A stretch of DNA of 64,000 nt from Jeotgalibaca porci (GTDB taxonomy: Bacteria; Bacillota; Bacilli; Lactobacillales; Aerococcaceae), in contig NZ_CP049889.1 of the NCBI RefSeq assembly GCF_011299095.1, positions 1,092,501-1,156,500 of the forward strand. The letters run 5' to 3'. The notes beneath the pieces are model-generated. The model ran no database searches, was not told the origin of the DNA, and worked only from the letters and a program-made list of their open reading frames with translations. Each line of letters begins with the position of its first letter. Positions within the stretch are counted from its first letter, which is position 1. This document shows, piece by piece, positions 1 to 64,000 of the stretch. The position numbers and the translations under genes were made by a program.

Positions 1-343
1 CTTTAGAAGCTTCTGCAATTTCTTTTTGTTCATCTGAATGATAAAAGATAGCCGGACGATACGAATTACCTTGATCGACAAACTGACCGTTTGGATCGGT
101 CGGATCTGTTTGTTGCCAATAAACCTCTACTAAGTCTTTATATGGGAAAACTTCTGGATCAAACGTAATTTGAACAGCTTCTGTATGACCTGTTGTTCCT
201 GTACATACTTGTTCGTAAGTTGGGTTCTCAACATGGCCTCCTGTATAACCGGAAATAACTGATTCAATACCTGGCAAAGTGTCAAACGGTTTTACCATAC
301 ACCAGAAGCAGCCACCTGCAAATGTTGCTTTCTCAAATGCCAT
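1..343 (-). CDS. msrA: Peptide methionine-S-sulfoxide reductase MsrA, 3' part missing
   Basis: Reduces methionine-S-sulfoxide in oxidised proteins, in the cytoplasm. The reading frame begins at the ATG ending at 343 behind a GGGGGTAAAGAA ribosome site and runs off the left window edge. The N-terminus has the MsrA active-site motif GCFWC at about residues 11-15, followed by GYTGG and the TGHTEAV segment that are diagnostic of Msr[15 protein letters not shown] follows. About 114 of an expected ~170 residues are present. It is transcribed in the same direction as serS, about 50 bases downstream of that gene's stop, so it could be read from the serS transcript. The truncation is only due to the window edge. 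Confidence 0.93.
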
Positions 344-392
344 TTCTTTACCCCCTTTATCTAATGGGGTTATTTTAACATATATAGAAGAA

Positions 393-1694
393 TTATTTCT
401 TACCTAACGCATTTTCTTTTGTGATTGTTGTTACGCCACCCATATATGGAACCAATACTTCTGGAATTGTGACAGAGCCGTCTGCATTTTGGTAATTTTC
501 TAAAATCGCTGTGACGGTACGACCAACTGCAATACCTGATCCATTTAGTGTATGTGCGTATTCTACCTTGCCTGTCTCTTCATTACGGTAACGAATCATT
601 GCACGGCGCGCTTGGAAATCTTCCGTATTTGAACATGAACTAATCTCACGGTATGTATCTTGAGCAGGTACCCATACTTCAATATCGTACGTTTTAGCAG
701 CTGCAAAGCCCATATCTCCTGTACATAATACGATCGTACGGTGTGGCAGACCAAGATTGCGTAATACAGTCTCTGCATTGTCCGTCATTTTTTCTAACTC
801 TTCATATGATTCACTTGGTTTACTGAATTTCACTAATTCTACTTTATGGAACTGGTGCATACGAATTAGACCACGTGTATCACGGCCGGCACTTCCCGCT
901 TCTGAACGGAATGATGGACTCATTGCTGTAAAGTAAACTGGCAATTCCGCTTCATCCAAGATTTCATCACGGTAATAGTTCGTCAAAGGCACTTCTGCTG
1001 TCGGAATCAATGTTAGGTTACGCTCATCTGTTAATTGGAAAACATCTTCTTTAAACTTAGGAAATTGTCCTGTACCGAATAATGAAGCTTCGTTCGCTAT
1101 ATATGGAGGAATTATTTCCGTGTAGCCATGTTCGCCTGTATGCAAATCAAGCATGTAGTTGTAACAAGCGCGTTCAAGACGTGCTCCTAATCCTTTATAG
1201 AAGACAAAACGTGAACCTGTTACTTTGGCAGCACGTTCAAAGTCTAGAATTCCTAAATCTTCTGCAATGTCATAGTGCGGTTTGGGTTCAAAATCGAAGT
1301 GACGCGGCTCTCCCCATTTGCGAACTTCAATATTATCATCTTCGTCGTCTCCTGCCGGCACAGATTCGTGGGCAACGTTCGGCAGACGTGTTGAAATGTA
1401 GGTCATTTTTTCTTCAACGGCATTCAAATCCGCATCCATTTGTTTAATTTGTTCGCCTACTTCTTTCATTTGCACGATTTTATCATCCGCGTTTTCTTTG
1501 TTACGTTTTAATAAAGCAATTTCTTGAGAAACGTGGTTACGTAACTGTTTCAACTCTTCTGCTTTCACAATCTTTGCACGACGCTCTTCGTCCAATTGAA
1601 TCAATTCCTCTAAAATGGCTGCATCCACACCACGCGCCACCAACTTTTCTGCCACGCCTGCATAATCTTCGCGTATTCTCTTCATATCTAACAT
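393..1694 (-). CDS. serS: Seryl-tRNA synthetase
   Basis: Charges tRNA-Ser with serine (class II aminoacyl-tRNA synthetase, cytoplasmic dimer). I place the start at the ATG ending at 1694, giving [10 protein letters not shown], because a strong AAAGGAGGAAAAGAA ribosome site precedes it and the family normally begins this way; the open frame continues upstream only by chance into the T-box. 433 residues. The N-terminal part (about 25-110) is the long antiparallel coiled coil that contacts tRNA; the catalytic core has motif 2 ([15 protein letters not shown]) and motif 3 (GSGIAVGRT). Expression is controlled by the upstream serine T-box. Confidence 0.97.
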
Positions 1695-1721
1695 TTCTTT
1701 TCCTCCTTTTTCTATATAAAA

Positions 1722-1763
1722 AAAGCCATCCCATCCCAATAGATATCTATTGGGACGAAATGA
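1722..1763 (-). terminator. T-box terminator stem of serS
   Basis: A long hairpin whose inner part is an 11-bp perfect palindrome around AATAGATATCTATT. With G-U pairs the stem extends to roughly 18 bp (GTCATTTCGTCCC against GGGATGGGATGGC) and is followed by seven Ts. It competes with the T-box antiterminator just upstream. Confidence 0.88.
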
Positions 1764-1976
1764 CTTAACGTTCGCGGTACCACCCAGCTTCGGATACACG
1801 TGTATCCACACTTTAGACGATAACGGGGGACCCGAAACAATTTAATCAAGATGACTTGTTTTCATTGTTTGCTTCATGTGCGGATTCAGTAACAGCTTCT
1901 ATCGGTTTACACCACCCACCGACTCTCTAAAGGAATACTATTACCTACTATTCACATGCTTGGCATTCTTTGTGTT
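1722..1976 (-). promoter_or_regulatory. T-box riboswitch (serine) of serS
   Basis: Read on the minus strand, this leader contains the T-box core GGGTGGTACCGCG (about 1774-1786), which pairs with the uncharged tRNA acceptor end and forms the antiterminator. Upstream is the stem I signature AGAGAGTCGGTGGGTGGTG with a GTAAACCGA partner. In the expected specifier position lies ACTGAATCCGCAC; the TCC triplet (1882-1884) is a serine codon, matching the downstream serS. The T-box core is followed by a strong terminator. Uncharged tRNA-Ser should therefore switch the gene on. Confidence 0.93.
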
Positions 1977-1987
1977 TAATTACCTTC

Positions 1988-2017
1988 ATTTTACTCGATA
2001 ACAAGGTGTGTCGTCAA
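1988..2017 (-). promoter_or_regulatory. Probable promoter of the serS T-box transcript
   Basis: On the minus strand TTGACG, 18 bases, TAAAAT. It lies in the short gap after dacA and directly before the T-box leader, which is where a promoter is needed. Confidence 0.6.
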
Positions 2018-2018
2018 C

Positions 2019-3356
2019 TTAGCTAAAGAATCCGCCTACGAAATCTGTCACTGAGTTCCAGCCATTGGCAGCCGTATTAGCTACCCAACGCCATGCCAAA
2101 ACTAAAAAGTTTGCTTTTTCAACTGTTCTTTCTACTGCAACAGTCGCTTCGTTTTGTGTGCCATCCAAGTAACCAAGATCATCGCCCTCGATTGAAAGGG
2201 CCACATTTCCGACTGTTGTTCCTTTTTCAATTGGCGCTTCTATCAGACCGTCCGCATTCAATAACTCGGAATTCAAAGTCAATTCCGTCGCAACTACGCG
2301 TTCTTCTTCTGTTTTTGGCGTTACAACAAAAATATCTTCGTTATAAATCAAACCAACTGTTTCTTCTTTACCTTTTGCAATCGTTAGTTTTTCTTCCGTT
2401 GCAACGGCATCTCCACTTGAAGCGATTTGAACTTTTTCAAAATTACCAAAAGCAAAATCCATCAAACGAGCTGTTTCGCCGAAACGTCCGTCGTTATCTT
2501 CTGCGCCGATTACAACTGTAATAACGCGCATATCATCTTGCAAAGCTGTTCCTGTAAAGGAAGCCCCTGAAGCATCTGTTGTTCCTGTTTTCAAACCATC
2601 TACACCTGCTCGTGCGTATGGTTGATTTGGTAACATCAAATTATATGTCATCATGTGGATTTCGTCTCCGGAACCTTCCATGAAAACTTTGTCTTCAATT
2701 TTAGCTACTTCTAGAACTTCTGGGTAATCATCCAATAAATGGTCAGCGACAGTTGCAATACCGCGTGCTGTCATTTTATTTTCTTCATCTACTGGTGCAT
2801 TTGGATACAAGTTACCCAGTTCCGCCGCGTAGTGGTTTGGAAGACCGGTTGTGTTGTAAAGCGCATGACCAGTAACGCCCCATGCATCCAATTTTTCTTT
2901 CATCATATCAACAAACGCAGGCTCAGAGCCGGCAATCAATTCTGCAACAGCGATTGTTGCGCCGTTTGCTGAGTAGACAACCATTGCTTCATATAAATCT
3001 TTTACCGTATAAGTAAAGTCTTTACGCAATGGAACGTTTGATAGTTCATAGTTTTGGCTGATTGCAAATGCATAATCACTGATTGGAACAGGTGTGTCCC
3101 AAGCAATTGTGCCCGCTTCAATCGCTTCGTGCACTAAATATAGGGGGATCATTTTCGTCATGGAGGCAATATAAAGCGATGCATCTCCATTTTGGTTTAG
3201 TAAAATTTTGTTTGTTTCGTTATCAATTACAAATGCCGCTTCACTTGAAACTTCGATTGGTTCGACAGCTGCTGCCGCTTCTGGTACAGCTAAGAAGATG
3301 CTTGCTAGTAAACTCCCAGATAAAAGGCGGGTTGTCCATTTATTATATTTAATCAT
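2019..3356 (-). CDS. dacA: D-alanyl-D-alanine carboxypeptidase (PBP5/DacA type)
   Basis: Removes the terminal D-Ala from peptidoglycan pentapeptides and so limits cross-linking; acts outside the cell, membrane-anchored. 445 residues. It has an N-terminal signal sequence (hydrophobic 10-30, AAAA cleavage region), the penicillin-binding catalytic motifs SMTK (Ser65, Lys68), SAN (129-131) and KTG (256-258), a beta-rich C-terminal domain, and a C-terminal amphipathic helix (about 415-440) that usually anchors these enzymes. Start ATG has a GGAG site. It lies 66 bases downstream of a VanS-like kinase gene in the same direction, suggesting that the kinase pair controls it. Confidence 0.92.
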   Translation of the reverse strand: MIKYNKWTTRLLSGSLLASIFLAVPEAAAAVEPIEVSSEAAFVIDNETNKILLNQNGDASLYIASMTKMIPLYLVHEAIEAGTIAWDTPVPISDYAFAISQNYELSNVPLRKDFTYTVKDLYEAMVVYSANGATIAVAELIAGSEPAFVDMMKEKLDAWGVTGHALYNTTGLPNHYAAELGNLYPNAPVDEENKMTARGIATVADHLLDDYPEVLEVAKIEDKVFMEGSGDEIHMMTYNLMLPNQPYARAGVDGLKTGTTDASGASFTGTALQDDMRVITVVIGAEDNDGRFGETARLMDFAFGNFEKVQIASSGDAVATEEKLTIAKGKEETVGLIYNEDIFVVTPKTEEERVVATELTLNSELLNADGLIEAPIEKGTTVGNVALSIEGDDLGYLDGTQNEATVAVERTVEKANFLVLAWRWVANTAANGWNSVTDFVGGFFS

Positions 3357-3422
3357 TCTTCTACTCCATTCACTAAAGTTACGTTCTTTATGTTAGCGGA
3401 AAAACAGTAAAAACACAACAAT

Positions 3423-4556
3423 TTAGTTAGGTATCTGTTCTAATGGTAGCCGCATGACGAACTTTGTTACTGCATCAGTTGATTCCGCGTAGATGTACCC
3501 ACCGTGCAGAGCCACGATGCTTTGTGCAATCGCCAGACCAAGGCCCGTGCCTCCTGTTTGTTGAGAACGGGAAGATTCCACTCGGTAAAAACGTCCGAAT
3601 AACTCCTCCAACGCTTCTTCCGGTATTTTAGGCCCGTTGTTATTTACCGAAATTAACGCTTCGGACCCTACTTTATCGACTGCTATCTTTATCCACGTCC
3701 CACCTTTTCCATATTTTAAGGCATTGGAAATGAGGTTACTAAACACGCGGGCGATTTTGTCGACATCAACCTCAATCATTAACGGATCACTTTCCATAAT
3801 GACTTCGATGTCCATTTCTTTTTTAGCAGATTCCAACTCAAACTCCGCTGCCATTTGCTCCAGAAAATTGCCTAGGTTTATCTTCGTGTAATGAAGCGGC
3901 GTTGATGTTTGTCGGACTTTTGTGTACTCAAACAAATCATCGACCAACACTTTCATTTGCAACGCTTTTCCGTACGCAATATTAATATAGCGCTCAACAT
4001 CATCATAAGAAGAGTATTGTTTGTCGGCAATCAGACCCAGATAGCCAATAATCGATGTCAACGGTGTCCGGATATCGTGACTGACATTGGTGATGAGTTC
4101 ATCTTTTGATTGCTCAATTTTTCTTTCTTCTTCCATGGCCTCGACCGTACTTTCAACCAACGTGTTAATACTGTTTACAACGTCATACATATCTCCATGG
4201 AATTTCGCTTCAATCCGGTGATCGAAATTTCCCGAAGCAATGTAATGCAACTCATCCAAAATGTGGCGCAGTTGCATTTGTTTATAGCGACGGAACAGAC
4301 GCCACCATGTAAAGAGCACCGAAAATACAAATGCTGTTAAAAACATGACAAGGCGGTATTCCATGATAATAAAATCAATAAAGAGAATGACATCCCACAA
4401 TGAGTGAACTTGTGGTAAAAATTCAGGCGGCGAATGCACCGTCTGATTGAAAATTAAGTAAAATCCCATCAGCAGGAAATACATAATTGTCATCGTAATG
4501 ATTGCTTCAAAAATCAATTCGCCGAGTTCTTTTCTTGTTAACTTTAATTTCGGCAC
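3423..4556 (-). CDS. Sensor histidine kinase, VanS-like
   Basis: Membrane sensor kinase of a two-component system. 377 residues, GTG start preceded by TAGGAG. Two transmembrane helices (about 17-37 and 63-85) enclose a short external loop of ~25 residues, so it probably senses a membrane or cell-wall state rather than a large ligand. A HAMP-like linker follows, then the phosphoacceptor box with His160 in NVSHDIRTP, and the ATPase domain with N box (SNALKYGKG), and G box (GTGLGLAIA). The layout resembles VanS and related OmpR-class kinases. It sits 11 bases after its response regulator and upstream of dacA. No van ligase genes are present, so glycopeptide resistance is not implied. Confidence 0.88.
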   Translation of the reverse strand: MPKLKLTRKELGELIFEAIITMTIMYFLLMGFYLIFNQTVHSPPEFLPQVHSLWDVILFIDFIIMEYRLVMFLTAFVFSVLFTWWRLFRRYKQMQLRHILDELHYIASGNFDHRIEAKFHGDMYDVVNSINTLVESTVEAMEEERKIEQSKDELITNVSHDIRTPLTSIIGYLGLIADKQYSSYDDVERYINIAYGKALQMKVLVDDLFEYTKVRQTSTPLHYTKINLGNFLEQMAAEFELESAKKEMDIEVIMESDPLMIEVDVDKIARVFSNLISNALKYGKGGTWIKIAVDKVGSEALISVNNNGPKIPEEALEELFGRFYRVESSRSQQTGGTGLGLAIAQSIVALHGGYIYAESTDAVTKFVMRLPLEQIPN

Positions 4557-4567
4557 GTCATTCGCTC

Positions 4568-5260
4568 CTATTCTGAAATCTTATAGCCGACGCCCCAAAC
4601 AGTTTGAATCACTTTCTCGCCGCCTGTTGCTTTTTCTATTTTGTCGCGTAAATGGCTCACGTGAACCATGACTGTTTTAGCAGAAACGATACTCTCCTGA
4701 AGCCATACACGTTCAAAGATTTCATCAGCGCTAAAAACACGGTTCAAATTGCTTGCCAATAAATACAAAATACCAAATTCTAAAGCAGTCAATTGAATGT
4801 CTTTTCCATTTAAGGTTTTGACTTCGTGTGATTCCTTTTTAATAACTAATGGACCTACTTCGATAATATTTGCTTCGATTTCTTGTTGCGTAACAGAAGA
4901 ACGGCGCAGTAATGATTTAATGCGGGCCATTACTTCCAGCGGATTGAATGGTTTAGACACATAATCGTCGGCACCTGATGTCAATCCTTGTATTTTATCC
5001 ATATCGGCAGACTTCGCACTTAATATCAATACAGGTACGTGATTATTGTCCGCTCTGAGTTCCTTCAAGACCGTAATACCATCTTTCTTGGGCATCATCA
5101 CGTCTAGAATAATCAATTGGACGTCCATATTTTGTTTCAAGAGTTGCAGTGCCTCGACTCCGTTATATGCTTTAATAGCTTCATAGCCTTCATTTTTACA
5201 ATAAATACTTAGCAAATCTACAATTTCTCGATCATCATCTACAATTAATATTTTATCCAT
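4568..5260 (-). CDS. Response regulator, OmpR/PhoB family (VanR-like)
   Basis: DNA-binding partner of the adjacent kinase. 230 residues: receiver domain 1-120 with the acidic pair Asp8-Asp9, phosphoacceptor Asp53 in IILDVMMPKKDG and Lys about 102 in SKPF; a winged-helix domain at about 130-228 ending in the usual VWGVGYKI. The start has an AGAGGTGACTT ribosome site. It leads the apparent three-gene unit regulator-kinase-dacA. Its operator cannot be read from one copy. Confidence 0.93.
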   Translation of the reverse strand: MDKILIVDDDREIVDLLSIYCKNEGYEAIKAYNGVEALQLLKQNMDVQLIILDVMMPKKDGITVLKELRADNNHVPVLILSAKSADMDKIQGLTSGADDYVSKPFNPLEVMARIKSLLRRSSVTQQEIEANIIEVGPLVIKKESHEVKTLNGKDIQLTALEFGILYLLASNLNRVFSADEIFERVWLQESIVSAKTVMVHVSHLRDKIEKATGGEKVIQTVWGVGYKISE

Positions 5261-5383
5261 AAGTCACCTCTTTAAGCTTATTCTTTGTAATTAGTTTACC
5301 AAAAATAGTTAAAAGAATCGTTAAGAAACAAATCCTTGAGGGAATCTTTAGATATGGCTGAAATAGTCGTGCTTGGGAGGTGC

Positions 5384-5415
5384 GACATAGAATGTGATTT
5401 TACGGGTTCTATGTC
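5384..5415. other. Isolated inverted repeat upstream of the response regulator
   Basis: GACATAGAA and TTCTATGTC form a perfect 9-bp stem around a 14-base loop; flanking GGAGGT/ACTTCC can extend it imperfectly. It sits ~125 bases upstream of the regulator start and next to the guaB terminator. It could be a terminator remnant or a regulator site; no poly-T follows. Confidence 0.4.
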
Positions 5416-5429
5416 AGACTTCCAGCAGA

Positions 5430-5471
5430 CAAAAAAAGACGCCCAACCCTAGTGCTGCGGGGCTGAACGTC
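5430..5471 (-). terminator. Rho-independent terminator, guaB side
   Basis: On the minus strand GACGTTCAGCCC pairs with GGGTTGGGCGTC (12 bp including G-U pairs) and is followed by seven Ts. It lies about 140 bases after guaB, beyond the palindromic element. Confidence 0.75.
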
Positions 5472-5597
5472 TTTTAGACCTTATCTCAAACGTGCTCTCA
5501 AAGACAAACCCGCGGACACTTCACGAATAATGCTCAGACGGCTGTTGCCGTCCTCCGCGTATTCGTTCCAGTGCTGCGGGCCTGAACGTCTTTGAGA
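5451..5597. repeat. Large nested palindromic element with an extra half-copy
   Basis: Between 5496 and 5597 four nested inverted repeats share one centre: TCTCAAAGAC/GTCTTTGAGA, CCCGCGGACACT/AGTGCTGCGGG, ACGAATA/TATTCGT and GACGGC/GCCGTC around a TGTT loop. Together they would fold into a ~100-base hairpin. The right half, AGTGCTGCGGGCCTGAACG onward, occurs again nearly identically at 5451-5480, 120 bases to the left, where it forms one arm of the guaB terminator. No reading frame is present. It may be a small palindromic mobile or structural-RNA element; it fills most of the 350-base gap between guaB and the response regulator. Confidence 0.75.
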
Positions 5598-5611
5598 CCA
5601 CTCTCTCTTTT

Positions 5612-7120
<1,509 letters not shown>

Positions 7121-7191
7121 TCATGCGATTTTTTATGTTCTAACTTACCACCTAGCCACTAAAACGTCAAGGGTACAAATAAAAGAATTAT

Positions 7192-8649
7192 TTACTTACG
7201 GGCTTTACGAACTTTAAGGTTCTTCCCTTTAATCGTGCGGTCTTGCATTTCTGCAATCACATAAGGACCCATGCCATTCAAAATTTCCACATACGTAACA
7301 TTCTCCTGAATCGTGATAATCCCGATATCATCAGCTTCAACACCCTTGATATTCGTCAATGTGCCCACGAAATCAATAGCGCGCAGTTTCTTCTTTTTAC
7401 CGCCGTTGAAGTAAACTTTTGTAATATCCCGGTTCAATTCTTTATTACGGGCCACTTTCGGACGCATCGGTTCTTGATTTTTCTTATCAAATGCAACCTT
7501 AGCACGCTGAACTACACGCGTACTCGGAGCCTGAATCTCTACAGGACCTTCTTTACCTTCGAATACAAAAGCAACTACTTCTTGCCAACGGTACGCACCT
7601 TTATCGCTAACCAAAGTCATCGCTTGGCCTTCTTTACCCGCACGGCCTGTACGACCTGTACGGTGAATGAAGCTTTCATTTTCAAACGGAACGTCGTAGT
7701 TCATAACGTGCGTCACATGATCAATATCAATTCCGCGGGCCGCAACATCTGTTGCAACTAAGTAACGGATTTTTCCAGAACGGAAATCGGTCATGACCGC
7801 CAGACGGTCGTCTTGATCCATCCCACCATGGAGTTTATCGACAAGCAATCCTTTTTTAGCTAAAAATGCATCCACGTCATCCACAACATCTTTTGTATTA
7901 CAGAAAATAATGGCTGCTTCCGGATTCGCAACAGTCAATAAATCAATCAAGACATCATTTTTCTTTTCTTCGGAAACGCGGATGTACGACTGATAGATAC
8001 GCGGTTGATTGTCCGGGGATTGATCCATTTTCACAGACACACGGTCTTCACGCATGTAAAAAGTTGCTAAACGCGCCACTTCCGGCGGCATAGTTGCCGA
8101 AAACAGCATCGTTTGACGATTCTTAGGCAAGTAATCAATGATTGCTTCTACTTGGTCAATGAATCCCATATGTAACATTTCGTCCGCTTCATCCAATACA
8201 ACCGTGCGAACTTTCTCGACAGACAATGTGCCTTCTTTCAAATGCTCTAAGACACGGCCGGGCGTTCCCACTACAATATGGCTCTTTTGTTTCAATTCCG
8301 ACTTTTGCGTTTTGAAGGACGATTTTCCAAAAACCGCAGTCACTTTGATACGTTTCAAACGCCCGATGTTCATGATTTCTTCTTGAATTTGGAGTGCCAA
8401 TTCACGGGTCGGTACAAGAATGAGCGCTTGGGGTTTATTCTCTTCCCAAACTGCATCCTCGCACAAAGGAATCCCAAAAGCTGCCGTTTTACCACTTCCT
8501 GTTTGTGACTCAACGATAATATCCGCTTTTTTCAAAGCCAAAGGGAGAACTTCTTCCTGAACAGGAGTCGGGCTGTAATAACGCAAACTCGTCAGTGCCT
8601 TAATTATTTCAGGACTAATCCCGAATGTTTCAAATGTTTTATTTTCCAT
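7192..8649 (-). CDS. dbpA: DEAD-box RNA helicase DbpA (YxiN type)
   Basis: ATP-dependent RNA helicase acting in 50S ribosomal subunit maturation. 485 residues. N-terminal Q motif (TPVQ), motif I SQTGSGKT (about 46-53), Ia PTRELA, II DEAD, III SAT, and VI HRTGRTGR are all present. The C-terminal ~75 residues (starting near 405) contain the DbpA RNA-recognition fold, with KLRAIDFVGTLTNIKG, which in this family targets 23S rRNA hairpin 92. The length matches Bacillus YxiN (about 480). A cluster of inverted repeats lies just upstream. Confidence 0.9.
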   Translation of the reverse strand: MENKTFETFGISPEIIKALTSLRYYSPTPVQEEVLPLALKKADIIVESQTGSGKTAAFGIPLCEDAVWEENKPQALILVPTRELALQIQEEIMNIGRLKRIKVTAVFGKSSFKTQKSELKQKSHIVVGTPGRVLEHLKEGTLSVEKVRTVVLDEADEMLHMGFIDQVEAIIDYLPKNRQTMLFSATMPPEVARLATFYMREDRVSVKMDQSPDNQPRIYQSYIRVSEEKKNDVLIDLLTVANPEAAIIFCNTKDVVDDVDAFLAKKGLLVDKLHGGMDQDDRLAVMTDFRSGKIRYLVATDVAARGIDIDHVTHVMNYDVPFENESFIHRTGRTGRAGKEGQAMTLVSDKGAYRWQEVVAFVFEGKEGPVEIQAPSTRVVQRAKVAFDKKNQEPMRPKVARNKELNRDITKVYFNGGKKKKLRAIDFVGTLTNIKGVEADDIGIITIQENVTYVEILNGMGPYVIAEMQDRTIKGKNLKVRKARK

Positions 8650-8712
8650 AATTGCCTACTTTCTTTTTCTTAGCTGAACAAGTATAACAAGTTTTCGTTT
8701 AAATTAGTATGT

Positions 8713-8746
8713 ATTCTCAATGAGAATTGGAAAGGGGAAATTCTCA
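8713..8746. other. Alternative small hairpins upstream of dbpA
   Basis: Three copies of one arm, ATTCTCA (8713), TGAGAATT (8721) and AATTCTCA (8739), can form two mutually exclusive stems. They lie ~65-100 bases upstream of the dbpA start and next to the hairpin array. Role unknown. Confidence 0.4.
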
Positions 8747-8754
8747 CGCTGAAA

Positions 8755-9140
8755 CGCTGACTCAGATTGAAAATCGGGTTTGAGTCAGCGTTTCTATCCG
8801 AAAACGACTACTCAAAGCGAAAATCGGGTTTGAGTCAGCGTTTCTATCTAAAAACGACTACTCAAAGCAAAAATCGGGTTTGAGTCAGCGTTTCTATCCG
8901 AAAACGACTACTCAAAGCAAAAATCGGGTTTGAGTCAGCGTTTCTATCTAAAAACGACTACTCAAAGCAAAAATCGGGCTTGAGTCAGCGTTTCTATCTA
9001 AAAACGACTACTCAAAGCAAAAATTAGGTTTGAGTCAGCGTTTTTATCTAAAAACGACTACTCAAAGCAAAAATCGGGTTTGAGTCAGCGGTTCTATCTA
9101 AAAACGACTACTCAGATCAAAAATTAGGTTTGAGTAGTCG
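8755..9140. repeat. Tandem hairpin array, 50-bp period, eight loops
   Basis: The loop segment AAATCGGGTT (or AAATTAGGTT, AAATCGGGCT) recurs at 8771, 8821, 8871, 8921, 8971, 9021, 9071 and 9121, an exact 50-base period. Each repeat is a hairpin with CTCAAA/TTTGAG inner arms. The first hairpin has perfectly paired outer arms CGCTGACTCA/TGAGTCAGCG; the last has CGACTACTCA/TGAGTAGTCG; the six in between are chimeras with a left arm of the last type and right arm of the first type. The loops vary little and there are no unique spacers, so this is not CRISPR. It fills most of the 540-base gap between dbpA and the DUF1129 gene. Confidence 0.93.
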
Positions 9141-9149
9141 TTTCTCCGA

Positions 9150-9189
9150 TAAAAGAGAGGGTGAGACAAAATGTCCCACCCTCCTCTCT
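9150..9189 (-). terminator. Terminator of the DUF1129 gene
   Basis: On the minus strand GAGAGGAGGGTGGGAC pairs with GTCTCACCCTCTC across a short loop, with Ts after the stem, immediately behind the DUF1129 stop codon. Confidence 0.75.
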
Positions 9190-9190
9190 A

Positions 9191-9874
9191 TTAAAACACG
9201 CCACCCGTTATGTTGAATTTTTTCTTCAAGTAAACTCTCAATGCGAAGCTGAGAGCACCAATGATCAAATAGGCGGTTGCCGGCAAGCTGATATTAATTG
9301 CTGGTGGAACCAAGACCATTGTCGCTGTCATTGCTAACATCCAGAAAACCATAGAAAGGATAAGGACTCCGATATACTTGAAGTAACCTTTTTTACCTTT
9401 CGGTGCATTTACATCTGGTTGATATTTAGAAACAATCAGCATCGATAGACCACCGGCGATGAAATTCAGGATTAAGCTGACAATCCCCATTCCCGGTTGC
9501 GTATTTTCGCCTGCTGTTAGTAAAGATGTCCCTGAAATCAAGGCAAAGATTGCACCTAATAGTAAACCTCCATCAAGGGCAATCAGCCAATCCGGCGAAC
9601 GCTCTGAACTAACAGTTGCTTCTTGGCGTTGCAAGACATTTTCTGCGCACTCTGAAACAGTGCCGTATAGTTGGCGTGCTGTCGTACCAGACTTTTGATT
9701 TGTAACTAATTCTTTCATCATCTTATTGTATAGCGTATGTTTACTTTCTTCATCGTAATTCGCTTGTGTAAGCGCACGATCAAGACCAATCATGTATTGC
9801 TCGTTACGCTTTGTAAGTTCGCTCCACAAGACACTATTTTCATTTTTAGTTTGTTCAAGTGTATTTTCTGACAC
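9191..9874 (-). CDS. DUF1129-family membrane protein
   Basis: Function unknown. 227 residues: a soluble, charged N-terminal half (1-105) followed by about four transmembrane segments (approximately 108-128, 138-158, 172-195, 198-218). The pattern and the position after ychF match the DUF1129 family, which in Lactobacillales is commonly found beside ychF, DUF951 and parB. It starts 36 bases after the ychF stop behind an AGGAGG site and has its own terminator, so it closes this unit. Confidence 0.75.
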   Translation of the reverse strand: MSENTLEQTKNENSVLWSELTKRNEQYMIGLDRALTQANYDEESKHTLYNKMMKELVTNQKSGTTARQLYGTVSECAENVLQRQEATVSSERSPDWLIALDGGLLLGAIFALISGTSLLTAGENTQPGMGIVSLILNFIAGGLSMLIVSKYQPDVNAPKGKKGYFKYIGVLILSMVFWMLAMTATMVLVPPAINISLPATAYLIIGALSFALRVYLKKKFNITGGVF

Positions 9875-9909
9875 GTTTGGGGCCTCCTAAGAATTTCTTA
9901 AGTCAACTA

Positions 9910-11007
9910 TTAAACATTAAAGCGGAACAACATGACATCGCCATCTTGAACAACGTACTCTTTACCTTCAGAACGCACTTTTCCAACTTCTTTAGCTGCA
10001 ACCATGCTGCCAGCTGCCAATAAATCATCATAGGAAACTGTCTCAGCACGGATAAATCCGCGTTCGAAGTCCGTATGAATAACACCGGCTGCTTGCGGTG
10101 CTTTCATGCCCAGACGGAATGTCCATGCACGTACTTCTTGCTCGCCCGCTGTGAAATATGTACCTAGACCCAATAGGGAGTAAGCTTTTTGAATCAATTG
10201 GTCTAGACCAGATTGCTCAATTCCAATTTCATTTAGGAATTCTGCTTTTTCCTCGTCGTCTAACTCTGCAACTTCTTCTTCAATACGTGCGCTGATTGTA
10301 ACAACTTCAGCACCTTCAGACGCCGCAAATTCACGCACTTGTTTCACCATATCGTTTTCAGCGTCCCCTACTTCGTCTTCTGCAACGTTTGCTACGTAAA
10401 GCACAGGTTTCGTAGTCAAAAGAAACAGGCTCTTCACGAGTGGTGCTTCTTCTGGTGTAAATTCAAGCGTACGCGCTGACTGACCAGCTTCTAATGTTTC
10501 TTTCACACGCTCCAAGATTGCTAATTCTGCCAAAGCATCTTTATCTTTTGTACGTGCAATCTTGCTGACGCGCGTATAACGTTTATCAACAGACTCCAAG
10601 TCCGCCAAAATTAATTCCAGGTTAATAACCTCAATATCACTCAACGGATTTACTTTACCACTGACGTGTGTGATGTTTTCATCTTCGAAACAACGCACCA
10701 CGTGACAAATTGCATCCACTTGACGAATATTAGCCAAGAATTTATTTCCCAGACCCTCGCCTTTGCTGGCACCTTTTACGATTCCGGCAATATCAGTAAA
10801 TTCAAATGTTGTTGGAACAGTTTTCTTTGGTTTTACCAATTCTGTTAATTTTTGTAGACGATCGTCCGGTACTTCAACAACTCCGACGTTTGGGTCGATT
10901 GTCGCAAACGGATAGTTCGCTGCTTCTACTCCTGCTTTTGTAATTGCATTAAATAGTGTGGACTTTCCAACGTTTGGTAAACCCACAATTCCTGCTGTTA
11001 ATGACAT
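9910..11007 (-). CDS. ychF: Ribosome-associated GTPase/ATPase YchF
   Basis: Obg-family P-loop protein (OLA1/YchF) that binds ribosomes and often prefers ATP. 365 residues from ATG ([17 protein letters not shown]), the normal family start; a GTG three codons upstream is possible but is preceded by a poorer ribosome site. G1 GLPNVGKST is at about 8-16; the C-terminal TGS domain ends with [13 protein letters not shown], typical of YchF. Next to DUF951 and parB. Confidence 0.95.
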
Positions 11008-11032
11008 GTTTTCCACTCTTTCTAGTTGGTTT

Positions 11033-11245
11033 TTATTCGGCAGCTTCTGCCTTTACCAGTACTTTTTTCATTTTCTTCTCAAATTCACGACGTGGCATCA
11101 AGACTAATTGGCCACACTTCTGACATTTAATTCGGATATCCATTCCCATCCGAATAATCTCCCAGGCGTTACTTTGGCAAGCATGTGCTTTCTTCATTTC
11201 CACGACAGCGTGTAAATCATACTCTTTTTGATTCACCAATGGCAA
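11033..11245 (-). CDS. DUF951 family small protein
   Basis: Function unknown. 70 residues with a conserved [17 protein letters not shown] segment and a CQKCG pair that looks like half a zinc-binding site (cysteines near 24, 41 and 44). DUF951 genes are found between parB and ychF across Firmicutes, as here, with only 8 bases to parB. Confidence 0.88.
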
Positions 11246-11253
11246 CCCCCTTC

Positions 11254-12144
11254 TTAATCTTCAAATTCAATCGCGAGTAAATCCAAAATGCGATTCAAAT
11301 CTGCCGATGATAAGTATTCAATTTCAATTTTTCCTTGTTCGCCTTTTGGAGTAATTTGTACCGCAGTACCAAAGCGATCCATCAAGCGTTCTTCGCTCTC
11401 GATAAGATAAGAAGGTTTTTTCAGCTTGTCGCGCTTTTTCTTTTCTTTACGTTGCGAAGGTTCCGTTAATTCTTGAACCAACGCTTCCAATTGGCGTACA
11501 GTCATTCCTTCTGCAACTACACGCTTCGCAAGTTCACTAATCTGCGTTTGGTTCTTCAGACCTAATAACGTGCGGGCCTGCCCCATAGATAAGTCACCGT
11601 TACGAAGTAATGTCTTAACATCGTCAGGCAATGTCAATAAACGTAGATGGTTCGTTACGTAGGGACGGCTCTTACCGAGACGGGCCGCTACATCGGCTTG
11701 TGTCATTTTCAGCTTCGTCATCATCGTTTGGTACGCATCCGCTTCTTCTAACGGGGACAAATCTTCCCTTTGCAAGTTCTCAAGAATCGCGACTTCAATC
11801 ATCGCCTGTTCATCGAAAACGCGAATAATAGCTGGAATTGTTTCCTTACCCGCCAGACGTGATGCGCGCACACGTCGTTCGCCGACAATAATTTCATAGC
11901 CTTTTACTGTGGACTTTCGCAAAATAATCGGTTGAAAAACACCATTTAATTTAATCGATTCTGCCAGCTCTGCTAGTGCCGTTTCATCAAACTCTTTACG
12001 TGGCTGGTACGGGTTGGGACGAATCGTATCCAACTTGATTTCTTCCACTTTTTCATTTTTCTCATCAATCTTCTCGATATCATTGAAATTAGTGAATAAG
12101 GCATCAATACCGCGGCCTAACCCCTTGTTGTTTTTACTCGGCAT
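11254..12144 (-). CDS. parB: Chromosome-partitioning protein ParB (Spo0J)
   Basis: Binds parS sites, spreads as a CTP-dependent clamp and loads SMC near the origin. 296 residues. The N-terminal LGRGIDALF, the ParB/Srx CTPase domain (about 32-125) with IVGERRVRASR, the helix-turn-helix (TQADVAARLGKSRPYVTNHLRLL, quoted in part: QADVAARLGKS) and the C-terminal dimer domain are present. Its start overlaps the end of parA by 11 bases. I saw no perfect parS (TGTTTCACGTGAAACA type) in the window. Confidence 0.96.
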   Translation of the reverse strand: MPSKNNKGLGRGIDALFTNFNDIEKIDEKNEKVEEIKLDTIRPNPYQPRKEFDETALAELAESIKLNGVFQPIILRKSTVKGYEIIVGERRVRASRLAGKETIPAIIRVFDEQAMIEVAILENLQREDLSPLEEADAYQTMMTKLKMTQADVAARLGKSRPYVTNHLRLLTLPDDVKTLLRNGDLSMGQARTLLGLKNQTQISELAKRVVAEGMTVRQLEALVQELTEPSQRKEKKKRDKLKKPSYLIESEERLMDRFGTAVQITPKGEQGKIEIEYLSSADLNRILDLLAIEFED

Positions 12145-12898
12145 CCTCTAGCACTTCCTTTGCAAGTTGTATGTAGACTTCGGCACCTTTCGAACGAATA
12201 TCATAATCAACAATCGATTGACCATAACTTGGTGCTTCTGACAAACGGACATTACGCGGAATAATTGTGTCATAAACTTTTTCTTTGAAATATTTCTTCA
12301 CTTCTTCAACGACTTCAAAGCCAAGATTTGTACGTGCATCCAGCATCGTCAATAACACGCCTTCAATCTTCAAATCTTGATTAAAGTGCTTTTGAACTAG
12401 GCGGAACGTATTCAATAGTTGGCTTAACCCTTCCAAGGCATAGTATTCACACTGAACAGGAATTAACACCGAGTCACTGGCTGTGAAGGCATTAATCGTT
12501 AAGTGTCCAAGCGATGGCGGGCAATCGATAAAGATATAGTCATAATCAATAGTTAATTTCTCAAGCGCCGTTTTCAAACGGGCTTCACGATGCGGTTGGC
12601 TCGTCAATTCAATCTCTGCTCCAGCCAATTGAATCGTTGCCGGAACCACCCATAGGTTTTCGCGTGATGAGGGTTGAATCGCTTGTTCGATTGGTATTTG
12701 ATTGACGAGGACATCGTAAATGTCTTCATTCACATCTGCCTTGGAAATACCAAGCCCACTCGTCGCGTTCCCTTGCGCATCGCTATCAATTAATAGCACT
12801 TTGTTACCCAGGTAGGCTAATGCCGCTGCTACGTTAACAGTCGTTGTTGTTTTACCAACGCCACCTTTTTGATTTGCAACTGCAATGATCCGTGTCAT
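12134..12898 (-). CDS. soj: Chromosome-partitioning ATPase ParA (Soj)
   Basis: Deviant Walker ATPase that works with ParB in origin segregation and regulates DnaA in Bacillus. 254 residues; the deviant Walker A NQKGGVGKTTT lies at 9-19, switch I/II motif with DSDAQGN and the FIDCPPSLG motif near 120-130. ATG start behind CTGGAGGAAAGTAA. Overlaps parB. A perfect terminator hairpin stands immediately upstream, separating it from rsmG; the usual noc gene between rsmG and soj is absent. Confidence 0.96.
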   Translation of the reverse strand: MTRIIAVANQKGGVGKTTTTVNVAAALAYLGNKVLLIDSDAQGNATSGLGISKADVNEDIYDVLVNQIPIEQAIQPSSRENLWVVPATIQLAGAEIELTSQPHREARLKTALEKLTIDYDYIFIDCPPSLGHLTINAFTASDSVLIPVQCEYYALEGLSQLLNTFRLVQKHFNQDLKIEGVLLTMLDARTNLGFEVVEEVKKYFKEKVYDTIIPRNVRLSEAPSYGQSIVDYDIRSKGAEVYIQLAKEVLEDAE

Positions 12899-12925
12899 TT
12901 ACTTTCCTCCAGTTCTAAAGATGAT

Positions 12926-12964
12926 ACAAAAAAAGGGAAAAATAAAATGCGTATTTTTCCCTTT
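12926..12964 (-). terminator. Terminator between rsmG and soj
   Basis: AAAGGGAAAAAT and ATTTTTCCCTTT form a perfect 12-bp stem followed on the minus strand by eight Ts. It lies ~28 bases before the soj start, so it ends the rsmG transcript or attenuates soj. Confidence 0.8.
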
Positions 12965-13087
12965 CGCATTTTTTCAAAATGACTGCATCATTTATCGCTC
13001 TTTTATAATATGATTTTCTACAGACAATATAAGCGTACATTACTTGGTTATTGTACCAAAAAGCACGGGAAATGAATACCCTCTGTC

Positions 13088-13804
13088 TTATAGTGGCTTC
13101 TTATTCGGAAGTCCCGGCTTACGCGGGTATTTTTTTGGTGTTTCTTTGGCTTTTTTAATTAAGATAATGTGGCGTTCGCCTTCTTCTTTTGGCAATTCAA
13201 AAGCGTAGTCTTCTTCCACTTTACCTCCCAATGTAGCAATCGCTGCTTTCGCATCATCTAATTCTTCTTTCGAGCTAGCTGCCTTCATCGCAACGAAATA
13301 ACCGCCTTTTTTCACAAGAGGCACACATAGTTCACTTAAAACGCTCATCCGAGCGACAGCACGTGCCGTCACAATATCATACGCTGCACGGTGCTCCGCG
13401 TTTTGTCCAAATGTTTCTGCGCGATCGTGGTAGCAACGGACACCTTCCAAGCCCAATTCCTTAAATAGCAACTCTAAAAAGTTAATCCGTTTATTCAGCG
13501 AATCAACAATGGTCACTTTCAAGTTCGGGTAAGCAATTTTCAAAGGAATACTTGGGAAGCCCGCACCGGCACCCACGTCACACAAGGTCATTTCACCTTC
13601 CAGGACATCGGTGTGCAGACCCAACGTGATGGAATCATAAAAATGCTTCAAATAAACTTCATCGCGTTCGGTAATAGCCGTTAAGTTTATTTTCTCGTTC
13701 CATTCCACTAGTAGTTCGTAATAACGCGCATATTGCGCCATTTGCTTCTCGTCTAATGCCAGTCCCATTTCCAGGACTGCCGTTCTAAATTCTTCAGGAT
13801 TCAT
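13088..13804 (-). CDS. rsmG: 16S rRNA m7G527 methyltransferase RsmG (GidB)
   Basis: Methylates N7 of G527 in 16S rRNA using SAM; loss gives low-level streptomycin resistance. 238 residues, normal length. It has the SAM-binding motif [15 protein letters not shown] at about 72-86, then [11 protein letters not shown] and the VTARAVA motif. The start has a GGAG site. Usually it follows mnmE-mnmG directly; here those genes are ~19 kb away. Confidence 0.96.
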
Positions 13805-13807
13805 TGT

Positions 13808-14254
13808 TTACTCCGTTTCTATTTCAAATTCTGCTGTTAGTGGTTTACCAGCGACTTCTTTAATCACACGGTATGTTCCAGGTTCAAAATCATGTTCGAA
13901 CAAGGTCATCGTGATTTCTTCTTTATTAGTCTCGCCCGGCTTCAAGCTTAAGGCAATCTCTATCCAAGCCATTTCTTCCTCAAAGGGGAACACAACCCAC
14001 GCATCTTCATCTAAGTATTCGATACTGAACGCCACACCATAAAAAAGTTCTTCTTCCGTTTCGTTGGCAAGTGTTACGTGAATCGTTTCAGTGTCTGAGT
14101 TATAACGTGGTTCTACTGTCTTCATTGTCACGCCAGCCAGTTGATTCAAATCATCGGCTGCATAGGGACTCGGTTCAAAAGCTGCTTTGGTACAACCTGT
14201 CAAAAACAAGATGAACAAGATACTGGTAAAAATCAAACTACTCCGTTTTTTCAT
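13808..14254 (-). CDS. Putative lipoprotein with Ig-like domain
   Basis: Surface lipoprotein of unknown role. 148 residues with a lipoprotein signal peptide ending in the lipobox LTGC (Cys21). The mature part (about 45-145) is beta-rich and looks like the bacterial Ig-like domain found in Firmicutes lipoproteins (TLANETEEEL, SLKPGETNKEEITM, EPGTYRV). It lies only 3 bases upstream of rsmG, so the two are probably co-transcribed. Confidence 0.75.
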   Translation of the reverse strand: MKKRSSLIFTSILFILFLTGCTKAAFEPSPYAADDLNQLAGVTMKTVEPRYNSDTETIHVTLANETEEELFYGVAFSIEYLDEDAWVVFPFEEEMAWIEIALSLKPGETNKEEITMTLFEHDFEPGTYRVIKEVAGKPLTAEFEIETE

Positions 14255-14353
14255 AAGTATTTCCCTCCGCCCATTTGTGTGTTCTTCTTCATATTATTAT
14301 ACACGATAACCCGGTAAAAATAGAGTTTTTAAAAATTAGCGGATAATTCGATT

Positions 14354-14398
14354 AAATCCGAACGTTTTCTATATTCAAATTGCTTTATATTCGTTTTA
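14354..14398 (+). promoter_or_regulatory. Pair of inverted PurR-box-like sites
   Basis: AAATCCGAACGTTT (14354-14367) and, inverted, TTATATTCGTTTTA (14385-14398) each centre on the CGAA core and are separated by 17 bases. This is the arrangement known for the Gram-positive PurR regulator in Bacillus (inverted 14-bp boxes, 16-17 bases apart). The first box also fits the lactococcal PurBox AWWWCCGAACWWT with one mismatch and lies about 76 bases before the predicted transcription start, the distance I recall for activation by PurR in Lactococcus. Confidence 0.65.
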
Positions 14399-14401
14399 GG
14401 G

Positions 14402-14430
14402 TTGTAAAATTTCTATTATGGCCTTATTAT
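14402..14430 (+). promoter_or_regulatory. Predicted promoter of the ABC importer operon
   Basis: TTGTAA, 17 bases, TATTAT. It sits about 55 bases before the first permease start and downstream of the two PurR-like boxes. Confidence 0.55.
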
Positions 14431-14485
14431 AGACTCATAAATCGTCATTTCCATATTATTTTATCCAAAAAGGAGGATAATGTTC

Positions 14486-15325
14486 GTGTCATCCAAAAGC
14501 TCTCCCTATTTGATTGTTGCTCCGGGATTGATTTTATTAGTCGTTTTTCTCGTTTTACCGTTATTCTCAATCATTTGGCCCACCTTATATGATGGTGGAT
14601 TTACACTTGATTCCTATATTTCCTTTTTTAACAGCAGCTATAACGTTTCAATTTTATGGCGAACGGTTAAATTATCGATGATTGTGACAGTCTTAAGTGT
14701 GATTTTCGGTCTGCCTACTGCTTATTTCATTGCACGCAGCAATCGAAAATGGCGCAGCTTGATGATGGGATTGGTTCTGTTCCCTTTGTTGACGAATTCA
14801 GTCGTCCGCAGTTTTGCCTGGATTAATATCTTAGGTACGAACGGGATTATCAACCGCGCACTGCTAGCTACCGGCCTGATTCAAGAGCCGATACAACTGT
14901 TGTATACAGAGTTTGCTATTACGATTGGTTCTTTGTACTTATTCTTACCTCTGATGATTACGACGCTGGTCGGTATTTTAGAAAATATCGATTCTGAAAT
15001 CGTAGAAGCAGCAGAAACACTGGGTGCCAGTCCAGTTGTTGCTTTTATGAAAGTCATCTGGCCGTTAAGTATTCCCGGTGTCATCGTTGGAAGTATTTTA
15101 GTGTTCACAGGAACATTAACTGCTTATACAACGCCGCAATTACTGGGAGGAAACCAAAATATGATGATGTCCACCTTCCTTTATCAAAATGCGATGACGT
15201 TAGGAAATTGGCAAAATGCCGGTGTAATTGCCTTAATCATGATTGTAACAACGATGGTGGTCATGAAAGGTTTCAACTTACTGGCTGCACGTATTGATAA
15301 AAGAGGAGGCGATCTCCATGCGTAA
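14486..15325 (+). CDS. ABC importer permease, PotB family
   Basis: First membrane subunit of a binding-protein-dependent importer. About 279 residues with six predicted membrane segments and the permease EAA loop (EAAETLGASPVVAF at about 175). The GTG at 14486 has a well-spaced AAGGAGG site (9 bases); the ATG at 14480 would be only 3 bases from it. Sequence type is that of spermidine/putrescine PotB, but PurR-like boxes upstream and purine-type deaminases downstream suggest a purine-related substrate. Overlaps the second permease by 8 bases. Confidence 0.85.
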   Translation: MSSKSSPYLIVAPGLILLVVFLVLPLFSIIWPTLYDGGFTLDSYISFFNSSYNVSILWRTVKLSMIVTVLSVIFGLPTAYFIARSNRKWRSLMMGLVLFPLLTNSVVRSFAWINILGTNGIINRALLATGLIQEPIQLLYTEFAITIGSLYLFLPLMITTLVGILENIDSEIVEAAETLGASPVVAFMKVIWPLSIPGVIVGSILVFTGTLTAYTTPQLLGGNQNMMMSTFLYQNAMTLGNWQNAGVIALIMIVTTMVVMKGFNLLAARIDKRGGDLHA

Positions 15326-16097
15326 ACAAAAAGGACTCGCGCTCTTCGCGTTACTCGTCTTTCTGTTTTTATTTTTCCCCTTACTCATCATTGTGGTGAC
15401 GTCATTTGGAGAAAATCCAACTATTCAATTCCCGATTCAAGGTTTCACTCTGGATTGGTACGCAAATGTTTTTCGGATTAGTGGTTTTATTAATAGCTTT
15501 TGGTTGAGCTTACGCGTTTCCTTGCTGGCGACCATCTTAGCACTGGTCATCGGCGTTCCCGCTGCTTATGGATTATCCCGTTACAACTTCAAAGGGCGCA
15601 CTGTTCTGAAAGGTTTCTTCCTATCTCCTACGATTATTCCGGGTGTAGTGGTCGGCTTTTCTTTATTCCAGTTTATCGTGATTAAACTGCAGTTACCGAT
15701 TTTCCAAGGTTTATTATTGGGTCACTTTTTAATCAGTCTGCCGTATATAATCCGTGTGGTTGGTTCAAGCTTGGAGCAGTTGGACTTCTCGATTGAAGAA
15801 GCAGCTTGGACTTTGGGAAGTACACGTCTAACAGCTTTCTTCAAAGTGGTCTTACCGAATATTTCGTCCGGGATTTTTGCATCGTTTATGTTGGCTTTCA
15901 TCAATTCCTTTAACAACATTCCGGTATCTCAATTCTTATCCGGACCAGGAATTACGGCGTTACCAACAAATTTAATGAGTTATATTGAATACAATTATGA
16001 TCCAACTGTTTCTGCATTGTCCGTGTTGTTGATGCTGGGAACCATCTTGATGATGTTCCTGATTGAAAAAACATTGGGACTTGCTTCGATTTCTTGA
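15318..16097 (+). CDS. ABC importer permease, PotC family
   Basis: Second membrane subunit. 259 residues from ATG at 15318, chosen because GAGGAGG lies 8 bases upstream and the overlap ATGCGTAA with the first permease is typical of coupled translation. Six membrane segments are predicted; the EAA motif EEAAWTLGSTRLTAF occurs near 163-178. Pairs with the PotB-type permease and the ATPase in the same operon. Confidence 0.86.
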   Translation: MRKQKGLALFALLVFLFLFFPLLIIVVTSFGENPTIQFPIQGFTLDWYANVFRISGFINSFWLSLRVSLLATILALVIGVPAAYGLSRYNFKGRTVLKGFFLSPTIIPGVVVGFSLFQFIVIKLQLPIFQGLLLGHFLISLPYIIRVVGSSLEQLDFSIEEAAWTLGSTRLTAFFKVVLPNISSGIFASFMLAFINSFNNIPVSQFLSGPGITALPTNLMSYIEYNYDPTVSALSVLLMLGTILMMFLIEKTLGLASIS

Positions 16098-16115
16098 CGA
16101 GGAGGAGGCCAACTA

Positions 16116-17153
16116 ATGGCTTTTGTTAATTTAGAAGATATTCGTGTCAGTTATGACGGGAAATCGGATGTCTTAAAAGATTTACGTTTATCCATCGAAA
16201 AAGGGGAACTTGTTTCCCTTCTGGGTCCTTCGGGATGTGGAAAAACAACGACACTGCGTGTGATTGCAGGTTTGATTGAACCAAACGACGGGACCTTCGT
16301 TGTTGATGAGATGGATTTAACCAAAGTGCCCGTTCATAAACGGAATTTTGGAATGGTCTTCCAGTCCTATGCCCTCTTTCCTCATTTGACGATTAAAGAG
16401 AATGTGGCCTTTGGTTTGAAATTACGTAAAGAAAATAAAACGGTTATTGAAGAAAAAGTAATGGAAATTTTGGAAGTAACGGGCTTAAGCGATTTTGCTG
16501 ACCGTTATCCCAAACAACTTTCCGGCGGGCAACGTCAGCGGGTCGCTCTTGCACGTGCGTTGGTTATTGAACCAAAATTATTGTTACTTGATGAACCTTT
16601 AAGTAACTTGGATGCTAAATTACGGGTTACGATGCGGATGGAAATCAAACGAATTCAACGCGCTTTAGGGATTACGACTGTTTTCGTTACGCATGATCAA
16701 GAAGAATGCTTCTCTATTTCCGATAAAGTAGCGGTTATGAATAAAGGTGTCATTGAGCAATATGATTCCCCCGAAGAAATTTACAAAAATCCGCGTACTG
16801 AATTTGTGGCCCGTTTCATCGGTTTTGAGAACTTTATTTCTTTAGAAAAAGAGAAAGAACATTTGTATTACGCAGAAGACGGAACCTCTTTCCGAACAAT
16901 GCGTGCTCATAGCGATGATAAGGTAAAAGCAACAATTCGTCCCGATAATATTTCCATGCATCGCACGTTAGCGCCAGCCGATAACGTTTTAAGTGGTACC
17001 GTCCGTGTACGGACGTTTTTAGGTAAGAGTTACCAGTATGAAGTCGAAACAGCCGTCGGGAATTTAATCGTAAACGACGAAGACGCAAAGCTTTACCAAG
17101 CCGGTGAATCCGTACAATTGTTCTTAGATCCAGCAAAAATAATTTTGGTATAG
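16116..17153 (+). CDS. ABC importer ATPase, PotA family
   Basis: Energises the importer on the cytoplasmic side. 345 residues: Walker A GPSGCGKTT (about 37-45), Q loop FQSYALFPH, signature LSGGQRQRVALARAL (about 134-148), Walker B LLLLDEPLSNLD, H loop VTHDQEE, then a C-terminal TOBE domain (about 265-343) typical of PotA/MalK-class ATPases. Starts 18 bases after the second permease with a GAGGAGG site. Confidence 0.9.
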   Translation: MAFVNLEDIRVSYDGKSDVLKDLRLSIEKGELVSLLGPSGCGKTTTLRVIAGLIEPNDGTFVVDEMDLTKVPVHKRNFGMVFQSYALFPHLTIKENVAFGLKLRKENKTVIEEKVMEILEVTGLSDFADRYPKQLSGGQRQRVALARALVIEPKLLLLDEPLSNLDAKLRVTMRMEIKRIQRALGITTVFVTHDQEECFSISDKVAVMNKGVIEQYDSPEEIYKNPRTEFVARFIGFENFISLEKEKEHLYYAEDGTSFRTMRAHSDDKVKATIRPDNISMHRTLAPADNVLSGTVRVRTFLGKSYQYEVETAVGNLIVNDEDAKLYQAGESVQLFLDPAKIILV

Positions 17154-17171
17154 AAAAGGAGAAAAACAAAC

Positions 17172-18230
17172 ATGAAATCTTGGAAAATAGCTTCCCTATC
17201 TTTAGCAGCAACAGTACTTTTGGCGGCATGCGGTGGTACAGAATCAGATACAGCTTCTTCAGCAGATAACAGTGGCGAGCTAATTGTCTCTACCTTTGCT
17301 CTAAGCGAAGATGTGATTAAACGCGATGTTCTAGATCCTTTCTCTGAAGAAAATGATGTTGAAATTACATACGAAGTTGGAAATTCCAGCGAACGTTTCA
17401 CGAAATTACAAAATAACCCAAATTCAACAATCGACGTGATTGAACTATCACAGGCAAACGCGGCAACAGGTGTTGCAGATGGATTGTTCGAAGAATTAGA
17501 CGAGACAAAAGTTCCTAACTTGGCGAAGTTGGTAGACGGCGCGAAAGATGCAATTGCGACATCCGGTGCTCCTTACACAATGAACAGTATCGGAATTATT
17601 TATAACGAAGAAGCTGCTGGAATGACAATCGATGAGTGGTCAGACTTATGGGATCCATCATTAGCAGGTAAAATTTCAATTCCAGATATTACGACAACTT
17701 TTGGACCAGCAATGCTACACGTTGCCAGCGATTATAAAGGTGTCGACATCACAACGGATGCAGGAGCGGCAGGCTTCGAAGCATTAACCGAACTAAAACC
17801 AAACATTATCAAGACCTATTCTAAATCTTCTGATTTAGCAAACTTGTTCCAATCAGGTGAAATTGTTGCTGCGGTTGTTGGAGACTTCGCATTCCCAATC
17901 ATTTCTGAAGCAAACCCAGATGTACAATTCCTAGTTCCAGAATCCGGTACTTACGCCAACTTCAATACCTTGAACGTTGTCGCTTCATCAGATAATAAAG
18001 AAGCTGCTTATGCTTTCATCAACTGGAAACTGAGCCAAGAACTACAAACAACAACGGCTGCTTCATTGAACGAAGCACCGACAAACGTAGAAGTTGAACT
18101 AGACGAAGAAACAGCCCGCAACAAAACTTACGGCGACGTAGCGCAACGTGCCAAAGCTGTTGACTTTACATTCGTAAATGAGAACCTAGCGGACTGGATT
18201 AACCAATGGAATGAGACGTTAAACCAATAG
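17172..18230 (+). CDS. ABC importer substrate-binding lipoprotein, PotD/PotF-like
   Basis: Captures the substrate at the cell surface and delivers it to the permeases. 352 residues with a lipobox LAAC (Cys20), a serine-rich spacer, then a two-lobed periplasmic-binding-protein fold of the polyamine/iron class (SFALSEDVIKR..., YTMNSIGIIYN near 140, GEIVAAVVGDFAF near 235). The ligand cannot be read off. Context (PurR-like boxes, adenine deaminase, MtaD-like enzyme) favours a purine or purine derivative; polyamine remains an alternative. A strong terminator follows. Confidence 0.85.
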   Translation: MKSWKIASLSLAATVLLAACGGTESDTASSADNSGELIVSTFALSEDVIKRDVLDPFSEENDVEITYEVGNSSERFTKLQNNPNSTIDVIELSQANAATGVADGLFEELDETKVPNLAKLVDGAKDAIATSGAPYTMNSIGIIYNEEAAGMTIDEWSDLWDPSLAGKISIPDITTTFGPAMLHVASDYKGVDITTDAGAAGFEALTELKPNIIKTYSKSSDLANLFQSGEIVAAVVGDFAFPIISEANPDVQFLVPESGTYANFNTLNVVASSDNKEAAYAFINWKLSQELQTTTAASLNEAPTNVEVELDEETARNKTYGDVAQRAKAVDFTFVNENLADWINQWNETLNQ

Positions 18231-18268
18231 AGTGGCTTGAAAACGCGATTAGACCTCTAATAAGAAAT

Positions 18269-18296
18269 CCTCGAGCTCATGCTCGAGGACTTTTTA
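18269..18296 (+). terminator. Terminator after the substrate-binding protein gene
   Basis: TCCTCGAGC/GCTCGAGGA perfect 9-bp stem with a TCAT loop and CTTTTT. It separates the importer genes from ade; partial readthrough or a separate ade promoter is needed for the downstream genes. Confidence 0.85.
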
Positions 18297-18377
18297 CTAT
18301 TTATCGGCGATAAGCTGAATTCAGCCCATTCCCCACTCTTTTGTTTCTGATTGATTTTTGAAAGGAGCACACGCAAC

Positions 18378-20051
18378 ATGATTGATTTACTAATTATTAA
18401 CGCATCTGTTTTTAATTCGTTTTTGAAAACATTTGAAAAACAAAACGTATCCGTCAAAGACGGAAAATTTTATTATATTTCTGATGAAGACCTTCACTAT
18501 TTAAATCCTAAAGAAGTATTGGATGCACAGGGGAAATACCTCATTCCCGGATTGATTGATATTCACATGCATATCGAAAGTTCCATGGTGCCGCCCGCTT
18601 CTTTTTCCCCCACTGCTCTTTCACATGGGGTGACTACCATTGTCGCGGACTCTCATGAAATTGCGAATGTTTTTGGCGTTGCTGGTATCACTGCCTTCAT
18701 GGAGCAGGAAACGGAAATGGATATTTTCTATGCCATTCCCTCTTCGGTTCCCTCAACGACGATGGACCGCGAAACAACTGGCGGTATTATCGGCGTGACG
18801 GAAGTACGTGAATTGTTGGAGCATCCAAAAGTGATTGCTTTGGGTGAAGCGATGAACTTCAAAGGCATTACCACTGAACCGGATTCTTTGATTCGTCAAA
18901 TTTTGCGGGAAACACAGGTGTTAAAACCATTTATGCCGCTTGAAGGTCATATCCCCCGCGTATCGGGTGAAGATTTGGCCAAGTTTATGTTTGTCGGTTT
19001 AACCGCTGATCATACGCACCAGTCACCTGATTCGATTTTAGAAAAGGCAAAGAACGGGATCTTTCTGGAATTTCAAAAGAAATCCATCACACCGGAAAAT
19101 ATGGCAGTCATTAACCACTATAACTTGTATGAGCATATGGCGTTGATTACCGACGATATTATGGTGGATGATTTCGTTACAGGTCACTTAGACGCGAATG
19201 TTCGTCTCGCGATTGCGGCCGGTCTTCCCGCTGAAGAAGCCATTTATACAGCAACGTACACACCTGCCCGTCGCATGGGTTTTCAAGACCGCGGTGCTAT
19301 TATGACTGGTTATCAGGCTGACTTTATTTTATTGGATGACGTTCCTTCCTTTAAAATTGCGACCGTTTATAAAAATGGGAAGCAAGTGTCGACGGCACAT
19401 CCTGACATGTATTTCCCCGAATCTTTCTATCAATCAGTCCAGTGTCGTCCCTTAACCGAAGCGGATCTCTCTTTTAAAGTAGAAAAAGCTATGACGTGCA
19501 ATGTGATTGCAATTCAAAAAGTCGGAACATTTACGGAACATGTGCAGCGGACGGTTGCAGAAAAAGATGGCTTTTTGGACTGGGAGAATAGCGGACTGGC
19601 CTTGATTGTCGTAATGGAACGATACGGGAAAAATGGTAATATTGGGTATGGCTTCGTGGAAAATGCCCTAAATGAAAAAGGTGCCATCGCGACAACGTGG
19701 GCGCATGACCACCATAATGTAATGATTATGGGCACCTCGATTGCGGATATTTTAGCCGCGCAACACGCAGTTCTTGACATGCAAGGTGGATACGTCGTAA
19801 GCGTGGATGGAGTCATTGCGGCTTCATGCCCCCTTCCAATCGGTGGTATTTTAAGTGATGAACCCGTTCCCGTTCTGGGTAAGAAACTCGGCGAAGTGCG
19901 CCGTGAAATGCAGCGCTTGGGGTACAAGAATACGAATGAAATCATGTCGTTCTCAACGCTCTCGTTGCCCGTTTCGCCAAAGTTGAAAATTACCGATTTT
20001 GGAATGATGGATGTCCATACCCACGAATTAATCCCTTTAATGGAGCGATAA
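18378..20051 (+). CDS. ade: Adenine deaminase
   Basis: Converts adenine to hypoxanthine and ammonia (purine salvage, cytoplasmic, metal-dependent amidohydrolase). 557 residues from ATG at 18378, chosen for the AAAGGAG site; the frame is open 9 codons further up. Metal-binding motif IDIHMHIESSM at about 60-70, ADSHEIANV near 95, EAMNF near 160, and the C-terminal WAHDHHNVMIMG motif are characteristic of the bacterial AdeC type. Stands between the importer and a second deaminase. Confidence 0.94.
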   Translation: MIDLLIINASVFNSFLKTFEKQNVSVKDGKFYYISDEDLHYLNPKEVLDAQGKYLIPGLIDIHMHIESSMVPPASFSPTALSHGVTTIVADSHEIANVFGVAGITAFMEQETEMDIFYAIPSSVPSTTMDRETTGGIIGVTEVRELLEHPKVIALGEAMNFKGITTEPDSLIRQILRETQVLKPFMPLEGHIPRVSGEDLAKFMFVGLTADHTHQSPDSILEKAKNGIFLEFQKKSITPENMAVINHYNLYEHMALITDDIMVDDFVTGHLDANVRLAIAAGLPAEEAIYTATYTPARRMGFQDRGAIMTGYQADFILLDDVPSFKIATVYKNGKQVSTAHPDMYFPESFYQSVQCRPLTEADLSFKVEKAMTCNVIAIQKVGTFTEHVQRTVAEKDGFLDWENSGLALIVVMERYGKNGNIGYGFVENALNEKGAIATTWAHDHHNVMIMGTSIADILAAQHAVLDMQGGYVVSVDGVIAASCPLPIGGILSDEPVPVLGKKLGEVRREMQRLGYKNTNEIMSFSTLSLPVSPKLKITDFGMMDVHTHELIPLMER

Positions 20052-20053
20052 AT

Positions 20054-21370
20054 ATGAAAACTTTACTTACAAACGTACATGTCTTGACGATGGATGCCGC
20101 CTACACTGAGTTTAATCCGGGATTCATTAGTATTGTAGATGATAAAATTACCGCAGTCGGTGCCATGGAAAACTTACCGACAGACCTACACGAACGCGTC
20201 CTCGACGGCAAAGGCGCTCTCGCCATTCCAGGAATGATTAATACGCATACTCATATTGGCATGATACCTTTTCGTTCCTTGGGCGATGATACGCCGGATC
20301 GTTTAACTCGCTTCTTATTCCCTTTGGAACAAAGTCGCATGACGGCATCCCTGGCGTATCATAGTGGGAAATATGCGATTGCTGAAATGCAATTAGCTGG
20401 TATCACGACCTTTTTTGATATGTATTACTTTGAAGATGAACTCGCTCAAGCAACAGATGAAATGGGTTCCCGTGCGATTTTGGCAGAAACCGTTTTGGAA
20501 AAAGCACCGGACACAGGGAAGCCTTATGGTGGTTTAGAATACGCGGCAGCGTTCATTCCCAAATGGCTGGAGCACCCGTTAATTACGCCGGCAGTCGCAC
20601 CGCATGCTCCATATACAAATAGCTCGGAATCGTTGAAACAAGCCTTTGCTTTAGCAGAAAAATACGATGTGCCTTTTTCACTGCATGTCAGCGAAATGAC
20701 GTTTGAAATGGACAAATATGCGAGCGAATATAACCAGACTCCCGTTGCATATCTTGCGGGTTTAGGTGTACTGGATGCACGTACGCTCGCAGCGCATTGC
20801 ATTTTTGCGACCGACGCCGATATTGCACTATTGAAAGAAACAAACGTTGCAGTGGCACACTGCATCGGTGCCAACACCAAATCCGCAAAAGGAATTGCGC
20901 CCATTCAAGCGATGCTCGATGCTGAAGTTCGGGTTGGTTTGGGGACGGATGGACCAAGCAGCGGCAATACGCTGGATCTCTTTTCGCAAATGAAAATGGT
21001 CGCTTATTTCCATAAAACTGCTTTAAAGAATCGTGCGGCTTTCCCTACTCGTGATATCGTCCGCCTTGCGACCATCGGCGGTGCCGAAGCACTCGGAATG
21101 GCCGACCAAATCGGCTCCATCGAACCGGGTAAACAAGCAGATATTACGCTTATCGAAACGGATTCCGTCAATATGTTCCCCATTTTCGATCCCTATGCCG
21201 TTTTAGTTTATTCCGCCCAAGCTCATAACGTGCGTGACGTTTTTGTCGCCGGCAATCCGGTTGTGATTGACAAACAGCTCGTCCACGCCGACTTACGTGA
21301 TTTGCGGTCTCATTTAAATAAAGAAATGACGAACTTCCGTAGTGAGGTAGAAAAAAGAGCTGAAGAATGA
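20054..21370 (+). CDS. Amidohydrolase, MTA/SAH deaminase type (MtaD-like)
   Basis: Metal-dependent deaminase of the ATZ/TRZ/MtaD group that hydrolyses amino groups of adenosine-type compounds such as methylthioadenosine or S-adenosylhomocysteine, or other aminopurines. 438 residues: metal motif NTHTHIGM near 60, PHAPYT near 180, HVSEM near 215, AHCIF near 245, LGTDGPSSGNT near 297. Starts 2 bases after ade, so the two are translationally close. Substrate is not determinable by eye; guanine deaminase-like or SsnA-like activity is possible. Confidence 0.85.
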   Translation: MKTLLTNVHVLTMDAAYTEFNPGFISIVDDKITAVGAMENLPTDLHERVLDGKGALAIPGMINTHTHIGMIPFRSLGDDTPDRLTRFLFPLEQSRMTASLAYHSGKYAIAEMQLAGITTFFDMYYFEDELAQATDEMGSRAILAETVLEKAPDTGKPYGGLEYAAAFIPKWLEHPLITPAVAPHAPYTNSSESLKQAFALAEKYDVPFSLHVSEMTFEMDKYASEYNQTPVAYLAGLGVLDARTLAAHCIFATDADIALLKETNVAVAHCIGANTKSAKGIAPIQAMLDAEVRVGLGTDGPSSGNTLDLFSQMKMVAYFHKTALKNRAAFPTRDIVRLATIGGAEALGMADQIGSIEPGKQADITLIETDSVNMFPIFDPYAVLVYSAQAHNVRDVFVAGNPVVIDKQLVHADLRDLRSHLNKEMTNFRSEVEKRAEE

Positions 21371-21377
21371 TGACGCT

Positions 21378-21440
21378 GTCGGCAAAAGTTGAGTGATTTG
21401 CTTCAACCTTTGCCGACCTACAGATAAAGGTCGGCAAAGG
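21378..21440. other. Three-armed alternative hairpin after the MtaD-like gene
   Basis: GTCGGCAAA (21378), TTTGCCGACCT (21409) and AGGTCGGCAAAGG (21428) are complementary in overlapping pairs. Arms 1-2 form a stem strengthened by GTTGA/TCAAC; arms 2-3 form a 13-bp perfect stem (CCTTTGCCGACCT/AGGTCGGCAAAGG). Only one can form at a time. It may be a terminator/antiterminator or a tail of duplicated terminators. Confidence 0.6.
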
Positions 21441-21487
21441 TATGGCTGTTTTTCTAAACTCTTGGCGACTAAATGACTATAGATTAA

Positions 21488-21538
21488 AATCCCCCGGCTC
21501 TTCTCAAATTGAGGATAAGCCAGGGGATTCTTTATTTT
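21488..21538. terminator. Bidirectional terminator between the MtaD-like gene and the chemoreceptor
   Basis: AATCCCCCGGCT and AGCCAGGGGATT form a near-perfect stem with T/A-rich flanks on both sides, between two convergent genes. Confidence 0.7.
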
Positions 21539-21545
21539 ATTAATC

Positions 21546-23519
21546 TTAATACTTGAATTTTTGCATATCCAGCGTTAACTCTTCTGCTAGATGTGCTAAA
21601 CTCTCGCTTGCTTCTGAAATCTGTGTCATAGCATTTACTTGTTCATCCACAGTCGCCGAAGCTTCTTCTGTACTTGCTGCATTCTCTTCAGAAATCGCTG
21701 CGAGTTGTTCCATCGTATGAATGATTAAGCCTTTTTTCTCATTCATAACGGTACCTGTTGCATCCAGTTCTGACATTGCCTTACCAACATTATCAAGGGT
21801 AGCCGCGATGCCGTAAAACTTATCGTGTGTCTCCGCCAAACTGTTTACTTGAAGATCATTCATGCTCTTCATAACTGTGAGCGACTCTTCCACTGCTTGT
21901 GTTTTTGAGCTCAATTCATCAATCGTAGCTTTAATTTGATCCGCAAATTCATTTGATTGACTCGCTAACTTTTTGATTTCATCAGCTACTACAGCAAATC
22001 CTCTTCCAGCTTCACCTGAACGTGCTGCTTCAATAGAAGCATTTAAAGCAAGTAGATTTGTTTGGTCTGCAATCGATTTAATCATCGTACTTACCGAACC
22101 AATTTGTTCTACGCTCGCATTGGTTTCTTCGATAACTTCACCGACTTCAAATTGGGCTTGGCTCGCATCTTTTGCTTTTTCCTGAAGTTCTTCTAACTTC
22201 TCTAGACCTTCTTCTTTAAGCTTGTTGACTTCTAGAGAATAAACACCTAGTTTTCCACTGAGTGTCCGCTCTTGATTGATAAGTTCGCCGAGTTCTTCAA
22301 CTTTAATCGTTCCAGATGAAGTCTCATTCGCTTGTTCAGTAGCTCCATGGGCAATTTCAGTTATAACCGCATTTACTTCTTTAGCAGAGAGCGTTGCTTC
22401 CTTGCTTGTAGCCGTCAACTCTTCTGAAGAAGCTGATACTGTTTCGGCATGTTCTGTAATGCCTTGAATAAGATGAATTAACTGTTCTTTCATTTTTAGA
22501 GTTGCATTCGCTAATTGGCCAACTTCTGATCTATTTTTCAATAATTGTTTGTCGGTTGCCAATTTTTTGCTGGATAAATCGTAATCCGCGATTTCGGTAA
22601 TTTCATTCGAAAGTAACTTAATCGGTGCTACAAGATTTTTCAAGAAGTAAATAATAATTGCAACGATTATCGCAGCGAAGAGCAACGCCATTAAAACGCT
22701 AATCAAAATGATTTGTTTGAATTGAGCATTTACATGTTTTAAATCATAACTTACTTTGAAAGCCCCAATTACTTCTGAATCGGTAGGATCCTTAATGGGG
22801 ATTAATTTATAGTACTCGTCACCTGTTTTTTGACCGATTGTCTTCCCTGATAAAGCACCTTTTAAGTTTTCCTGTAATTTCGAGTCTGTTTTTAGGCTAT
22901 TTTGATTTGTTGTATAAAGCAATCCTTCATGTGTATAGATATCGATGTTCGATTCACTGATAGCTTTATATGTTTCGAAAAATGCATCTGTGTAACCCGT
23001 TTGAACCGTACCAATTACTTTTTGGTCTATGGTAACAGGGGTGAAAGCACGGATAGCAATCCCTGATTCACCCATTTCTAATCCAGATGGACTGTTCCCT
23101 TGTAAGGTAAGAGCGATGGCTGGATTATCTAACTTAGAATCCCCAAAATCTTCCGGATCATGCGCGCGATACAAAACAGTACCTGTATTATCACCAATCT
23201 CTAAAACAGATAAACCAGTCTGATCTTTAAAGGTTTCATAGTACGCTTGAATAGCCACTGCTATTTTTTCAGAATCTTTCTGTTGTAATGCTTCATTTAG
23301 TCGTGCGTTACCCGACAGACCTGCAGCCAGTGAACTTGCAAACTCCTCTTGCCTATCCAACAAAGCCTCTAGTGTAGCTACAGACGTCTCCAACTCTTCT
23401 TCAGCCGCTCTTTTATCCGTTTGAATGGTGTCCACAGTGATAAAGCTTAGACCACAAACTACAACTAATGCTAGAATACCGAATGCCGCTAATAATCTTG
23501 ATGTAATATTTTTAAACAT
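21546..23519 (-). CDS. Methyl-accepting chemotaxis protein
   Basis: Transmembrane chemoreceptor that controls CheA. 657 residues: TM1 at about 8-28, extracellular sensory domain about 30-270 of Cache type ([20 protein letters not shown] and [11 protein letters not shown]), TM2 about 273-296, HAMP 297-350, then the long cytoplasmic four-helix signalling domain with the hairpin tip [19 protein letters not shown] near 490. No CheR-tethering pentapeptide at the end. The sensed ligand is unknown. A SigD-type promoter upstream couples it to the flagellar regulon encoded further on. Confidence 0.93.
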
Positions 23520-23575
23520 GAACTGCCTCCTATTGATACTAACTTTCTGTTATACCATTTTTTGCTCCATTTCTT

Positions 23576-23602
23576 ATATCGGCACTATTAAAGCTAATTA
23601 AA
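23576..23602 (-). promoter_or_regulatory. SigD/FliA-type promoter of the chemoreceptor gene
   Basis: On the minus strand TTTA (23599-23602), 15 bases, GCCGATAT (23576-23583). The consensus of sigma-28 promoters is TAAA-N15-GCCGATAA, so the -10 element matches 7 of 8. The leader to the start codon is about 50 bases. Confidence 0.75.
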
Positions 23603-23696
23603 GAGGAGGTCGGATAAATACTTTTTTCACATAAGAAGTTTGAGATAAAAACCTCATATTAGGTATCAGTAGCCTAAGTTATCATGCTATTAAAAA

Positions 23697-23742
23697 ACTC
23701 CTCCTATCTTTCAAGAATCTGAAAGATAGGAGGAGTCTTTAT
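23697..23742 (-). terminator. Terminator of the ABC exporter gene
   Basis: ACTCCTCCTATCTTTCA and TGAAAGATAGGAGGAGT form a perfect 17-bp stem with a 6-base loop; on the minus strand six Ts follow. It stands directly behind the exporter stop codon. Confidence 0.88.
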
Positions 23743-25458
23743 TTACGCTAAAAATTGTGCTTCATATAATCGGCGGTAAACACCGTCTTGGGTAATTAAT
23801 TCCTCATGAGTTCCTTGCTCTGCAATACCGTGATCACTAACCACGACAATACGTGTCGCATGCTTAATCGTTGCGAGACGGTGGGCGATAATCAGCGTGG
23901 TTCGGCCTTCTGCCAATGAATCAAGTGATTCTTGAATGACTTGTTCTGTCTCCGTATCCAAAGCAGACGTTGCCTCATCCAAAATTAAAATTGGTGGGTT
24001 CTTCAAGAACATGCGGGCAATGGAGAGACGTTGTTTTTGTCCACCTGATAATTTGACCCCGCGCTCACCAATAATCGTGTCCAAACCTTCTGGCATACTC
24101 CGAATCACATGCTCCAAGTTGGCCATAATCGCGGCTTGCTTAATTTCTTCTTCTGTCGCATCCAACTTCCCATAGCGAATATTCTCGCGAATGGTTCCTG
24201 GGAATAGGTACACATCTTGTTGAACGACCCCGATTTGATTACGTAATGAATGCATGGTCATCTCTTTAATCGCCATGCCGTCAATCGAAATAGTTCCCTC
24301 AGTTGCTTCATAAAAACGCGGAAGAAGGTTACAAATCGTTGTTTTCCCCCCGCCACTCGGTCCGACAAAGGCAACTGTTTCACCTGCTTTGATTGAAAGA
24401 TTAACGTTTTCCAAAACGGGCGTGGCATTATCATATGAAAACGAAACAGCGTCATATACGATATTCCCCTCCAAATATGCCACATCTACCGCACCCGGTT
24501 TGTCGGTAATTTCCAATTCACGATCCATTTCTTCAATAAAGCGTTTGAAGCCCGCAATCCCTTTCGGATACTGCTCAATCATATTATTTACTTTTTCAAT
24601 TGGGCGGACAAAGATGTTGGATAGAAGAATAAATCCGACAAAATCTCCGTAACTCAATTCACCTTGAAGCGTGAAATACGACCCAAAGAACAAAGCAAAT
24701 AAGTTAATCAATCGAATCATGAGATAGTTATAGGACGAACTGATTCCCATCGTTTTGTAAAAAGTGAGACGTGCCTGACGGTACAATTTGTTCAATCCTT
24801 TGAAACGTTCCGATTCGTGCGCTTCGTTTGCGAAGGCTTGAACAACCCGAACACCACTCACTGTCGCTTCAATACCAGCATTGAATTCACCTAGATTTTC
24901 AAAAATACGCGTGTTAACAGCTGTCATTTTCTTATTGAAGAAAGACACAGCGAACATGATAAAGGGAATAAGGACAATTGTGGCGATTGCCAACGTTGTA
25001 TGCACACGCAACATCAGTAGAAAAGCCCCAACCAATGTAATCAGTGTAATGAAAATGTCTTCCGGCCCATGATGCGCCACTTCCGATATGTCTTGCAAAT
25101 CTGCTGTCAGACGCGTCATCAGCTTCCCGGTCTTATTATTATCGTAGTAACTGAACGATTGCTTTTGCAATTTATTAAATAAGTCCTGACGCATATCTGT
25201 TTCGATGTTAATACCCAGACGGTGACCGAAATAAATAACGACGAACTGTAAAAAGGTATTTACAATATATAAAAGCAATAGGAAGACAGAAGCCGTTATG
25301 ATACGGTTCCAGTTCCCGGACGGTAAAATCGTGTCGATCACGCTGTTGACTGCCACCGGGAAAGCCAATTCCAAGACAGCCGCGATAACAGCACTCGAAA
25401 AATCGAGTATAAAAAGTCCTTTATAAGGACGATAGTAATTAAAAAATCGTTTTAGCAT
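23743..25458 (-). CDS. ABC exporter, fused membrane and ATPase domains
   Basis: Half-transporter that probably works as a homodimer to export lipids, drugs or peptides. 571 residues from the ATG at 25458 (MLKRFFNYYRPYKG), chosen for the AAGGAGGGCCCT site. N-terminal six-helix membrane domain (about 15-310); ATPase with Walker A GPSGGGKTT near 370, Q loop VVQQDVYLFPG, signature LSGGQKQRLSIAR near 470, Walker B ILILDEATSALD, and H loop IIAHRL. No second half-transporter gene adjoins, arguing for a homodimer. Substrate unknown. Confidence 0.9.
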   Translation of the reverse strand: MLKRFFNYYRPYKGLFILDFSSAVIAAVLELAFPVAVNSVIDTILPSGNWNRIITASVFLLLLYIVNTFLQFVVIYFGHRLGINIETDMRQDLFNKLQKQSFSYYDNNKTGKLMTRLTADLQDISEVAHHGPEDIFITLITLVGAFLLMLRVHTTLAIATIVLIPFIMFAVSFFNKKMTAVNTRIFENLGEFNAGIEATVSGVRVVQAFANEAHESERFKGLNKLYRQARLTFYKTMGISSSYNYLMIRLINLFALFFGSYFTLQGELSYGDFVGFILLSNIFVRPIEKVNNMIEQYPKGIAGFKRFIEEMDRELEITDKPGAVDVAYLEGNIVYDAVSFSYDNATPVLENVNLSIKAGETVAFVGPSGGGKTTICNLLPRFYEATEGTISIDGMAIKEMTMHSLRNQIGVVQQDVYLFPGTIRENIRYGKLDATEEEIKQAAIMANLEHVIRSMPEGLDTIIGERGVKLSGGQKQRLSIARMFLKNPPILILDEATSALDTETEQVIQESLDSLAEGRTTLIIAHRLATIKHATRIVVVSDHGIAEQGTHEELITQDGVYRRLYEAQFLA

Positions 25459-25528
25459 AGGGCCCTCCTTCAACTTAGTATGACCCATTATGGCATACAA
25501 AAAACAGCGGGACAACTCGTATCATCCT

Positions 25529-26002
25529 TCACTCAATCCAGCTATCATCTTGACTGAATTCATCTACAAGTTGGATGATTGGCTCTTCGACGCGCGAAAC
25601 TTCTTCCTTAAAAGGAGTGACATGAAACCATTTATCGTCATGTAACACGGTGATATGCCGAATTTCTTCTAATTGAATCCAATGGTCGCCAATTTTAAGT
25701 CTCCCATTTGATAAGGCGCCTAAAAATAGACCGCTAATGGCGTCCGTATGCCGCCCCCATTTATCTTTCTCATGTACTTGAATTTTTACAGGCCGATTAA
25801 AAGCAACAGCCTCAGTCAATCTTATATCAATTTCTTCGGGCGTCATTTGTGGCAGCGTGGGATTATTTTTTAGTGCTTCCTGCCTATTTTGATCGATGCC
25901 TTTTACCAATTCATCCATCGCATAAGCCGTTACCCACTTCATCATGCCGCGATCGTGGTACGCGTTGTAGTTCCGGAATTCTTTAGGTGTTCTTCTTCCC
26001 AT
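25529..26002 (-). CDS. YolD-like protein, partner of Y-family polymerase
   Basis: Small cytoplasmic protein of the YolD family, commonly encoded next to UvrX/YqjW-type polymerases and thought to be a UmuD-like accessory. 157 residues from the ATG at 26002, selected for the AAGGTGAG site inside the end of the polymerase gene (20-base overlap). MMKWVTAYAMDEL near 20 and the PVKIQVHEKDKWG ... GLFLGALSNGRLKIGD segment fit the family; later residues (LEEIRHITV) form the usual beta core. Confidence 0.82.
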   Translation of the reverse strand: MGRRTPKEFRNYNAYHDRGMMKWVTAYAMDELVKGIDQNRQEALKNNPTLPQMTPEEIDIRLTEAVAFNRPVKIQVHEKDKWGRHTDAISGLFLGALSNGRLKIGDHWIQLEEIRHITVLHDDKWFHVTPFKEEVSRVEEPIIQLVDEFSQDDSWIE

Positions 26003-27356
26003 GGTTCTCACCTTCTTCCAGTCCGCCCATTCCGCCTGCATGTCCGCCAACGAGTGAACTTCGTGCAATGGCACGCCCGCCTTCCATTACACTGACGGCA
26101 CGTACCACCGATTTAAATCCGTATTTCCGCCGAATGGTATCAATCACTTGGTCGACTTTTACATTTTTTACTTGCTCTTCTGGTTCGGAAAATAAATCCA
26201 GTTGCAAGGCGTCGGTATAGATGAGGTTACCGGTATTCACTCCGACATTACGCACGTGTTGGTTTGTATAATGATTCTCAAAAATACGCAAAAGAATGGC
26301 TATGATTTCTTTAGATGAATGTGTTGGCGGCACTTTCATTTGTTGACTAAAGCTGCTTTTACCCTCTTCATCTACATAGCCCATACTAAAACCAATCCAT
26401 AAACTGATGACTTGCGCCTTTGCATTTGCATGACGCAGACGGGTCGCCACCTGATCGCCCATTTCACGAATCACGATTTCAATTTCTGAACGCTTTGTAT
26501 AATCACGGTCCAAAACTTGGCTGTTCCCGATTGATTTTGAACGGGGTTTGACCGTTTCCCCCAAAAAACTACGATCAATCCCCCACGCATGGGCATAGAG
26601 CTGGGCGCCGATAATACCCATGCGACTTTTTAGTTCATAATAGTTGGTGTGCGCAAGGTCATAAATCGAATAAATTCCCATATTATTCAAACGCTTCGCC
26701 GTTCGTCTTCCTATTCCCCAGAATGCCGTCAGCTCTTTTATTTGCCAAACTGTATCCGGAACATTTTTGTAACGCCACTCGGCAATACGATCCGCGGCGT
26801 GTTTCGCAGCGTTATCCAGAGCTAATTTAGCGAGCAAAGGATTATCACCAATGCCAATAACTGTATAAATACCTGTTTGATTATAGACATCGTCTTGAAT
26901 GGCTTGTGCAAGCGCACGCGCGTTGTCGAAATGAAAAAGGCGTAGCGACCCCGTCACATCCACAAAACTTTCATCGATTGAATACACATGATGATTCGCT
27001 TCATCCGCATATTTCTTGTAAATAGCATTGATTTCCTTGTTTTTTTCCATATATAAACGCATCCGCGGTGGCACAATAATCAAATCTTTTGGATAAGGAA
27101 AAGGCAAATCACGGGCGCGACTCACATTGGAAATATTATAGGCTTTTTTCGCTGCAGGCGAAGAAGCCAAAATCAATCCACTTCCCCGTTGACTGCGGTC
27201 CTCAGATGGATACGACATGACCACCAATTCCGTCGTAAGCGGATCCTTCCCGATATCAGCACACTCCACACTGGCATAAAATGATTTGCAATCAATACAG
27301 AGAATATCGCGACTGGGCTCTTTCGCATAATCAAATAGCAACTCTGTCTCATACAT
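25983..27356 (-). CDS. Y-family DNA polymerase (UvrX/UmuC type)
   Basis: Error-prone translesion polymerase. 457 residues from the ATG at 27356, chosen for the AGGTGAT site right after the LexA-controlled promoter. The catalytic palm has DCKSFYASVEC (first acidic residue near 20) and SIDESFVDVTG (second acidic pair near 116), with the thumb helix-hairpin-helix FWGIGRRTAKRLNNMGI near 195 and a little-finger domain behind. Overlaps the YolD-like gene. SOS induction is indicated by the operator upstream. Confidence 0.93.
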   Translation of the reverse strand: MYETELLFDYAKEPSRDILCIDCKSFYASVECADIGKDPLTTELVVMSYPSEDRSQRGSGLILASSPAAKKAYNISNVSRARDLPFPYPKDLIIVPPRMRLYMEKNKEINAIYKKYADEANHHVYSIDESFVDVTGSLRLFHFDNARALAQAIQDDVYNQTGIYTVIGIGDNPLLAKLALDNAAKHAADRIAEWRYKNVPDTVWQIKELTAFWGIGRRTAKRLNNMGIYSIYDLAHTNYYELKSRMGIIGAQLYAHAWGIDRSFLGETVKPRSKSIGNSQVLDRDYTKRSEIEIVIREMGDQVATRLRHANAKAQVISLWIGFSMGYVDEEGKSSFSQQMKVPPTHSSKEIIAILLRIFENHYTNQHVRNVGVNTGNLIYTDALQLDLFSEPEEQVKNVKVDQVIDTIRRKYGFKSVVRAVSVMEGGRAIARSSLVGGHAGGMGGLEEGENHGKKNT

Positions 27357-27374
27357 TAAAATCACCTCATGCTC

Positions 27375-27404
27375 ATTATACGAACATAAGTTCCCGTTTG
27401 TAAA
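27375..27404 (-). promoter_or_regulatory. LexA-repressed promoter of the Y-family polymerase
   Basis: On the minus strand TTTACA, 18 bases, TATAAT. The spacer contains CGAACATAAGTTCC on the plus strand (27381-27394), a GAAC-N4-GTTC palindrome that matches the Gram-positive LexA box CGAACRNRYGTTYC with one mismatch. LexA bound there would block RNA polymerase. Confidence 0.85.
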
Positions 27405-27498
27405 GCGAACACCGTGATATTTTTTAATTGTTAGATAAAATTGTGACATAAAACCCAAAAATTCACTTTATATGTCACACTTCCCTCAAATAAAAATA

Positions 27499-27540
27499 AA
27501 CCACACGACGCACCTCTACTGAGGACTTTGTCGTGTGGTT
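27499..27540 (-). terminator. Terminator of the aldo/keto reductase gene
   Basis: AACCACACGAC/GTCGTGTGGTT 11-bp perfect stem. On the minus strand it is followed by TATTTTTATTT just after the reductase stop. A-rich sequence on the other side makes it usable both ways. Confidence 0.75.
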
Positions 27541-27550
27541 TTATTTCATA

Positions 27551-28375
27551 TTAGTTAAAAACTTCGCCATCCCACTCCCATTGATCGAAGTAAGCCATGT
27601 CTTCTTCGTCAATTTTGAAATTAAAGATTGCTGCGTTTTCGATGATACGGTCTTCATGTACCGATTTTGTCAAAGGTACATAGTCTTTTTGAACACAGTA
27701 ACGAAGTAGCAACTGCGCAACGGTTTTGTGGTATTTTTCAGTCATTTCTACTATTGCTTCATCTTCCAACATTTGTGGAATTGGGGAAAGTGGCGACCAC
27801 GCTTCAATAATCATGCCCGCTTCGCGACTCATTTTCACTGTTTCAGCTTGGTGAATACCAGGATGAACGCGAATTTGGTTAACCATTGGGGTAATACGGC
27901 AGTTTGGCAATAAGTTCTCTAAGTGTTTCACTTTGAAGTTACTTACGCCGATTGCTTTTAGTTTGCCGGCTTCGTAGGCTTCCTCAAGTGCACGCCATGT
28001 TTCGATGTTGTCTGTTTCCCAATCATCTTCGTGCCCTTTTACTTCTGGCCAGTGAATCAAAAATAAATCAAGATAATCTGTCCCCAAACGTTCTAATGAC
28101 TCGTCGATTGTGCGTTTGGCATTTTCGTAGCCGTGGTTATCATTATTTAATTTCGTTGTAAGGTAAATTTCTTCACGCGGTACGCCGCTTAGACGAATCC
28201 CTTCGCCAACTTCTGTTTCGTTGCCGTACATTTGGGCAGTGTCGATATGACGGTAGCCATGTTCAAGTGCCCATTTAACGCCATTTACACATTCTTTGGG
28301 ATCGTTATTGCGCCACGTTCCGTATCCAAGAACTGGAATGGTTTGGCCGTTTGCTAAAGTCATTGTCTTATTCAT
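27551..28375 (-). CDS. Aldo/keto reductase
   Basis: NADPH-dependent reductase of carbonyl compounds (2,5-diketogluconate/YvgN-type), cytoplasmic. 274 residues, a TIM barrel with the AKR signatures GYRHIDTAQMYGNE (Asp45 and Tyr50 catalytic region), Lys in TTKLNNDNHG, LIHWPE near 106, and the cofactor motif near PLTKSVHEDRI at about 232. Divergent from the cupin gene; specific substrate unknown. GGAGCGAGCAA-type ribosome site before ATG. Confidence 0.93.
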   Translation of the reverse strand: MNKTMTLANGQTIPVLGYGTWRNNDPKECVNGVKWALEHGYRHIDTAQMYGNETEVGEGIRLSGVPREEIYLTTKLNNDNHGYENAKRTIDESLERLGTDYLDLFLIHWPEVKGHEDDWETDNIETWRALEEAYEAGKLKAIGVSNFKVKHLENLLPNCRITPMVNQIRVHPGIHQAETVKMSREAGMIIEAWSPLSPIPQMLEDEAIVEMTEKYHKTVAQLLLRYCVQKDYVPLTKSVHEDRIIENAAIFNFKIDEEDMAYFDQWEWDGEVFN

Positions 28376-28511
28376 TTGCTCGCTCCTTCGTGATAGTTCT
28401 TTGTCTATTTTACCATAATCTCTCCTTGAACGTTACTAAAGCACTTTCATTTACTTTTACTCTTTAGCATTTTATAATCATTATTAAGTAATACTTGAGG
28501 AGGAATATGAA

Positions 28512-28934
28512 ATGTCAGTCGATGAAAAAGATTATGGTAAGAAACCGCATGTCGTCAATATTGAGGATTTAACTACCGGCAACGAGAACTATCGTACAAC
28601 GGTTTGGACGGGCCAAAAACTTCAAGTAACGGTGATGAGCATCCAGCCAAACGATGATATTGGCTTGGAAGTGCACCATGGAATCGACCAATTTATCCGG
28701 ATTGAAGAAGGAAAAGGTCTCTGTCAGATGGGGACAACCGAAGACAACCTCGATTTTGAACGTGAAGTGACCGACGATGATGCCGTTTTTGTTCCTGCAG
28801 ATATGTGGCATAACATCACCAATACTGGTGACAAACCGCTCAAGTTGTATACGATTTATGCCGGACCAGATCATGTAGCCGGAACTGTTCACCCCACCCA
28901 TCAGGACGCAAAAGACGATCCAAACGAGCATTAA
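28512..28934 (+). CDS. Cupin-domain protein
   Basis: Small metal-binding beta-barrel protein, often linked to sugar or stress metabolism; the substrate is unknown. 140 residues. Cupin motif 1 is recognisable as EVHHGIDQFIRIEEG (His in a G-x5-HxH-like context), motif 2 as VFVPADMWHNITNTGDKPLKLY. ATG with an AGGAGG site 8 bases away. Divergent from the aldo/keto reductase. A broken relative of this gene lies at 33157-33290. Confidence 0.85.
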   Translation: MSVDEKDYGKKPHVVNIEDLTTGNENYRTTVWTGQKLQVTVMSIQPNDDIGLEVHHGIDQFIRIEEGKGLCQMGTTEDNLDFEREVTDDDAVFVPADMWHNITNTGDKPLKLYTIYAGPDHVAGTVHPTHQDAKDDPNEH

Positions 28935-29100
28935 AACGAGGAGAGTGGGAAAATAGCTGTTAAAATTCGAATCTTCTAACGAATACCAGATCCGTAAGCT
29001 CCAAAAGTAGCAACAACCATGACAATGTGGATATCGGATTTGCCTTTTTGAGCACGTCATAGAGCAAAATCATCTAGCGAAAGCGAATGAAAACCTTCAA

Positions 29101-29130
29101 TAGAGAAGAAGTTAGTTAACTTCTTCTCTA
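29101..29130 (+). terminator. Terminator downstream of the cupin gene
   Basis: TAGAGAAGAAGTTA and TAACTTCTTCTCTA make a perfect 14-bp stem with a two-base loop, followed by TTTTATTTTA. It lies 170 bases after the cupin stop. Confidence 0.75.
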
Positions 29131-29243
29131 TTTTATTTTATATAATGAGTGGGTAGGAATATGACAGATATTTTGTTACAAGCAGCTTCTAGTTATAAGA
29201 CATTATCCCAGTAGCGATACTTTTTTATATTTGGAGATAAAAA

Positions 29244-29372
29244 ATGAAGAAAACAGCCTGGTTTGGTAGCGGCCCCCAAAAGTTAGAGGAACATCTAAAC
29301 TTTTGGGTTTTTTTCTATGGCATAGTCCCAATCCCTAATAGACTATCAGCTAAAATATCTTTACTAAAATAA
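29244..29372 (+). CDS. Possible small leader peptide (42 aa), doubtful
   Basis: ATG with a well-spaced GGAG site (TTGGAGATAAAAAATG) opens a 42-codon frame beginning MKKTAWFGSGPQKLEEHL. The frame runs straight through the terminator hairpin at 29275-29307. I recognise no family. It could be a leader peptide whose translation disturbs the hairpin, or chance. The gap 28935-29636 otherwise holds two terminators and a promoter, with no other gene. Confidence 0.3.
   Translation: MKKTAWFGSGPQKLEEHLNFWVFFYGIVPIPNRLSAKISLLK
29275..29314 (+). terminator. Terminator-like hairpin inside the small frame
   Basis: CCCAAAAGTT/AACTTTTGGG (10 bp, with AGA/TCT extending inward imperfectly) and seven Ts. No larger gene precedes it on this strand within 170 bases, which suggests attenuation or an orphan terminator. 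Confidence 0.75.
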
Positions 29373-29454
29373 AACACATCTAGATACATTCGCACTGCTC
29401 TATAGCTATCACCTTCTTATAAAAGAGGCTTATTTCACTCAAAATAAGAATAAT

Positions 29455-29483
29455 ATGACTCTCACTTTTATTTCTGATACAAT
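29455..29483 (+). promoter_or_regulatory. Predicted promoter of the second DEAD-box helicase
   Basis: ATGACT, 17 bases, TACAAT. It would give a leader of about 145 bases before the TTG start. The leader includes an AGACCG...CGGTCT inverted repeat (about 29531-29578). Confidence 0.4.
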
Positions 29484-29636
29484 AGGTCAGTCGCACTATT
29501 GCTTAGAAAAACTATATAACTTTTTTGATTAGACCGCTTTTGGAAAAAGAATGCGATTTTCGTATGCTAAATCGGTCTGACCTGAAATATATTCACAAAA
29601 ATAAAATGCATGTATAACATGTCCTAGGAGAACCAC

Positions 29637-30935
29637 TTGTTATTTAATGAATTAGAATTGAACCAACAACTATTGCGCGCCCTGAAAGAGGCAGGCTATA
29701 CGAAAGCCACACCTATCCAAGTGGATGCTATTCCGCATCTGATGAACAACGAGGACTTGTTAGGTTGTGCCCAGACTGGTACTGGGAAGACCGCTGCCTT
29801 TGCCTTGCCTATTATTCAAAATATTATAGAAGAACAAACAGCTGGAAAAGGTGCTATCAAAGCCTTAATCCTTGCTCCCACCCGTGAACTTGCCATACAA
29901 ATCGGTGATAGCTTACATACTTACGCTAAATACCTTCCACTAAGTATCCAAGTCATTTTTGGTGGTGTTTCCCAGAATCCTCAAACAGCTAAACTGAAAC
30001 GCGGAACGGATATCCTGGTCGCGACACCAGGCAGACTGTTGGATCTTATCGGACAGGGATTCATCAAACTAAATCAAGTTGATTTCTTCGTCTTGGACGA
30101 AGCGGACATGATGCTCGACATGGGGATGCTACATGATGTACGTCGTATTCTCCGCGAATTGCCTAAGAAACGTCAGAGTATGTTTTTTTCAGCAACCATG
30201 CCAAAAGAAATCGAAAAACTTGCGGGAACCATTTTAACAAACCCGGTTAAAGTAGTCGTCACTCCGGTTTCATCTACTGTGGAAGTTATTCACCAAAGTG
30301 TTTATCCAGTAGCCAAGGTCGACAAAACTAAGTTACTTATCCATCTCTTGAAGGATGAGCAGGTTGATCGCTCTCTCGTCTTCTCGAGAACCAAGCATGG
30401 GGCCAACAAAATCGTCAAAAAACTTCTACAGGCGGGCCTTTCAGCCGAAGCGATTCATGGTAACAAGTCTCAGACTGCACGTCAGCGCGCTTTGGAAAAC
30501 TTTAAGACCAAGAAAACCCGTGTTCTTGTAGCGACAGATATCGCAGCTCGTGGGATTGATGTACCTGAACTTTCTCATGTCATCCTATATGATTTGCCTG
30601 AAGTTCCGGAAACCTATGTTCACCGTATCGGCCGTACTGGACGTGCAGGACTCGGTGGAAAAGCTATCTCTTTTTGTGATGAGACAGAATCAGACTTATT
30701 GCGTGACATTGAAAAACTTATTCAGGTGAAAGTTCCAGCAGTGAAGGATCACCCTTATCTATTGAAAGAAGGCACTAAAGCTCCTGCACAACAGACTAAA
30801 AAAGCAGGTGCGGCGCGCAATAATAGCACACGCGCCAAAAAGCCACAAGGTTTAAGAGGCGGTCAAAAAACTGCACAAAGACCGCACGCACAAACGAAAA
30901 AAGTAAGTAATGCAGCTGGTCGAAAAAGTCGATAA
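29637..30935 (+). CDS. DEAD-box RNA helicase
   Basis: ATP-dependent RNA helicase, probably in RNA turnover or cold adaptation. 432 residues, TTG start with CTAGGAG 6 bases before. Q motif TPIQ, motif I AQTGTGKT near 46, Ia PTRELA, II DEAD (VLDEADMMLD), III SAT, VI HRIGRTGR near 332. The C-terminal ~60 residues are lysine/arginine/alanine-rich and low-complexity, a usual RNA-binding tail. It lacks the DbpA domain, so it is not a copy of the dbpA gene in this window. Shares a terminator with the convergent pyruvate oxidase gene. Confidence 0.9.
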   Translation: MLFNELELNQQLLRALKEAGYTKATPIQVDAIPHLMNNEDLLGCAQTGTGKTAAFALPIIQNIIEEQTAGKGAIKALILAPTRELAIQIGDSLHTYAKYLPLSIQVIFGGVSQNPQTAKLKRGTDILVATPGRLLDLIGQGFIKLNQVDFFVLDEADMMLDMGMLHDVRRILRELPKKRQSMFFSATMPKEIEKLAGTILTNPVKVVVTPVSSTVEVIHQSVYPVAKVDKTKLLIHLLKDEQVDRSLVFSRTKHGANKIVKKLLQAGLSAEAIHGNKSQTARQRALENFKTKKTRVLVATDIAARGIDVPELSHVILYDLPEVPETYVHRIGRTGRAGLGGKAISFCDETESDLLRDIEKLIQVKVPAVKDHPYLLKEGTKAPAQQTKKAGAARNNSTRAKKPQGLRGGQKTAQRPHAQTKKVSNAAGRKSR

Positions 30936-30975
30936 ACGAATATTGCAGTACTCTACTTGTAATTATTTCACTACT

Positions 30976-31016
30976 AAAAACGCCACCACCCATTAAAATG
31001 GATGGTGGCGTTTTTT
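30976..31016. terminator. Bidirectional terminator, helicase/pyruvate oxidase
   Basis: AAAAACGCCACCA and TGGTGGCGTTTTT form a long stem with a short AT-rich loop between two convergent genes, with T/A runs on both sides. Confidence 0.9.
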
Positions 31017-31034
31017 AGATTGTATACCAGAAAA

Positions 31035-32816
31035 TTACTTAGCTACCTTAGATTCAAGGCCTTCAGCTAGCAAGAATGCACTAAATGGAATTAATTCTTC
31101 AGCTTCATATTTTTCTTTGTAAGCTTTGATTTCTTCTTCGCTGTAGAAGGCAGGGTCTAACTTCAATGTTTCTACTGGAATTGGACGATCTTTAGTTATT
31201 TTAGCATCGATTAAAACCGTTTTACCTTCTTTGTTAGCTTTAACAGCTTCCGCCATTACTCGGTCCATGTCTTCGATACGGCTTACTGTGAAACCAACAG
31301 CTCCTTGTGCTTTGGCAATCATAGCGTAGTCAACGTCTGTAAATTCAGTACCAAACGTATTTGAGTTTGTATCTTCATATTTATTCTTGATGAAGCCATA
31401 CTCAGTGTTTGTGAATACCACGTTGATAACTGGTAGATCGTAACGTACGTTTGTAACGATATCTTGGTAGTTCATTGAGAACGCACCGTCACCAGCTAAG
31501 TTCCATGCTTGACGATTAGGGTAAACTTTCTTCGCAGCAATACCACCTGGTAATGCAATACCCATAGTCGCGAATAATGGCGACGTTCTCCACATGTTCT
31601 TAGGAGTCATATGTAAATGACGAATAGATGTTTGAGTTGAGTTACCAACGTCGATAGAGTAAATAGCATCTTCATCCGCGTACTTGTTGATTGCATTGTA
31701 CACTTGGTAAAGTTGTAGGTCTCCACTTTCTTTTGTTTCTAATTTCGTCATGTACTCACGCCAGTTTTGAATGTTTTTCAAGTTAGCGTTCCACCAAGCT
31801 GATTCTTCAACTGGAGCTACTTTTTCAAGTAATAAGTTAACTGCTTCTCCAGCATCTCCAAGAATTGCAACATCAGCATTGTGACGTTTACCTAGCATTG
31901 CTGGGTTGTTGTCAATTTGGATGAAGTTTTCAATGTTTGCGAATGTATTTTCTACTTCAGCAAACGGGAAGTTTGATCCAACGAAAAGAACAGTGTCCGC
32001 TTCTTTGATTGTTTCGTTAGCAGGTTTCCAACCAACACGGTAAGTAGAACCAGCTAAAGCTTCATAGTCATATTCGAATGTTTCGTAGTTTTTACCCGTT
32101 ACAATTACTGGAGCTTTCATTAAACGAGATAATTCAGTTACTGCAGGGCCGTGTCCCATAGTTCCAATACCTGCATAAATAACAGGACGTTTAGAATTAT
32201 TTAACACTTCAACTGCTGCGTCAATATCTGCTACATTAATTGGTGAAGAAGTATAATCACGGAAGCTGTGAGCTGTAGAGTAAAATGCATCTACATCGAT
32301 TTCTTTGAAACCGAAATCTCCAGGTACTTCTAATACTGCTACTCCGCGTTTAGCGATAGCCGTGCGGATTGCTTCGTCAATTAATTTTGGTAATTGTTCA
32401 GCATAAGCTACACGACGGTTGTAAACTGCGATGTTAGCAAACATTGGATTTTGGTTTAATTCTTGGAAAGCATCTAAGTTTAATTCTCTTTGTGGACGAG
32501 AACCTAGAATAGCTAATACGGGTGTATTATCCATTGCAGCATCGTAAAGGCCGTTGATTAAGTGAGAAGCACCAGGTCCACCTGATCCAACACATACACC
32601 TAATTTGCCACCAAATTTCCATTGCATTACTGCTGCCATTGCTGCAACTTCTTCATGCTTAACTTGAAGGAATTCAATATTTGTTTCTTCTTGTTCGCCT
32701 AAAGCTTCCATTAAAGGAGCTAATGTACCTGAAGGAATACCGTAAATCGTCTCAATTCCCCAATCAGCCATAACTTTTAGTGAAGCTGTACTAACTTTAG
32801 TCTTTCCATGTGTCAT
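31035..32816 (-). CDS. spxB: Pyruvate oxidase
   Basis: Converts pyruvate, phosphate and oxygen to acetyl phosphate, CO2 and hydrogen peroxide; uses thiamine diphosphate and FAD. 593 residues, the usual SpxB length. [15 protein letters not shown] and [13 protein letters not shown] near the start carry the catalytic Glu; [20 protein letters not shown] and the central FAD domain ([17 protein letters not shown]) follow; the TPP motif begins [11 protein letters not shown] near 437. The very close resemblance of these segments to streptococcal SpxB separates it from acetolactate synthase. Aerobic growth should yield peroxide. AAGGGGATTATTAGA site before ATG. Confidence 0.94.
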
Positions 32817-33045
32817 TCTAATAATCCCCTTTGATTAAATTCACCATTATAAACGCAAATATTATTTTAACACTTCTAGTTGAAGAATCAAAATAAAAAA
32901 CCCACTAAAATGCATTTATAAGAAGATATCCACAAATTACCAACCTAATCTAACGCGTATTTTTTATTTCTAACCGCTGTTTCATTTTCGGCAAAAACTG
33001 TTTTTCATTTTACTGTTTTATTTTTTGATATATTCAAATAATATA

Positions 33046-33086
33046 AACCCTATCAAACCGCATGAGCGAATACGTTTGATAGGGTT
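33046..33086 (+). terminator. Orphan hairpin upstream of the cupin remnant
   Basis: AACCCTATCAAAC and GTTTGATAGGGTT form a perfect 13-bp stem with TTTTG after it on the plus strand. No intact plus-strand gene precedes it; it may be left over from a lost gene. Confidence 0.55.
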
Positions 33087-33156
33087 TTGTAAAAATAAAA
33101 GCTGCCAATTATTCCGCAGTTATTCTAATATCGGTTTTCCAGCTGCATTTCATAAA

Positions 33157-33290
33157 GGCGGCGAAAAACTTCAAGTAACGGTGATGAGGATGCCGTTTTT
33201 TCCTGCAGATGTGTGGCATAACATCACCAATACTGGCGACAAACCGCTGAAGATGTATATGGTTTACGCCGGACCGGACCACATTAAACA
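33157..33290 (+). pseudogene. Remnant of a cupin gene
   Basis: Two blocks match the cupin gene at 28512: AAAAACTTCAAGTAACGGTG (matching 28615 onward) and CCTGCAGATGTGTGGCATAACATC onward (matching 28795 onward), encoding PADVWHNITNTGDKPLK. About 160 bases between them, including the metal-binding motif 1, are deleted, and both ends are missing. There is no proper start. The gap 32817-33336 between spxB and mnmG otherwise contains only the spxB upstream region, an orphan hairpin and the mnmG terminator. Confidence 0.85.
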
Positions 33291-33330
33291 AAAATATCCA
33301 CGCCACAAATTTTGTGACATGGATATCTTT
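33290..33330. terminator. Terminator of mnmG
   Basis: ATATCCACG-CCACAAA pairs with TTTGTG-CATGGATAT (one or two mismatches), bordered by As on the left and TTTTT on the right, just behind the mnmG stop. Confidence 0.7.
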
Positions 33331-33336
33331 TTATCT

Positions 33337-35229
33337 TTATTTAACCAAAGAAAACTTCCCACTTTGCACATGGACCATCAAAACGGAAATATCCGCTGGG
33401 TTTACCCCACTGATCCGGCTTGCTTGCGCAATTGTTTCAGGTTGAATTTTCTTCAATTTTTCTTTAGCTTCGTTGGCAATGCCGTTAATGGAATCATAAT
33501 CGATATTCTCTGGAATACGTTTCTCTTCCAAACGTTTTAGCTTTTCTACTTTACTATAGGCTTTATTAATATACCCATCGTATTTAATTTGAATTTCAAC
33601 TTGGCGTGTCACGTCACTTGAAAGCGGCTCTTCTAATGGCGCGAATGGATATAGACTGTCGTAGTCCAACTCCGGACGTTTTAGTAAATCAGCGAACAAG
33701 AAACCATCACGTAATTGAGTAGAGTTCTTTTCTGCCAAGAATGCTTGTAGTTCTGCAGTTGGTTTCAGACGAATGCCTTTCAAGCGTGCAATCTCTGCTT
33801 CTACGGCAGCTTGTTTGTTGATAAATGCTTGATAACGCTCGTCAGACAATAGGCCGATATCGTGTCCAATTTCAGATAGACGCATGTCCGCATTATCATG
33901 ACGTAAGATTAAACGGTATTCCGCGCGTGATGTCAGCAAACGATATGGCTCCAAAGTACCTTTCGTTACTAAATCGTCGATCATAACGCCGATGTAACCA
34001 TCACTTCGTTTCAAAACAAGTGGTTCTTTTCCTTGAACGGTTAATGCAGCGTTGATACCCGCCATCAAACCTTGCCCAGCTGCTTCTTCATAACCGGATG
34101 TTCCGTTCATTTGACCCGCTGTAAACAGGTTTTTAACGATCTTCGTTTCCAAAGATGGACGCAATTGATGCGGTTTAACGACATCGTACTCGATTGCATA
34201 ACCCGTACGCATCATTTTTGCATTTTCTAAACCAGCGATTGAATGCAGAACCGCTTCTTGTACTTCTTCGGGTAAAGAAGAGGATAAACCTTGGACATAA
34301 ACCTCTTCAGTATTGCGGCCTTCAGGCTCCAAAAATAATTGGTGACGCGGCTTGTCGCTGAAACGTACGATTTTATCTTCAATAGATGGACAGTAACGTG
34401 CCCCTACCCCTTCAACGATTCCGGTAAACATCGGTGCGCGGTGAAGGTTATCGCGGATAATTTGATGCGCTTCTGGTCCTGTATAGGTCAACCAGCAGGA
34501 CAATTGGTCTTTCAAATAATCTTCATCTTTTGAGGTAAAACTAAAGTGATTCGGTGCCTCATCTCCGGGTTGCTCTTCCGTTTGAGAGTAATCAATAGAA
34601 GAAGACAAGATACGCGGTGGCGTACCTGTTTTGAATCGTGCCAAATCAAAGCCATGCTCCAACAAGCTTTCTGATAACTTAATAGAAGGCTGGGAGTTAT
34701 TTGGACCGGATGAATACTTCAATTCACCGATGATAATTTGACCACGTGATGACGTTCCTGCCGTCAAAATAACGGCTTTACTGTGATAAATCGCACCGGT
34801 ATGTGTAATCACACCTTGAACGGTTCCATCTTCTACGATTAGTTCATCAACAATCCCTTGGCGTAATAACAAGTTCTCTTGTTTTTCCAAGGTTTTTTTC
34901 ATTTCATGCGCATAGTCATTTTTATCTGCCTGCGCACGCAACGCTTGAACAGCCGGACCTTTCCCCGTGTTCAACATCCGCATTTGGATATACGTTTTGT
35001 CAATATTACGACCCATTTCGCCGCCCATCGCATCAATCTCACGCACGACGACCCCTTTAGCCGGGCCCCCAATGGAAGGATTACATGGCATAAACGCAAC
35101 CATGTCTAAATCAATTGTTACTAATAATGTGGATTGTCCCATACGCGCTGCTGCCAAAGCCGCTTCCGAACCGGCATGCCCTGCACCTACGACAATGACA
35201 TCAAAGTTGCCTGCTTCATAATGCTTCAT
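33337..35229 (-). CDS. mnmG: tRNA uridine 5-carboxymethylaminomethyl modification protein MnmG (GidA)
   Basis: FAD enzyme that with MnmE modifies U34 of tRNAs. 630 residues. Dinucleotide-binding motif [17 protein letters not shown] at about 14-30, PSIGGPAKG near 50, the family signature [10 protein letters not shown] near 375, and a C-terminal helical domain that contacts MnmE. It is 27 bases downstream of mnmE. GAAAGGAAAGACACA site before ATG. Confidence 0.97.
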
Positions 35230-35256
35230 TGTGTCTTTCCTTTCTATACATTCCTT

Positions 35257-36648
35257 TTATTTACCTAAACAGAATTGACTAAATAACTGTGTTAATAATT
35301 CATCTTGTACCGTATCTCCGGTAATTTCGCCCAATAATTCCCATGCATGTGTAAAGTCAATTTGAACCAGATCCACCGGCATATCCGCCTCAATCCCGCT
35401 CAATACCTCTTCCAATGCAGCAACGGTATCGTTTAACAAAGCAATATGGCGGACGTTTGAAATGTACGTAGCATCCTGTTCACCCGTTTCACCAGCAAAG
35501 AACATCTCCGAAATTTGTTTTTCCAATAAATCCAAGCCGACTTGCTCCAGCATTGAAGTCGAAATAACCTTCTCAGGTTCGCTCCAGTTCGCCAAATCAG
35601 CTGGCGTTACTCTTGCTTCTAAATCGCTCTTATTCAAGAGAATAATACGGTTCATCTGTTGCGATGCTTCCAGTAATGCAATATCTTCTGGACTCAACTC
35701 TTCGCTTTGGTTCAATAAAAGTAAAATTAAATCCGCCTCTTGTAATGCTTTTCGGCTGCGTTCTACACCGATTCGCTCAACCACATCTTCCGTTTCACGA
35801 ATTCCGGCTGTATCAACCAGCTTCAATGGCACGCCATTCACGTTTACGTATTCTTCAATTGTATCGCGGGTTGTTCCGGCAATATCCGTTACAATCGCTT
35901 TTTCTTCCCGAATTAAACGGTTTAACAAGCTTGATTTCCCAACATTTGGACGCCCGATAATTGCTGTTTCCAGACCTTCACGCAAAATCTTTCCTTGTTT
36001 AGCTGTGTGCAGTAATTGCTCCACATGGCCTTTTACTTCTTTTGTCTTTTCCTTTAAGAGCTTCGTTGTTACTTCTTCAACATCGTCATATTCCGGGTAA
36101 TCAATGTTTACCTCGACTTCTGCCAATGTATTCAAAATAATTTGGCGGATGTTACGGATTAAGTTGGATAAATCACCGTCCAATTGACGCAAAGCGACAT
36201 CCATCGCCCGGTCCGTTTTCGCCCGAATCAAATCCATCACGGCCTCGGCTTGGGATAAATCGATTCGCCCATTTAAGAAAGCGCGTTTCGTGAATTCACC
36301 GGGTTCCGCCATCCGTGCGCCATTTTGCAGAATCGCCTGCAACAGACGATTGACGCTCACAACACCACCGTGGCAGTTAATTTCAACGACATCTTCACGG
36401 GTAAATGTCTTCGGTGCGCGCATAACACTCACCATTACTTCATCAATCATTTCGTTCGTTTTTGGATTGTAAATATGTCCATAGTTAATCGTGTGGCTGG
36501 CTACATCTGCCAAACGCTTTGACCCTGCTTGGTAGAGACGGTCGACAATCGCGACTGCGTCATCTCCGCTCAATCGGACAATCCCGATCGCCCCTTCTCC
36601 TGGTGGCGTTGAAATAGCAGCAATCGTATCAAATTCAGTAATATTCAA
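35257..36648 (-). CDS. mnmE: tRNA modification GTPase MnmE (TrmE)
   Basis: GTPase partner of MnmG in tRNA wobble-uridine modification. I choose the TTG at 36648 (giving [13 protein letters not shown]) because GGAAGGAG lies 9 bases before it and inside the longer open frame; 463 residues is the usual length. G1 [12 protein letters not shown] near 222, G3 DTAGI, G4 NKSD are visible, and the C-terminus ends CLGK, the conserved cysteine motif that contacts formyl-folate chemistry. Preceded by a promoter and an attenuator-like hairpin. Confidence 0.95.
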
Positions 36649-36689
36649 TGAAACGCACTCCTTCCTCATTTTGTTTAATTTTGCGCATC

Positions 36690-36738
36690 AAAAAAGTGCC
36701 CACTCCACCCCTTGGCTTTTGGGGTGGTTAAGCACTTT
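36690..36738 (-). terminator. Terminator-like hairpin in the mnmE leader
   Basis: On the minus strand CCACCCC/GGGGTGG forms the inner stem and AAAGTGC/GCACTTT the outer stem, separated by an interior loop, followed by six Ts. It lies between the mnmE promoter (36788-36816) and the gene, so it can stop mnmE transcripts early. Confidence 0.75.
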
Positions 36739-36787
36739 GACTGCGTCACACGTATATATGTAATTAGTTGATTTTTGATTCTCAGAA

Positions 36788-36816
36788 ATTATACAGTGTC
36801 TGTTGACCAATTGCAA
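36788..36816 (-). promoter_or_regulatory. mnmE promoter
   Basis: Minus strand TTGCAA, 17 bases, TATAAT. The leader to mnmE is about 130 bases and includes the terminator-like hairpin. Confidence 0.7.
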
Positions 36817-36877
36817 GCACTAACAATTAAACTTTAATAATAAATCGCAATTTTGTCATATCATTTACCATTCTAGA

Positions 36878-36886
36878 TGGTATAAT
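36878..36886 (+). promoter_or_regulatory. Predicted extended -10 promoter of treR
   Basis: TGGTATAAT, a perfect -10 with an upstream TG, about 100 bases before treR. No good -35 at the right distance. A near-palindrome TATACAACGTTGATATA (about 36938) lies in the leader and could be a regulator site. Confidence 0.45.
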
Positions 36887-36989
36887 ACTGAGCAATGCTT
36901 TATAGATTGAACTGTGGTAAGATAGCAGTGTGAAAGCCTATACAACGTTGATATACTAGTAAAATATATCTAATAAGGAGTTCATTTCC

Positions 36990-37709
36990 ATGAATAAATT
37001 TTATGATATTTATCTGGATTTAAAATGTAAGATTGAAAAATATGAATATACAACAGGCTCTTTATTGCCTAGCGAGAAATTACTCTCTGAAAAATACGGT
37101 GTCTCGCGAGAAACCACTCGAAAAGCCCTCGCACTTTTATTGGAAAATGGCTATATTCAAAAGAAACAAGGAAAAGGTTCTATCGTATTGGACATCCAAC
37201 GGTTTAATTTCCCCGTTTCAGGATTAACCAGTTTCAAGGAATTACAACAATCACAAAACATTGAAAATGAAACCATCGTTCTAAAGAACAAACGTGAAAA
37301 AATTCCTGAATTTCTGGCTGAAACGTTAAATCTACCAACGAATACAGAAGCGGTATCTTTAGTGCGCCTCCGTAAAATTTCAGGTGAAGTGATTATTATC
37401 GACAAGGATATCTTACTGGCGAATATTGTGGATGCTGTGCCATCTGAAGCTGCTGAAGACTCCTTGTATGATTACTTGGAAGGCACATTGGGACTAAATA
37501 TTTCTTATGCCAAAAAAGTATTCGTTGTGGAATCTGCGACACCGGAAGATCGTGCGATGATGCATTTACCAGAAGACTCTTATGTCGTAGTCGTTAAAAG
37601 TGAAGTTTATTTGGAGGACACGCGTCTCTTCCAATACACCGAATCCCGTCACCGCCTCGACCGATTTAAATTTGTGGAATTCGCCCGTCGGAAAAACAGT
37701 TTGATTTAA
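36990..37709 (+). CDS. treR: Trehalose operon regulator TreR (GntR/UTRA family)
   Basis: DNA-binding repressor relieved by trehalose-6-phosphate. 239 residues: GntR winged helix at 1-65 (LLPSEKLLSEKYGVSRETTRK; key part SEKYGVSRETTRKAL) and a UTRA effector domain behind. The segments FPVSGLTSFKEL near 75 and LFQYTESRHRLDRFKFVEFARR at the end are characteristic of Bacillus TreR. Its target site is seen before treP (43208-43223). It is 2.2 kb from the hydrolase and on the other strand, unlike the Bacillus treP-treA-treR order. Confidence 0.92.
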   Translation: MNKFYDIYLDLKCKIEKYEYTTGSLLPSEKLLSEKYGVSRETTRKALALLLENGYIQKKQGKGSIVLDIQRFNFPVSGLTSFKELQQSQNIENETIVLKNKREKIPEFLAETLNLPTNTEAVSLVRLRKISGEVIIIDKDILLANIVDAVPSEAAEDSLYDYLEGTLGLNISYAKKVFVVESATPEDRAMMHLPEDSYVVVVKSEVYLEDTRLFQYTESRHRLDRFKFVEFARRKNSLI

Positions 37710-37721
37710 GAACACCAAACA

Positions 37722-37805
37722 GCTCACTCAAATCAATTTTACGATTTGAGTGAGCCTTTTGTGAAATAATAGCTCACTCAAACTGATTTTACGCTCTGAG
37801 TGAGC
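37722..37805. repeat. Two tandem hairpins, 50-bp period, behind treR
   Basis: GCTCACTCAAA...TTTGAGTGAGC at 37722-37755 and GCTCACTCAAA...CTGAGTGAGC at 37772-37805; starts are exactly 50 bases apart and each is followed by CTTTT. They act plausibly as a double terminator for treR. Their 26-base core (ACTCAAA, ATTTT, G, TGAGT) matches the inverted core of the hairpin array at 8755-9140. Confidence 0.85.
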
Positions 37806-37863
37806 CTTTTTGCTGCAAAAACCTACTATAATAAAAAGAAGGAATCCTTTACAGACAATGTCA

Positions 37864-38559
37864 TCAAAGGGTTCCTTCTTTTTCTGTACCAAAAGCTACT
37901 TCTCTAAGAGAAACAAAATAAAAGCCAATCACTAACTCTAATAATCCCGCTATACTAACCATATTCCATGTCGTCCTGATGCCTATGAATGCTGCCAGTG
38001 TAGCGCCCAAAAGAAAACAGAAAAGGTTCAAACAATGAAAAGTCAGCTTTTGTTTATCCAAAGAAGCGCCTTTAAACATTTCGCTCAATGTGATTCCAAT
38101 ATCTGTTAGCGTTCCGGTTATGATGGTTGTTTTCACCACCATGCCCTTGCAGTAAAGAGTGATGCCGTTTGTAACTCCCAATACCAATACCAAATAAAGT
38201 AAAAAGAAGACGGAATTGAATCCCATTATACTGAATAGAATAAAGATAAGGCCGATACCAACAAATAAAAAACCGTAACGCGAACCCATTTCTTCTCTAT
38301 CCAACGGTTTAAACAACCCGCTAATAAAGCCGCCCAGTATAAAAGTAAAAGCAATTGCTACCAACTGGAGTACCGTAGTAAAATTACCTTCCACATACGC
38401 AATAGCAATTTTGGATATGTTACCGGTTTGACCGCCCACTACCCGTGAAAAAAGTATAATTGCAGTAACATTTAAGTAGCCACCCAGAAGTCGCAACAAG
38501 TAGACCCAAATGGATGAATTTTCTTTTTGGTGCACGGAAAAACCATTTCCTTTCCTCAA
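37864..38559 (-). CDS. DUF1275 (YoaK-like) membrane protein
   Basis: Integral membrane protein of unknown role. 231 residues, six predicted membrane segments; the YoaK/DUF1275 signature GGYLNVTAIILF and GGQTGNISKIAI is near the N-terminus. The start is uncertain: the TTG at 38559 has no good ribosome site, whereas GAGGAAAGG inside the frame could serve a GTG about eight codons later. Monocistronic by position. Confidence 0.78.
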   Translation of the reverse strand: MRKGNGFSVHQKENSSIWVYLLRLLGGYLNVTAIILFSRVVGGQTGNISKIAIAYVEGNFTTVLQLVAIAFTFILGGFISGLFKPLDREEMGSRYGFLFVGIGLIFILFSIMGFNSVFFLLYLVLVLGVTNGITLYCKGMVVKTTIITGTLTDIGITLSEMFKGASLDKQKLTFHCLNLFCFLLGATLAAFIGIRTTWNMVSIAGLLELVIGFYFVSLREVAFGTEKEGTL

Positions 38560-38623
38560 CTAACATTTTTATTTCTCAATTTGTTCATTATAACGCAATA
38601 TACAGAGGTTTGAAGGGAAATTT

Positions 38624-38663
38624 AAAAAAAGACTGAAACCTCTTAAAATACTAAGTTTCAGTC
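38624..38663 (-). terminator. Terminator of the GerMN lipoprotein gene
   Basis: GACTGAAAC/GTTTCAGTC stem followed on the minus strand by seven Ts, just after the lipoprotein stop. Confidence 0.85.
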
Positions 38664-38670
38664 CACTTCA

Positions 38671-39780
38671 TTATTCGATTACATCTCCCATATCAACGCG
38701 CATTGCTTCATCTTTATCAAATGAAAAATGGCCCGACTCATACGGTTCATTGTCTACAGTTAAAACGACTTCTTCGACGCCATAGTAAGTCCCAATAGTA
38801 TTAACAATCCCTTGTAAGAGAAGGGATTCGCCTGAAGATCCGGCATTCATGTCCGTTACTAAGGACTTGTTAAAATCTACGTATACACGCCCATCTTCAT
38901 TTAAGTACAGACTGTTGATACTTGCAGAGTCTGGAATCAAGCGGCCATATTCCACATCAGGAATTTGCTTGAAGAGATCTGTTAAGGTCTGACGTGTGAC
39001 GTCATTTGTATCAAAGGCCATGTTTACCTCAGCTATTTCTAAGCCCATCACATTTGCATCTGGATAGAAAGCCTGTACAAGCGCTGTTTCCGGTACCCCT
39101 TCTTCACGTGAGTCCAATGTTGATGATGTTTCGTAAGTTCCAGCTGTGTCTGTAAAGGTTTCTTTTACCAGGCCAATTCCTTCGGCGTAGTAGCTTTTCG
39201 TAATCGTATCCTCTTCAGTGGTTGTCACTTCGATAGCAGCATACGTTCCCAAGGCTGTCTCAACAGTTGCATCCATTGCCGTAATTTCTGAAGCTGAACC
39301 GGATGGACTGTTCCAAGCTGTTCCCACTTTCAATGGTTCTTGCAACAGAATCGTGTTGCTTTCTTCACTTGTCTTATTCAACATATTCTCGCGGAAATAC
39401 GTTTCAGGACGCTCAAAAACTTTCATTAAAGCTCCGTCCGCATATTCTAAAACTTCGACTATTTGTGTACCGCCGTTATTTTTCGAAAATTGGATGCGAT
39501 TGTCTTCAATGTACTGTGGATATTTGGCATAACTCATATATTCATTGCCTTCTCCGATATACGTATAGGCGACATTTTCTTCAAACGGGAAATACGCCAT
39601 AACAGGAGCTGTCTCGTCCGCCGGTTCTGACGCTGACACGCTACTCTCTGAACTGCTCTCTACCTGTGATTCCGAAACCACTTCGGATTGTGCAGATGAT
39701 TCTTCATTAGGCGTTGCTGTGCCACAACCGGACAAGAACAAACCGACAATTGCCAAGGTTAATAATCGTTTCTTTTCCAT
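38671..39780 (-). CDS. GerMN-domain lipoprotein
   Basis: Surface lipoprotein of unknown function. 369 residues from the ATG at 39780, selected because TTTGGAGG precedes it. Lipobox LSGC (Cys19), then a Ser/Glu-rich linker to about 65, a middle beta-rich domain (about 70-225), and a C-terminal GerMN domain (about 240-365; SLYLNEDGRVYVDFNKSL and IVNTIGTYYGVEEVVLTVD; core LNEDGRVYVDFN). GerMN was named from spore germination protein GerM but is widespread in non-sporulating Firmicutes, so no sporulation link is implied. Own terminator. Confidence 0.82.
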   Translation of the reverse strand: MEKKRLLTLAIVGLFLSGCGTATPNEESSAQSEVVSESQVESSSESSVSASEPADETAPVMAYFPFEENVAYTYIGEGNEYMSYAKYPQYIEDNRIQFSKNNGGTQIVEVLEYADGALMKVFERPETYFRENMLNKTSEESNTILLQEPLKVGTAWNSPSGSASEITAMDATVETALGTYAAIEVTTTEEDTITKSYYAEGIGLVKETFTDTAGTYETSSTLDSREEGVPETALVQAFYPDANVMGLEIAEVNMAFDTNDVTRQTLTDLFKQIPDVEYGRLIPDSASINSLYLNEDGRVYVDFNKSLVTDMNAGSSGESLLLQGIVNTIGTYYGVEEVVLTVDNEPYESGHFSFDKDEAMRVDMGDVIE

Positions 39781-39896
39781 AATAAATCCCTCCAAACAAC
39801 ATCATTTCTTATTATAATTATACCACACCTCCCGGTTTCTCATAAAAACGGATGCGAGTTATTTGGAAGAGTTCCGTTTCGCAAAGTTGGCACTAA

Positions 39897-39934
39897 CAAA
39901 AATAGCCCTGCATGACAAAAATCATACAGGACTA
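39897..39934 (-). terminator. Terminator of the trehalose hydrolase gene
   Basis: TAGTCCTGTATGA/TCATGCAGGGCTA stem with G-U pairs, then TTTTTG on the minus strand, 20 bases after the hydrolase stop. Confidence 0.7.
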
Positions 39935-39955
39935 CCTTTTTATATTTTAAATGTT

Positions 39956-41608
39956 TTATTTCAACAAGAATGCGACGGTTTCGTAAGGACGCAGAGTCAT
40001 TTCTTTCTGCAAGCTTGCCGTCTCATAGTTCCCAATCACAACTTCTGCTGCTTCATCGATATATTCTTCTGGTAGAGTCAGCGTGTAGTCTGTCCCATAG
40101 AAATGATTCAAGACTAGCAAACGTTGTCCGTCTTTCTCACGCACATACGCGTAGACTTCCTTATCATCCAAAAGAATGCCTTTGTAAGAACCATCAGAAA
40201 TAAGTGGCATTTCCTTACGTAATTGGATTAATTTTTGATAGTAAGGGAAAATCTTACCATCAGCGATTTCCTTTTCAACGTTTACTGTTTTGTAGTTATC
40301 TGCAACGTTTAACCACGGTGTGCCTGTTGTAAAGCCGGCATGCTCGCTACTATCCCATTGCATCGGTGAACGTCCGTTATCACGTGATTTTTGGCGGATA
40401 ATTGCCATGGCTTCTTCATGCGTTTGATCTTTCAAACGCAAAGCTTTGTAAGCATTGTGCGATTCGATATCGGCATACTCATGAATATCTTCATAATCCG
40501 GATTGGTCATCCCGATTTCTTCACCTTGGTAAATATACGGTGTTCCGCGCAATAAATGCATCGTTTGTGCCAACATCGTTGCTGTTTCATATGGATAGTT
40601 TTCAGTATCACCAAAGCGGCTGTTCGCACGCGGTTGGTCATGGTTGTTCCAGAACAATGCGTTCCAGCCATTGCCATCAGACATCCCTGCTTGCCACTCA
40701 TCTAGCAAACTTTTCAGTTCCAAGAAATCGAAAGGTGCATTACTCCACTTTTCGCCGTCCACATAATCCACTTTCAAATGGTGGAAACTGAAAATCATGG
40801 ATAACTCATTACGGGCCGGATCAGAATAAAGAACGCCATTTTCGACTGTTGTCGATGACATTTCCCCAACGGTTACGATGTTTTCGTGCTTTCCGAAACT
40901 CTCGATGTTCATTTCTTTTACCCATTCATGAACAATGGGTGTGTCCGTGTACAAGCTCTTCTCATTTCCGCCTTCGCTATCAACGAGTACTTCTTCTTTT
41001 CCAATAACGTTCAATACATCAAAACGGAAACCAGCAATACCCTTTTCCAACCAGAAATTAACCACTTTATATAATTCCTCGCGAACTTCAGGGTTACGCC
41101 AATTCAGATCCGCTTGGGTTTTATCATAAAGACATAAGTAATATTTATCGGTATCTCCGAATGGCGCCCACGCATCACCTACGAATTTAGATTGCCAGTT
41201 AGTTGGCAGGCTGCCGTCTTCCTTTGGTTCACGAAGAATGTAATAATCCTCATATTTTTTGTCGCCGGCCAGTGCTTTTTGGAACCATTCATGGGTTATG
41301 GATGTATGGTTAAACACCATATCAAACATCAACTCAATCCCGTGTTCCTTCGCTTTGGCGATTAACGCATCAATATCTTCCATTGTGCCGAATAACGGAT
41401 CAATAGCGTAATAATCAGTTACGTCATATCCATTGTCTTTTTGTGGTGACTTGAAGACTGGATTCATCCAGATCATCTCAATCCCTAACTTTTCTAAGTA
41501 CGGTAACTTTTCAATAATTCCCTTGATATCTCCCATACCGTTGCCATCCGAATCTTTAAATGACTTCGGGTATAACTGATAAATAGCTTTCTCTTTAAAA
41601 TTTCCCAT
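39956..41608 (-). CDS. treC: Trehalose-6-phosphate hydrolase (GH13)
   Basis: Cleaves trehalose-6-phosphate to glucose and glucose-6-phosphate in the cytoplasm. 550 residues from the ATG at 41608 (MGNFKEKAIYQLYPKSF), with a GAGGGGGC site. GH13 regions are clear: DMVFNHTS, GFRFDVLNVI (nucleophile Asp near 198), VGEMSSTT (acid/base Glu near 253), WNNHDQPR. Together with treP 66 bases upstream and TreR this identifies the phosphotrehalase rather than an oligo-1,6-glucosidase, though the families are close. Bacillus calls this gene treA. Confidence 0.9.
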   Translation of the reverse strand: MGNFKEKAIYQLYPKSFKDSDGNGMGDIKGIIEKLPYLEKLGIEMIWMNPVFKSPQKDNGYDVTDYYAIDPLFGTMEDIDALIAKAKEHGIELMFDMVFNHTSITHEWFQKALAGDKKYEDYYILREPKEDGSLPTNWQSKFVGDAWAPFGDTDKYYLCLYDKTQADLNWRNPEVREELYKVVNFWLEKGIAGFRFDVLNVIGKEEVLVDSEGGNEKSLYTDTPIVHEWVKEMNIESFGKHENIVTVGEMSSTTVENGVLYSDPARNELSMIFSFHHLKVDYVDGEKWSNAPFDFLELKSLLDEWQAGMSDGNGWNALFWNNHDQPRANSRFGDTENYPYETATMLAQTMHLLRGTPYIYQGEEIGMTNPDYEDIHEYADIESHNAYKALRLKDQTHEEAMAIIRQKSRDNGRSPMQWDSSEHAGFTTGTPWLNVADNYKTVNVEKEIADGKIFPYYQKLIQLRKEMPLISDGSYKGILLDDKEVYAYVREKDGQRLLVLNHFYGTDYTLTLPEEYIDEAAEVVIGNYETASLQKEMTLRPYETVAFLLK

Positions 41609-41674
41609 ATTAAAAGCCCCCTCTAACATTAAAACAGGAGCAAAAGTCGAAATCACCTTTGCTCCTCAGTTTAA

Positions 41675-43189
41675 TTATCTGCCTGATTCAATTACTGGTG
41701 TATCATCAATTTCGCCTTTAGGAACAAGGATCCCTTTTTTCTCAAATAAGACTGTCAACAAGAATGGGACAACAATTGCGATACCCATTGCTACAAAGAA
41801 CATTGGCCAGTGTTCGAATTGGATGGATAAGAATCCAGGAATACCACCAACACCGATTGATGCTGCTGTTACGCCAGTTAGTACCGATACGAAGCCTGCT
41901 AGCCCTGATCCGACCATTGCGGCTACGAATGGATAAATATACTTGATATTAATACCAAACATTGCGGGTTCAGTAACACCTAGGTAACAGGAAATCATAG
42001 CTGGAATAGAAACTTGCTCTTCTTTTTTGTTTCCCCTGTGCATCCAAATAATTGCAAGAACTGCAGAACCTTGCGCAATATTTGATAGTGCAATCATCGG
42101 CCATAGTTGTGTACCACCGAAGTCTGATTGCAACTGTAAGTCAATCGCGTTGGACATGTGGTGTAGACCTGTAATAACAAGTGGTGAATAAAGAGCACCA
42201 AACACAAGTCCGAATAACCAGTTGAAACTGCTTGTGATACCGGAGTAAACCACGTTTGAAATCCAATTACCAATTTGCCAACCAATTGGTCCCAATACCG
42301 TATGGGCAATAATAACAGTTGGTAATAGTGCAAAGAATGGGACAAAAATCATGGAAATCGCTTGTGGAATCCACTTACGTAGCCAGATTTCCAAATACGC
42401 TAATGTGAAACCAGCCAACATTGCCGGTAATACTTGCGCTTGGTAACCAATCATATCAATTTGGAAGAATCCAAAGTCCCAGAATGGTATTTCCCCTGCT
42501 GCAGCTGCATCAGCCACACCATAAGCGTTCAAGAGTTGTGGTGAAACCAACGTTAATCCGAGTACAATACCCAAGATTTGCGTTGTTCCCATTTTTTTCG
42601 TTACACTCCACGTAATACCTACTGGCAGGAAGTGGAAAATTGCTTCACCAATGAGCCATAGGAAGTGGTTCACACCGGACCAGAATTGACTCACATCAAC
42701 AATGCGATTATAAATCGGCTCGCCAGCTGCTGTTACTTGCGCAACACCATCTTGCATCAATTGACCGAGAGATTCCATTTGAATCCCTTCTAAGACATTA
42801 CGGAATCCTAAGATAAGACCCCCAACAACGATTGCCGGAATAAGTGGACTAAAAATTTCTGCTAAAACGGACATGGCACGTTGAACTGGGTTTTGATTTT
42901 GTTTGGCAGCGGCTTTCGCTTGGTCTTTCGAAACGCCTTCTTTACCGGATTGCTTCGTGAACTCGTTGTAGAACATTGGCACTTCATTACCGACGATTAC
43001 CTGGAATTGACCGGCTTGGGTAAAAGTACCCTTGACTGCCGGAATATCCTCAATCTTTTTCACATCTGCCGCGGATGGATCATTCAATACGAAACGCATC
43101 CGAGTTGCACAATGCGATACTGCCGAAATGTTATCGGGACCTCCTATATGCTCAAGTAGGTCTGCAGCATCTTTCTTAAAATCAGCCAT
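41675..43189 (-). CDS. treP: PTS trehalose-specific EIIBC component
   Basis: Imports trehalose with phosphorylation to trehalose-6-phosphate. 504 residues: EIIB domain 1-90 with phosphocysteine Cys27 in VSHCATRMRF, linker, then EIIC membrane domain (about 105-480) with about ten helices and the GITEPAMFG-like motif (LGVTEPAMFGIN). No EIIA domain, so phosphate must come from a separate EIIA-Glc protein, as usual for TreP. AAAGGAGGAGC site before ATG. Regulated through the TreR operator and cre upstream. Confidence 0.94.
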   Translation of the reverse strand: MADFKKDAADLLEHIGGPDNISAVSHCATRMRFVLNDPSAADVKKIEDIPAVKGTFTQAGQFQVIVGNEVPMFYNEFTKQSGKEGVSKDQAKAAAKQNQNPVQRAMSVLAEIFSPLIPAIVVGGLILGFRNVLEGIQMESLGQLMQDGVAQVTAAGEPIYNRIVDVSQFWSGVNHFLWLIGEAIFHFLPVGITWSVTKKMGTTQILGIVLGLTLVSPQLLNAYGVADAAAAGEIPFWDFGFFQIDMIGYQAQVLPAMLAGFTLAYLEIWLRKWIPQAISMIFVPFFALLPTVIIAHTVLGPIGWQIGNWISNVVYSGITSSFNWLFGLVFGALYSPLVITGLHHMSNAIDLQLQSDFGGTQLWPMIALSNIAQGSAVLAIIWMHRGNKKEEQVSIPAMISCYLGVTEPAMFGINIKYIYPFVAAMVGSGLAGFVSVLTGVTAASIGVGGIPGFLSIQFEHWPMFFVAMGIAIVVPFLLTVLFEKKGILVPKGEIDDTPVIESGR

Positions 43190-43207
43190 TTTTGCTCCTC
43201 CTTTTTA

Positions 43208-43223
43208 ACTTGTATATACAAGT
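43208..43223. promoter_or_regulatory. TreR operator
   Basis: ACTTGTATATACAAGT, a perfect 16-bp palindrome containing TTGTATATACAA, the operator core known for TreR in Bacillus. It lies just downstream of the treP transcription start, where bound repressor would block elongation. Confidence 0.88.
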
Positions 43224-43236
43224 CATCGGTACAATT

Positions 43237-43275
43237 ATCATAACGTATTTAAATTCGTTTTGCAACCGTTTTCTA
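43237..43275 (-). promoter_or_regulatory. treP promoter with overlapping cre site
   Basis: Minus strand TTGCAA (43260-43265), 17 bases, TATGAT (43237-43242). TAGAAAACGGTTGCA (43261-43275) fits the catabolite-responsive element WTGNAANCGNWNNCW with one mismatch and overlaps the -35, so CcpA could repress the operon when glucose is present. Confidence 0.72.
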
Positions 43276-43313
43276 ATTACTTTTAAAGAAAATGATTTAT
43301 ACGCTTCTGATGA

Positions 43314-43348
43314 CAAAAAAAGCCATAAACAGAAGTCTGTCTACAGCT
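43314..43348 (-). terminator. Terminator of the ATP-grasp gene
   Basis: AAAAGCTGTAGACAG and CTGTTTATGGCTTTT (one or two mismatches) with seven Ts on the minus strand. It overlaps the last codons and closes the long flagellar-to-ligase gene series. Confidence 0.65.
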
Positions 43349-44579
43349 TTTTTGTATGGAGTACGTGTGGGTTGAATGACGTATATTTCGTCTCAATCGG
43401 TTTAACTTTTCCTTCTAGAGACTTGTATTTCCATAGCTTCCGATAAAAATTAAGCGTGGAAATACCAATATACAATTTGCGCAGCCAGTTGGTCTCATAA
43501 GCAGCTACCAAGGGATGAACCACAGGCATGGTTCTGAGTTTTGGAAACTCTACACGGTGCTCCAAGAGATGATTGGTTAGCGCGCTGTAGATAATTTCTT
43601 TCTTAAAGGGCGCAAATGAAAGTTCCTTTTTGAGCAGGAAGTCTTCTATATAATAAGCTGCCACATTATAGCCGGCAGCCGTGACATAATAATTGCTTAA
43701 ACCTAAACGACCGTTCATTTCAAAAAAAACATAATCATTCCGGCGGGCATCATATTTCACATCAAAAGTAGCAAAACCATAGAAGCCGGTCGCCGCAATC
43801 ATCCGGGAAATAGGTTCCTCCACTTGCTTTTCTTCGCGAACCCAGCCTGCCAAACTATTTCCAATCGCAGACGGTGTCGGATCATCTACTAAGACATTTG
43901 CATAAGAAAACAACTTAATCTGTAAATCTTTTTGCGAAACATAAACCGTTACAATTCCCAGATGCGTATCGTCTCCCGGAATATACTCTTGTACAAGTAA
44001 ATCGGACGTGTAACCTGCCTGACGGATACGGGAAATGATTGTAGCTGCTTCCTCTTCATGTTGGCAAATATAGACTTTATTCTTTCCTTCAAAATCTAAA
44101 TTGTGATATTCCGTTGTCTGAGCGGCTTTAATAATGACCGGATAAGCGAGTTCAAATGTTTCCGATTCACGTAAAACGACTGTGCGGGGATGCAAAATAT
44201 CCAATTGTTCACACAGGTTACTAAAGTTAGTTTTATCGACAACTGAGATATACGATTCGTAATCCGAATAAGGGACAACCCATTTTGATGAAAAATGGGT
44301 TCTATTTTTGATCAGCAGTTCCACATATCGGTCATCACTACCAAAAATTATTTTTTGCGTTTCTGGATAATCTTTTTGAATAGCCGCCATTGTACATGTC
44401 AGAGCCGTAAAGTCTTGCATATCTACTTGATAATAAAATTCAAGGATACGTGAATTTCGTACCGGACCTGTCTGGAAGGGACTAATAATGATGGTTTTTA
44501 CACCATATTTTTCGTAAAAGGCGCGCGCTAGGCTATATGAGCCGCGGTTTGCTCCCATAATAACAGGGGTAAAGTTCAT
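43341..44579 (-). CDS. ATP-grasp carboxylate-amine ligase, possibly D-aspartate ligase
   Basis: Joins a carboxylate to an amine using ATP. 412 residues: N-terminal Rossmann-like part (VIMGANRGSYSLARAF), central ATP-grasp domain with AYPVIIKAAQ (about 143-152), LLVQEYIPG near 193 and the metal-binding VFFEMNGRLGLSNYY near 285-300. The architecture resembles Enterococcus faecium AslA, which adds D-Asp to the lysine of the peptidoglycan precursor, so a cross-bridge role is a fair guess. It directly follows the FtsE-like gene (4-base overlap in the open frame). Alternative: another amino-acid ligase. Confidence 0.7.
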   Translation of the reverse strand: MNFTPVIMGANRGSYSLARAFYEKYGVKTIIISPFQTGPVRNSRILEFYYQVDMQDFTALTCTMAAIQKDYPETQKIIFGSDDRYVELLIKNRTHFSSKWVVPYSDYESYISVVDKTNFSNLCEQLDILHPRTVVLRESETFELAYPVIIKAAQTTEYHNLDFEGKNKVYICQHEEEAATIISRIRQAGYTSDLLVQEYIPGDDTHLGIVTVYVSQKDLQIKLFSYANVLVDDPTPSAIGNSLAGWVREEKQVEEPISRMIAATGFYGFATFDVKYDARRNDYVFFEMNGRLGLSNYYVTAAGYNVAAYYIEDFLLKKELSFAPFKKEIIYSALTNHLLEHRVEFPKLRTMPVVHPLVAAYETNWLRKLYIGISTLNFYRKLWKYKSLEGKVKPIETKYTSFNPHVLHTKKL

Positions 44580-45319
44580 GCATGTTCGTCCTTTCTACAC
44601 AATATAAAAATCTTTTTTCTTATAATCGTACTGTAAAGAACCAACTGCTTTTTTTGATTCATCAGCAACCAGCTGTCCCCAGACATTGTCAAAGAACGGA
44701 AGTGGAAGCGCTGAAAAATGTGTTGGTCATGAGTTGCTAACAAAACAGTCGTGCCACGGCGGTTAATCCGCATAAGCAGACGGAAAATTTCCATCGATGC
44801 GCGCGGATCAAGATTCCCAGTCGGTTCATCGGCCAAGAGAATCCGAGGTTCATTAATAAGCGCGCGGGCAATTGCGACACGTTGCTGTTGTCCCCCAGAA
44901 AGTTCTTCCGGATAACAATCAGCTTTATCGGCGAGTTCCACTAAGGTCAGCGTTTGTCTAATACGGGCATCCATTTCTTCTTCAGGAAAAGCTAAAATCT
45001 CGAGTGCAAAGCGCACATTTTCATACACAGTTTTTTTCGGTAACAGGTGATACTCTTGAAAGATGATGCCGATATCGCGACGTAGTTTATGTAAATCGCG
45101 TACTTTAATTTTTGAGATATCGCGTTCGTCAATCATCACAGTTCCCGAAGAAATCGCTTCATCGCGGTATAACGTTTTTAGTAATGTTGATTTCCCTGAT
45201 CCACTCGCACCTAGTAAATAAACAAACTCGCCTTCTTCAATCGTAAAGCTCATATCACGAATCGCTACAACTCCGCGCCGATAAACCTTCCCCACATTTT
45301 TACATTCAATAATAGTCAT
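44576..45319 (-). CDS. FtsE-like ABC ATPase, 3' end apparently frameshifted
   Basis: ATPase of the FtsE type; FtsEX regulates cell-wall hydrolases at division. Walker [10 protein letters not shown] near 37, [16 protein letters not shown], signature [15 protein letters not shown], Walker [14 protein letters not shown] and ATHDQ are intact. After IFQRF (near base 44706) the open frame gives an unusual tail up to 44576. The -1 frame instead reads [19 protein letters not shown] then [12 protein letters not shown] and stops at 44595, like the FtsE ending G-x-x-V-x-DES-x-x-x-YGSYD. A one-base deletion near 44706 or a -1 slip is likely. No ftsX follows; 18 bases after the last flagellar gene. Confidence 0.82.
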
Positions 45320-45337
45320 CGCTTCTTACACTCTTTC

Positions 45338-46006
45338 TTATTGTTTGAACTGGTTAATGCCACTCATCATCTCGTCTGTACTTTGAGCAGCTTTTACATT
45401 CATCGCATATGCCCGTTGCGCAATCATCATATCCGTTATAGCCGTAGCTAAATCGACATTCGATTGTTCAACAAATCCTTCCAACACTTCTACTCCAACT
45501 TGTTGCATCGCACCTGTTGCCGTGTATTTATTCTCGCCGACAGGTACCAGTTCCCCCGCATTTAAAGCCGGTTGAAAGACAGCAGGTTGACTCCCATTCA
45601 TTGTGATTCTCTCACCGCGTGCGTTCACGACCGCACCAGCTAAATCGCGTGTAAATGCACCATCGCGTGTGTAATAGATTTGATTGTCTCTTCCTGTTAC
45701 TTGGAAGAAGCCATCGCCCGCTATTGCAAATTGATCCGGCCCTTCACTCGCTACAACTTTACCCAGCGACATGTCAACGGTGTAATCATCGGCGCGAACT
45801 CCGCTTTGAATAGCAACCGTATCAACATTATCATTAAGTAAGAGCGTATCTGTTGCTGCATAATTATTGGTCATTAATTCTTCGAATTCCGCTTGACGCG
45901 CTTTGTAACCAAGCGTATTCACGTTGGCGACATCATTTGCGACCGTATCCAAATGATATTGGAACGCATGGAGGCCGGATTTAGATACATTTAATAGATG
46001 ACTCAT
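45338..46006 (-). CDS. Flagellar rod/hook protein, FlgG-like
   Basis: Part of the flagellar rod or hook base, exported by the flagellar type III system. 222 residues, shorter than usual FlgG (~260). N-terminal rod motif VANDVANVNTLGYKARQAEF near 25-43, middle GDGFFQV domain near 98, and C-terminal VEQSNVDLATAITDMMIAQRAYA. In Bacillus the equivalents downstream of other flagellar genes are FlhO and FlhP. GGAGGAGAACGTAA site before ATG. Confidence 0.85.
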   Translation of the reverse strand: MSHLLNVSKSGLHAFQYHLDTVANDVANVNTLGYKARQAEFEELMTNNYAATDTLLLNDNVDTVAIQSGVRADDYTVDMSLGKVVASEGPDQFAIAGDGFFQVTGRDNQIYYTRDGAFTRDLAGAVVNARGERITMNGSQPAVFQPALNAGELVPVGENKYTATGAMQQVGVEVLEGFVEQSNVDLATAITDMMIAQRAYAMNVKAAQSTDEMMSGINQFKQ

Positions 46007-46019
46007 TTACGTTCTCCTC

Positions 46020-46388
46020 CTATACCTTTCCAAGCTCGTTACTTGCTTTACGCAACGTCTCATCACTTGCATGCAGGGCTTTTTGATTGGATTCAAACTC
46101 ACGTGCAATCTTCATTAGCTCTACCATTTCATCGGCCATGTTTACTTCATCAAGCGTGTATACTTCGTCGACTTGATTCCGCAAAGCGAGTCCGCCTAAT
46201 CCCGTTTGCTGGTTCCGTTCTGGGCCGCCCAAGTTGTTGATAAGAGCGACTTGCCCGTCTGCACTTTGAACCATCTTTAAAGCTTCATAGCCCGGTGTGT
46301 TCACATTCGCAATGTTCGTACTCACCATCTCTTGTTTCTTTTGCAAAATGTTGAAATTATGTTGTAACGTATCCATACTTCTAATCAC
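46020..46388 (-). CDS. Very short flagellar rod-type protein
   Basis: 122 residues: N-terminal rod domain with MVSTNIANVNTPGYEALKM and C-terminal domain with EVNMADEMVELMKIAREFESNQKAL but almost nothing between them, about the size of FlgB/FlgC although it lies where Bacillus has FlhO/FlhP (~270 aa). GTG start behind AAGGAGG, overlapping the end of fliA by 8 bases. Probably a rod or rod-hook junction component. Confidence 0.8.
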   Translation of the reverse strand: MIRSMDTLQHNFNILQKKQEMVSTNIANVNTPGYEALKMVQSADGQVALINNLGGPERNQQTGLGGLALRNQVDEVYTLDEVNMADEMVELMKIAREFESNQKALHASDETLRKASNELGKV

Positions 46389-47097
46389 GGTAATTCCTCC
46401 TTAGATAATCACGTAGCGAGCTGACACACTTCCCATGAATCTGGGAAACCCGCGGAATTGAAATATCAAAAACATACGCGATTTCCTTTAATGCCAATTT
46501 TTCGACATAGATAAGCTGTAAAATCTGTTGTTCGCGTTCAGATAATGACGCAACTGCCTCTTGCAGTTTTTCCACTTGCTCCTCATGAAGCAACGTTTCA
46601 TCGAAACTTAAAACTCTATCATCCTCAATAAAATCGCTCAATACCGAGCCTGAACTTTCATCTTTGTAGATCGTTTGCTCTAGACTGACAGATGATAATT
46701 GGTGAATTGTTTCATAGACACCACTTAAATCTTTCTGAGCTAAATCTAACTTTTCAGCTATTTCACTTTCTTTTGCTGGTCGTTGGAATTCATTCTCCAG
46801 TTCTTCTTTAACGCGATAATAACTCTTTAATTTATCCATTCCTGTACGTGTTACAGGTGAAGATTTCCGCACCTCATCGATGATGGCCCCGCGAATACGC
46901 GTATAGGCATAACTTTCAAAAGGAACCTTTTTTGTATGATCGTATTTTCCCAGCGCGTCCATTAATCCGATGACACCAAACTGGTATAAGTCATCATAAT
47001 CAAACGCATGACTTTTCACTTTTAAGCCTTTAACAACTTTTTCAACCAATGGCAAATATTCTAAGATTTCTTGTTCGCGGGTTTGTTCGTTAAGCAT
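46381..47097 (-). CDS. fliA: Flagellar sigma factor FliA/SigD (sigma-28)
   Basis: RNA polymerase sigma factor for late flagellar and chemotaxis genes. 238 residues: region 2 with DLYQFGVIGLMDAL and FESYAYTRIRGAIIDEVRK (key part YAYTRIRGAI), region 3, and region 4 with helix-turn-helix ALKEIAYVFDISIPRVSQIH near 205. A promoter of the expected type is found at the chemoreceptor gene. 22 bases after flhA; anti-sigma FlgM is not seen in the window. Confidence 0.95.
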   Translation of the reverse strand: MLNEQTREQEILEYLPLVEKVVKGLKVKSHAFDYDDLYQFGVIGLMDALGKYDHTKKVPFESYAYTRIRGAIIDEVRKSSPVTRTGMDKLKSYYRVKEELENEFQRPAKESEIAEKLDLAQKDLSGVYETIHQLSSVSLEQTIYKDESSGSVLSDFIEDDRVLSFDETLLHEEQVEKLQEAVASLSEREQQILQLIYVEKLALKEIAYVFDISIPRVSQIHGKCVSSLRDYLRRNYRD

Positions 47098-47119
47098 GGT
47101 TCACCTCCCGATGATCAAT

Positions 47120-49207
47120 CTAATTCACATTTTCAACCATACCCTCTGCCGTAATGGCAATTTCATTCGGCACTTCATTCAAGGAGAGCACAGCTAATTC
47201 TGGGAAATTATAAGCTAATAAGTTACGTAAGGCCGGTCTATTTTTTGGTGATACAAGCAAGACATGCGGGATACCTTGCGTTTCAAGTGCAAAAGTCAAA
47301 CGTTTCACGCTATCAAACAAATGATTGATGATATCGCCTTGCAAGACAGGAATTGATCCAGCCGATGATTTTTGGATACTTTGTCCGATTAATTCTTCTA
47401 AATCAGGATGGACGGTTACGACATGCAACACACGGTCTTCATCCAAGAACGGTTGCACAACTGTCTGTCTCAACGCTTGACGAACATATTCCGTTAACAA
47501 CTCTGTTTCTTTAACGGTTGTTCCGTAGTCCGCCAACGTTTCTAAAATAGACACCATATCTGTAATTGGAATTTGCTCGCGCAATAAGTTTTGTAAGACC
47601 TTTTGTACTTCTCCTAAACGTAATACGTCTGGAATTAACTCATCAATAACAACGTTATATCTATCTTTCAAGCCTTCTAACAATTGCTTCACTTCTTGAC
47701 GACCCAATAATTCAGAACTGTTTTGACGAATGGTTTCTTTCAAGTGTGTCACTAAAACAGTCAATGGATCTACAACGGTAAAGCCGTGAAGGTCCGCTAA
47801 TTCTTTGTCGTTTGATTCTATCCACAAAGCATCCAAACCAAATGATGGTTCTTTCGCAGCAATCCCTTTAAATGGTACTTCTTCACCTTCAGGCATCAAC
47901 AACAATTCTTTGTCCATATACAATTCACTCTTGGCTTGAATATTACCTTTGATTTTGATGACATATTCATTTGAACCCAGTTGTAAGTTATCTCGGATAC
48001 GAATCGGTCCAAGTAAAATTCCCAACTCTTGGGCGAACTGTTTCCGGATGATTAACACGTGATTCATAATATTCTCATCTTTACTATCATCCGCAATACT
48101 GATTAAGCCATAGCCAATCTCAATGGATATGGGATCGATTTGATGAGGGACAATCGCATCATTTGTATTCCTATCTCTCTCAACACGATTAGCTGACAGT
48201 TGCGCCTGCTCTTCTGCCACCGCTTGTTCAAAACTTTTCTTCTCCGTTTGTAAGGCCAGGTAACCGGCTGTGCCGGCACCGACTGCTACAATTAGAAATA
48301 GGAAGAAAGGAAAGCCCGGAACGAGAGCAAAAACAAGCATAATACCACTTAACAAGAACATAACTTTTGCCGTTGAAAATAACTCTGGGATTAAGGAGCT
48401 ACCAAAGCTTTTTGAATTTCCGGAACGCGTTACTAAAATACCTGATGCAATCGAAATCAAAAGTGACGGTATTTGGCTTACTAAACCATCTCCGATTGTC
48501 AATTTCCCAAAGCGTTCCAAAGCTTCCATAATTCCCATGCCATTTTGCAGTGAGAAAATTAAAATCCCACCGATTAAGTTGACAGCCGTAATAATAATAC
48601 TGGCTGTCGCATCACCTTTGACAAACTTACTTGCCCCATCCATGGCACCATAAAACTGCGTTTCGCGTTCTAAATCATTCCGACGCTTTTTAGCTTGGTC
48701 TTCAGTAATCAAGCCTGAAGCTAAATCCGAGTCAATCGACATTTGCTTTCCGGGCATCGCATCCAACGTAAAACGTGCGGATACTTCAGAAACCCGGCTC
48801 GAACCACTTGTAACAACAATCATCTGAATAATAAAGATAATCAAGAAGATAACCGCTCCGACAACGACATTGTTTCCAGCCACTAAGTTAGCAAACGTAT
48901 CAATAACTTGTCCGGCATCTCCCTTGGTTAGAATCAACCGCGTAGACGAAATATTCAATCCCAGTCGAAACATGGTCGTAATCAATAAGATGGTCGGGAA
49001 ACTTGAGAATTCCAAAACACTTTTCGTAAAGAGTGTTAAAAGGAGAATTGTAAATGATAGTGCGATATTAATAATCAAGAGAAAATCTAGAATCGTTGCG
49101 GGCAAAGGGATGACAATCATTGCCATGATTAAAACAACGAAGATGGAGACACTCATATCCATCATTGTTGTTTTCTTTTTGCTTGGCTGTTGTGTTTGTG
49201 TTGCCAT
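47120..49207 (-). CDS. flhA: Flagellar export apparatus protein FlhA
   Basis: Inner-membrane export gate component. 695 residues: about eight membrane helices in 1-320, including the conserved FHIPEP-like cytoplasmic loop region (SRVSEVSARFTLDAMPGKQM), then a large cytoplasmic docking domain (about 340-690) for chaperone-substrate complexes. Followed directly by fliA, with no flhF or flhG. GGTGGAAGGATAA site before ATG. Confidence 0.96.
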   Translation of the reverse strand: MATQTQQPSKKKTTMMDMSVSIFVVLIMAMIVIPLPATILDFLLIINIALSFTILLLTLFTKSVLEFSSFPTILLITTMFRLGLNISSTRLILTKGDAGQVIDTFANLVAGNNVVVGAVIFLIIFIIQMIVVTSGSSRVSEVSARFTLDAMPGKQMSIDSDLASGLITEDQAKKRRNDLERETQFYGAMDGASKFVKGDATASIIITAVNLIGGILIFSLQNGMGIMEALERFGKLTIGDGLVSQIPSLLISIASGILVTRSGNSKSFGSSLIPELFSTAKVMFLLSGIMLVFALVPGFPFFLFLIVAVGAGTAGYLALQTEKKSFEQAVAEEQAQLSANRVERDRNTNDAIVPHQIDPISIEIGYGLISIADDSKDENIMNHVLIIRKQFAQELGILLGPIRIRDNLQLGSNEYVIKIKGNIQAKSELYMDKELLLMPEGEEVPFKGIAAKEPSFGLDALWIESNDKELADLHGFTVVDPLTVLVTHLKETIRQNSSELLGRQEVKQLLEGLKDRYNVVIDELIPDVLRLGEVQKVLQNLLREQIPITDMVSILETLADYGTTVKETELLTEYVRQALRQTVVQPFLDEDRVLHVVTVHPDLEELIGQSIQKSSAGSIPVLQGDIINHLFDSVKRLTFALETQGIPHVLLVSPKNRPALRNLLAYNFPELAVLSLNEVPNEIAITAEGMVENVN

Positions 49208-49231
49208 TTATCCTTCCACCTATCCATTCCA

Positions 49232-50299
49232 TTAGATTTTCTTTTTATTCATATTTTCCATTTGATAAACGAGGGCCAACATTTCAGCAACAGCTTGATA
49301 CATGTCTGCTGGAATTGATTGTCCGACTTCGACTGATTTATACAAACTGCGGGCGACTGGTTTATTTTCCATAATAGGCACACCGTGTTTGCCAGCTCGC
49401 TCTCTAATTGTAGCAGCCATGTGATCGGCCCCCTTCGCAACAACTGTTGGAACAGGATCTTTCTCTTCGTCATAACGAATTGCAATCGCCAAATGGGTCG
49501 GGTTTGTTATAATCACAGCTGCCGTTTCGACATCTTTCAGCATACGACGGGTTAATTGGCGGTGTTTCTGTTTCCGCTGTGACTTTATGTGCGGATCGCC
49601 TTCGTTTTGCTTGAATTCATCTTTTACTTCTTGCTTCGTCATCTTAAGTTGTTTCTGATGATCATATTTTTGATAAGCAAAATCGGTTGCTCCCAGAATA
49701 AATAAGACAACTGCTAATTTGGTACTGACTGTCTTCACAATTTCCAAAACAATAAAAAATATTTTTTCTGTGCCGACTGAACTGGCATTCAAGGCATAGT
49801 AGCCAACTTGGTTCGCTGATGATGCGGCCATCCAAAAGATAAGACCCAACTTCGCCATGTTTTTCAACAATTGAAAAAATGCTTTTTTGCTGAACATATT
49901 TTTTAGTCCCGAAACAGGGTTCATCCGATTGAACTGTGGCTTCATCGGCTCAGCGGACAAATAAAAACCAACTTGAATGATATTTACGACAATGCCCGCT
50001 ACAAAGGCGACTGCTAAGAAAGGACCTGCCAACATAAAAAAATAAAGAATGGCTTGCATCCCGATTTGGTTCATATTGTTTTCCAAACTGTCGGCAGAAA
50101 GATCAAACGTGAACATCCGTATTAGAATCGGATAAACATTTTGTAAGGTCATCGTCACGAGTGAGACACCCACTAAGGCAAAAATGGTAAAAGTTAAAGA
50201 ACTACTTAATTCCTGACTCTTAGCTATTTGGCCTTTCTTGCGGGCATCGCTCAGTTTCTTGGCACTGGGCTTTTCCGTTTTTCCATCGCGTTCGGACAT
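49232..50299 (-). CDS. flhB: Flagellar export apparatus protein FlhB
   Basis: Export gate subunit that switches substrate class through self-cleavage. 355 residues: four membrane segments in 30-210 and a cytoplasmic domain with the autocleavage motif NPTH (ITNPTHLAIAIRY, near 264-267). TAGGAGTGAGAAC site. Ten bases after fliR. Confidence 0.96.
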   Translation of the reverse strand: MSERDGKTEKPSAKKLSDARKKGQIAKSQELSSSLTFTIFALVGVSLVTMTLQNVYPILIRMFTFDLSADSLENNMNQIGMQAILYFFMLAGPFLAVAFVAGIVVNIIQVGFYLSAEPMKPQFNRMNPVSGLKNMFSKKAFFQLLKNMAKLGLIFWMAASSANQVGYYALNASSVGTEKIFFIVLEIVKTVSTKLAVVLFILGATDFAYQKYDHQKQLKMTKQEVKDEFKQNEGDPHIKSQRKQKHRQLTRRMLKDVETAAVIITNPTHLAIAIRYDEEKDPVPTVVAKGADHMAATIRERAGKHGVPIMENKPVARSLYKSVEVGQSIPADMYQAVAEMLALVYQMENMNKKKI

Positions 50300-50309
50300 G
50301 TTCTCACTC

Positions 50310-51068
50310 CTAAATCGAAACTAAAGAATTAATAAATTCGTATGTGTGGTGAATCATCTGCGGCAATACATCCGCAATATCGCGGTACAGCGTTGGCAAG
50401 AATGCGAGCAAAAAGGTCACCACGACCAATACTTTCAACGGCATACTCAAAATAAGAACGTTAATCTGAGGCACCGTCCTAGATAAAATCCCCAACAGAA
50501 TCTCTGTCATCAGAGCCACAATAAGTAACGGTGCTGCCAAGTTCAAAGCAATCTCGAAAACTAAGGTAAAGAGCGTTAGAATCCCTTCCACTTGCACTGA
50601 CATTCCCGCTGTTTGAACCGGTATAGCTTCAAAGGAATATGCTAATGTTTTTATCATCTGATGATGCATATCGGTCAGAAAATAAATAGCCAATGAAACC
50701 CAATAATACACACGTCCTAAATAAGAGGCATTGACTCCGATCGTACTGTCAAAGAGTTGCGCCATAGAAAAACCTGCTTGGACATCGGCAAAAGCACCTG
50801 CCATCTCAATCGCTGAAAAGAACAACTGAGATACGTAACCAATGGCAAGTCCCAACAGTACTTCTTGAATACCTTCCCAGACAAAAAACGGCACAGATAA
50901 CTCCGGATAGCCTGTCGGTGCGAATGGATAGAGCGGCAATGCTAAGCCTACCGTTAAAGCAACTTTCCAAATGGTAGGAATTCCTTTAAATGAAAAGCCG
51001 GGACATACAACGACGAAAGCACCAATTCGCATGACCATCAATAAAAAAATCTGTAAATCTGCATTCAC
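50310..51068 (-). CDS. fliR: Flagellar export apparatus protein FliR
   Basis: Membrane component of the FliPQR export gate. 252 residues with about six hydrophobic segments and the typical AGAFADVQAGFSMAQLFD region near 90-107. Sits between fliQ and flhB in the canonical order. Confidence 0.94.
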   Translation of the reverse strand: MNADLQIFLLMVMRIGAFVVVCPGFSFKGIPTIWKVALTVGLALPLYPFAPTGYPELSVPFFVWEGIQEVLLGLAIGYVSQLFFSAIEMAGAFADVQAGFSMAQLFDSTIGVNASYLGRVYYWVSLAIYFLTDMHHQMIKTLAYSFEAIPVQTAGMSVQVEGILTLFTLVFEIALNLAAPLLIVALMTEILLGILSRTVPQINVLILSMPLKVLVVVTFLLAFLPTLYRDIADVLPQMIHHTYEFINSLVSI

Positions 51069-51077
51069 ATCGTCACC

Positions 51078-51341
51078 CTACAATCCTGAAATAATTTCAA
51101 AGATTTTTTCAGTATACGCAATGATGCTATTCAGCATAAAATTTCCGAAAATAATTAATGAACCAATGACAGCCAACACTTTCGGAACAAAACTTAAGGT
51201 TTGCTCTTGTATTTGTGTGGCAGCCTGAATGACACTAATAACCAAACCGATAACCAGTGCAATTAAAAGAACCGGTCCCGCTACCGTCATAATCGTTACG
51301 AACGCTTCCCGTAAAATATCTAAACTGCTTTGAATCGTCAT
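51078..51341 (-). CDS. fliQ: Flagellar export apparatus protein FliQ
   Basis: Small export gate protein, 87 residues with two membrane helices (about 15-38 and 52-75) linked by the conserved IQAATQIQEQTLSFVPK segment. AGGAGGAATCATC site before ATG. Confidence 0.95.
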   Translation of the reverse strand: MTIQSSLDILREAFVTIMTVAGPVLLIALVIGLVISVIQAATQIQEQTLSFVPKVLAVIGSLIIFGNFMLNSIIAYTEKIFEIISGL

Positions 51342-51352
51342 GATGATTCCTC

Positions 51353-52087
51353 CTACTGAAAGCCGAGAACGACTGATTCAACTACTAAATACCAGCCATC
51401 TACTAATACAAACAACAACAATTTAAACGGCATGGATATCATAGCCGGTGATAGCATGAACATCCCCATCGACATCAAAATACTGGAGACTACCATATCG
51501 ATAATTAAAAACGGAATAAACAAAAGGAAACCAATCGTAAAGGCCGTCCGTAATTCACTAATCGCAAATGCTGGAATAGCCGCTACCAAAGGAATATCCG
51601 CTTCCGCTTCTATCTCACTATCATTTTTTGCTAAATCCAAAAACAATTGGAGGTCTTTATCACGAGTCTGATTCAACATAAACGATTTAATTGGCTTTTC
51701 AGCACGCTCATAAGCTACTTCCAAGTTAATTTCATCTGCTAATAATGGTTCCAATGCTTCCTCATACACAACCGAATAGACCGGCTGCATAATGAAGAGG
51801 CTCAGAAACATTGCCAAGCCAATAATGACTTGATTCGGCGGGTTTTGTTGTGTTCCTAAAGCGCTTCGCAAGAACGAAAGCACCATAATGATGCGGGTGA
51901 AACTACTGGTTAGAATTAAGAATGATGGCACAATACTTAAGAGACCTAATAGGACATACAATTTAACTGTATCCGGTGTTGCCGGAATATCGGTTAAAAA
52001 CCCGTCCAACTCTACAGCGGATACTTGTGATTGTGTTAGAAAGAAGAAAAAGAGTGTGAGAGCTCCTATATGTAATAAACGTTTCAC
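51353..52087 (-). CDS. fliP: Flagellar export apparatus protein FliP
   Basis: Core of the export gate. About 244 residues from a GTG that overlaps the fliO stop (GTGA) and has a GAGG site; the longer frame upstream lies inside fliO. An N-terminal cleavable signal (LTLFFFFLTQSQVSA) is followed by four membrane segments; conserved FTRIIMVLSFLRSALGTQQNPPNQV begins near 64 (core RSALGTQQNPPN). Confidence 0.94.
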   Translation of the reverse strand: MKRLLHIGALTLFFFFLTQSQVSAVELDGFLTDIPATPDTVKLYVLLGLLSIVPSFLILTSSFTRIIMVLSFLRSALGTQQNPPNQVIIGLAMFLSLFIMQPVYSVVYEEALEPLLADEINLEVAYERAEKPIKSFMLNQTRDKDLQLFLDLAKNDSEIEAEADIPLVAAIPAFAISELRTAFTIGFLLFIPFLIIDMVVSSILMSMGMFMLSPAMISMPFKLLLFVLVDGWYLVVESVVLGFQ

Positions 52088-52422
52088 GATTGTTTCCTCT
52101 TTTCTAACTTTTCCGTCAAAACGGTCAGCCATTCTGGTTTGTTTTCTTGTTCTTCGGCAGTTTCTATGTATTTTTCTAATTCGGCTCCATTCAACTCTTT
52201 GAGAATCTCATTGTTTTGTTCTGTGCCGCTCATTAAATAATATCTACCGACCACCTCAATAATGTATAACGATGATGTTTTACTCAAAGGTAGTCGCTCA
52301 ATGACCTTGATATTTCGAGCACTTTTCATCGCTAATTGATTCAATTGTTTAATTAAATAATTTGCAGCGATAATAATCACAATCAATGCGGCCATACTCT
52401 TAAATACAAATTCGATTCCCAT
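52084..52422 (-). CDS. fliO: Flagellar biosynthesis protein FliO (FliZ of Bacillus)
   Basis: Assembly factor for the FliPQR gate. 112 residues, one N-terminal membrane helix (about 8-25), then a cytoplasmic domain with IERLPLSKTSSLYIIEVVGRYYL (core LPLSKTSSLYII). Small for the family and without the extra N-terminal signal of Bacillus FliZ. Located directly before fliP. Confidence 0.85.
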   Translation of the reverse strand: MGIEFVFKSMAALIVIIIAANYLIKQLNQLAMKSARNIKVIERLPLSKTSSLYIIEVVGRYYLMSGTEQNNEILKELNGAELEKYIETAEEQENKPEWLTVLTEKLEKRKQS

Positions 52423-52445
52423 ACGTTGGCTAAAGCCCCTTCCTG

Positions 52446-52910
52446 TTACTGCATAACCATATCGGTTATAAATACTTCTTCGATGATTGTGTCACCTAAT
52501 AATTGATTTACTTGTTCTTCTACTTCTTGCTTAATAGTGAGGTTACTGCCTTCTTCGTTAAAAACAGATTCCGAAGTTTTTTTACGTAACAAAGCAATGA
52601 TTGTGTCCCGTACTTTCGCTTCTTCCTCTAAAAGAATTGTTTCCTTCTCTTCATCTAATACAGCAAAGGTAAAACCCATTCTCAAAAAGCTTTTGTCATT
52701 AGAAGCCAGCGGTTTTAAGTTAATTAAAAACTCGCTATACGGTACTTTTATGTATATGATTTCTTCTGGTTCCGACGGTTGCATGAACGCCAACGCTTGA
52801 TCTGATGTGAGGTAAGAGCCCAAAGCTCCCCCTCCTACTCCAAGAATGGCAACAACGACGCCGAGGATAATCATTTTAGGTAAATTCATTCCTGTTTTTT
52901 CTTTTTCCAT
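52446..52910 (-). CDS. fliL: Flagellar basal body protein FliL
   Basis: Stator-associated membrane protein. 154 residues with one N-terminal helix (about 12-32) and an external stomatin-like domain; LINLKPLASNDKSFLRMGF and the C-terminal TIIEEVFITDMVMQ are typical. Placed directly after motB, consistent with function with the stator. In Bacillus fliM and fliY would follow here; they do not. Confidence 0.92.
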   Translation of the reverse strand: MEKEKTGMNLPKMIILGVVVAILGVGGGALGSYLTSDQALAFMQPSEPEEIIYIKVPYSEFLINLKPLASNDKSFLRMGFTFAVLDEEKETILLEEEAKVRDTIIALLRKKTSESVFNEEGSNLTIKQEVEEQVNQLLGDTIIEEVFITDMVMQ

Positions 52911-52913
52911 TTA

Positions 52914-53663
52914 TTATCCCTCCGGTTCGTAAACAACGACGATATTTACACGTCGATTGCGGGCACGGTTTTCTTCTGAATTGTTAGGAGCTAAAGGTTG
53001 ATACTCACCGAATCCCACTGCAGAGAGACGGCTCGTATTTACGTGTTCATTCTCATTCAAGTAGCGAAGGACTGAAACGGCACGGCCAACAGAAAGTTCC
53101 CAGTTCGTTGGGTATTGTCCATACGCATTGGGAATATCATCCGTATGCCCTTCTATCACAACTCTATTATCCAATTGGTTTAATAATTTACCGACTGATT
53201 TTAAGACCGAACGTCCTTCCCTGGAGATTGAAGCACTCTCTTTTCCAAACAGGATGGCATTACTGACGTTAACGTAAATGCCTTTCGGATCAGCAGTGAT
53301 AATCACTTTATCTTCTAAATCATTCTTTTCGACAAAATTGATAACGCGGTTGTATATTTCAATCAGTGCCGGGTCCAGTTCAGCCACTTCCAACTCTTTG
53401 GCTGGTACCACTGTTTCGTTTGTTCCCGTATTATCATCCTCAAACGGTACAATCACTCCGTCTATGATGCCTTCCCCTCCACCAATTAAAGATGAAGAAA
53501 GGGATTGTGCAGCTTGAGTGAACTTTTCATTACTGACATTCGACATCGAAAATAGCAAGATAAAAAAGGTTAAAAGCAAAGACATCAAGTCGGAGAAGGT
53601 GGTCATCCAAGAAACGCCACCCCCGTCGCTATTTCCTGCTGATTTTTTTCTTCTTCTAGACAT
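52914..53663 (-). CDS. motB: Flagellar stator protein MotB
   Basis: Anchors the ion-driven stator to peptidoglycan. 249 residues: N-terminal helix with WMTTFSDLMSLLLTFFILLFS (ion-binding Asp near 25; key SDLMSLLLTFF), plug region, and an OmpA-type peptidoglycan-binding domain with VIEGHTDDIPN near 165 and NRRVNIVV at the end. Overlaps motA by 8 bases. Confidence 0.94.
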   Translation of the reverse strand: MSRRRKKSAGNSDGGGVSWMTTFSDLMSLLLTFFILLFSMSNVSNEKFTQAAQSLSSSLIGGGEGIIDGVIVPFEDDNTGTNETVVPAKELEVAELDPALIEIYNRVINFVEKNDLEDKVIITADPKGIYVNVSNAILFGKESASISREGRSVLKSVGKLLNQLDNRVVIEGHTDDIPNAYGQYPTNWELSVGRAVSVLRYLNENEHVNTSRLSAVGFGEYQPLAPNNSEENRARNRRVNIVVVYEPEG

Positions 53664-54462
53664 AACTATTTCCCTCGCTTGGTTCTAGCAAAGGTTCAGG
53701 CCTCTCTTTCGTTGCAATGCCATCCAAATAGCTTTCTAGTTTTTGTTCGATGACGCGTGGGTTTTGACCGGACTGAATCGCCAAAACACCTTCCATCACC
53801 ATTTCATTTACGGTTGCTTCTACTTGCGTCAGTGATTGTAAGTTTTGAGCAATAGGCAAGAAGATGAGATTCGCCATTAAGCTTCCGTAGAATGTGGTTA
53901 CCAAAGCAACGGCCATCCCACTACCAATTGCGCTTGGGTCTGTCAACGCGCCTAGCATGTTGATAAGACCAATTAATGTTCCGAGCATCCCAAAACCTGG
54001 CGCTAAGTCGCCCCACTTCAGGAATATATTTTGACCAACGCTGTGTCTGGCTTCCATGTTATCGATTTTAGTTTCTAAAATTTCACGGATATTTTCTGGA
54101 TCCATGCCGTCGATAACCATCTTAATACTGTCTGAAAGAAATTCATTCTCAATCTCAGGTATTTTATTATCTAATGCCAACAAACCCTGGCTACGTGAAA
54201 TACGTGATAACTCAACGATTTGCGTGATGAGTTCACCCTTGTTCGTATCATCTTGTACAACTAATTTTTTTATTACGCTTGGTATTCTTTTTATTTGATC
54301 AAAAGGGAAGCTCATCATTAGAGCAGCAAATGAGCCAAAAATCGTAATAACAATTGATGGTCCATCGATGAAAGATGTGAGCTCACCATCTAATGAAATT
54401 GACCAAAATACTAGAAATAAACCTACTCCAAGAGCTATCGGAGTTGTAAAATTCTTCTTCAT
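53656..54462 (-). CDS. motA: Flagellar stator protein MotA
   Basis: Ion-channel subunit that generates torque. 268 residues with four membrane helices (about 7-27, 33-51, 147-170, 178-200), a cytoplasmic loop with the charged residues that meet FliG, and PGFGMLGTLIGLINML near 155. One-base overlap with flbD (TAATG). Confidence 0.94.
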   Translation of the reverse strand: MKKNFTTPIALGVGLFLVFWSISLDGELTSFIDGPSIVITIFGSFAALMMSFPFDQIKRIPSVIKKLVVQDDTNKGELITQIVELSRISRSQGLLALDNKIPEIENEFLSDSIKMVIDGMDPENIREILETKIDNMEARHSVGQNIFLKWGDLAPGFGMLGTLIGLINMLGALTDPSAIGSGMAVALVTTFYGSLMANLIFLPIAQNLQSLTQVEATVNEMVMEGVLAIQSGQNPRVIEQKLESYLDGIATKERPEPLLEPSEGNSYV

Positions 54463-54668
54463 TATTGTTCTGACTTCCTTTCAAAAGGGTTCATGACTTC
54501 ACGTTTAAATGCCATTACCTTTTCTGCAATTTCCTCAGTTGTATCTTGTACACGCAACGTTTTACCGTTTATTAAGGTAATAATCGTGTCATACTCGACA
54601 TCTACGCGATAGATAAGGTCATTATTTAAAAGAAATTCTTTACCGGTAATTGTTTTTAGTTTAATCAT
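54462..54668 (-). CDS. flbD: Flagellar protein FlbD (SwrD)
   Basis: Small cytoplasmic protein; SwrD in Bacillus raises flagellar torque. 68 residues with IKLKTITGKEFLLNNDLIYRVD start (core TGKEFLLNNDLI) and TLINGKTLRVQDTTEEI, the whole family length. It precedes motAB, fitting a stator link. Confidence 0.88.
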   Translation of the reverse strand: MIKLKTITGKEFLLNNDLIYRVDVEYDTIITLINGKTLRVQDTTEEIAEKVMAFKREVMNPFERKSEQ

Positions 54669-54686
54669 TATTTTTATCCCTTATGC

Positions 54687-55544
54687 TTAACGTTTCAACG
54701 CTAGTAATTCTTCTAACATTTGGTCAGAAGTTGAAATACTACGTGAACTTGCTTGGTATGCACGTTGCGCAACAATCATTTCCGTGAATTCGTTAGACAA
54801 GTCAACGTTTGACATTTCCAAGAAGCCAGAGCGGATTTTTCCGTACCCTTCTGAACCAGCTGAACCAACAATCGGTTGGCCTGAGTTTAATGTACTGCGG
54901 TACATATTTCCGCCTGTTTTTTCCAGTCCACCGGCATTACTAAAGTTTGTCAGCATCATCTGTCCAACAACCATAACTTTGTCATTGTAAACGCCCAAGA
55001 TTAATCCACTAGAATCGACTGAATAGCTGTCCAATTTAATACCGTTATTTAGTTGAGGAATCGAAATTCCTTGCAAGTTACCGGTTTCTAATGCGGCTGG
55101 TGCCGTTCCAGTATATTCAACTGGCACATCAAGCATACGACCCAAAACTTGGTAACCAGATGCTGTAATAAATTCATTATCAGCATTCATGTAGAAGCCA
55201 CCGTCACGTGTGTAAAGAACGTCTGCGTCAGTCCCATTTGAGCTAACAGCGAAGAAAGAATTCTCACCTGTTTCAATCCCGAAGTCTAAGTCCCGGCCTG
55301 TTGATTGTAAGGAGCCACTTGTCATAACCGTATCAATCGAGCCCAATTGCATCCCCAAGCCCACTTGTTTACCGTTGATATTGGCTTGTGCGCCTTCTAG
55401 AGATTGGCTGATCATATCTTCGAAACGAACCCGACCTGTCTTGAAACTTGTTGTATTCACGTTTGAAATATTGTTCGAGATAACGTCCATTTTTGTTTGA
55501 AGGTTTTTCATTCCACTAATTCCTGAATAAAGCGATCTAAGCAT
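54687..55544 (-). CDS. flgE: Flagellar hook protein FlgE
   Basis: Forms the hook. 285 residues from the ATG at 55544 (MLRSLYSGISGMKN), behind GATAGGGGAAAATAAC; a TTG 6 codons earlier is in frame but inside that site. N-terminal rod motif NNISNVNTTSFKTGRVRFED near 26, a D1 domain in the middle, and C-terminal LEMSNVDLSNEFTEMIVAQRAYQ. Shorter than enteric FlgE (~400) and close to Bacillus FlgE (264); position after flgD supports hook over distal rod FlgG. Confidence 0.87.
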   Translation of the reverse strand: MLRSLYSGISGMKNLQTKMDVISNNISNVNTTSFKTGRVRFEDMISQSLEGAQANINGKQVGLGMQLGSIDTVMTSGSLQSTGRDLDFGIETGENSFFAVSSNGTDADVLYTRDGGFYMNADNEFITASGYQVLGRMLDVPVEYTGTAPAALETGNLQGISIPQLNNGIKLDSYSVDSSGLILGVYNDKVMVVGQMMLTNFSNAGGLEKTGGNMYRSTLNSGQPIVGSAGSEGYGKIRSGFLEMSNVDLSNEFTEMIVAQRAYQASSRSISTSDQMLEELLALKR

Positions 55545-55577
55545 GTTATTTTCCCCTATCAAATAAATTTATTGTAT

Positions 55578-55973
55578 TCACATCAATCGGTCAGTGAATT
55601 GGGTTTCCTTGCGGTCCAACCCTTTTAGTTCTCTTACAAATTTTGTACTATCAATATTTGTTACAGTATCCAGTTCGTCTGGATTGAGAGCAGTGATAAT
55701 AGTACGGTTTCTGACACTAGCTATCAGAGCTAAGTCCTTGTAAAGGAGCAAGGATTGCTCCGAACCTTTTTCTTCAAGTTCGTTTACAGCTGTGTTCAAT
55801 GTCGTCATATCTTGCTGCGCCAACGAGTATCCCCGTTGTTCTAGTCGTTTCCTCGCATGATTAGAGACCTTTAGTTCCGTGCTTGTCAGCGTTTCTTCAA
55901 ACTTCTTCGTTTGTTTTGGTACAATCGGCTGTGGTGGTGTTTGATAGGCGTGTTGATTTATTCGCATAGACAA
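55578..55973 (-). CDS. TIGR02530-family flagellar operon protein
   Basis: Conserved Gram-positive flagellar protein of uncertain job, between flgD and flgE. 131 residues; the family core VSNHARKRLEQRGYSL near 36 and ALIASVRNRTIITALNP near 86 are clear. ATG start overlaps nearly the flgD stop (2 bases apart). Confidence 0.82.
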   Translation of the reverse strand: MSMRINQHAYQTPPQPIVPKQTKKFEETLTSTELKVSNHARKRLEQRGYSLAQQDMTTLNTAVNELEEKGSEQSLLLYKDLALIASVRNRTIITALNPDELDTVTNIDSTKFVRELKGLDRKETQFTDRLM

Positions 55974-55975
55974 AA

Positions 55976-56401
55976 CTAACCCATCCCTACTTCTTGTATA
56001 TTACTCATATAGTAATCTTTTCCATTGATTTGGATCGTCGCGTATCCATTAAAGAAGCGCGTTTTTTCAACCGTCCCTGTTACAACAGCTCCATCTTGAG
56101 CAACGGTTACTTCCTTACCAATCATCGATACGGCTTGTTGTTGTTGCGTCATTAACATCGTTGTTGTTAATGAATCTGTCAGTGTTTGCAGTTGTTCAAT
56201 CGTACTGAATTGAATCATTTGGCTCATATAATCCATTGAATTATCACTACCACTGCCACCTTCTGAAGCTACAGACGGCATCCGTAAAGAAGCTGCCATA
56301 ATTTTCAAAAAGTCATCCATATTCATGTCTGAATTAGATTGCTTGCTTTTATTAATAACCTGATCGGTTGAGCCAATGGTGAAATTTGAAGATATATTCA
56401 T
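55976..56401 (-). CDS. flgD: Flagellar hook-capping protein FlgD
   Basis: Scaffold for hook assembly. 141 residues: N-terminal FlgD core with DFLKIMAASLRMPSV and MSQMIQFSTIEQLQTL (near 53-68), then a small beta domain with GKEVTVAQDGAVVTGTVEK. Short, comparable to the minimal Bacillus FlgD (140). AGGAGGATAAAAA site before ATG. Confidence 0.92.
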   Translation of the reverse strand: MNISSNFTIGSTDQVINKSKQSNSDMNMDDFLKIMAASLRMPSVASEGGSGSDNSMDYMSQMIQFSTIEQLQTLTDSLTTTMLMTQQQQAVSMIGKEVTVAQDGAVVTGTVEKTRFFNGYATIQINGKDYYMSNIQEVGMG

Positions 56402-56414
56402 TTTTTATCCTCCT

Positions 56415-57590
56415 CTATACATAAAGACTTAGTCCACGTCCTTCACTAACATTCGTGCTTTCGATTTCTTCTAACTCTTTGTCATCGGCCACATGCTGCT
56501 TCGGTGCGTGTTGGGACTGCTTGCGTGATTGAAACCCTTGTTGCGGTTGGAATAGCATATCTGGTGGACGCACATCGATTGCAATTGTTTGGACAATCGG
56601 ATTCTTCGGTAAAAACTCGCGGATTAAGTCGAGTTGGTCCGTCAGTTGCTGTTTGACTTCATCTTTTTGAACGACAATGCGTGCTGCAACCTTATCCTGT
56701 TGCCATGTTAGTTCAATCTCCATCTTCCCAAATGTTTCGGGTGTTAAGGAAATTTGAATGACCTTCGTTGTCGGTGTGGGTGACTGTTCAAGGGTCACCT
56801 TAATCGTTTCGCCCAGTTCGCGAATAACTTGTGCCGGTTCTTGCCATGTCAGAGTCGTTTTAGTTACTTCAACAGGTGTTGATGTCGCTTGCGTTATCGT
56901 CCGAGTTGATGATTGAATAATATGGATACTTTGTCGTTCTCGTTGATCATTGGTGTCGTTCATCTTCTTTTCAAATGACGATACGGATTGAGTTTGGTTC
57001 ATGACTTTCGCACCATCTACGCGTAAACTTTCTATGAATGTAATCTTTGACTCTTCTTGTTTGAGTAGGTCGATTTCTGGTTCGCTTGGTAATTCAAAAG
57101 CGACTTTGTCTTCTTCTACCTCAACCATCTCTTCTTTGGCATCCATGGGGTTCTGTTCATGAATGATAGGAGGTGCTGGTATGTCTTTCGGTGTTCCCGT
57201 AAAAGTGGGTCCGATTGCTTCGCTGTTATCTTCAATTGCTTCCGTTAAAGGAGCAACAATAATGGCTATCGCAGCATTTTTTTCAAGGGGAGCAAAATCA
57301 GCTGTTTTTACTTCAGCTACAGGCGGTTGTTGAATCGGTAAGCGGATAAAATACTGCATGGCTTGAGCCAATGCCTCATCCATCTCTGTCGTCTCTTCTT
57401 TCGCCGGCTCCTTCTTTTCTTGCGGTTGGTTAGCGATTTCAGTAACTTGCGGTTCATCTTGTAAGCCTTCATCCGTTGTCAGTTCTCCTAAAAGCTGTTG
57501 AAACATCAGGCTCTCTTCAGACGAAACTGACTGGGGAGAAGGTATTGGTTGGGATACGGCTATTAGTGACGTTAATGCTTGCGTTTCCAG
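56415..57590 (-). CDS. fliK: Flagellar hook-length control protein FliK
   Basis: Exported ruler that sets hook length and triggers the export switch. About 390 residues; a disordered, Glu/Pro/Gln-rich N-terminal part and a C-terminal FliK domain (about 270-360) with VIQISLTPETFGKMEIELTW (core LTPETFGKMEIEL). A perfect AAAGGAGGTGA lies 8-10 bases before a CTG (57590), which I take as start; a GTG at 57611 is the longer option but lies before that site. Confidence 0.83.
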   Translation of the reverse strand: METQALTSLIAVSQPIPSPQSVSSEESLMFQQLLGELTTDEGLQDEPQVTEIANQPQEKKEPAKEETTEMDEALAQAMQYFIRLPIQQPPVAEVKTADFAPLEKNAAIAIIVAPLTEAIEDNSEAIGPTFTGTPKDIPAPPIIHEQNPMDAKEEMVEVEEDKVAFELPSEPEIDLLKQEESKITFIESLRVDGAKVMNQTQSVSSFEKKMNDTNDQRERQSIHIIQSSTRTITQATSTPVEVTKTTLTWQEPAQVIRELGETIKVTLEQSPTPTTKVIQISLTPETFGKMEIELTWQQDKVAARIVVQKDEVKQQLTDQLDLIREFLPKNPIVQTIAIDVRPPDMLFQPQQGFQSRKQSQHAPKQHVADDKELEEIESTNVSEGRGLSLYV

Positions 57591-57622
57591 TCTATACTCA
57601 CCTCCTTTCACTCACATCATTC

Positions 57623-58054
57623 TTAAAATGCTTGGCGTTTATAACCCATCGTGGCGAATTCATCCAGTTGCATTTGTTCATTACGTTGCTCCGCTAAATA
57701 GTGAGTGAGAAATTCTTTTTCCTTCAACTTTTCCATTGCTTTGCGATCCGTATGAGCTGAAATCAACTTGTTTTGTGCCGCATTTATTTCAGCTCGCGTC
57801 AAATCCATTTGATTCTTCTGCTGGATAATCTTTTCATCAATAACAAGCTTGTAGTAGTCGTTGTAACGTAAGGATTGAATATGTACATTGTCTACTGCTT
57901 CATTTTTTACTCTACGATTTTCTTTAATTAATTCTTGAAGATGGTGGTTTTCTATCTGAAGCCGTTCCTTTAATTGTGTAACTTTCAGGCGCGCCTGTTC
58001 TTCCAAATCCATCCGCCAATCTAAAATCTTTTCCATCGAAAATTGTTTAACCAA
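57623..58054 (-). CDS. fliJ: Flagellar export protein FliJ
   Basis: General chaperone of flagellar export that binds FliI. 143 residues, nearly all alpha-helical coiled coil with heptad leucines and charged pairs (ILDWRMDLEEQARLKVTQLK; core DWRMDLEEQARL). Identified by length, coiled-coil nature and position after fliI. Confidence 0.85.
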   Translation of the reverse strand: MVKQFSMEKILDWRMDLEEQARLKVTQLKERLQIENHHLQELIKENRRVKNEAVDNVHIQSLRYNDYYKLVIDEKIIQQKNQMDLTRAEINAAQNKLISAHTDRKAMEKLKEKEFLTHYLAEQRNEQMQLDEFATMGYKRQAF

Positions 58055-58071
58055 TCTCTTTCACCTCATGC

Positions 58072-59388
58072 TTACCGCTGGTTTAACGTAGTTGCCAGCA
58101 TATCCAATGTGTCCGCGAATAAATACGGATCTTCTACTTGTTGTTTTAGAAAATCTTTAATCGGCAAATGTAATTGAATCGCTCGGTCAACCCGTGGATT
58201 CGTCCCGCGTTGATAGGCACCCACATCAATTAAGTCTTTTGATTCTGCGTAGAGCGCCATATTTTCTTTGAGTTTCCCTGCTAATTGATAATGCGTGTCT
58301 GAAACAATCTCTTTCATCAGACGACTGATACTGTTTTGAATATCGATGGCCGGGTACTGGTTCTCGGCAGCGATTTTCCGTGACAATACGATATGTCCAT
58401 CCAATATCCCCCGAACCGTATCGGCAATCGGCTCATTCATATCATCACCCTCAACCAGAACGGTGTAAAATGCAGTAATGGAACCTTTATCAGACATCCC
58501 GCTTCGTTCCAATAGCTTCGGTAAAGTAGTAAAGACAGAAGGTGTATACCCTTTTGTGGTTGGCGGTTCGCCCGTTGCAAGACCAATTTCGCGTTGCGCC
58601 ATCGCCACACGTGTGACTGAATCCATCATCAAGACCACTTTTTTACCTTGATCACGGAAGAATTCGGCAATCGCGGTAGCGGTGTAAGACCCTTTTAGCC
58701 GCACCAATGGCGGTGAATCGGATGTCGCACAAACAACGACTGATTTTTTGTAACCTTCAGGACCGAGATCTTTCTCAATAAATTCCAAGACCTCACGCCC
58801 ACGCTCACCGATTAAACCAATCACAATCACATCTGCTTCACAATAGCGGGCAATCATCCCTAACAATGTACTCTTACCAACCCCGGACCCGGCAAAAATA
58901 CCCACCCGTTGTCCTTCACCAATCGTTAGGGTGGCATCTATTGCTTTAATTCCTGTGGGTATCACTTTTTCTATTTTTTTCCGTTTAAAGGGATCGGGTG
59001 CACTTCCGTTCACATCGCGGCGAATCCCTTCGAACTGATATTGGTGGGACATCGGACGCCCCAATCCATCAATAGTAGTACCTAACAAGGAATCAGAAAC
59101 TTCTACTTGTAAGGTACGGCCCGTTGGATGTACGACACACCCCGGACCGATTCCTTCTAATTCGTCTAAAGGCATCAGCAAAACGGTTCTCTCAACGAAT
59201 CCAACGACTTCACAGAGTACTTTCTTCTCTGTTGCTTTAATTTCAATCTCGCACACTTCGCCAATGAAGGCTTCTAAACCTTCAACCTTGATTATGAGAC
59301 CGGTTACCTCACTAACCTTCCCCTTGACTTGGTGATATGTTTTCTTGCCGAGCTTCTCCTGATAACTTTCAAAAGGAACATCAAACAT
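58072..59388 (-). CDS. fliI: Flagellum-specific ATPase FliI
   Basis: Export ATPase homologous to F1 beta. 438 residues: Walker A GSGVGKST at 167-174, VIGLIGERGREVLEFI near 193, Walker B VVLMMDSVTRVAMAQREI (core LMMDSVTR), and C-terminal PAIDIQNSISRLM. The gene touches fliH (adjacent base). Confidence 0.96.
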   Translation of the reverse strand: MFDVPFESYQEKLGKKTYHQVKGKVSEVTGLIIKVEGLEAFIGEVCEIEIKATEKKVLCEVVGFVERTVLLMPLDELEGIGPGCVVHPTGRTLQVEVSDSLLGTTIDGLGRPMSHQYQFEGIRRDVNGSAPDPFKRKKIEKVIPTGIKAIDATLTIGEGQRVGIFAGSGVGKSTLLGMIARYCEADVIVIGLIGERGREVLEFIEKDLGPEGYKKSVVVCATSDSPPLVRLKGSYTATAIAEFFRDQGKKVVLMMDSVTRVAMAQREIGLATGEPPTTKGYTPSVFTTLPKLLERSGMSDKGSITAFYTVLVEGDDMNEPIADTVRGILDGHIVLSRKIAAENQYPAIDIQNSISRLMKEIVSDTHYQLAGKLKENMALYAESKDLIDVGAYQRGTNPRVDRAIQLHLPIKDFLKQQVEDPYLFADTLDMLATTLNQR

Positions 59389-60153
59389 TTAGCTCACCAT
59401 CATTTCTGACAGTTCTTCCACCATTGCATCCAATTGTTGCTTTACTTGCAGGTCTACAATCGCATGAGAAGTCTCAATAATGCAGCCATTTTCTTCTAGT
59501 GATGAATCAACTAACACGGCAAAACGGTATAAAGGAAACGTCTTTTCCAGTTCTTTGATCTTTTCTTTGGTAAAATTTTGCAATTCAGGCGTTACCGTTA
59601 AGGTGATGAATTTACTTTCTTGGACCATTCGACTCAAGATGGGCTCTAGTAGCGCAATAATCTTTTCATCAGATGTATTAATTTTTTCATGGATTACTTT
59701 TTCGGCCATTTGTGCAGCCAAGGCAATGATTTCTTCGCGTTTAGCTGTATAGAAAGCATTCACTTCTTGCGAAGCCATGCTCATCATTTCGTGAGCAGCT
59801 TGTTTTAATTTCTCTGCTTCTACTTGAGCAGCCTCTAATCCCGTCTGATAACCGGACTGGAAGCCCATTTCCTGACCTTGAATTTCGCCGGCTCTAAAGC
59901 CTTCTGCTTCTGCTTGTATGCGTGCTTCTAAAGCATCTTGCTTCGCTGCTTCAACAATCGCACGTTTTTCTTCTTCTGCTTCTTTCAAAAAACGTGCCAT
60001 CTGTAATTTTTCTTCGTGATAAGCATCCCGCTCTGGGCTCGTATTTTGGATGGTTTCAATAATATGTTCTACTTTTAATTCTGTTTGAATATCCGCAGTC
60101 GTTGTATCAACAGCCATATTTCCTGCCTTAATCACTCTATGAGATAACAGCAT
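59389..60153 (-). CDS. fliH: Flagellar assembly protein FliH
   Basis: Regulator of FliI. About 254 residues from ATG at 60153, with GAGGTGA 5 bases away; a GTG three codons earlier is inside that site. A central helical stretch with GEIQGQEMGFQSGYQTGLEAA (GxxxG-type repeats, core GEIQGQEMGFQSGYQ) and the C-terminal stalk-like domain identify the family. Overlaps fliG by about 17 bases. Confidence 0.88.
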   Translation of the reverse strand: MLLSHRVIKAGNMAVDTTTADIQTELKVEHIIETIQNTSPERDAYHEEKLQMARFLKEAEEEKRAIVEAAKQDALEARIQAEAEGFRAGEIQGQEMGFQSGYQTGLEAAQVEAEKLKQAAHEMMSMASQEVNAFYTAKREEIIALAAQMAEKVIHEKINTSDEKIIALLEPILSRMVQESKFITLTVTPELQNFTKEKIKELEKTFPLYRFAVLVDSSLEENGCIIETSHAIVDLQVKQQLDAMVEELSEMMVS

Positions 60154-61153
60154 CTTGCTCACCTCGTCTTAAGTAAATCTCGCCGCTTTCATCGAGCGTT
60201 CGAATAACACCAACAATTTTCTGTTGCGATTCTTCGACAGCTGATAGACGTGCTGGCCCCATAAATTGCATATCTTCTTTCATTGTTTCAACTGCACGTT
60301 GCGACATATTGCTGAAGATATAGTTGCGAATATCATCTGCCACACCTTTCAGTGCTAACATCAAGTCATCATTATCAACCAAACGCAAGACTTTCTGTAC
60401 GTCTGCATTTTGAAGGGTTGTGATGTCTTCGAATGTAAATAGGTTGGCACGTACTTCGTCAGCCAAGTCCGGATGACGATCATCCAGTGCATGGAGAATA
60501 TTTTTCTCTGTCCCACGTCCAACTGAATTCAGGATTTCAACCAACGTATTCACGCCGCCGACTGTTTCCGTTTCATTTTCCACATAGCTAGAGAATTTGT
60601 TCTCGATTACTTTTTCAATCTTTTCGATTACTTTTGGTGAAGTACGCGTAATCGTTCCAATTCGTTCAGCGATTTCCGTTTGTAGTTCCAAAGGAAATTG
60701 CGCCAGAATCAAGGCTGCTTTATCCGGTTGCATATAGCAAAGAATCAAAGCTACAGTTTGTGGCTGCTCATTCAAGAGTAAATTCTTTAACTGCATCGGA
60801 TCGGCTTTACGGGCAATATTGAAGGGACGTTCACGCAATTGAATTTGCGTTAACATATCAATCACTTCTTTTGCACGCTGCGCACCTAACGCCCGGTTTA
60901 ATACTTCACGTGCGTAATCAACACCGCCATCGATGACGTATTGCCGTGCTTGTGACATCTCTATAAATTCATCCAAGATTGTTTCGCGATCTGTCGGATT
61001 AACGAAATCAATGTTGGCAATTTCATAACTTACTTTTTGGATCATTCCGTCCGGTAAGTGTCTCAAAATTTCAGCCGAAGTTTCCGCCCCTAGAGAAATA
61101 AGGAGGAGGGCTGCTTTTCTAATTCCAGACATTTCTTCCATCTCATTACTCAT
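60137..61153 (-). CDS. fliG: Flagellar motor switch protein FliG
   Basis: Rotor protein that meets MotA and sets torque direction. 338 residues: N-terminal domain (KAALLLISLGAETSAEIL near 13), EHPQ-like middle motif NEQPQTVALILCYMQP near 127, and a C-terminal torque domain with LMLALKGVADDIRNYIFSNMSQR (core LALKGVADDIRNYI). Start may be the first ATG (8-base overlap with fliF) or ATG four codons later. Confidence 0.95.
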   Translation of the reverse strand: MSNEMEEMSGIRKAALLLISLGAETSAEILRHLPDGMIQKVSYEIANIDFVNPTDRETILDEFIEMSQARQYVIDGGVDYAREVLNRALGAQRAKEVIDMLTQIQLRERPFNIARKADPMQLKNLLLNEQPQTVALILCYMQPDKAALILAQFPLELQTEIAERIGTITRTSPKVIEKIEKVIENKFSSYVENETETVGGVNTLVEILNSVGRGTEKNILHALDDRHPDLADEVRANLFTFEDITTLQNADVQKVLRLVDNDDLMLALKGVADDIRNYIFSNMSQRAVETMKEDMQFMGPARLSAVEESQQKIVGVIRTLDESGEIYLRRGEQDAVIS

Positions 61154-62747
61154 CCTTCATCCACATTTTTAGAAGGTCTGCTACCATTGCTGGATTTTCT
61201 TTCGCATGGTTGTGTGCTTCCGTTTCTTTCTTCAACTTTTCACCTTGGAGTAATTCTTGAAGAGAGTCCTTCTCATCTTTCTCGGCTAATTCCATCGCTT
61301 GCAAATGAAGCATATTCTCACTGTTGTCTTCTACTTCTTCGAATTCGTCCTCTTCTTCACGGCGACGACGACGGCCGGAAATAACAACAGCGATAATCAA
61401 GCTGACAAGCATAAAGCCGCCTATCCCAATCAGGTAATACTTGTAGTCATCCCATAAGGTTTGAAGGGAGTCCACTACTACTGGCTCCGTCACTTCAGGC
61501 GTTGTTGCTGTTAAGAAGCGCGCTCCGGTTACTTGAACATCATTTCTCTCTGTCGTTCCGACAACACCCATTGCAATTGTTTGCAATGCTTCTTGTTCCA
61601 TAACAGCAAAACTTTCATTGTATAAAATAGATACAGAAATATTTTCAACCGCCCCTGTCTCTAAAACACGGCGTTTCGTAGTCGTATCAAACTCATAATT
61701 GGTTGTACTGTTGTATTGTGCTGTATTACCACTTTCACCCTCAATAATTTGAGTGACTGAAACATCATTTCCACTTAATGCACCATCGCCGGAACCAATT
61801 TCTCCACCCGAGGCAGAAATATCTTGGCTACGCACAAATGGTATATCACTGCCTTCACCTGCAGCACCGGTTTGACCATTTGAACCGTAATCAATAACCT
61901 CTTCTTCCGCAATATCAAAGTTCATCTTGACGTTGACGGAAACGGATAAGTTCTCAACACCATAAACTGGTGCTAACGTTGCTATTAACTTACGCTCCAA
62001 CTCTAAAGCATACTCGCTTTCAATTTGACGGTTTTGTGAAGCTAAATCAGCAGATTGTACATTCGTACCCGATTGGATAAAGCCGCTTAACAGCTTACCG
62101 CTTTGATCTACGATACTCACGTTTTCTATCGGAAGATTGTCTACTGCTCCGCTCACTAATGCTGCCATTCCTTGAATAGCTGACGTTGAAAGAGTATTGT
62201 TCCCTGTTGTAGCAACAATAACCGAAGCAGTTGTTGCCAATGTGTCTTCCGGACGTGTAAAGACACTTTTTTCCGGTATTGATAGGAGAACTTTAACGCT
62301 TTCGACGCCACTCAAGGCACCAATCGCGCGTTCTAATTCACCCTGAATAGCCCGTTGTTGCATAATCTTACGGTCTTCATCCGTTGCCATCATGCTTGTC
62401 GAATCAAAAATCTCAAATCCCACAGATGAATTGGGCAACATATCATTAACTGCTAAGTTAATCCGGTACTTATCCACGTGCTTTGCATCGATATAGATGG
62501 TCGTGCCGTTATCCTCTAATCGGTACGAAATTCCTTGTGCATCGAGATCACTTACAATTGCGCCAGAGTCTGCGGCCTCAATTTCCGAAAATAAGAGCGC
62601 ATACTCTGTTTTTTGCGCAAGAAAAGAGACAATTCCTCCCACGAAAACGATAAGTGTAAGTATACTGACCAAACCTATACGTTTTAGCCGAGATAAATCG
62701 TCCCATCCCGATTTAATTGTCTTACCTATATTTTTAAAAACATCCAT
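61146..62747 (-). CDS. fliF: Flagellar MS-ring protein FliF
   Basis: Forms the MS ring in the membrane. 533 residues with TM1 at about 24-44, ring-building modules (YRLEDNGTTIYI, VNDMLPNSSVGFEIFD, VLLSIPEKSVFTR), a low-complexity middle, TM2 near 445-467 and a C-terminal tail that binds FliG. The first gene block of the operon continues into fliG. Confidence 0.95.
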   Translation of the reverse strand: MDVFKNIGKTIKSGWDDLSRLKRIGLVSILTLIVFVGGIVSFLAQKTEYALLFSEIEAADSGAIVSDLDAQGISYRLEDNGTTIYIDAKHVDKYRINLAVNDMLPNSSVGFEIFDSTSMMATDEDRKIMQQRAIQGELERAIGALSGVESVKVLLSIPEKSVFTRPEDTLATTASVIVATTGNNTLSTSAIQGMAALVSGAVDNLPIENVSIVDQSGKLLSGFIQSGTNVQSADLASQNRQIESEYALELERKLIATLAPVYGVENLSVSVNVKMNFDIAEEEVIDYGSNGQTGAAGEGSDIPFVRSQDISASGGEIGSGDGALSGNDVSVTQIIEGESGNTAQYNSTTNYEFDTTTKRRVLETGAVENISVSILYNESFAVMEQEALQTIAMGVVGTTERNDVQVTGARFLTATTPEVTEPVVVDSLQTLWDDYKYYLIGIGGFMLVSLIIAVVISGRRRRREEEDEFEEVEDNSENMLHLQAMELAEKDEKDSLQELLQGEKLKKETEAHNHAKENPAMVADLLKMWMKDE

Positions 62748-62775
62748 TGACTTCCATAGCTCCCCTTATCGACAA

Positions 62776-63087
62776 TTAAAATTGCATGTTTTTCATTTCA
62801 TTAAACGCTTCAATGCACTTATTACGAACTTGAACAGCCAATTCTAATGATAATTGCGCTTCGGTTGTTTGAATCATGACATCATGCATTTCAATATCTT
62901 CACCCATAATCATCGCTTGCATCGACTGATCTGCTCGGATTTGCTGTGAACTTAATTGATAGAAGGCATCGCCTAAGATATTTCCAAAACCATTACTGCC
63001 ATTAATATCTGCTGTCTGAAAGGAGCCCATTTGTTCTACGCCATTTAGACGGTCCAACATGATACGTGTACTTGCTTCGATATTCAT
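62776..63087 (-). CDS. fliE: Flagellar hook-basal body protein FliE
   Basis: Joins MS ring and rod. 103 residues; the C-terminal part VMIQTTEAQLSLELAVQVRNKCIEAFNEM (core AQLSLELAVQVRNK) is the FliE signature. TAGGAGGAATAAA site before ATG. Located 11 bases after flgC. Confidence 0.94.
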   Translation of the reverse strand: MNIEASTRIMLDRLNGVEQMGSFQTADINGSNGFGNILGDAFYQLSSQQIRADQSMQAMIMGEDIEMHDVMIQTTEAQLSLELAVQVRNKCIEAFNEMKNMQF

Positions 63088-63097
63088 TTTATTCCTC

Positions 63098-63526
63098 CTA
63101 CTTAGCCGAAATCAGCAATGCTTGTTTCAGCATGTCTTTACCAGCCTCTAGAGCTGTTGCGTTCGCTTCATAAGCGCGAATCGTGTTCATCATATTAACC
63201 ATCTCATCTGCCATATTTACATTGGATGAAGCCACATAGCCTTCTGCATTGGCATCGGGGTGTGAAGGGTCGTAAGTCATCACGACCGTCTCATCAGTCG
63301 CGATTTCTGTTGTTCGTACTCCAAAACTTTTTTGGTTGTTTAAGTTAAATTGACTCGAACTGCTTTTAAGCGCTTCCTCAAACACAATCGATTTTCTTTG
63401 ATACGGACCGCCTTCTTCTGTACGCGTTGTATTCACATTCGCGATATTTGTAGAAAACGTATCCAATTTCAAGCGTTCTAAACTTAACCCGCTGGAGCTA
63501 ATATGTAATGCATCAAAAACTGCCAT
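63098..63526 (-). CDS. flgC: Flagellar basal-body rod protein FlgC
   Basis: Proximal rod subunit. 142 residues with N-terminal FSTNIANVNTTRTEEGGPYQR and C-terminal YVASSNVNMADEMVNMMNTIRAYEANATAL (core SNVNMADEMVNMMNTIRAYE). The usual length and gene order after flgB. Confidence 0.95.
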   Translation of the reverse strand: MAVFDALHISSSGLSLERLKLDTFSTNIANVNTTRTEEGGPYQRKSIVFEEALKSSSSQFNLNNQKSFGVRTTEIATDETVVMTYDPSHPDANAEGYVASSNVNMADEMVNMMNTIRAYEANATALEAGKDMLKQALLISAK

Positions 63527-63539
63527 TTTTCACTTTCTC

Positions 63540-63920
63540 CTATCCACCTATAATTGTTTTCAATCGTGAATACTGACCATTCAGCTGACTAATGAGTGCT
63601 TGATAGTACAATGAATTCTCTGCGAGGTTCACCATTTCCATGTCCAAATCTACGTTGTTGCCATTTTCTTTCACAGAGGTCCCTGTGCGCTTACTCACAA
63701 TCGGTTTAATATCTGCGATGTTACTGCTTCCCAAATGTTGTTCTTGAGTCTTATTGATGGTCACGCCATGAACGGATTTAGACAGGAGCGTTTCGAATGC
63801 TACCTGATTCGTTTTGTAGTTATCTGTGTTTATATTAGCGATATTACTATTAATTGCATCTTGTCTTAATGATGATGCTTCGATTGCATTTTTCAAGAGG
63901 TTTAGGTTGATATTTGTCAT
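63540..63920 (-). CDS. flgB: Flagellar basal-body rod protein FlgB
   Basis: Proximal rod subunit and first gene of the operon. 126 residues with INSNIANINTDNYKTNQVAFE near 22 (core NSNIANINTDNYK) and VDLDMEMVNLAENSLYYQAL near 89. CGGAGGCGCAATCAATAT site before ATG. Confidence 0.94.
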   Translation of the reverse strand: MTNINLNLLKNAIEASSLRQDAINSNIANINTDNYKTNQVAFETLLSKSVHGVTINKTQEQHLGSSNIADIKPIVSKRTGTSVKENGNNVDLDMEMVNLAENSLYYQALISQLNGQYSRLKTIIGG

Positions 63921-63941
63921 ATATTGATTGCGCCTCCGTTT

Positions 63942-63970
63942 ATTATAAAATGATGAAAATTAAATGTGAA
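63942..63970 (-). promoter_or_regulatory. Promoter of the flagellar operon
   Basis: Minus strand TTCACA, 17 bases, TATAAT, about 22 bases before the flgB start. It is a housekeeping-sigma promoter, as in Bacillus, so the operon can make its own sigma-28. Sequence beyond 63971 is too short to judge regulators. Confidence 0.7.
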
Positions 63971-64000
63971 AACTTAACATTTAAAGGTTTGATTGAAAAA

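Follow-up and report, generated by a model that had tools for sequence, protein, structure and literature searches.

BOX elements of Streptococcus pneumoniae are dispersed repeats that fold as RNA and are made up of distinct end modules and of middle modules that vary in number, and the REP/BIME elements of enterobacteria are alternating inverted motifs found in intergenic regions at gene 3' ends. The 52-nt constant-length repeats of Firmicutes were reportedly also the subject of Subirana and Messeguer (2020, J Bacteriol). In PMC8161180, these tandem repeats have a constant size of 52 nt, occasionally 51 or 53, and a variable, species-specific sequence, and the repeats of one genome have short sequences in common, often together with their reverse. 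Between strains, their position is conserved in part and the length of the arrays varies. Transcription of such 52-nt satellites in B. coagulans was reported by the authors from RNA-seq (PMC8625621). As published, the constant-length satellites are an enigma, with a length that is kept, a sequence that is free and a function that is unexplained.

The array described here lies in a stretch of 64,000 nt of the Jeotgalibaca porci genome, hereafter the window. It resembles the 52-nt satellites of PMC8161180 in a unit length near 52, a free sequence, several families per genome, species specificity, a non-coding nature and a host among the Firmicutes, and on identity alone it is very probably a constant-length satellite of Firmicutes. 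The genome holds families of 50 and 51 bp with a between-array loop identity of 0.52, congeners give no match to the sequence while one of them (G004) carries 51-bp arrays of its own, the short sequences ACTCAAA and TTTGAGT are shared as a motif with its reverse, as retrieved by a core-based search, and the arrays are non-coding. The differences lie in the length, which is 50 bp, one to two bases short of the published size, in the window array, 50 or 51 bp in the sister arrays and 51-53 bp in relatives against the published 51-53, and in the host, here probably one of the Carnobacteriaceae, judging by the relatives with the same core and a 79% YchF match to Carnobacterium jeotgali, whereas the paper stresses Bacillus and Paenibacillus. 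Moreover, the text of PMC8161180 consulted here does not describe the fixed 12-nt loop, the combination of chimeric inner arms and matched end hairpins, or a placement beside terminators. STAR elements of Staphylococcus (PMC3532100) are similar as dispersed intergenic arrays with a unit of ~50 nt, loci that differ between species, locus-specific spacers and a copy number that varies within a locus. However, they are built on a 14-bp GC-rich direct repeat, T(G/A/T)TGTTG(G/T)GGCCC(C/A), which is absent from the window array units, and an assignment to STAR was rejected on reading these unit sequences. The likeness to BOX is one of architecture, with distinct end modules and with middle modules that vary in number and are similar in length, but the end units of the present arrays depart from the middle ones in one arm only. 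REP/BIME share the alternating inverted motifs and the intergenic location at gene 3' ends, and differ in that the present arrays have no REP-associated tyrosine transposase (RAYT), a near-perfect periodicity and a different core. The features of the window are as follows, with coordinates counted from its first base.

7192 to 8649, minus strand: downstream neighbour, a DEAD-box RNA helicase with a DbpA domain (open reading frame and domain match)
8753 to 9142, no strand assigned: the whole array, eight units at 50-bp steps (TRF and unit table)
8753 to 8792, no strand assigned: unit 1, matched hairpin AACGCTG-ACTCAGA-N12-TTTGAGT-CAGCGTT (X-L-X'), terminator-type score above 0 on the plus strand (unit table)
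8803 to 9092, no strand assigned: units 2 to 7, chimeric AACGACT-ACTCAAA-N12-TTTGAGT-CAGCGTT, paired in the core and mismatched at the 3 positions beyond it (unit table)
9103 to 9142, no strand assigned: unit 8, matched hairpin AACGACT-ACTCAGA-N12-TTTGAGT-AGTCGTT (Y-L-Y') (unit table)
9156 to 9184, minus strand: intrinsic terminator of the DUF1129 gene, a 13-bp stem followed by CTTTTATC
9191 to 9874, minus strand: upstream neighbour, a DUF1129 family protein (open reading frame; PF06570, E 9e-53)
37719 to 37808, no strand assigned: second array of the same superfamily, two units with matched GCTC/GAGC arms at a step of 50 (unit table)

The window array consists of eight units separated by seven exact 50-bp steps, with 92% identity and no indels (8753-9142). 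TRF reported a period of 50, 7.5 copies, 92% matches, 0% indels and a score of 638 at 8770-9145. When the units are aligned by the core ACTCAAA-N12-TTTGAGT, their starts fall exactly at 8760 + 50k, and the autocorrelation reaches 0.91 at lag 50, with values of 0.35 or less at every other lag between 30 and 70. These three measures confirm the eight loops at 50-base steps of the preliminary description, which had placed the array at 8755-9140; the array is real, while its true limits are 8753-9142. Unit-by-unit pairing of the arms likewise agreed with the earlier observation that only the outermost hairpins are fully matched and that the inner arms are chimeric. The arms of unit 1 (CGCTG/CAGCG) and unit 8 (CGACT/AGTCG) are fully paired, while each of units 2-7 joins a left CGACT to a right CAGCG, so that three positions on either side mismatch beyond the 7-bp core, and has a predicted hairpin energy of about -8 to -10.5 kcal/mol. 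On the minus strand, which is that of the neighbouring genes, the array folds in silico at -144 kcal/mol versus -92 kcal/mol for dinucleotide shuffles (z -10.2), and unit 8 is followed by TTTTT on this strand of the upstream gene. The terminator of the DUF1129 gene (9156-9184) abuts the array, directly before it on the minus strand. As the preliminary description had held, the array is neither coding, being overlapped by no gene between the flanking open reading frames at 7192-8649 and 9191-9874, nor a CRISPR. A CRISPR has identical repeats and unique spacers, and here the entire 50-bp unit repeats at 92%, with loop and spacer repeating together with the arms. The Rfam search of the window gave no match above the gathering score for the array; its sole match was a T-box leader elsewhere, at 1748-1970 on the minus strand (RF00230, 119 bits). 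Phage and plasmid searches returned nothing that accounts for the array, and a pattern scan of viral contigs gave eight single matches and again nothing accounting for it. The two-unit array at 37719-37808 is flanked by convergent genes.

The preliminary description had proposed a genome search for the core, and this search of the 2.35-Mb genome (two contigs) identified at least 30 sister arrays on the same chromosome; being keyed on an ACTCAAA-type core, it would miss arrays that lack such a core. Thirty arrays were taken with their flanks, and 157 units were parsed. They fall into two families, 14 arrays with 50-bp steps and chimeric arms, and 16 with mostly 51-bp steps and matched GCGC or GCTC arms. 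Every one of the 157 units contains ACTCAAA and TTTGAGT, or one of their few variants, a figure to be read in the light of the search having used this core. The loop is 12 nt long in 154 of the 157 units, its positions 5-8 are 97-100% A/T across the 30 arrays, and nearly all of the 127 steps measure either 50 bp (81) or 51 bp (43), together 124. Loop identity is 0.82 inside arrays and 0.52 between them, indicating that the length is held while the sequence drifts. Neither chromosomal clustering of the arrays nor a relation of genomic distance to loop similarity is claimed, as both signals were weak (p 0.02 to 0.49).

Outside this genome, BLAST with the array gave no match in five congeners or 54 other relatives, and a pattern search of the 75 remaining family genomes found none either. 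When 85,000 species genomes were scanned for the pattern, true ACTCAAA-type arrays were present in Carnobacterium jeotgali, Alkalibacterium gilvum, Alkalibacterium MB6, Pisciglobus halotolerans and Ornithinibacillus bavariensis; contig matches outside the Bacilli were dismissed as chance, most being single pattern matches without a TRF array. All 12 TRF-backed ACTCAAA-type arrays of other species have a period of 51-53 bp, where the pattern permitted 44-58, and A. gilvum carries further arrays of 51-52 bp. In the congener G004, of which 520 kb were sampled, non-coding arrays of 51 and 53 bp have different cores, e.g., AGAGGTTCA/TGAACCTCT. Relatives thus retain the unit length and not the sequence, which argues for a length constraint. 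Samples of 100 kb from each of four other Lactobacillales families contained no arrays of the constant-length kind, and the sampled stretches of some genomes were also free of arrays, suggesting a patchy trait. Single consensus units from other species fold as RNA modestly better than shuffles, with a mean z of -1.9, and strong RNA structure is therefore not general to constant-length satellites. Several non-coding arrays with periods of 40-43 bp were seen in genome G016 (L164:12415-13106 and L165:10090-10728), possibly representing another constant-length class.

The arrays are located at gene 3' ends. Based on the orientation of flanking genes called by a crude open reading frame finder, the 30 arrays of J. 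porci comprise 16 in convergent, 12 in tandem and two in divergent regions, one of them (L033) scored as tandem after its flanks were read. Arrays of other species lie in 12 convergent, eight tandem and no divergent regions, with four unclassified. The baseline in G004 is 34 convergent, 140 tandem and 47 divergent. Pooling all classifiable arrays gives 28 of 50 in convergent regions, where 15% would be expected, and 2 of 50 in divergent regions, where 21% would be expected. The excess of convergent sites is significant in J. porci (p 2e-6) as well as in the other species (p 7e-6), and so is the scarcity of divergent placement (2/50, p 7e-4). Many arrays directly adjoin an intrinsic terminator, and the distance from terminator to first unit centres near 50 bp, although abutting features give ~50 by construction and phasing is not claimed. 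In G004, the space separating two convergent stop codons is taken up by a six-unit 51-bp array (L136:11307-11601), whose hairpins are perfect and have T-rich tails. It lies ~0.5 kb from a helicase gene, in a gene order unlike that of the window.

Within the 50-bp family, terminator-like units are concentrated at the array ends, comprising 12 of 28 end units vs 4 of 69 inner units (p = 4e-5), and the end units of the window array lie slightly above threshold by a d'Aubenton-type score. The terminator-type role raised in the preliminary description is plausible, and it could tentatively be suggested that the matched end hairpins are kept as back-up terminators. Yet the upstream gene at the window is already served by a separate conventional terminator, most units of the 51-bp family lack good T runs, and the inner hairpins of the 50-bp family are weak. 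A simple terminator scanner, which accepts loops of 3-8 only, called no terminator inside either the window array or the G004 array, and a terminator role leaves the constancy of unit length at 50-53 bp unexplained.

How the array arose is informed by its sisters. The preliminary description had derived it from two adjacent hairpins that expanded by unequal crossover or slippage, and the form of the window array fits such a local origin, as unequal exchange between two unlike neighbours predicts X-L-X' at one end, repeated Y-L-X' units and Y-L-Y' at the other. Nevertheless, the chimeric plan is common to 13 of the 14 arrays with 50-bp steps, and one inner arm is always the same CGCTG/CAGCG, the other being CGACT, CGACG, GTGACG or TGATT, which makes a separate origin at this site doubtful. 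In 10 of the 13 chimeric arrays, one or both end units pair at six or seven of the seven arm positions when wobble pairs are allowed, but the window array is the only one of the 14 to retain both founder hairpins, one at each end. Taken together, formation at the window site appears quite unlikely, and the chimeric unit looks like an inherited, dispersed founder whose copy number later changes in tandem. The tandem expansion in the preliminary description is borne out, and unequal exchange is still the natural route for changes in copy number.

On balance, we favour the view that the array is a dispersed, species-specific, non-coding satellite of the constant-length (~52 nt) Firmicutes kind, combined with a working model in which its ends act on transcription. 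In each unit, two inverted cores of 7 bp (ACTCAAA/TTTGAGT) enclose the fixed 12-nt loop with its A/T centre, and a fixed spacer of 24-25 nt links neighbouring units. In the model, tandem duplication and loss would change the copy number, so that units stay alike within an array, and new arrays may be seeded at gene 3' ends, beside or within the terminator region. The fully matched end hairpins with flanking A/T runs could serve as auxiliary, often bidirectional, intrinsic terminators and thereby insulate neighbouring, mostly convergent, genes, while the inner units would mainly be amplification products, tolerated where no promoter is broken. For the published enigma, the genome supplies an anatomical reading, with inverted cores, a fixed A/T-centred loop of 12 nt and matched end hairpins, and the location rule, i.e., gene 3' ends, beside terminators and seldom divergent promoters, applies to other Carnobacteriaceae as well, including some whose sequences are unrelated. 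The puzzle thereby becomes testable: whether the end hairpins stop transcription, whether array loss leads to convergent interference and what fixes the length.

Dispersal could also have proceeded with no function at all, by a trans-acting transposase or template switching followed by slippage amplification, with the gene-end placement reflecting removal from promoters only. Such a selfish or neutral satellite would be in line with the species specificity and the near absence of arrays from divergent promoter regions, and placement at 3' ends is also expected of a neutral insert purged from promoters. Furthermore, three arrays of C. jeotgali (L063, L064 and L087) are carried in a single repeated, MITE-like element whose boundaries are shared and whose terminal inverted repeats, TTAGGGTGTGTTTTAAAACTA / TTAGGACGTGTTTGAAAACTA, are imperfect, suggesting one route of array spread. 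In J. porci, however, no common carrier element was found, the flanks giving only two short matches, one of them within paralogous NERD genes. The length is moreover strictly kept although loops diverge by ~48% between arrays, and matched terminator-like hairpins concentrate at array ends, so that a purely neutral satellite seems somewhat unlikely. A REP/BIME-like element mobilised by a RAYT would share the intergenic location, hairpin formation, alternating arms and gene 3' ends. Still, the only matches to Y1 transposases in the genome (PF01797) are three copies with TnpB-type genes 1 kb away, i.e., ordinary IS200/IS605 elements, and none is near an array; RAYT and IS605 involvement was rejected, and such mobilisation is extremely improbable.

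A function for the repeated unit itself is proposed in PMC8161180, where Subirana and Messeguer put forward a version of a protein-binding array. In the present case, a protein would read the alternating inverted cores and polymerise or loop at the fixed unit of ~51 bp, with an effect on nucleoid shape or on the insulation of convergent genes. Besides being argued there, this would account for the constant length despite drift of loop and spacer and for the same length with unrelated cores in other species, and inverted cores with an A/T-rich centre resemble many operator sites. On the other hand, the analysis identified no partner protein, any protein common to the species would need to recognise shape or length given cores that vary between them, and the use of 50, 51, 52 and 53 bp means that helical phasing is not strict; we regard this explanation as unlikely. 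It could further be speculated, as a distinctly improbable extension, that the ~51-bp unit is a physical ruler for a conserved Firmicute factor, either a protein or linked to RNA polymerase, which needs hairpin or inverted-core units spaced in this way at gene ends. Each species would then have independently evolved a fitting sequence, and the arrays would be a distinct class of gene-boundary insulators.

The paralogous NERD-domain genes (L037:3560-4435 and L112:3454-4308) abut two arrays of different families, which is probably incidental. Finally, the first 20 kb of the second contig (L104, 52.7 kb) match, over ~28% of their length and at ~98% identity, Enterococcus plasmids that carry bacitracin resistance genes (bcrABD) and IS1216-type transposases.
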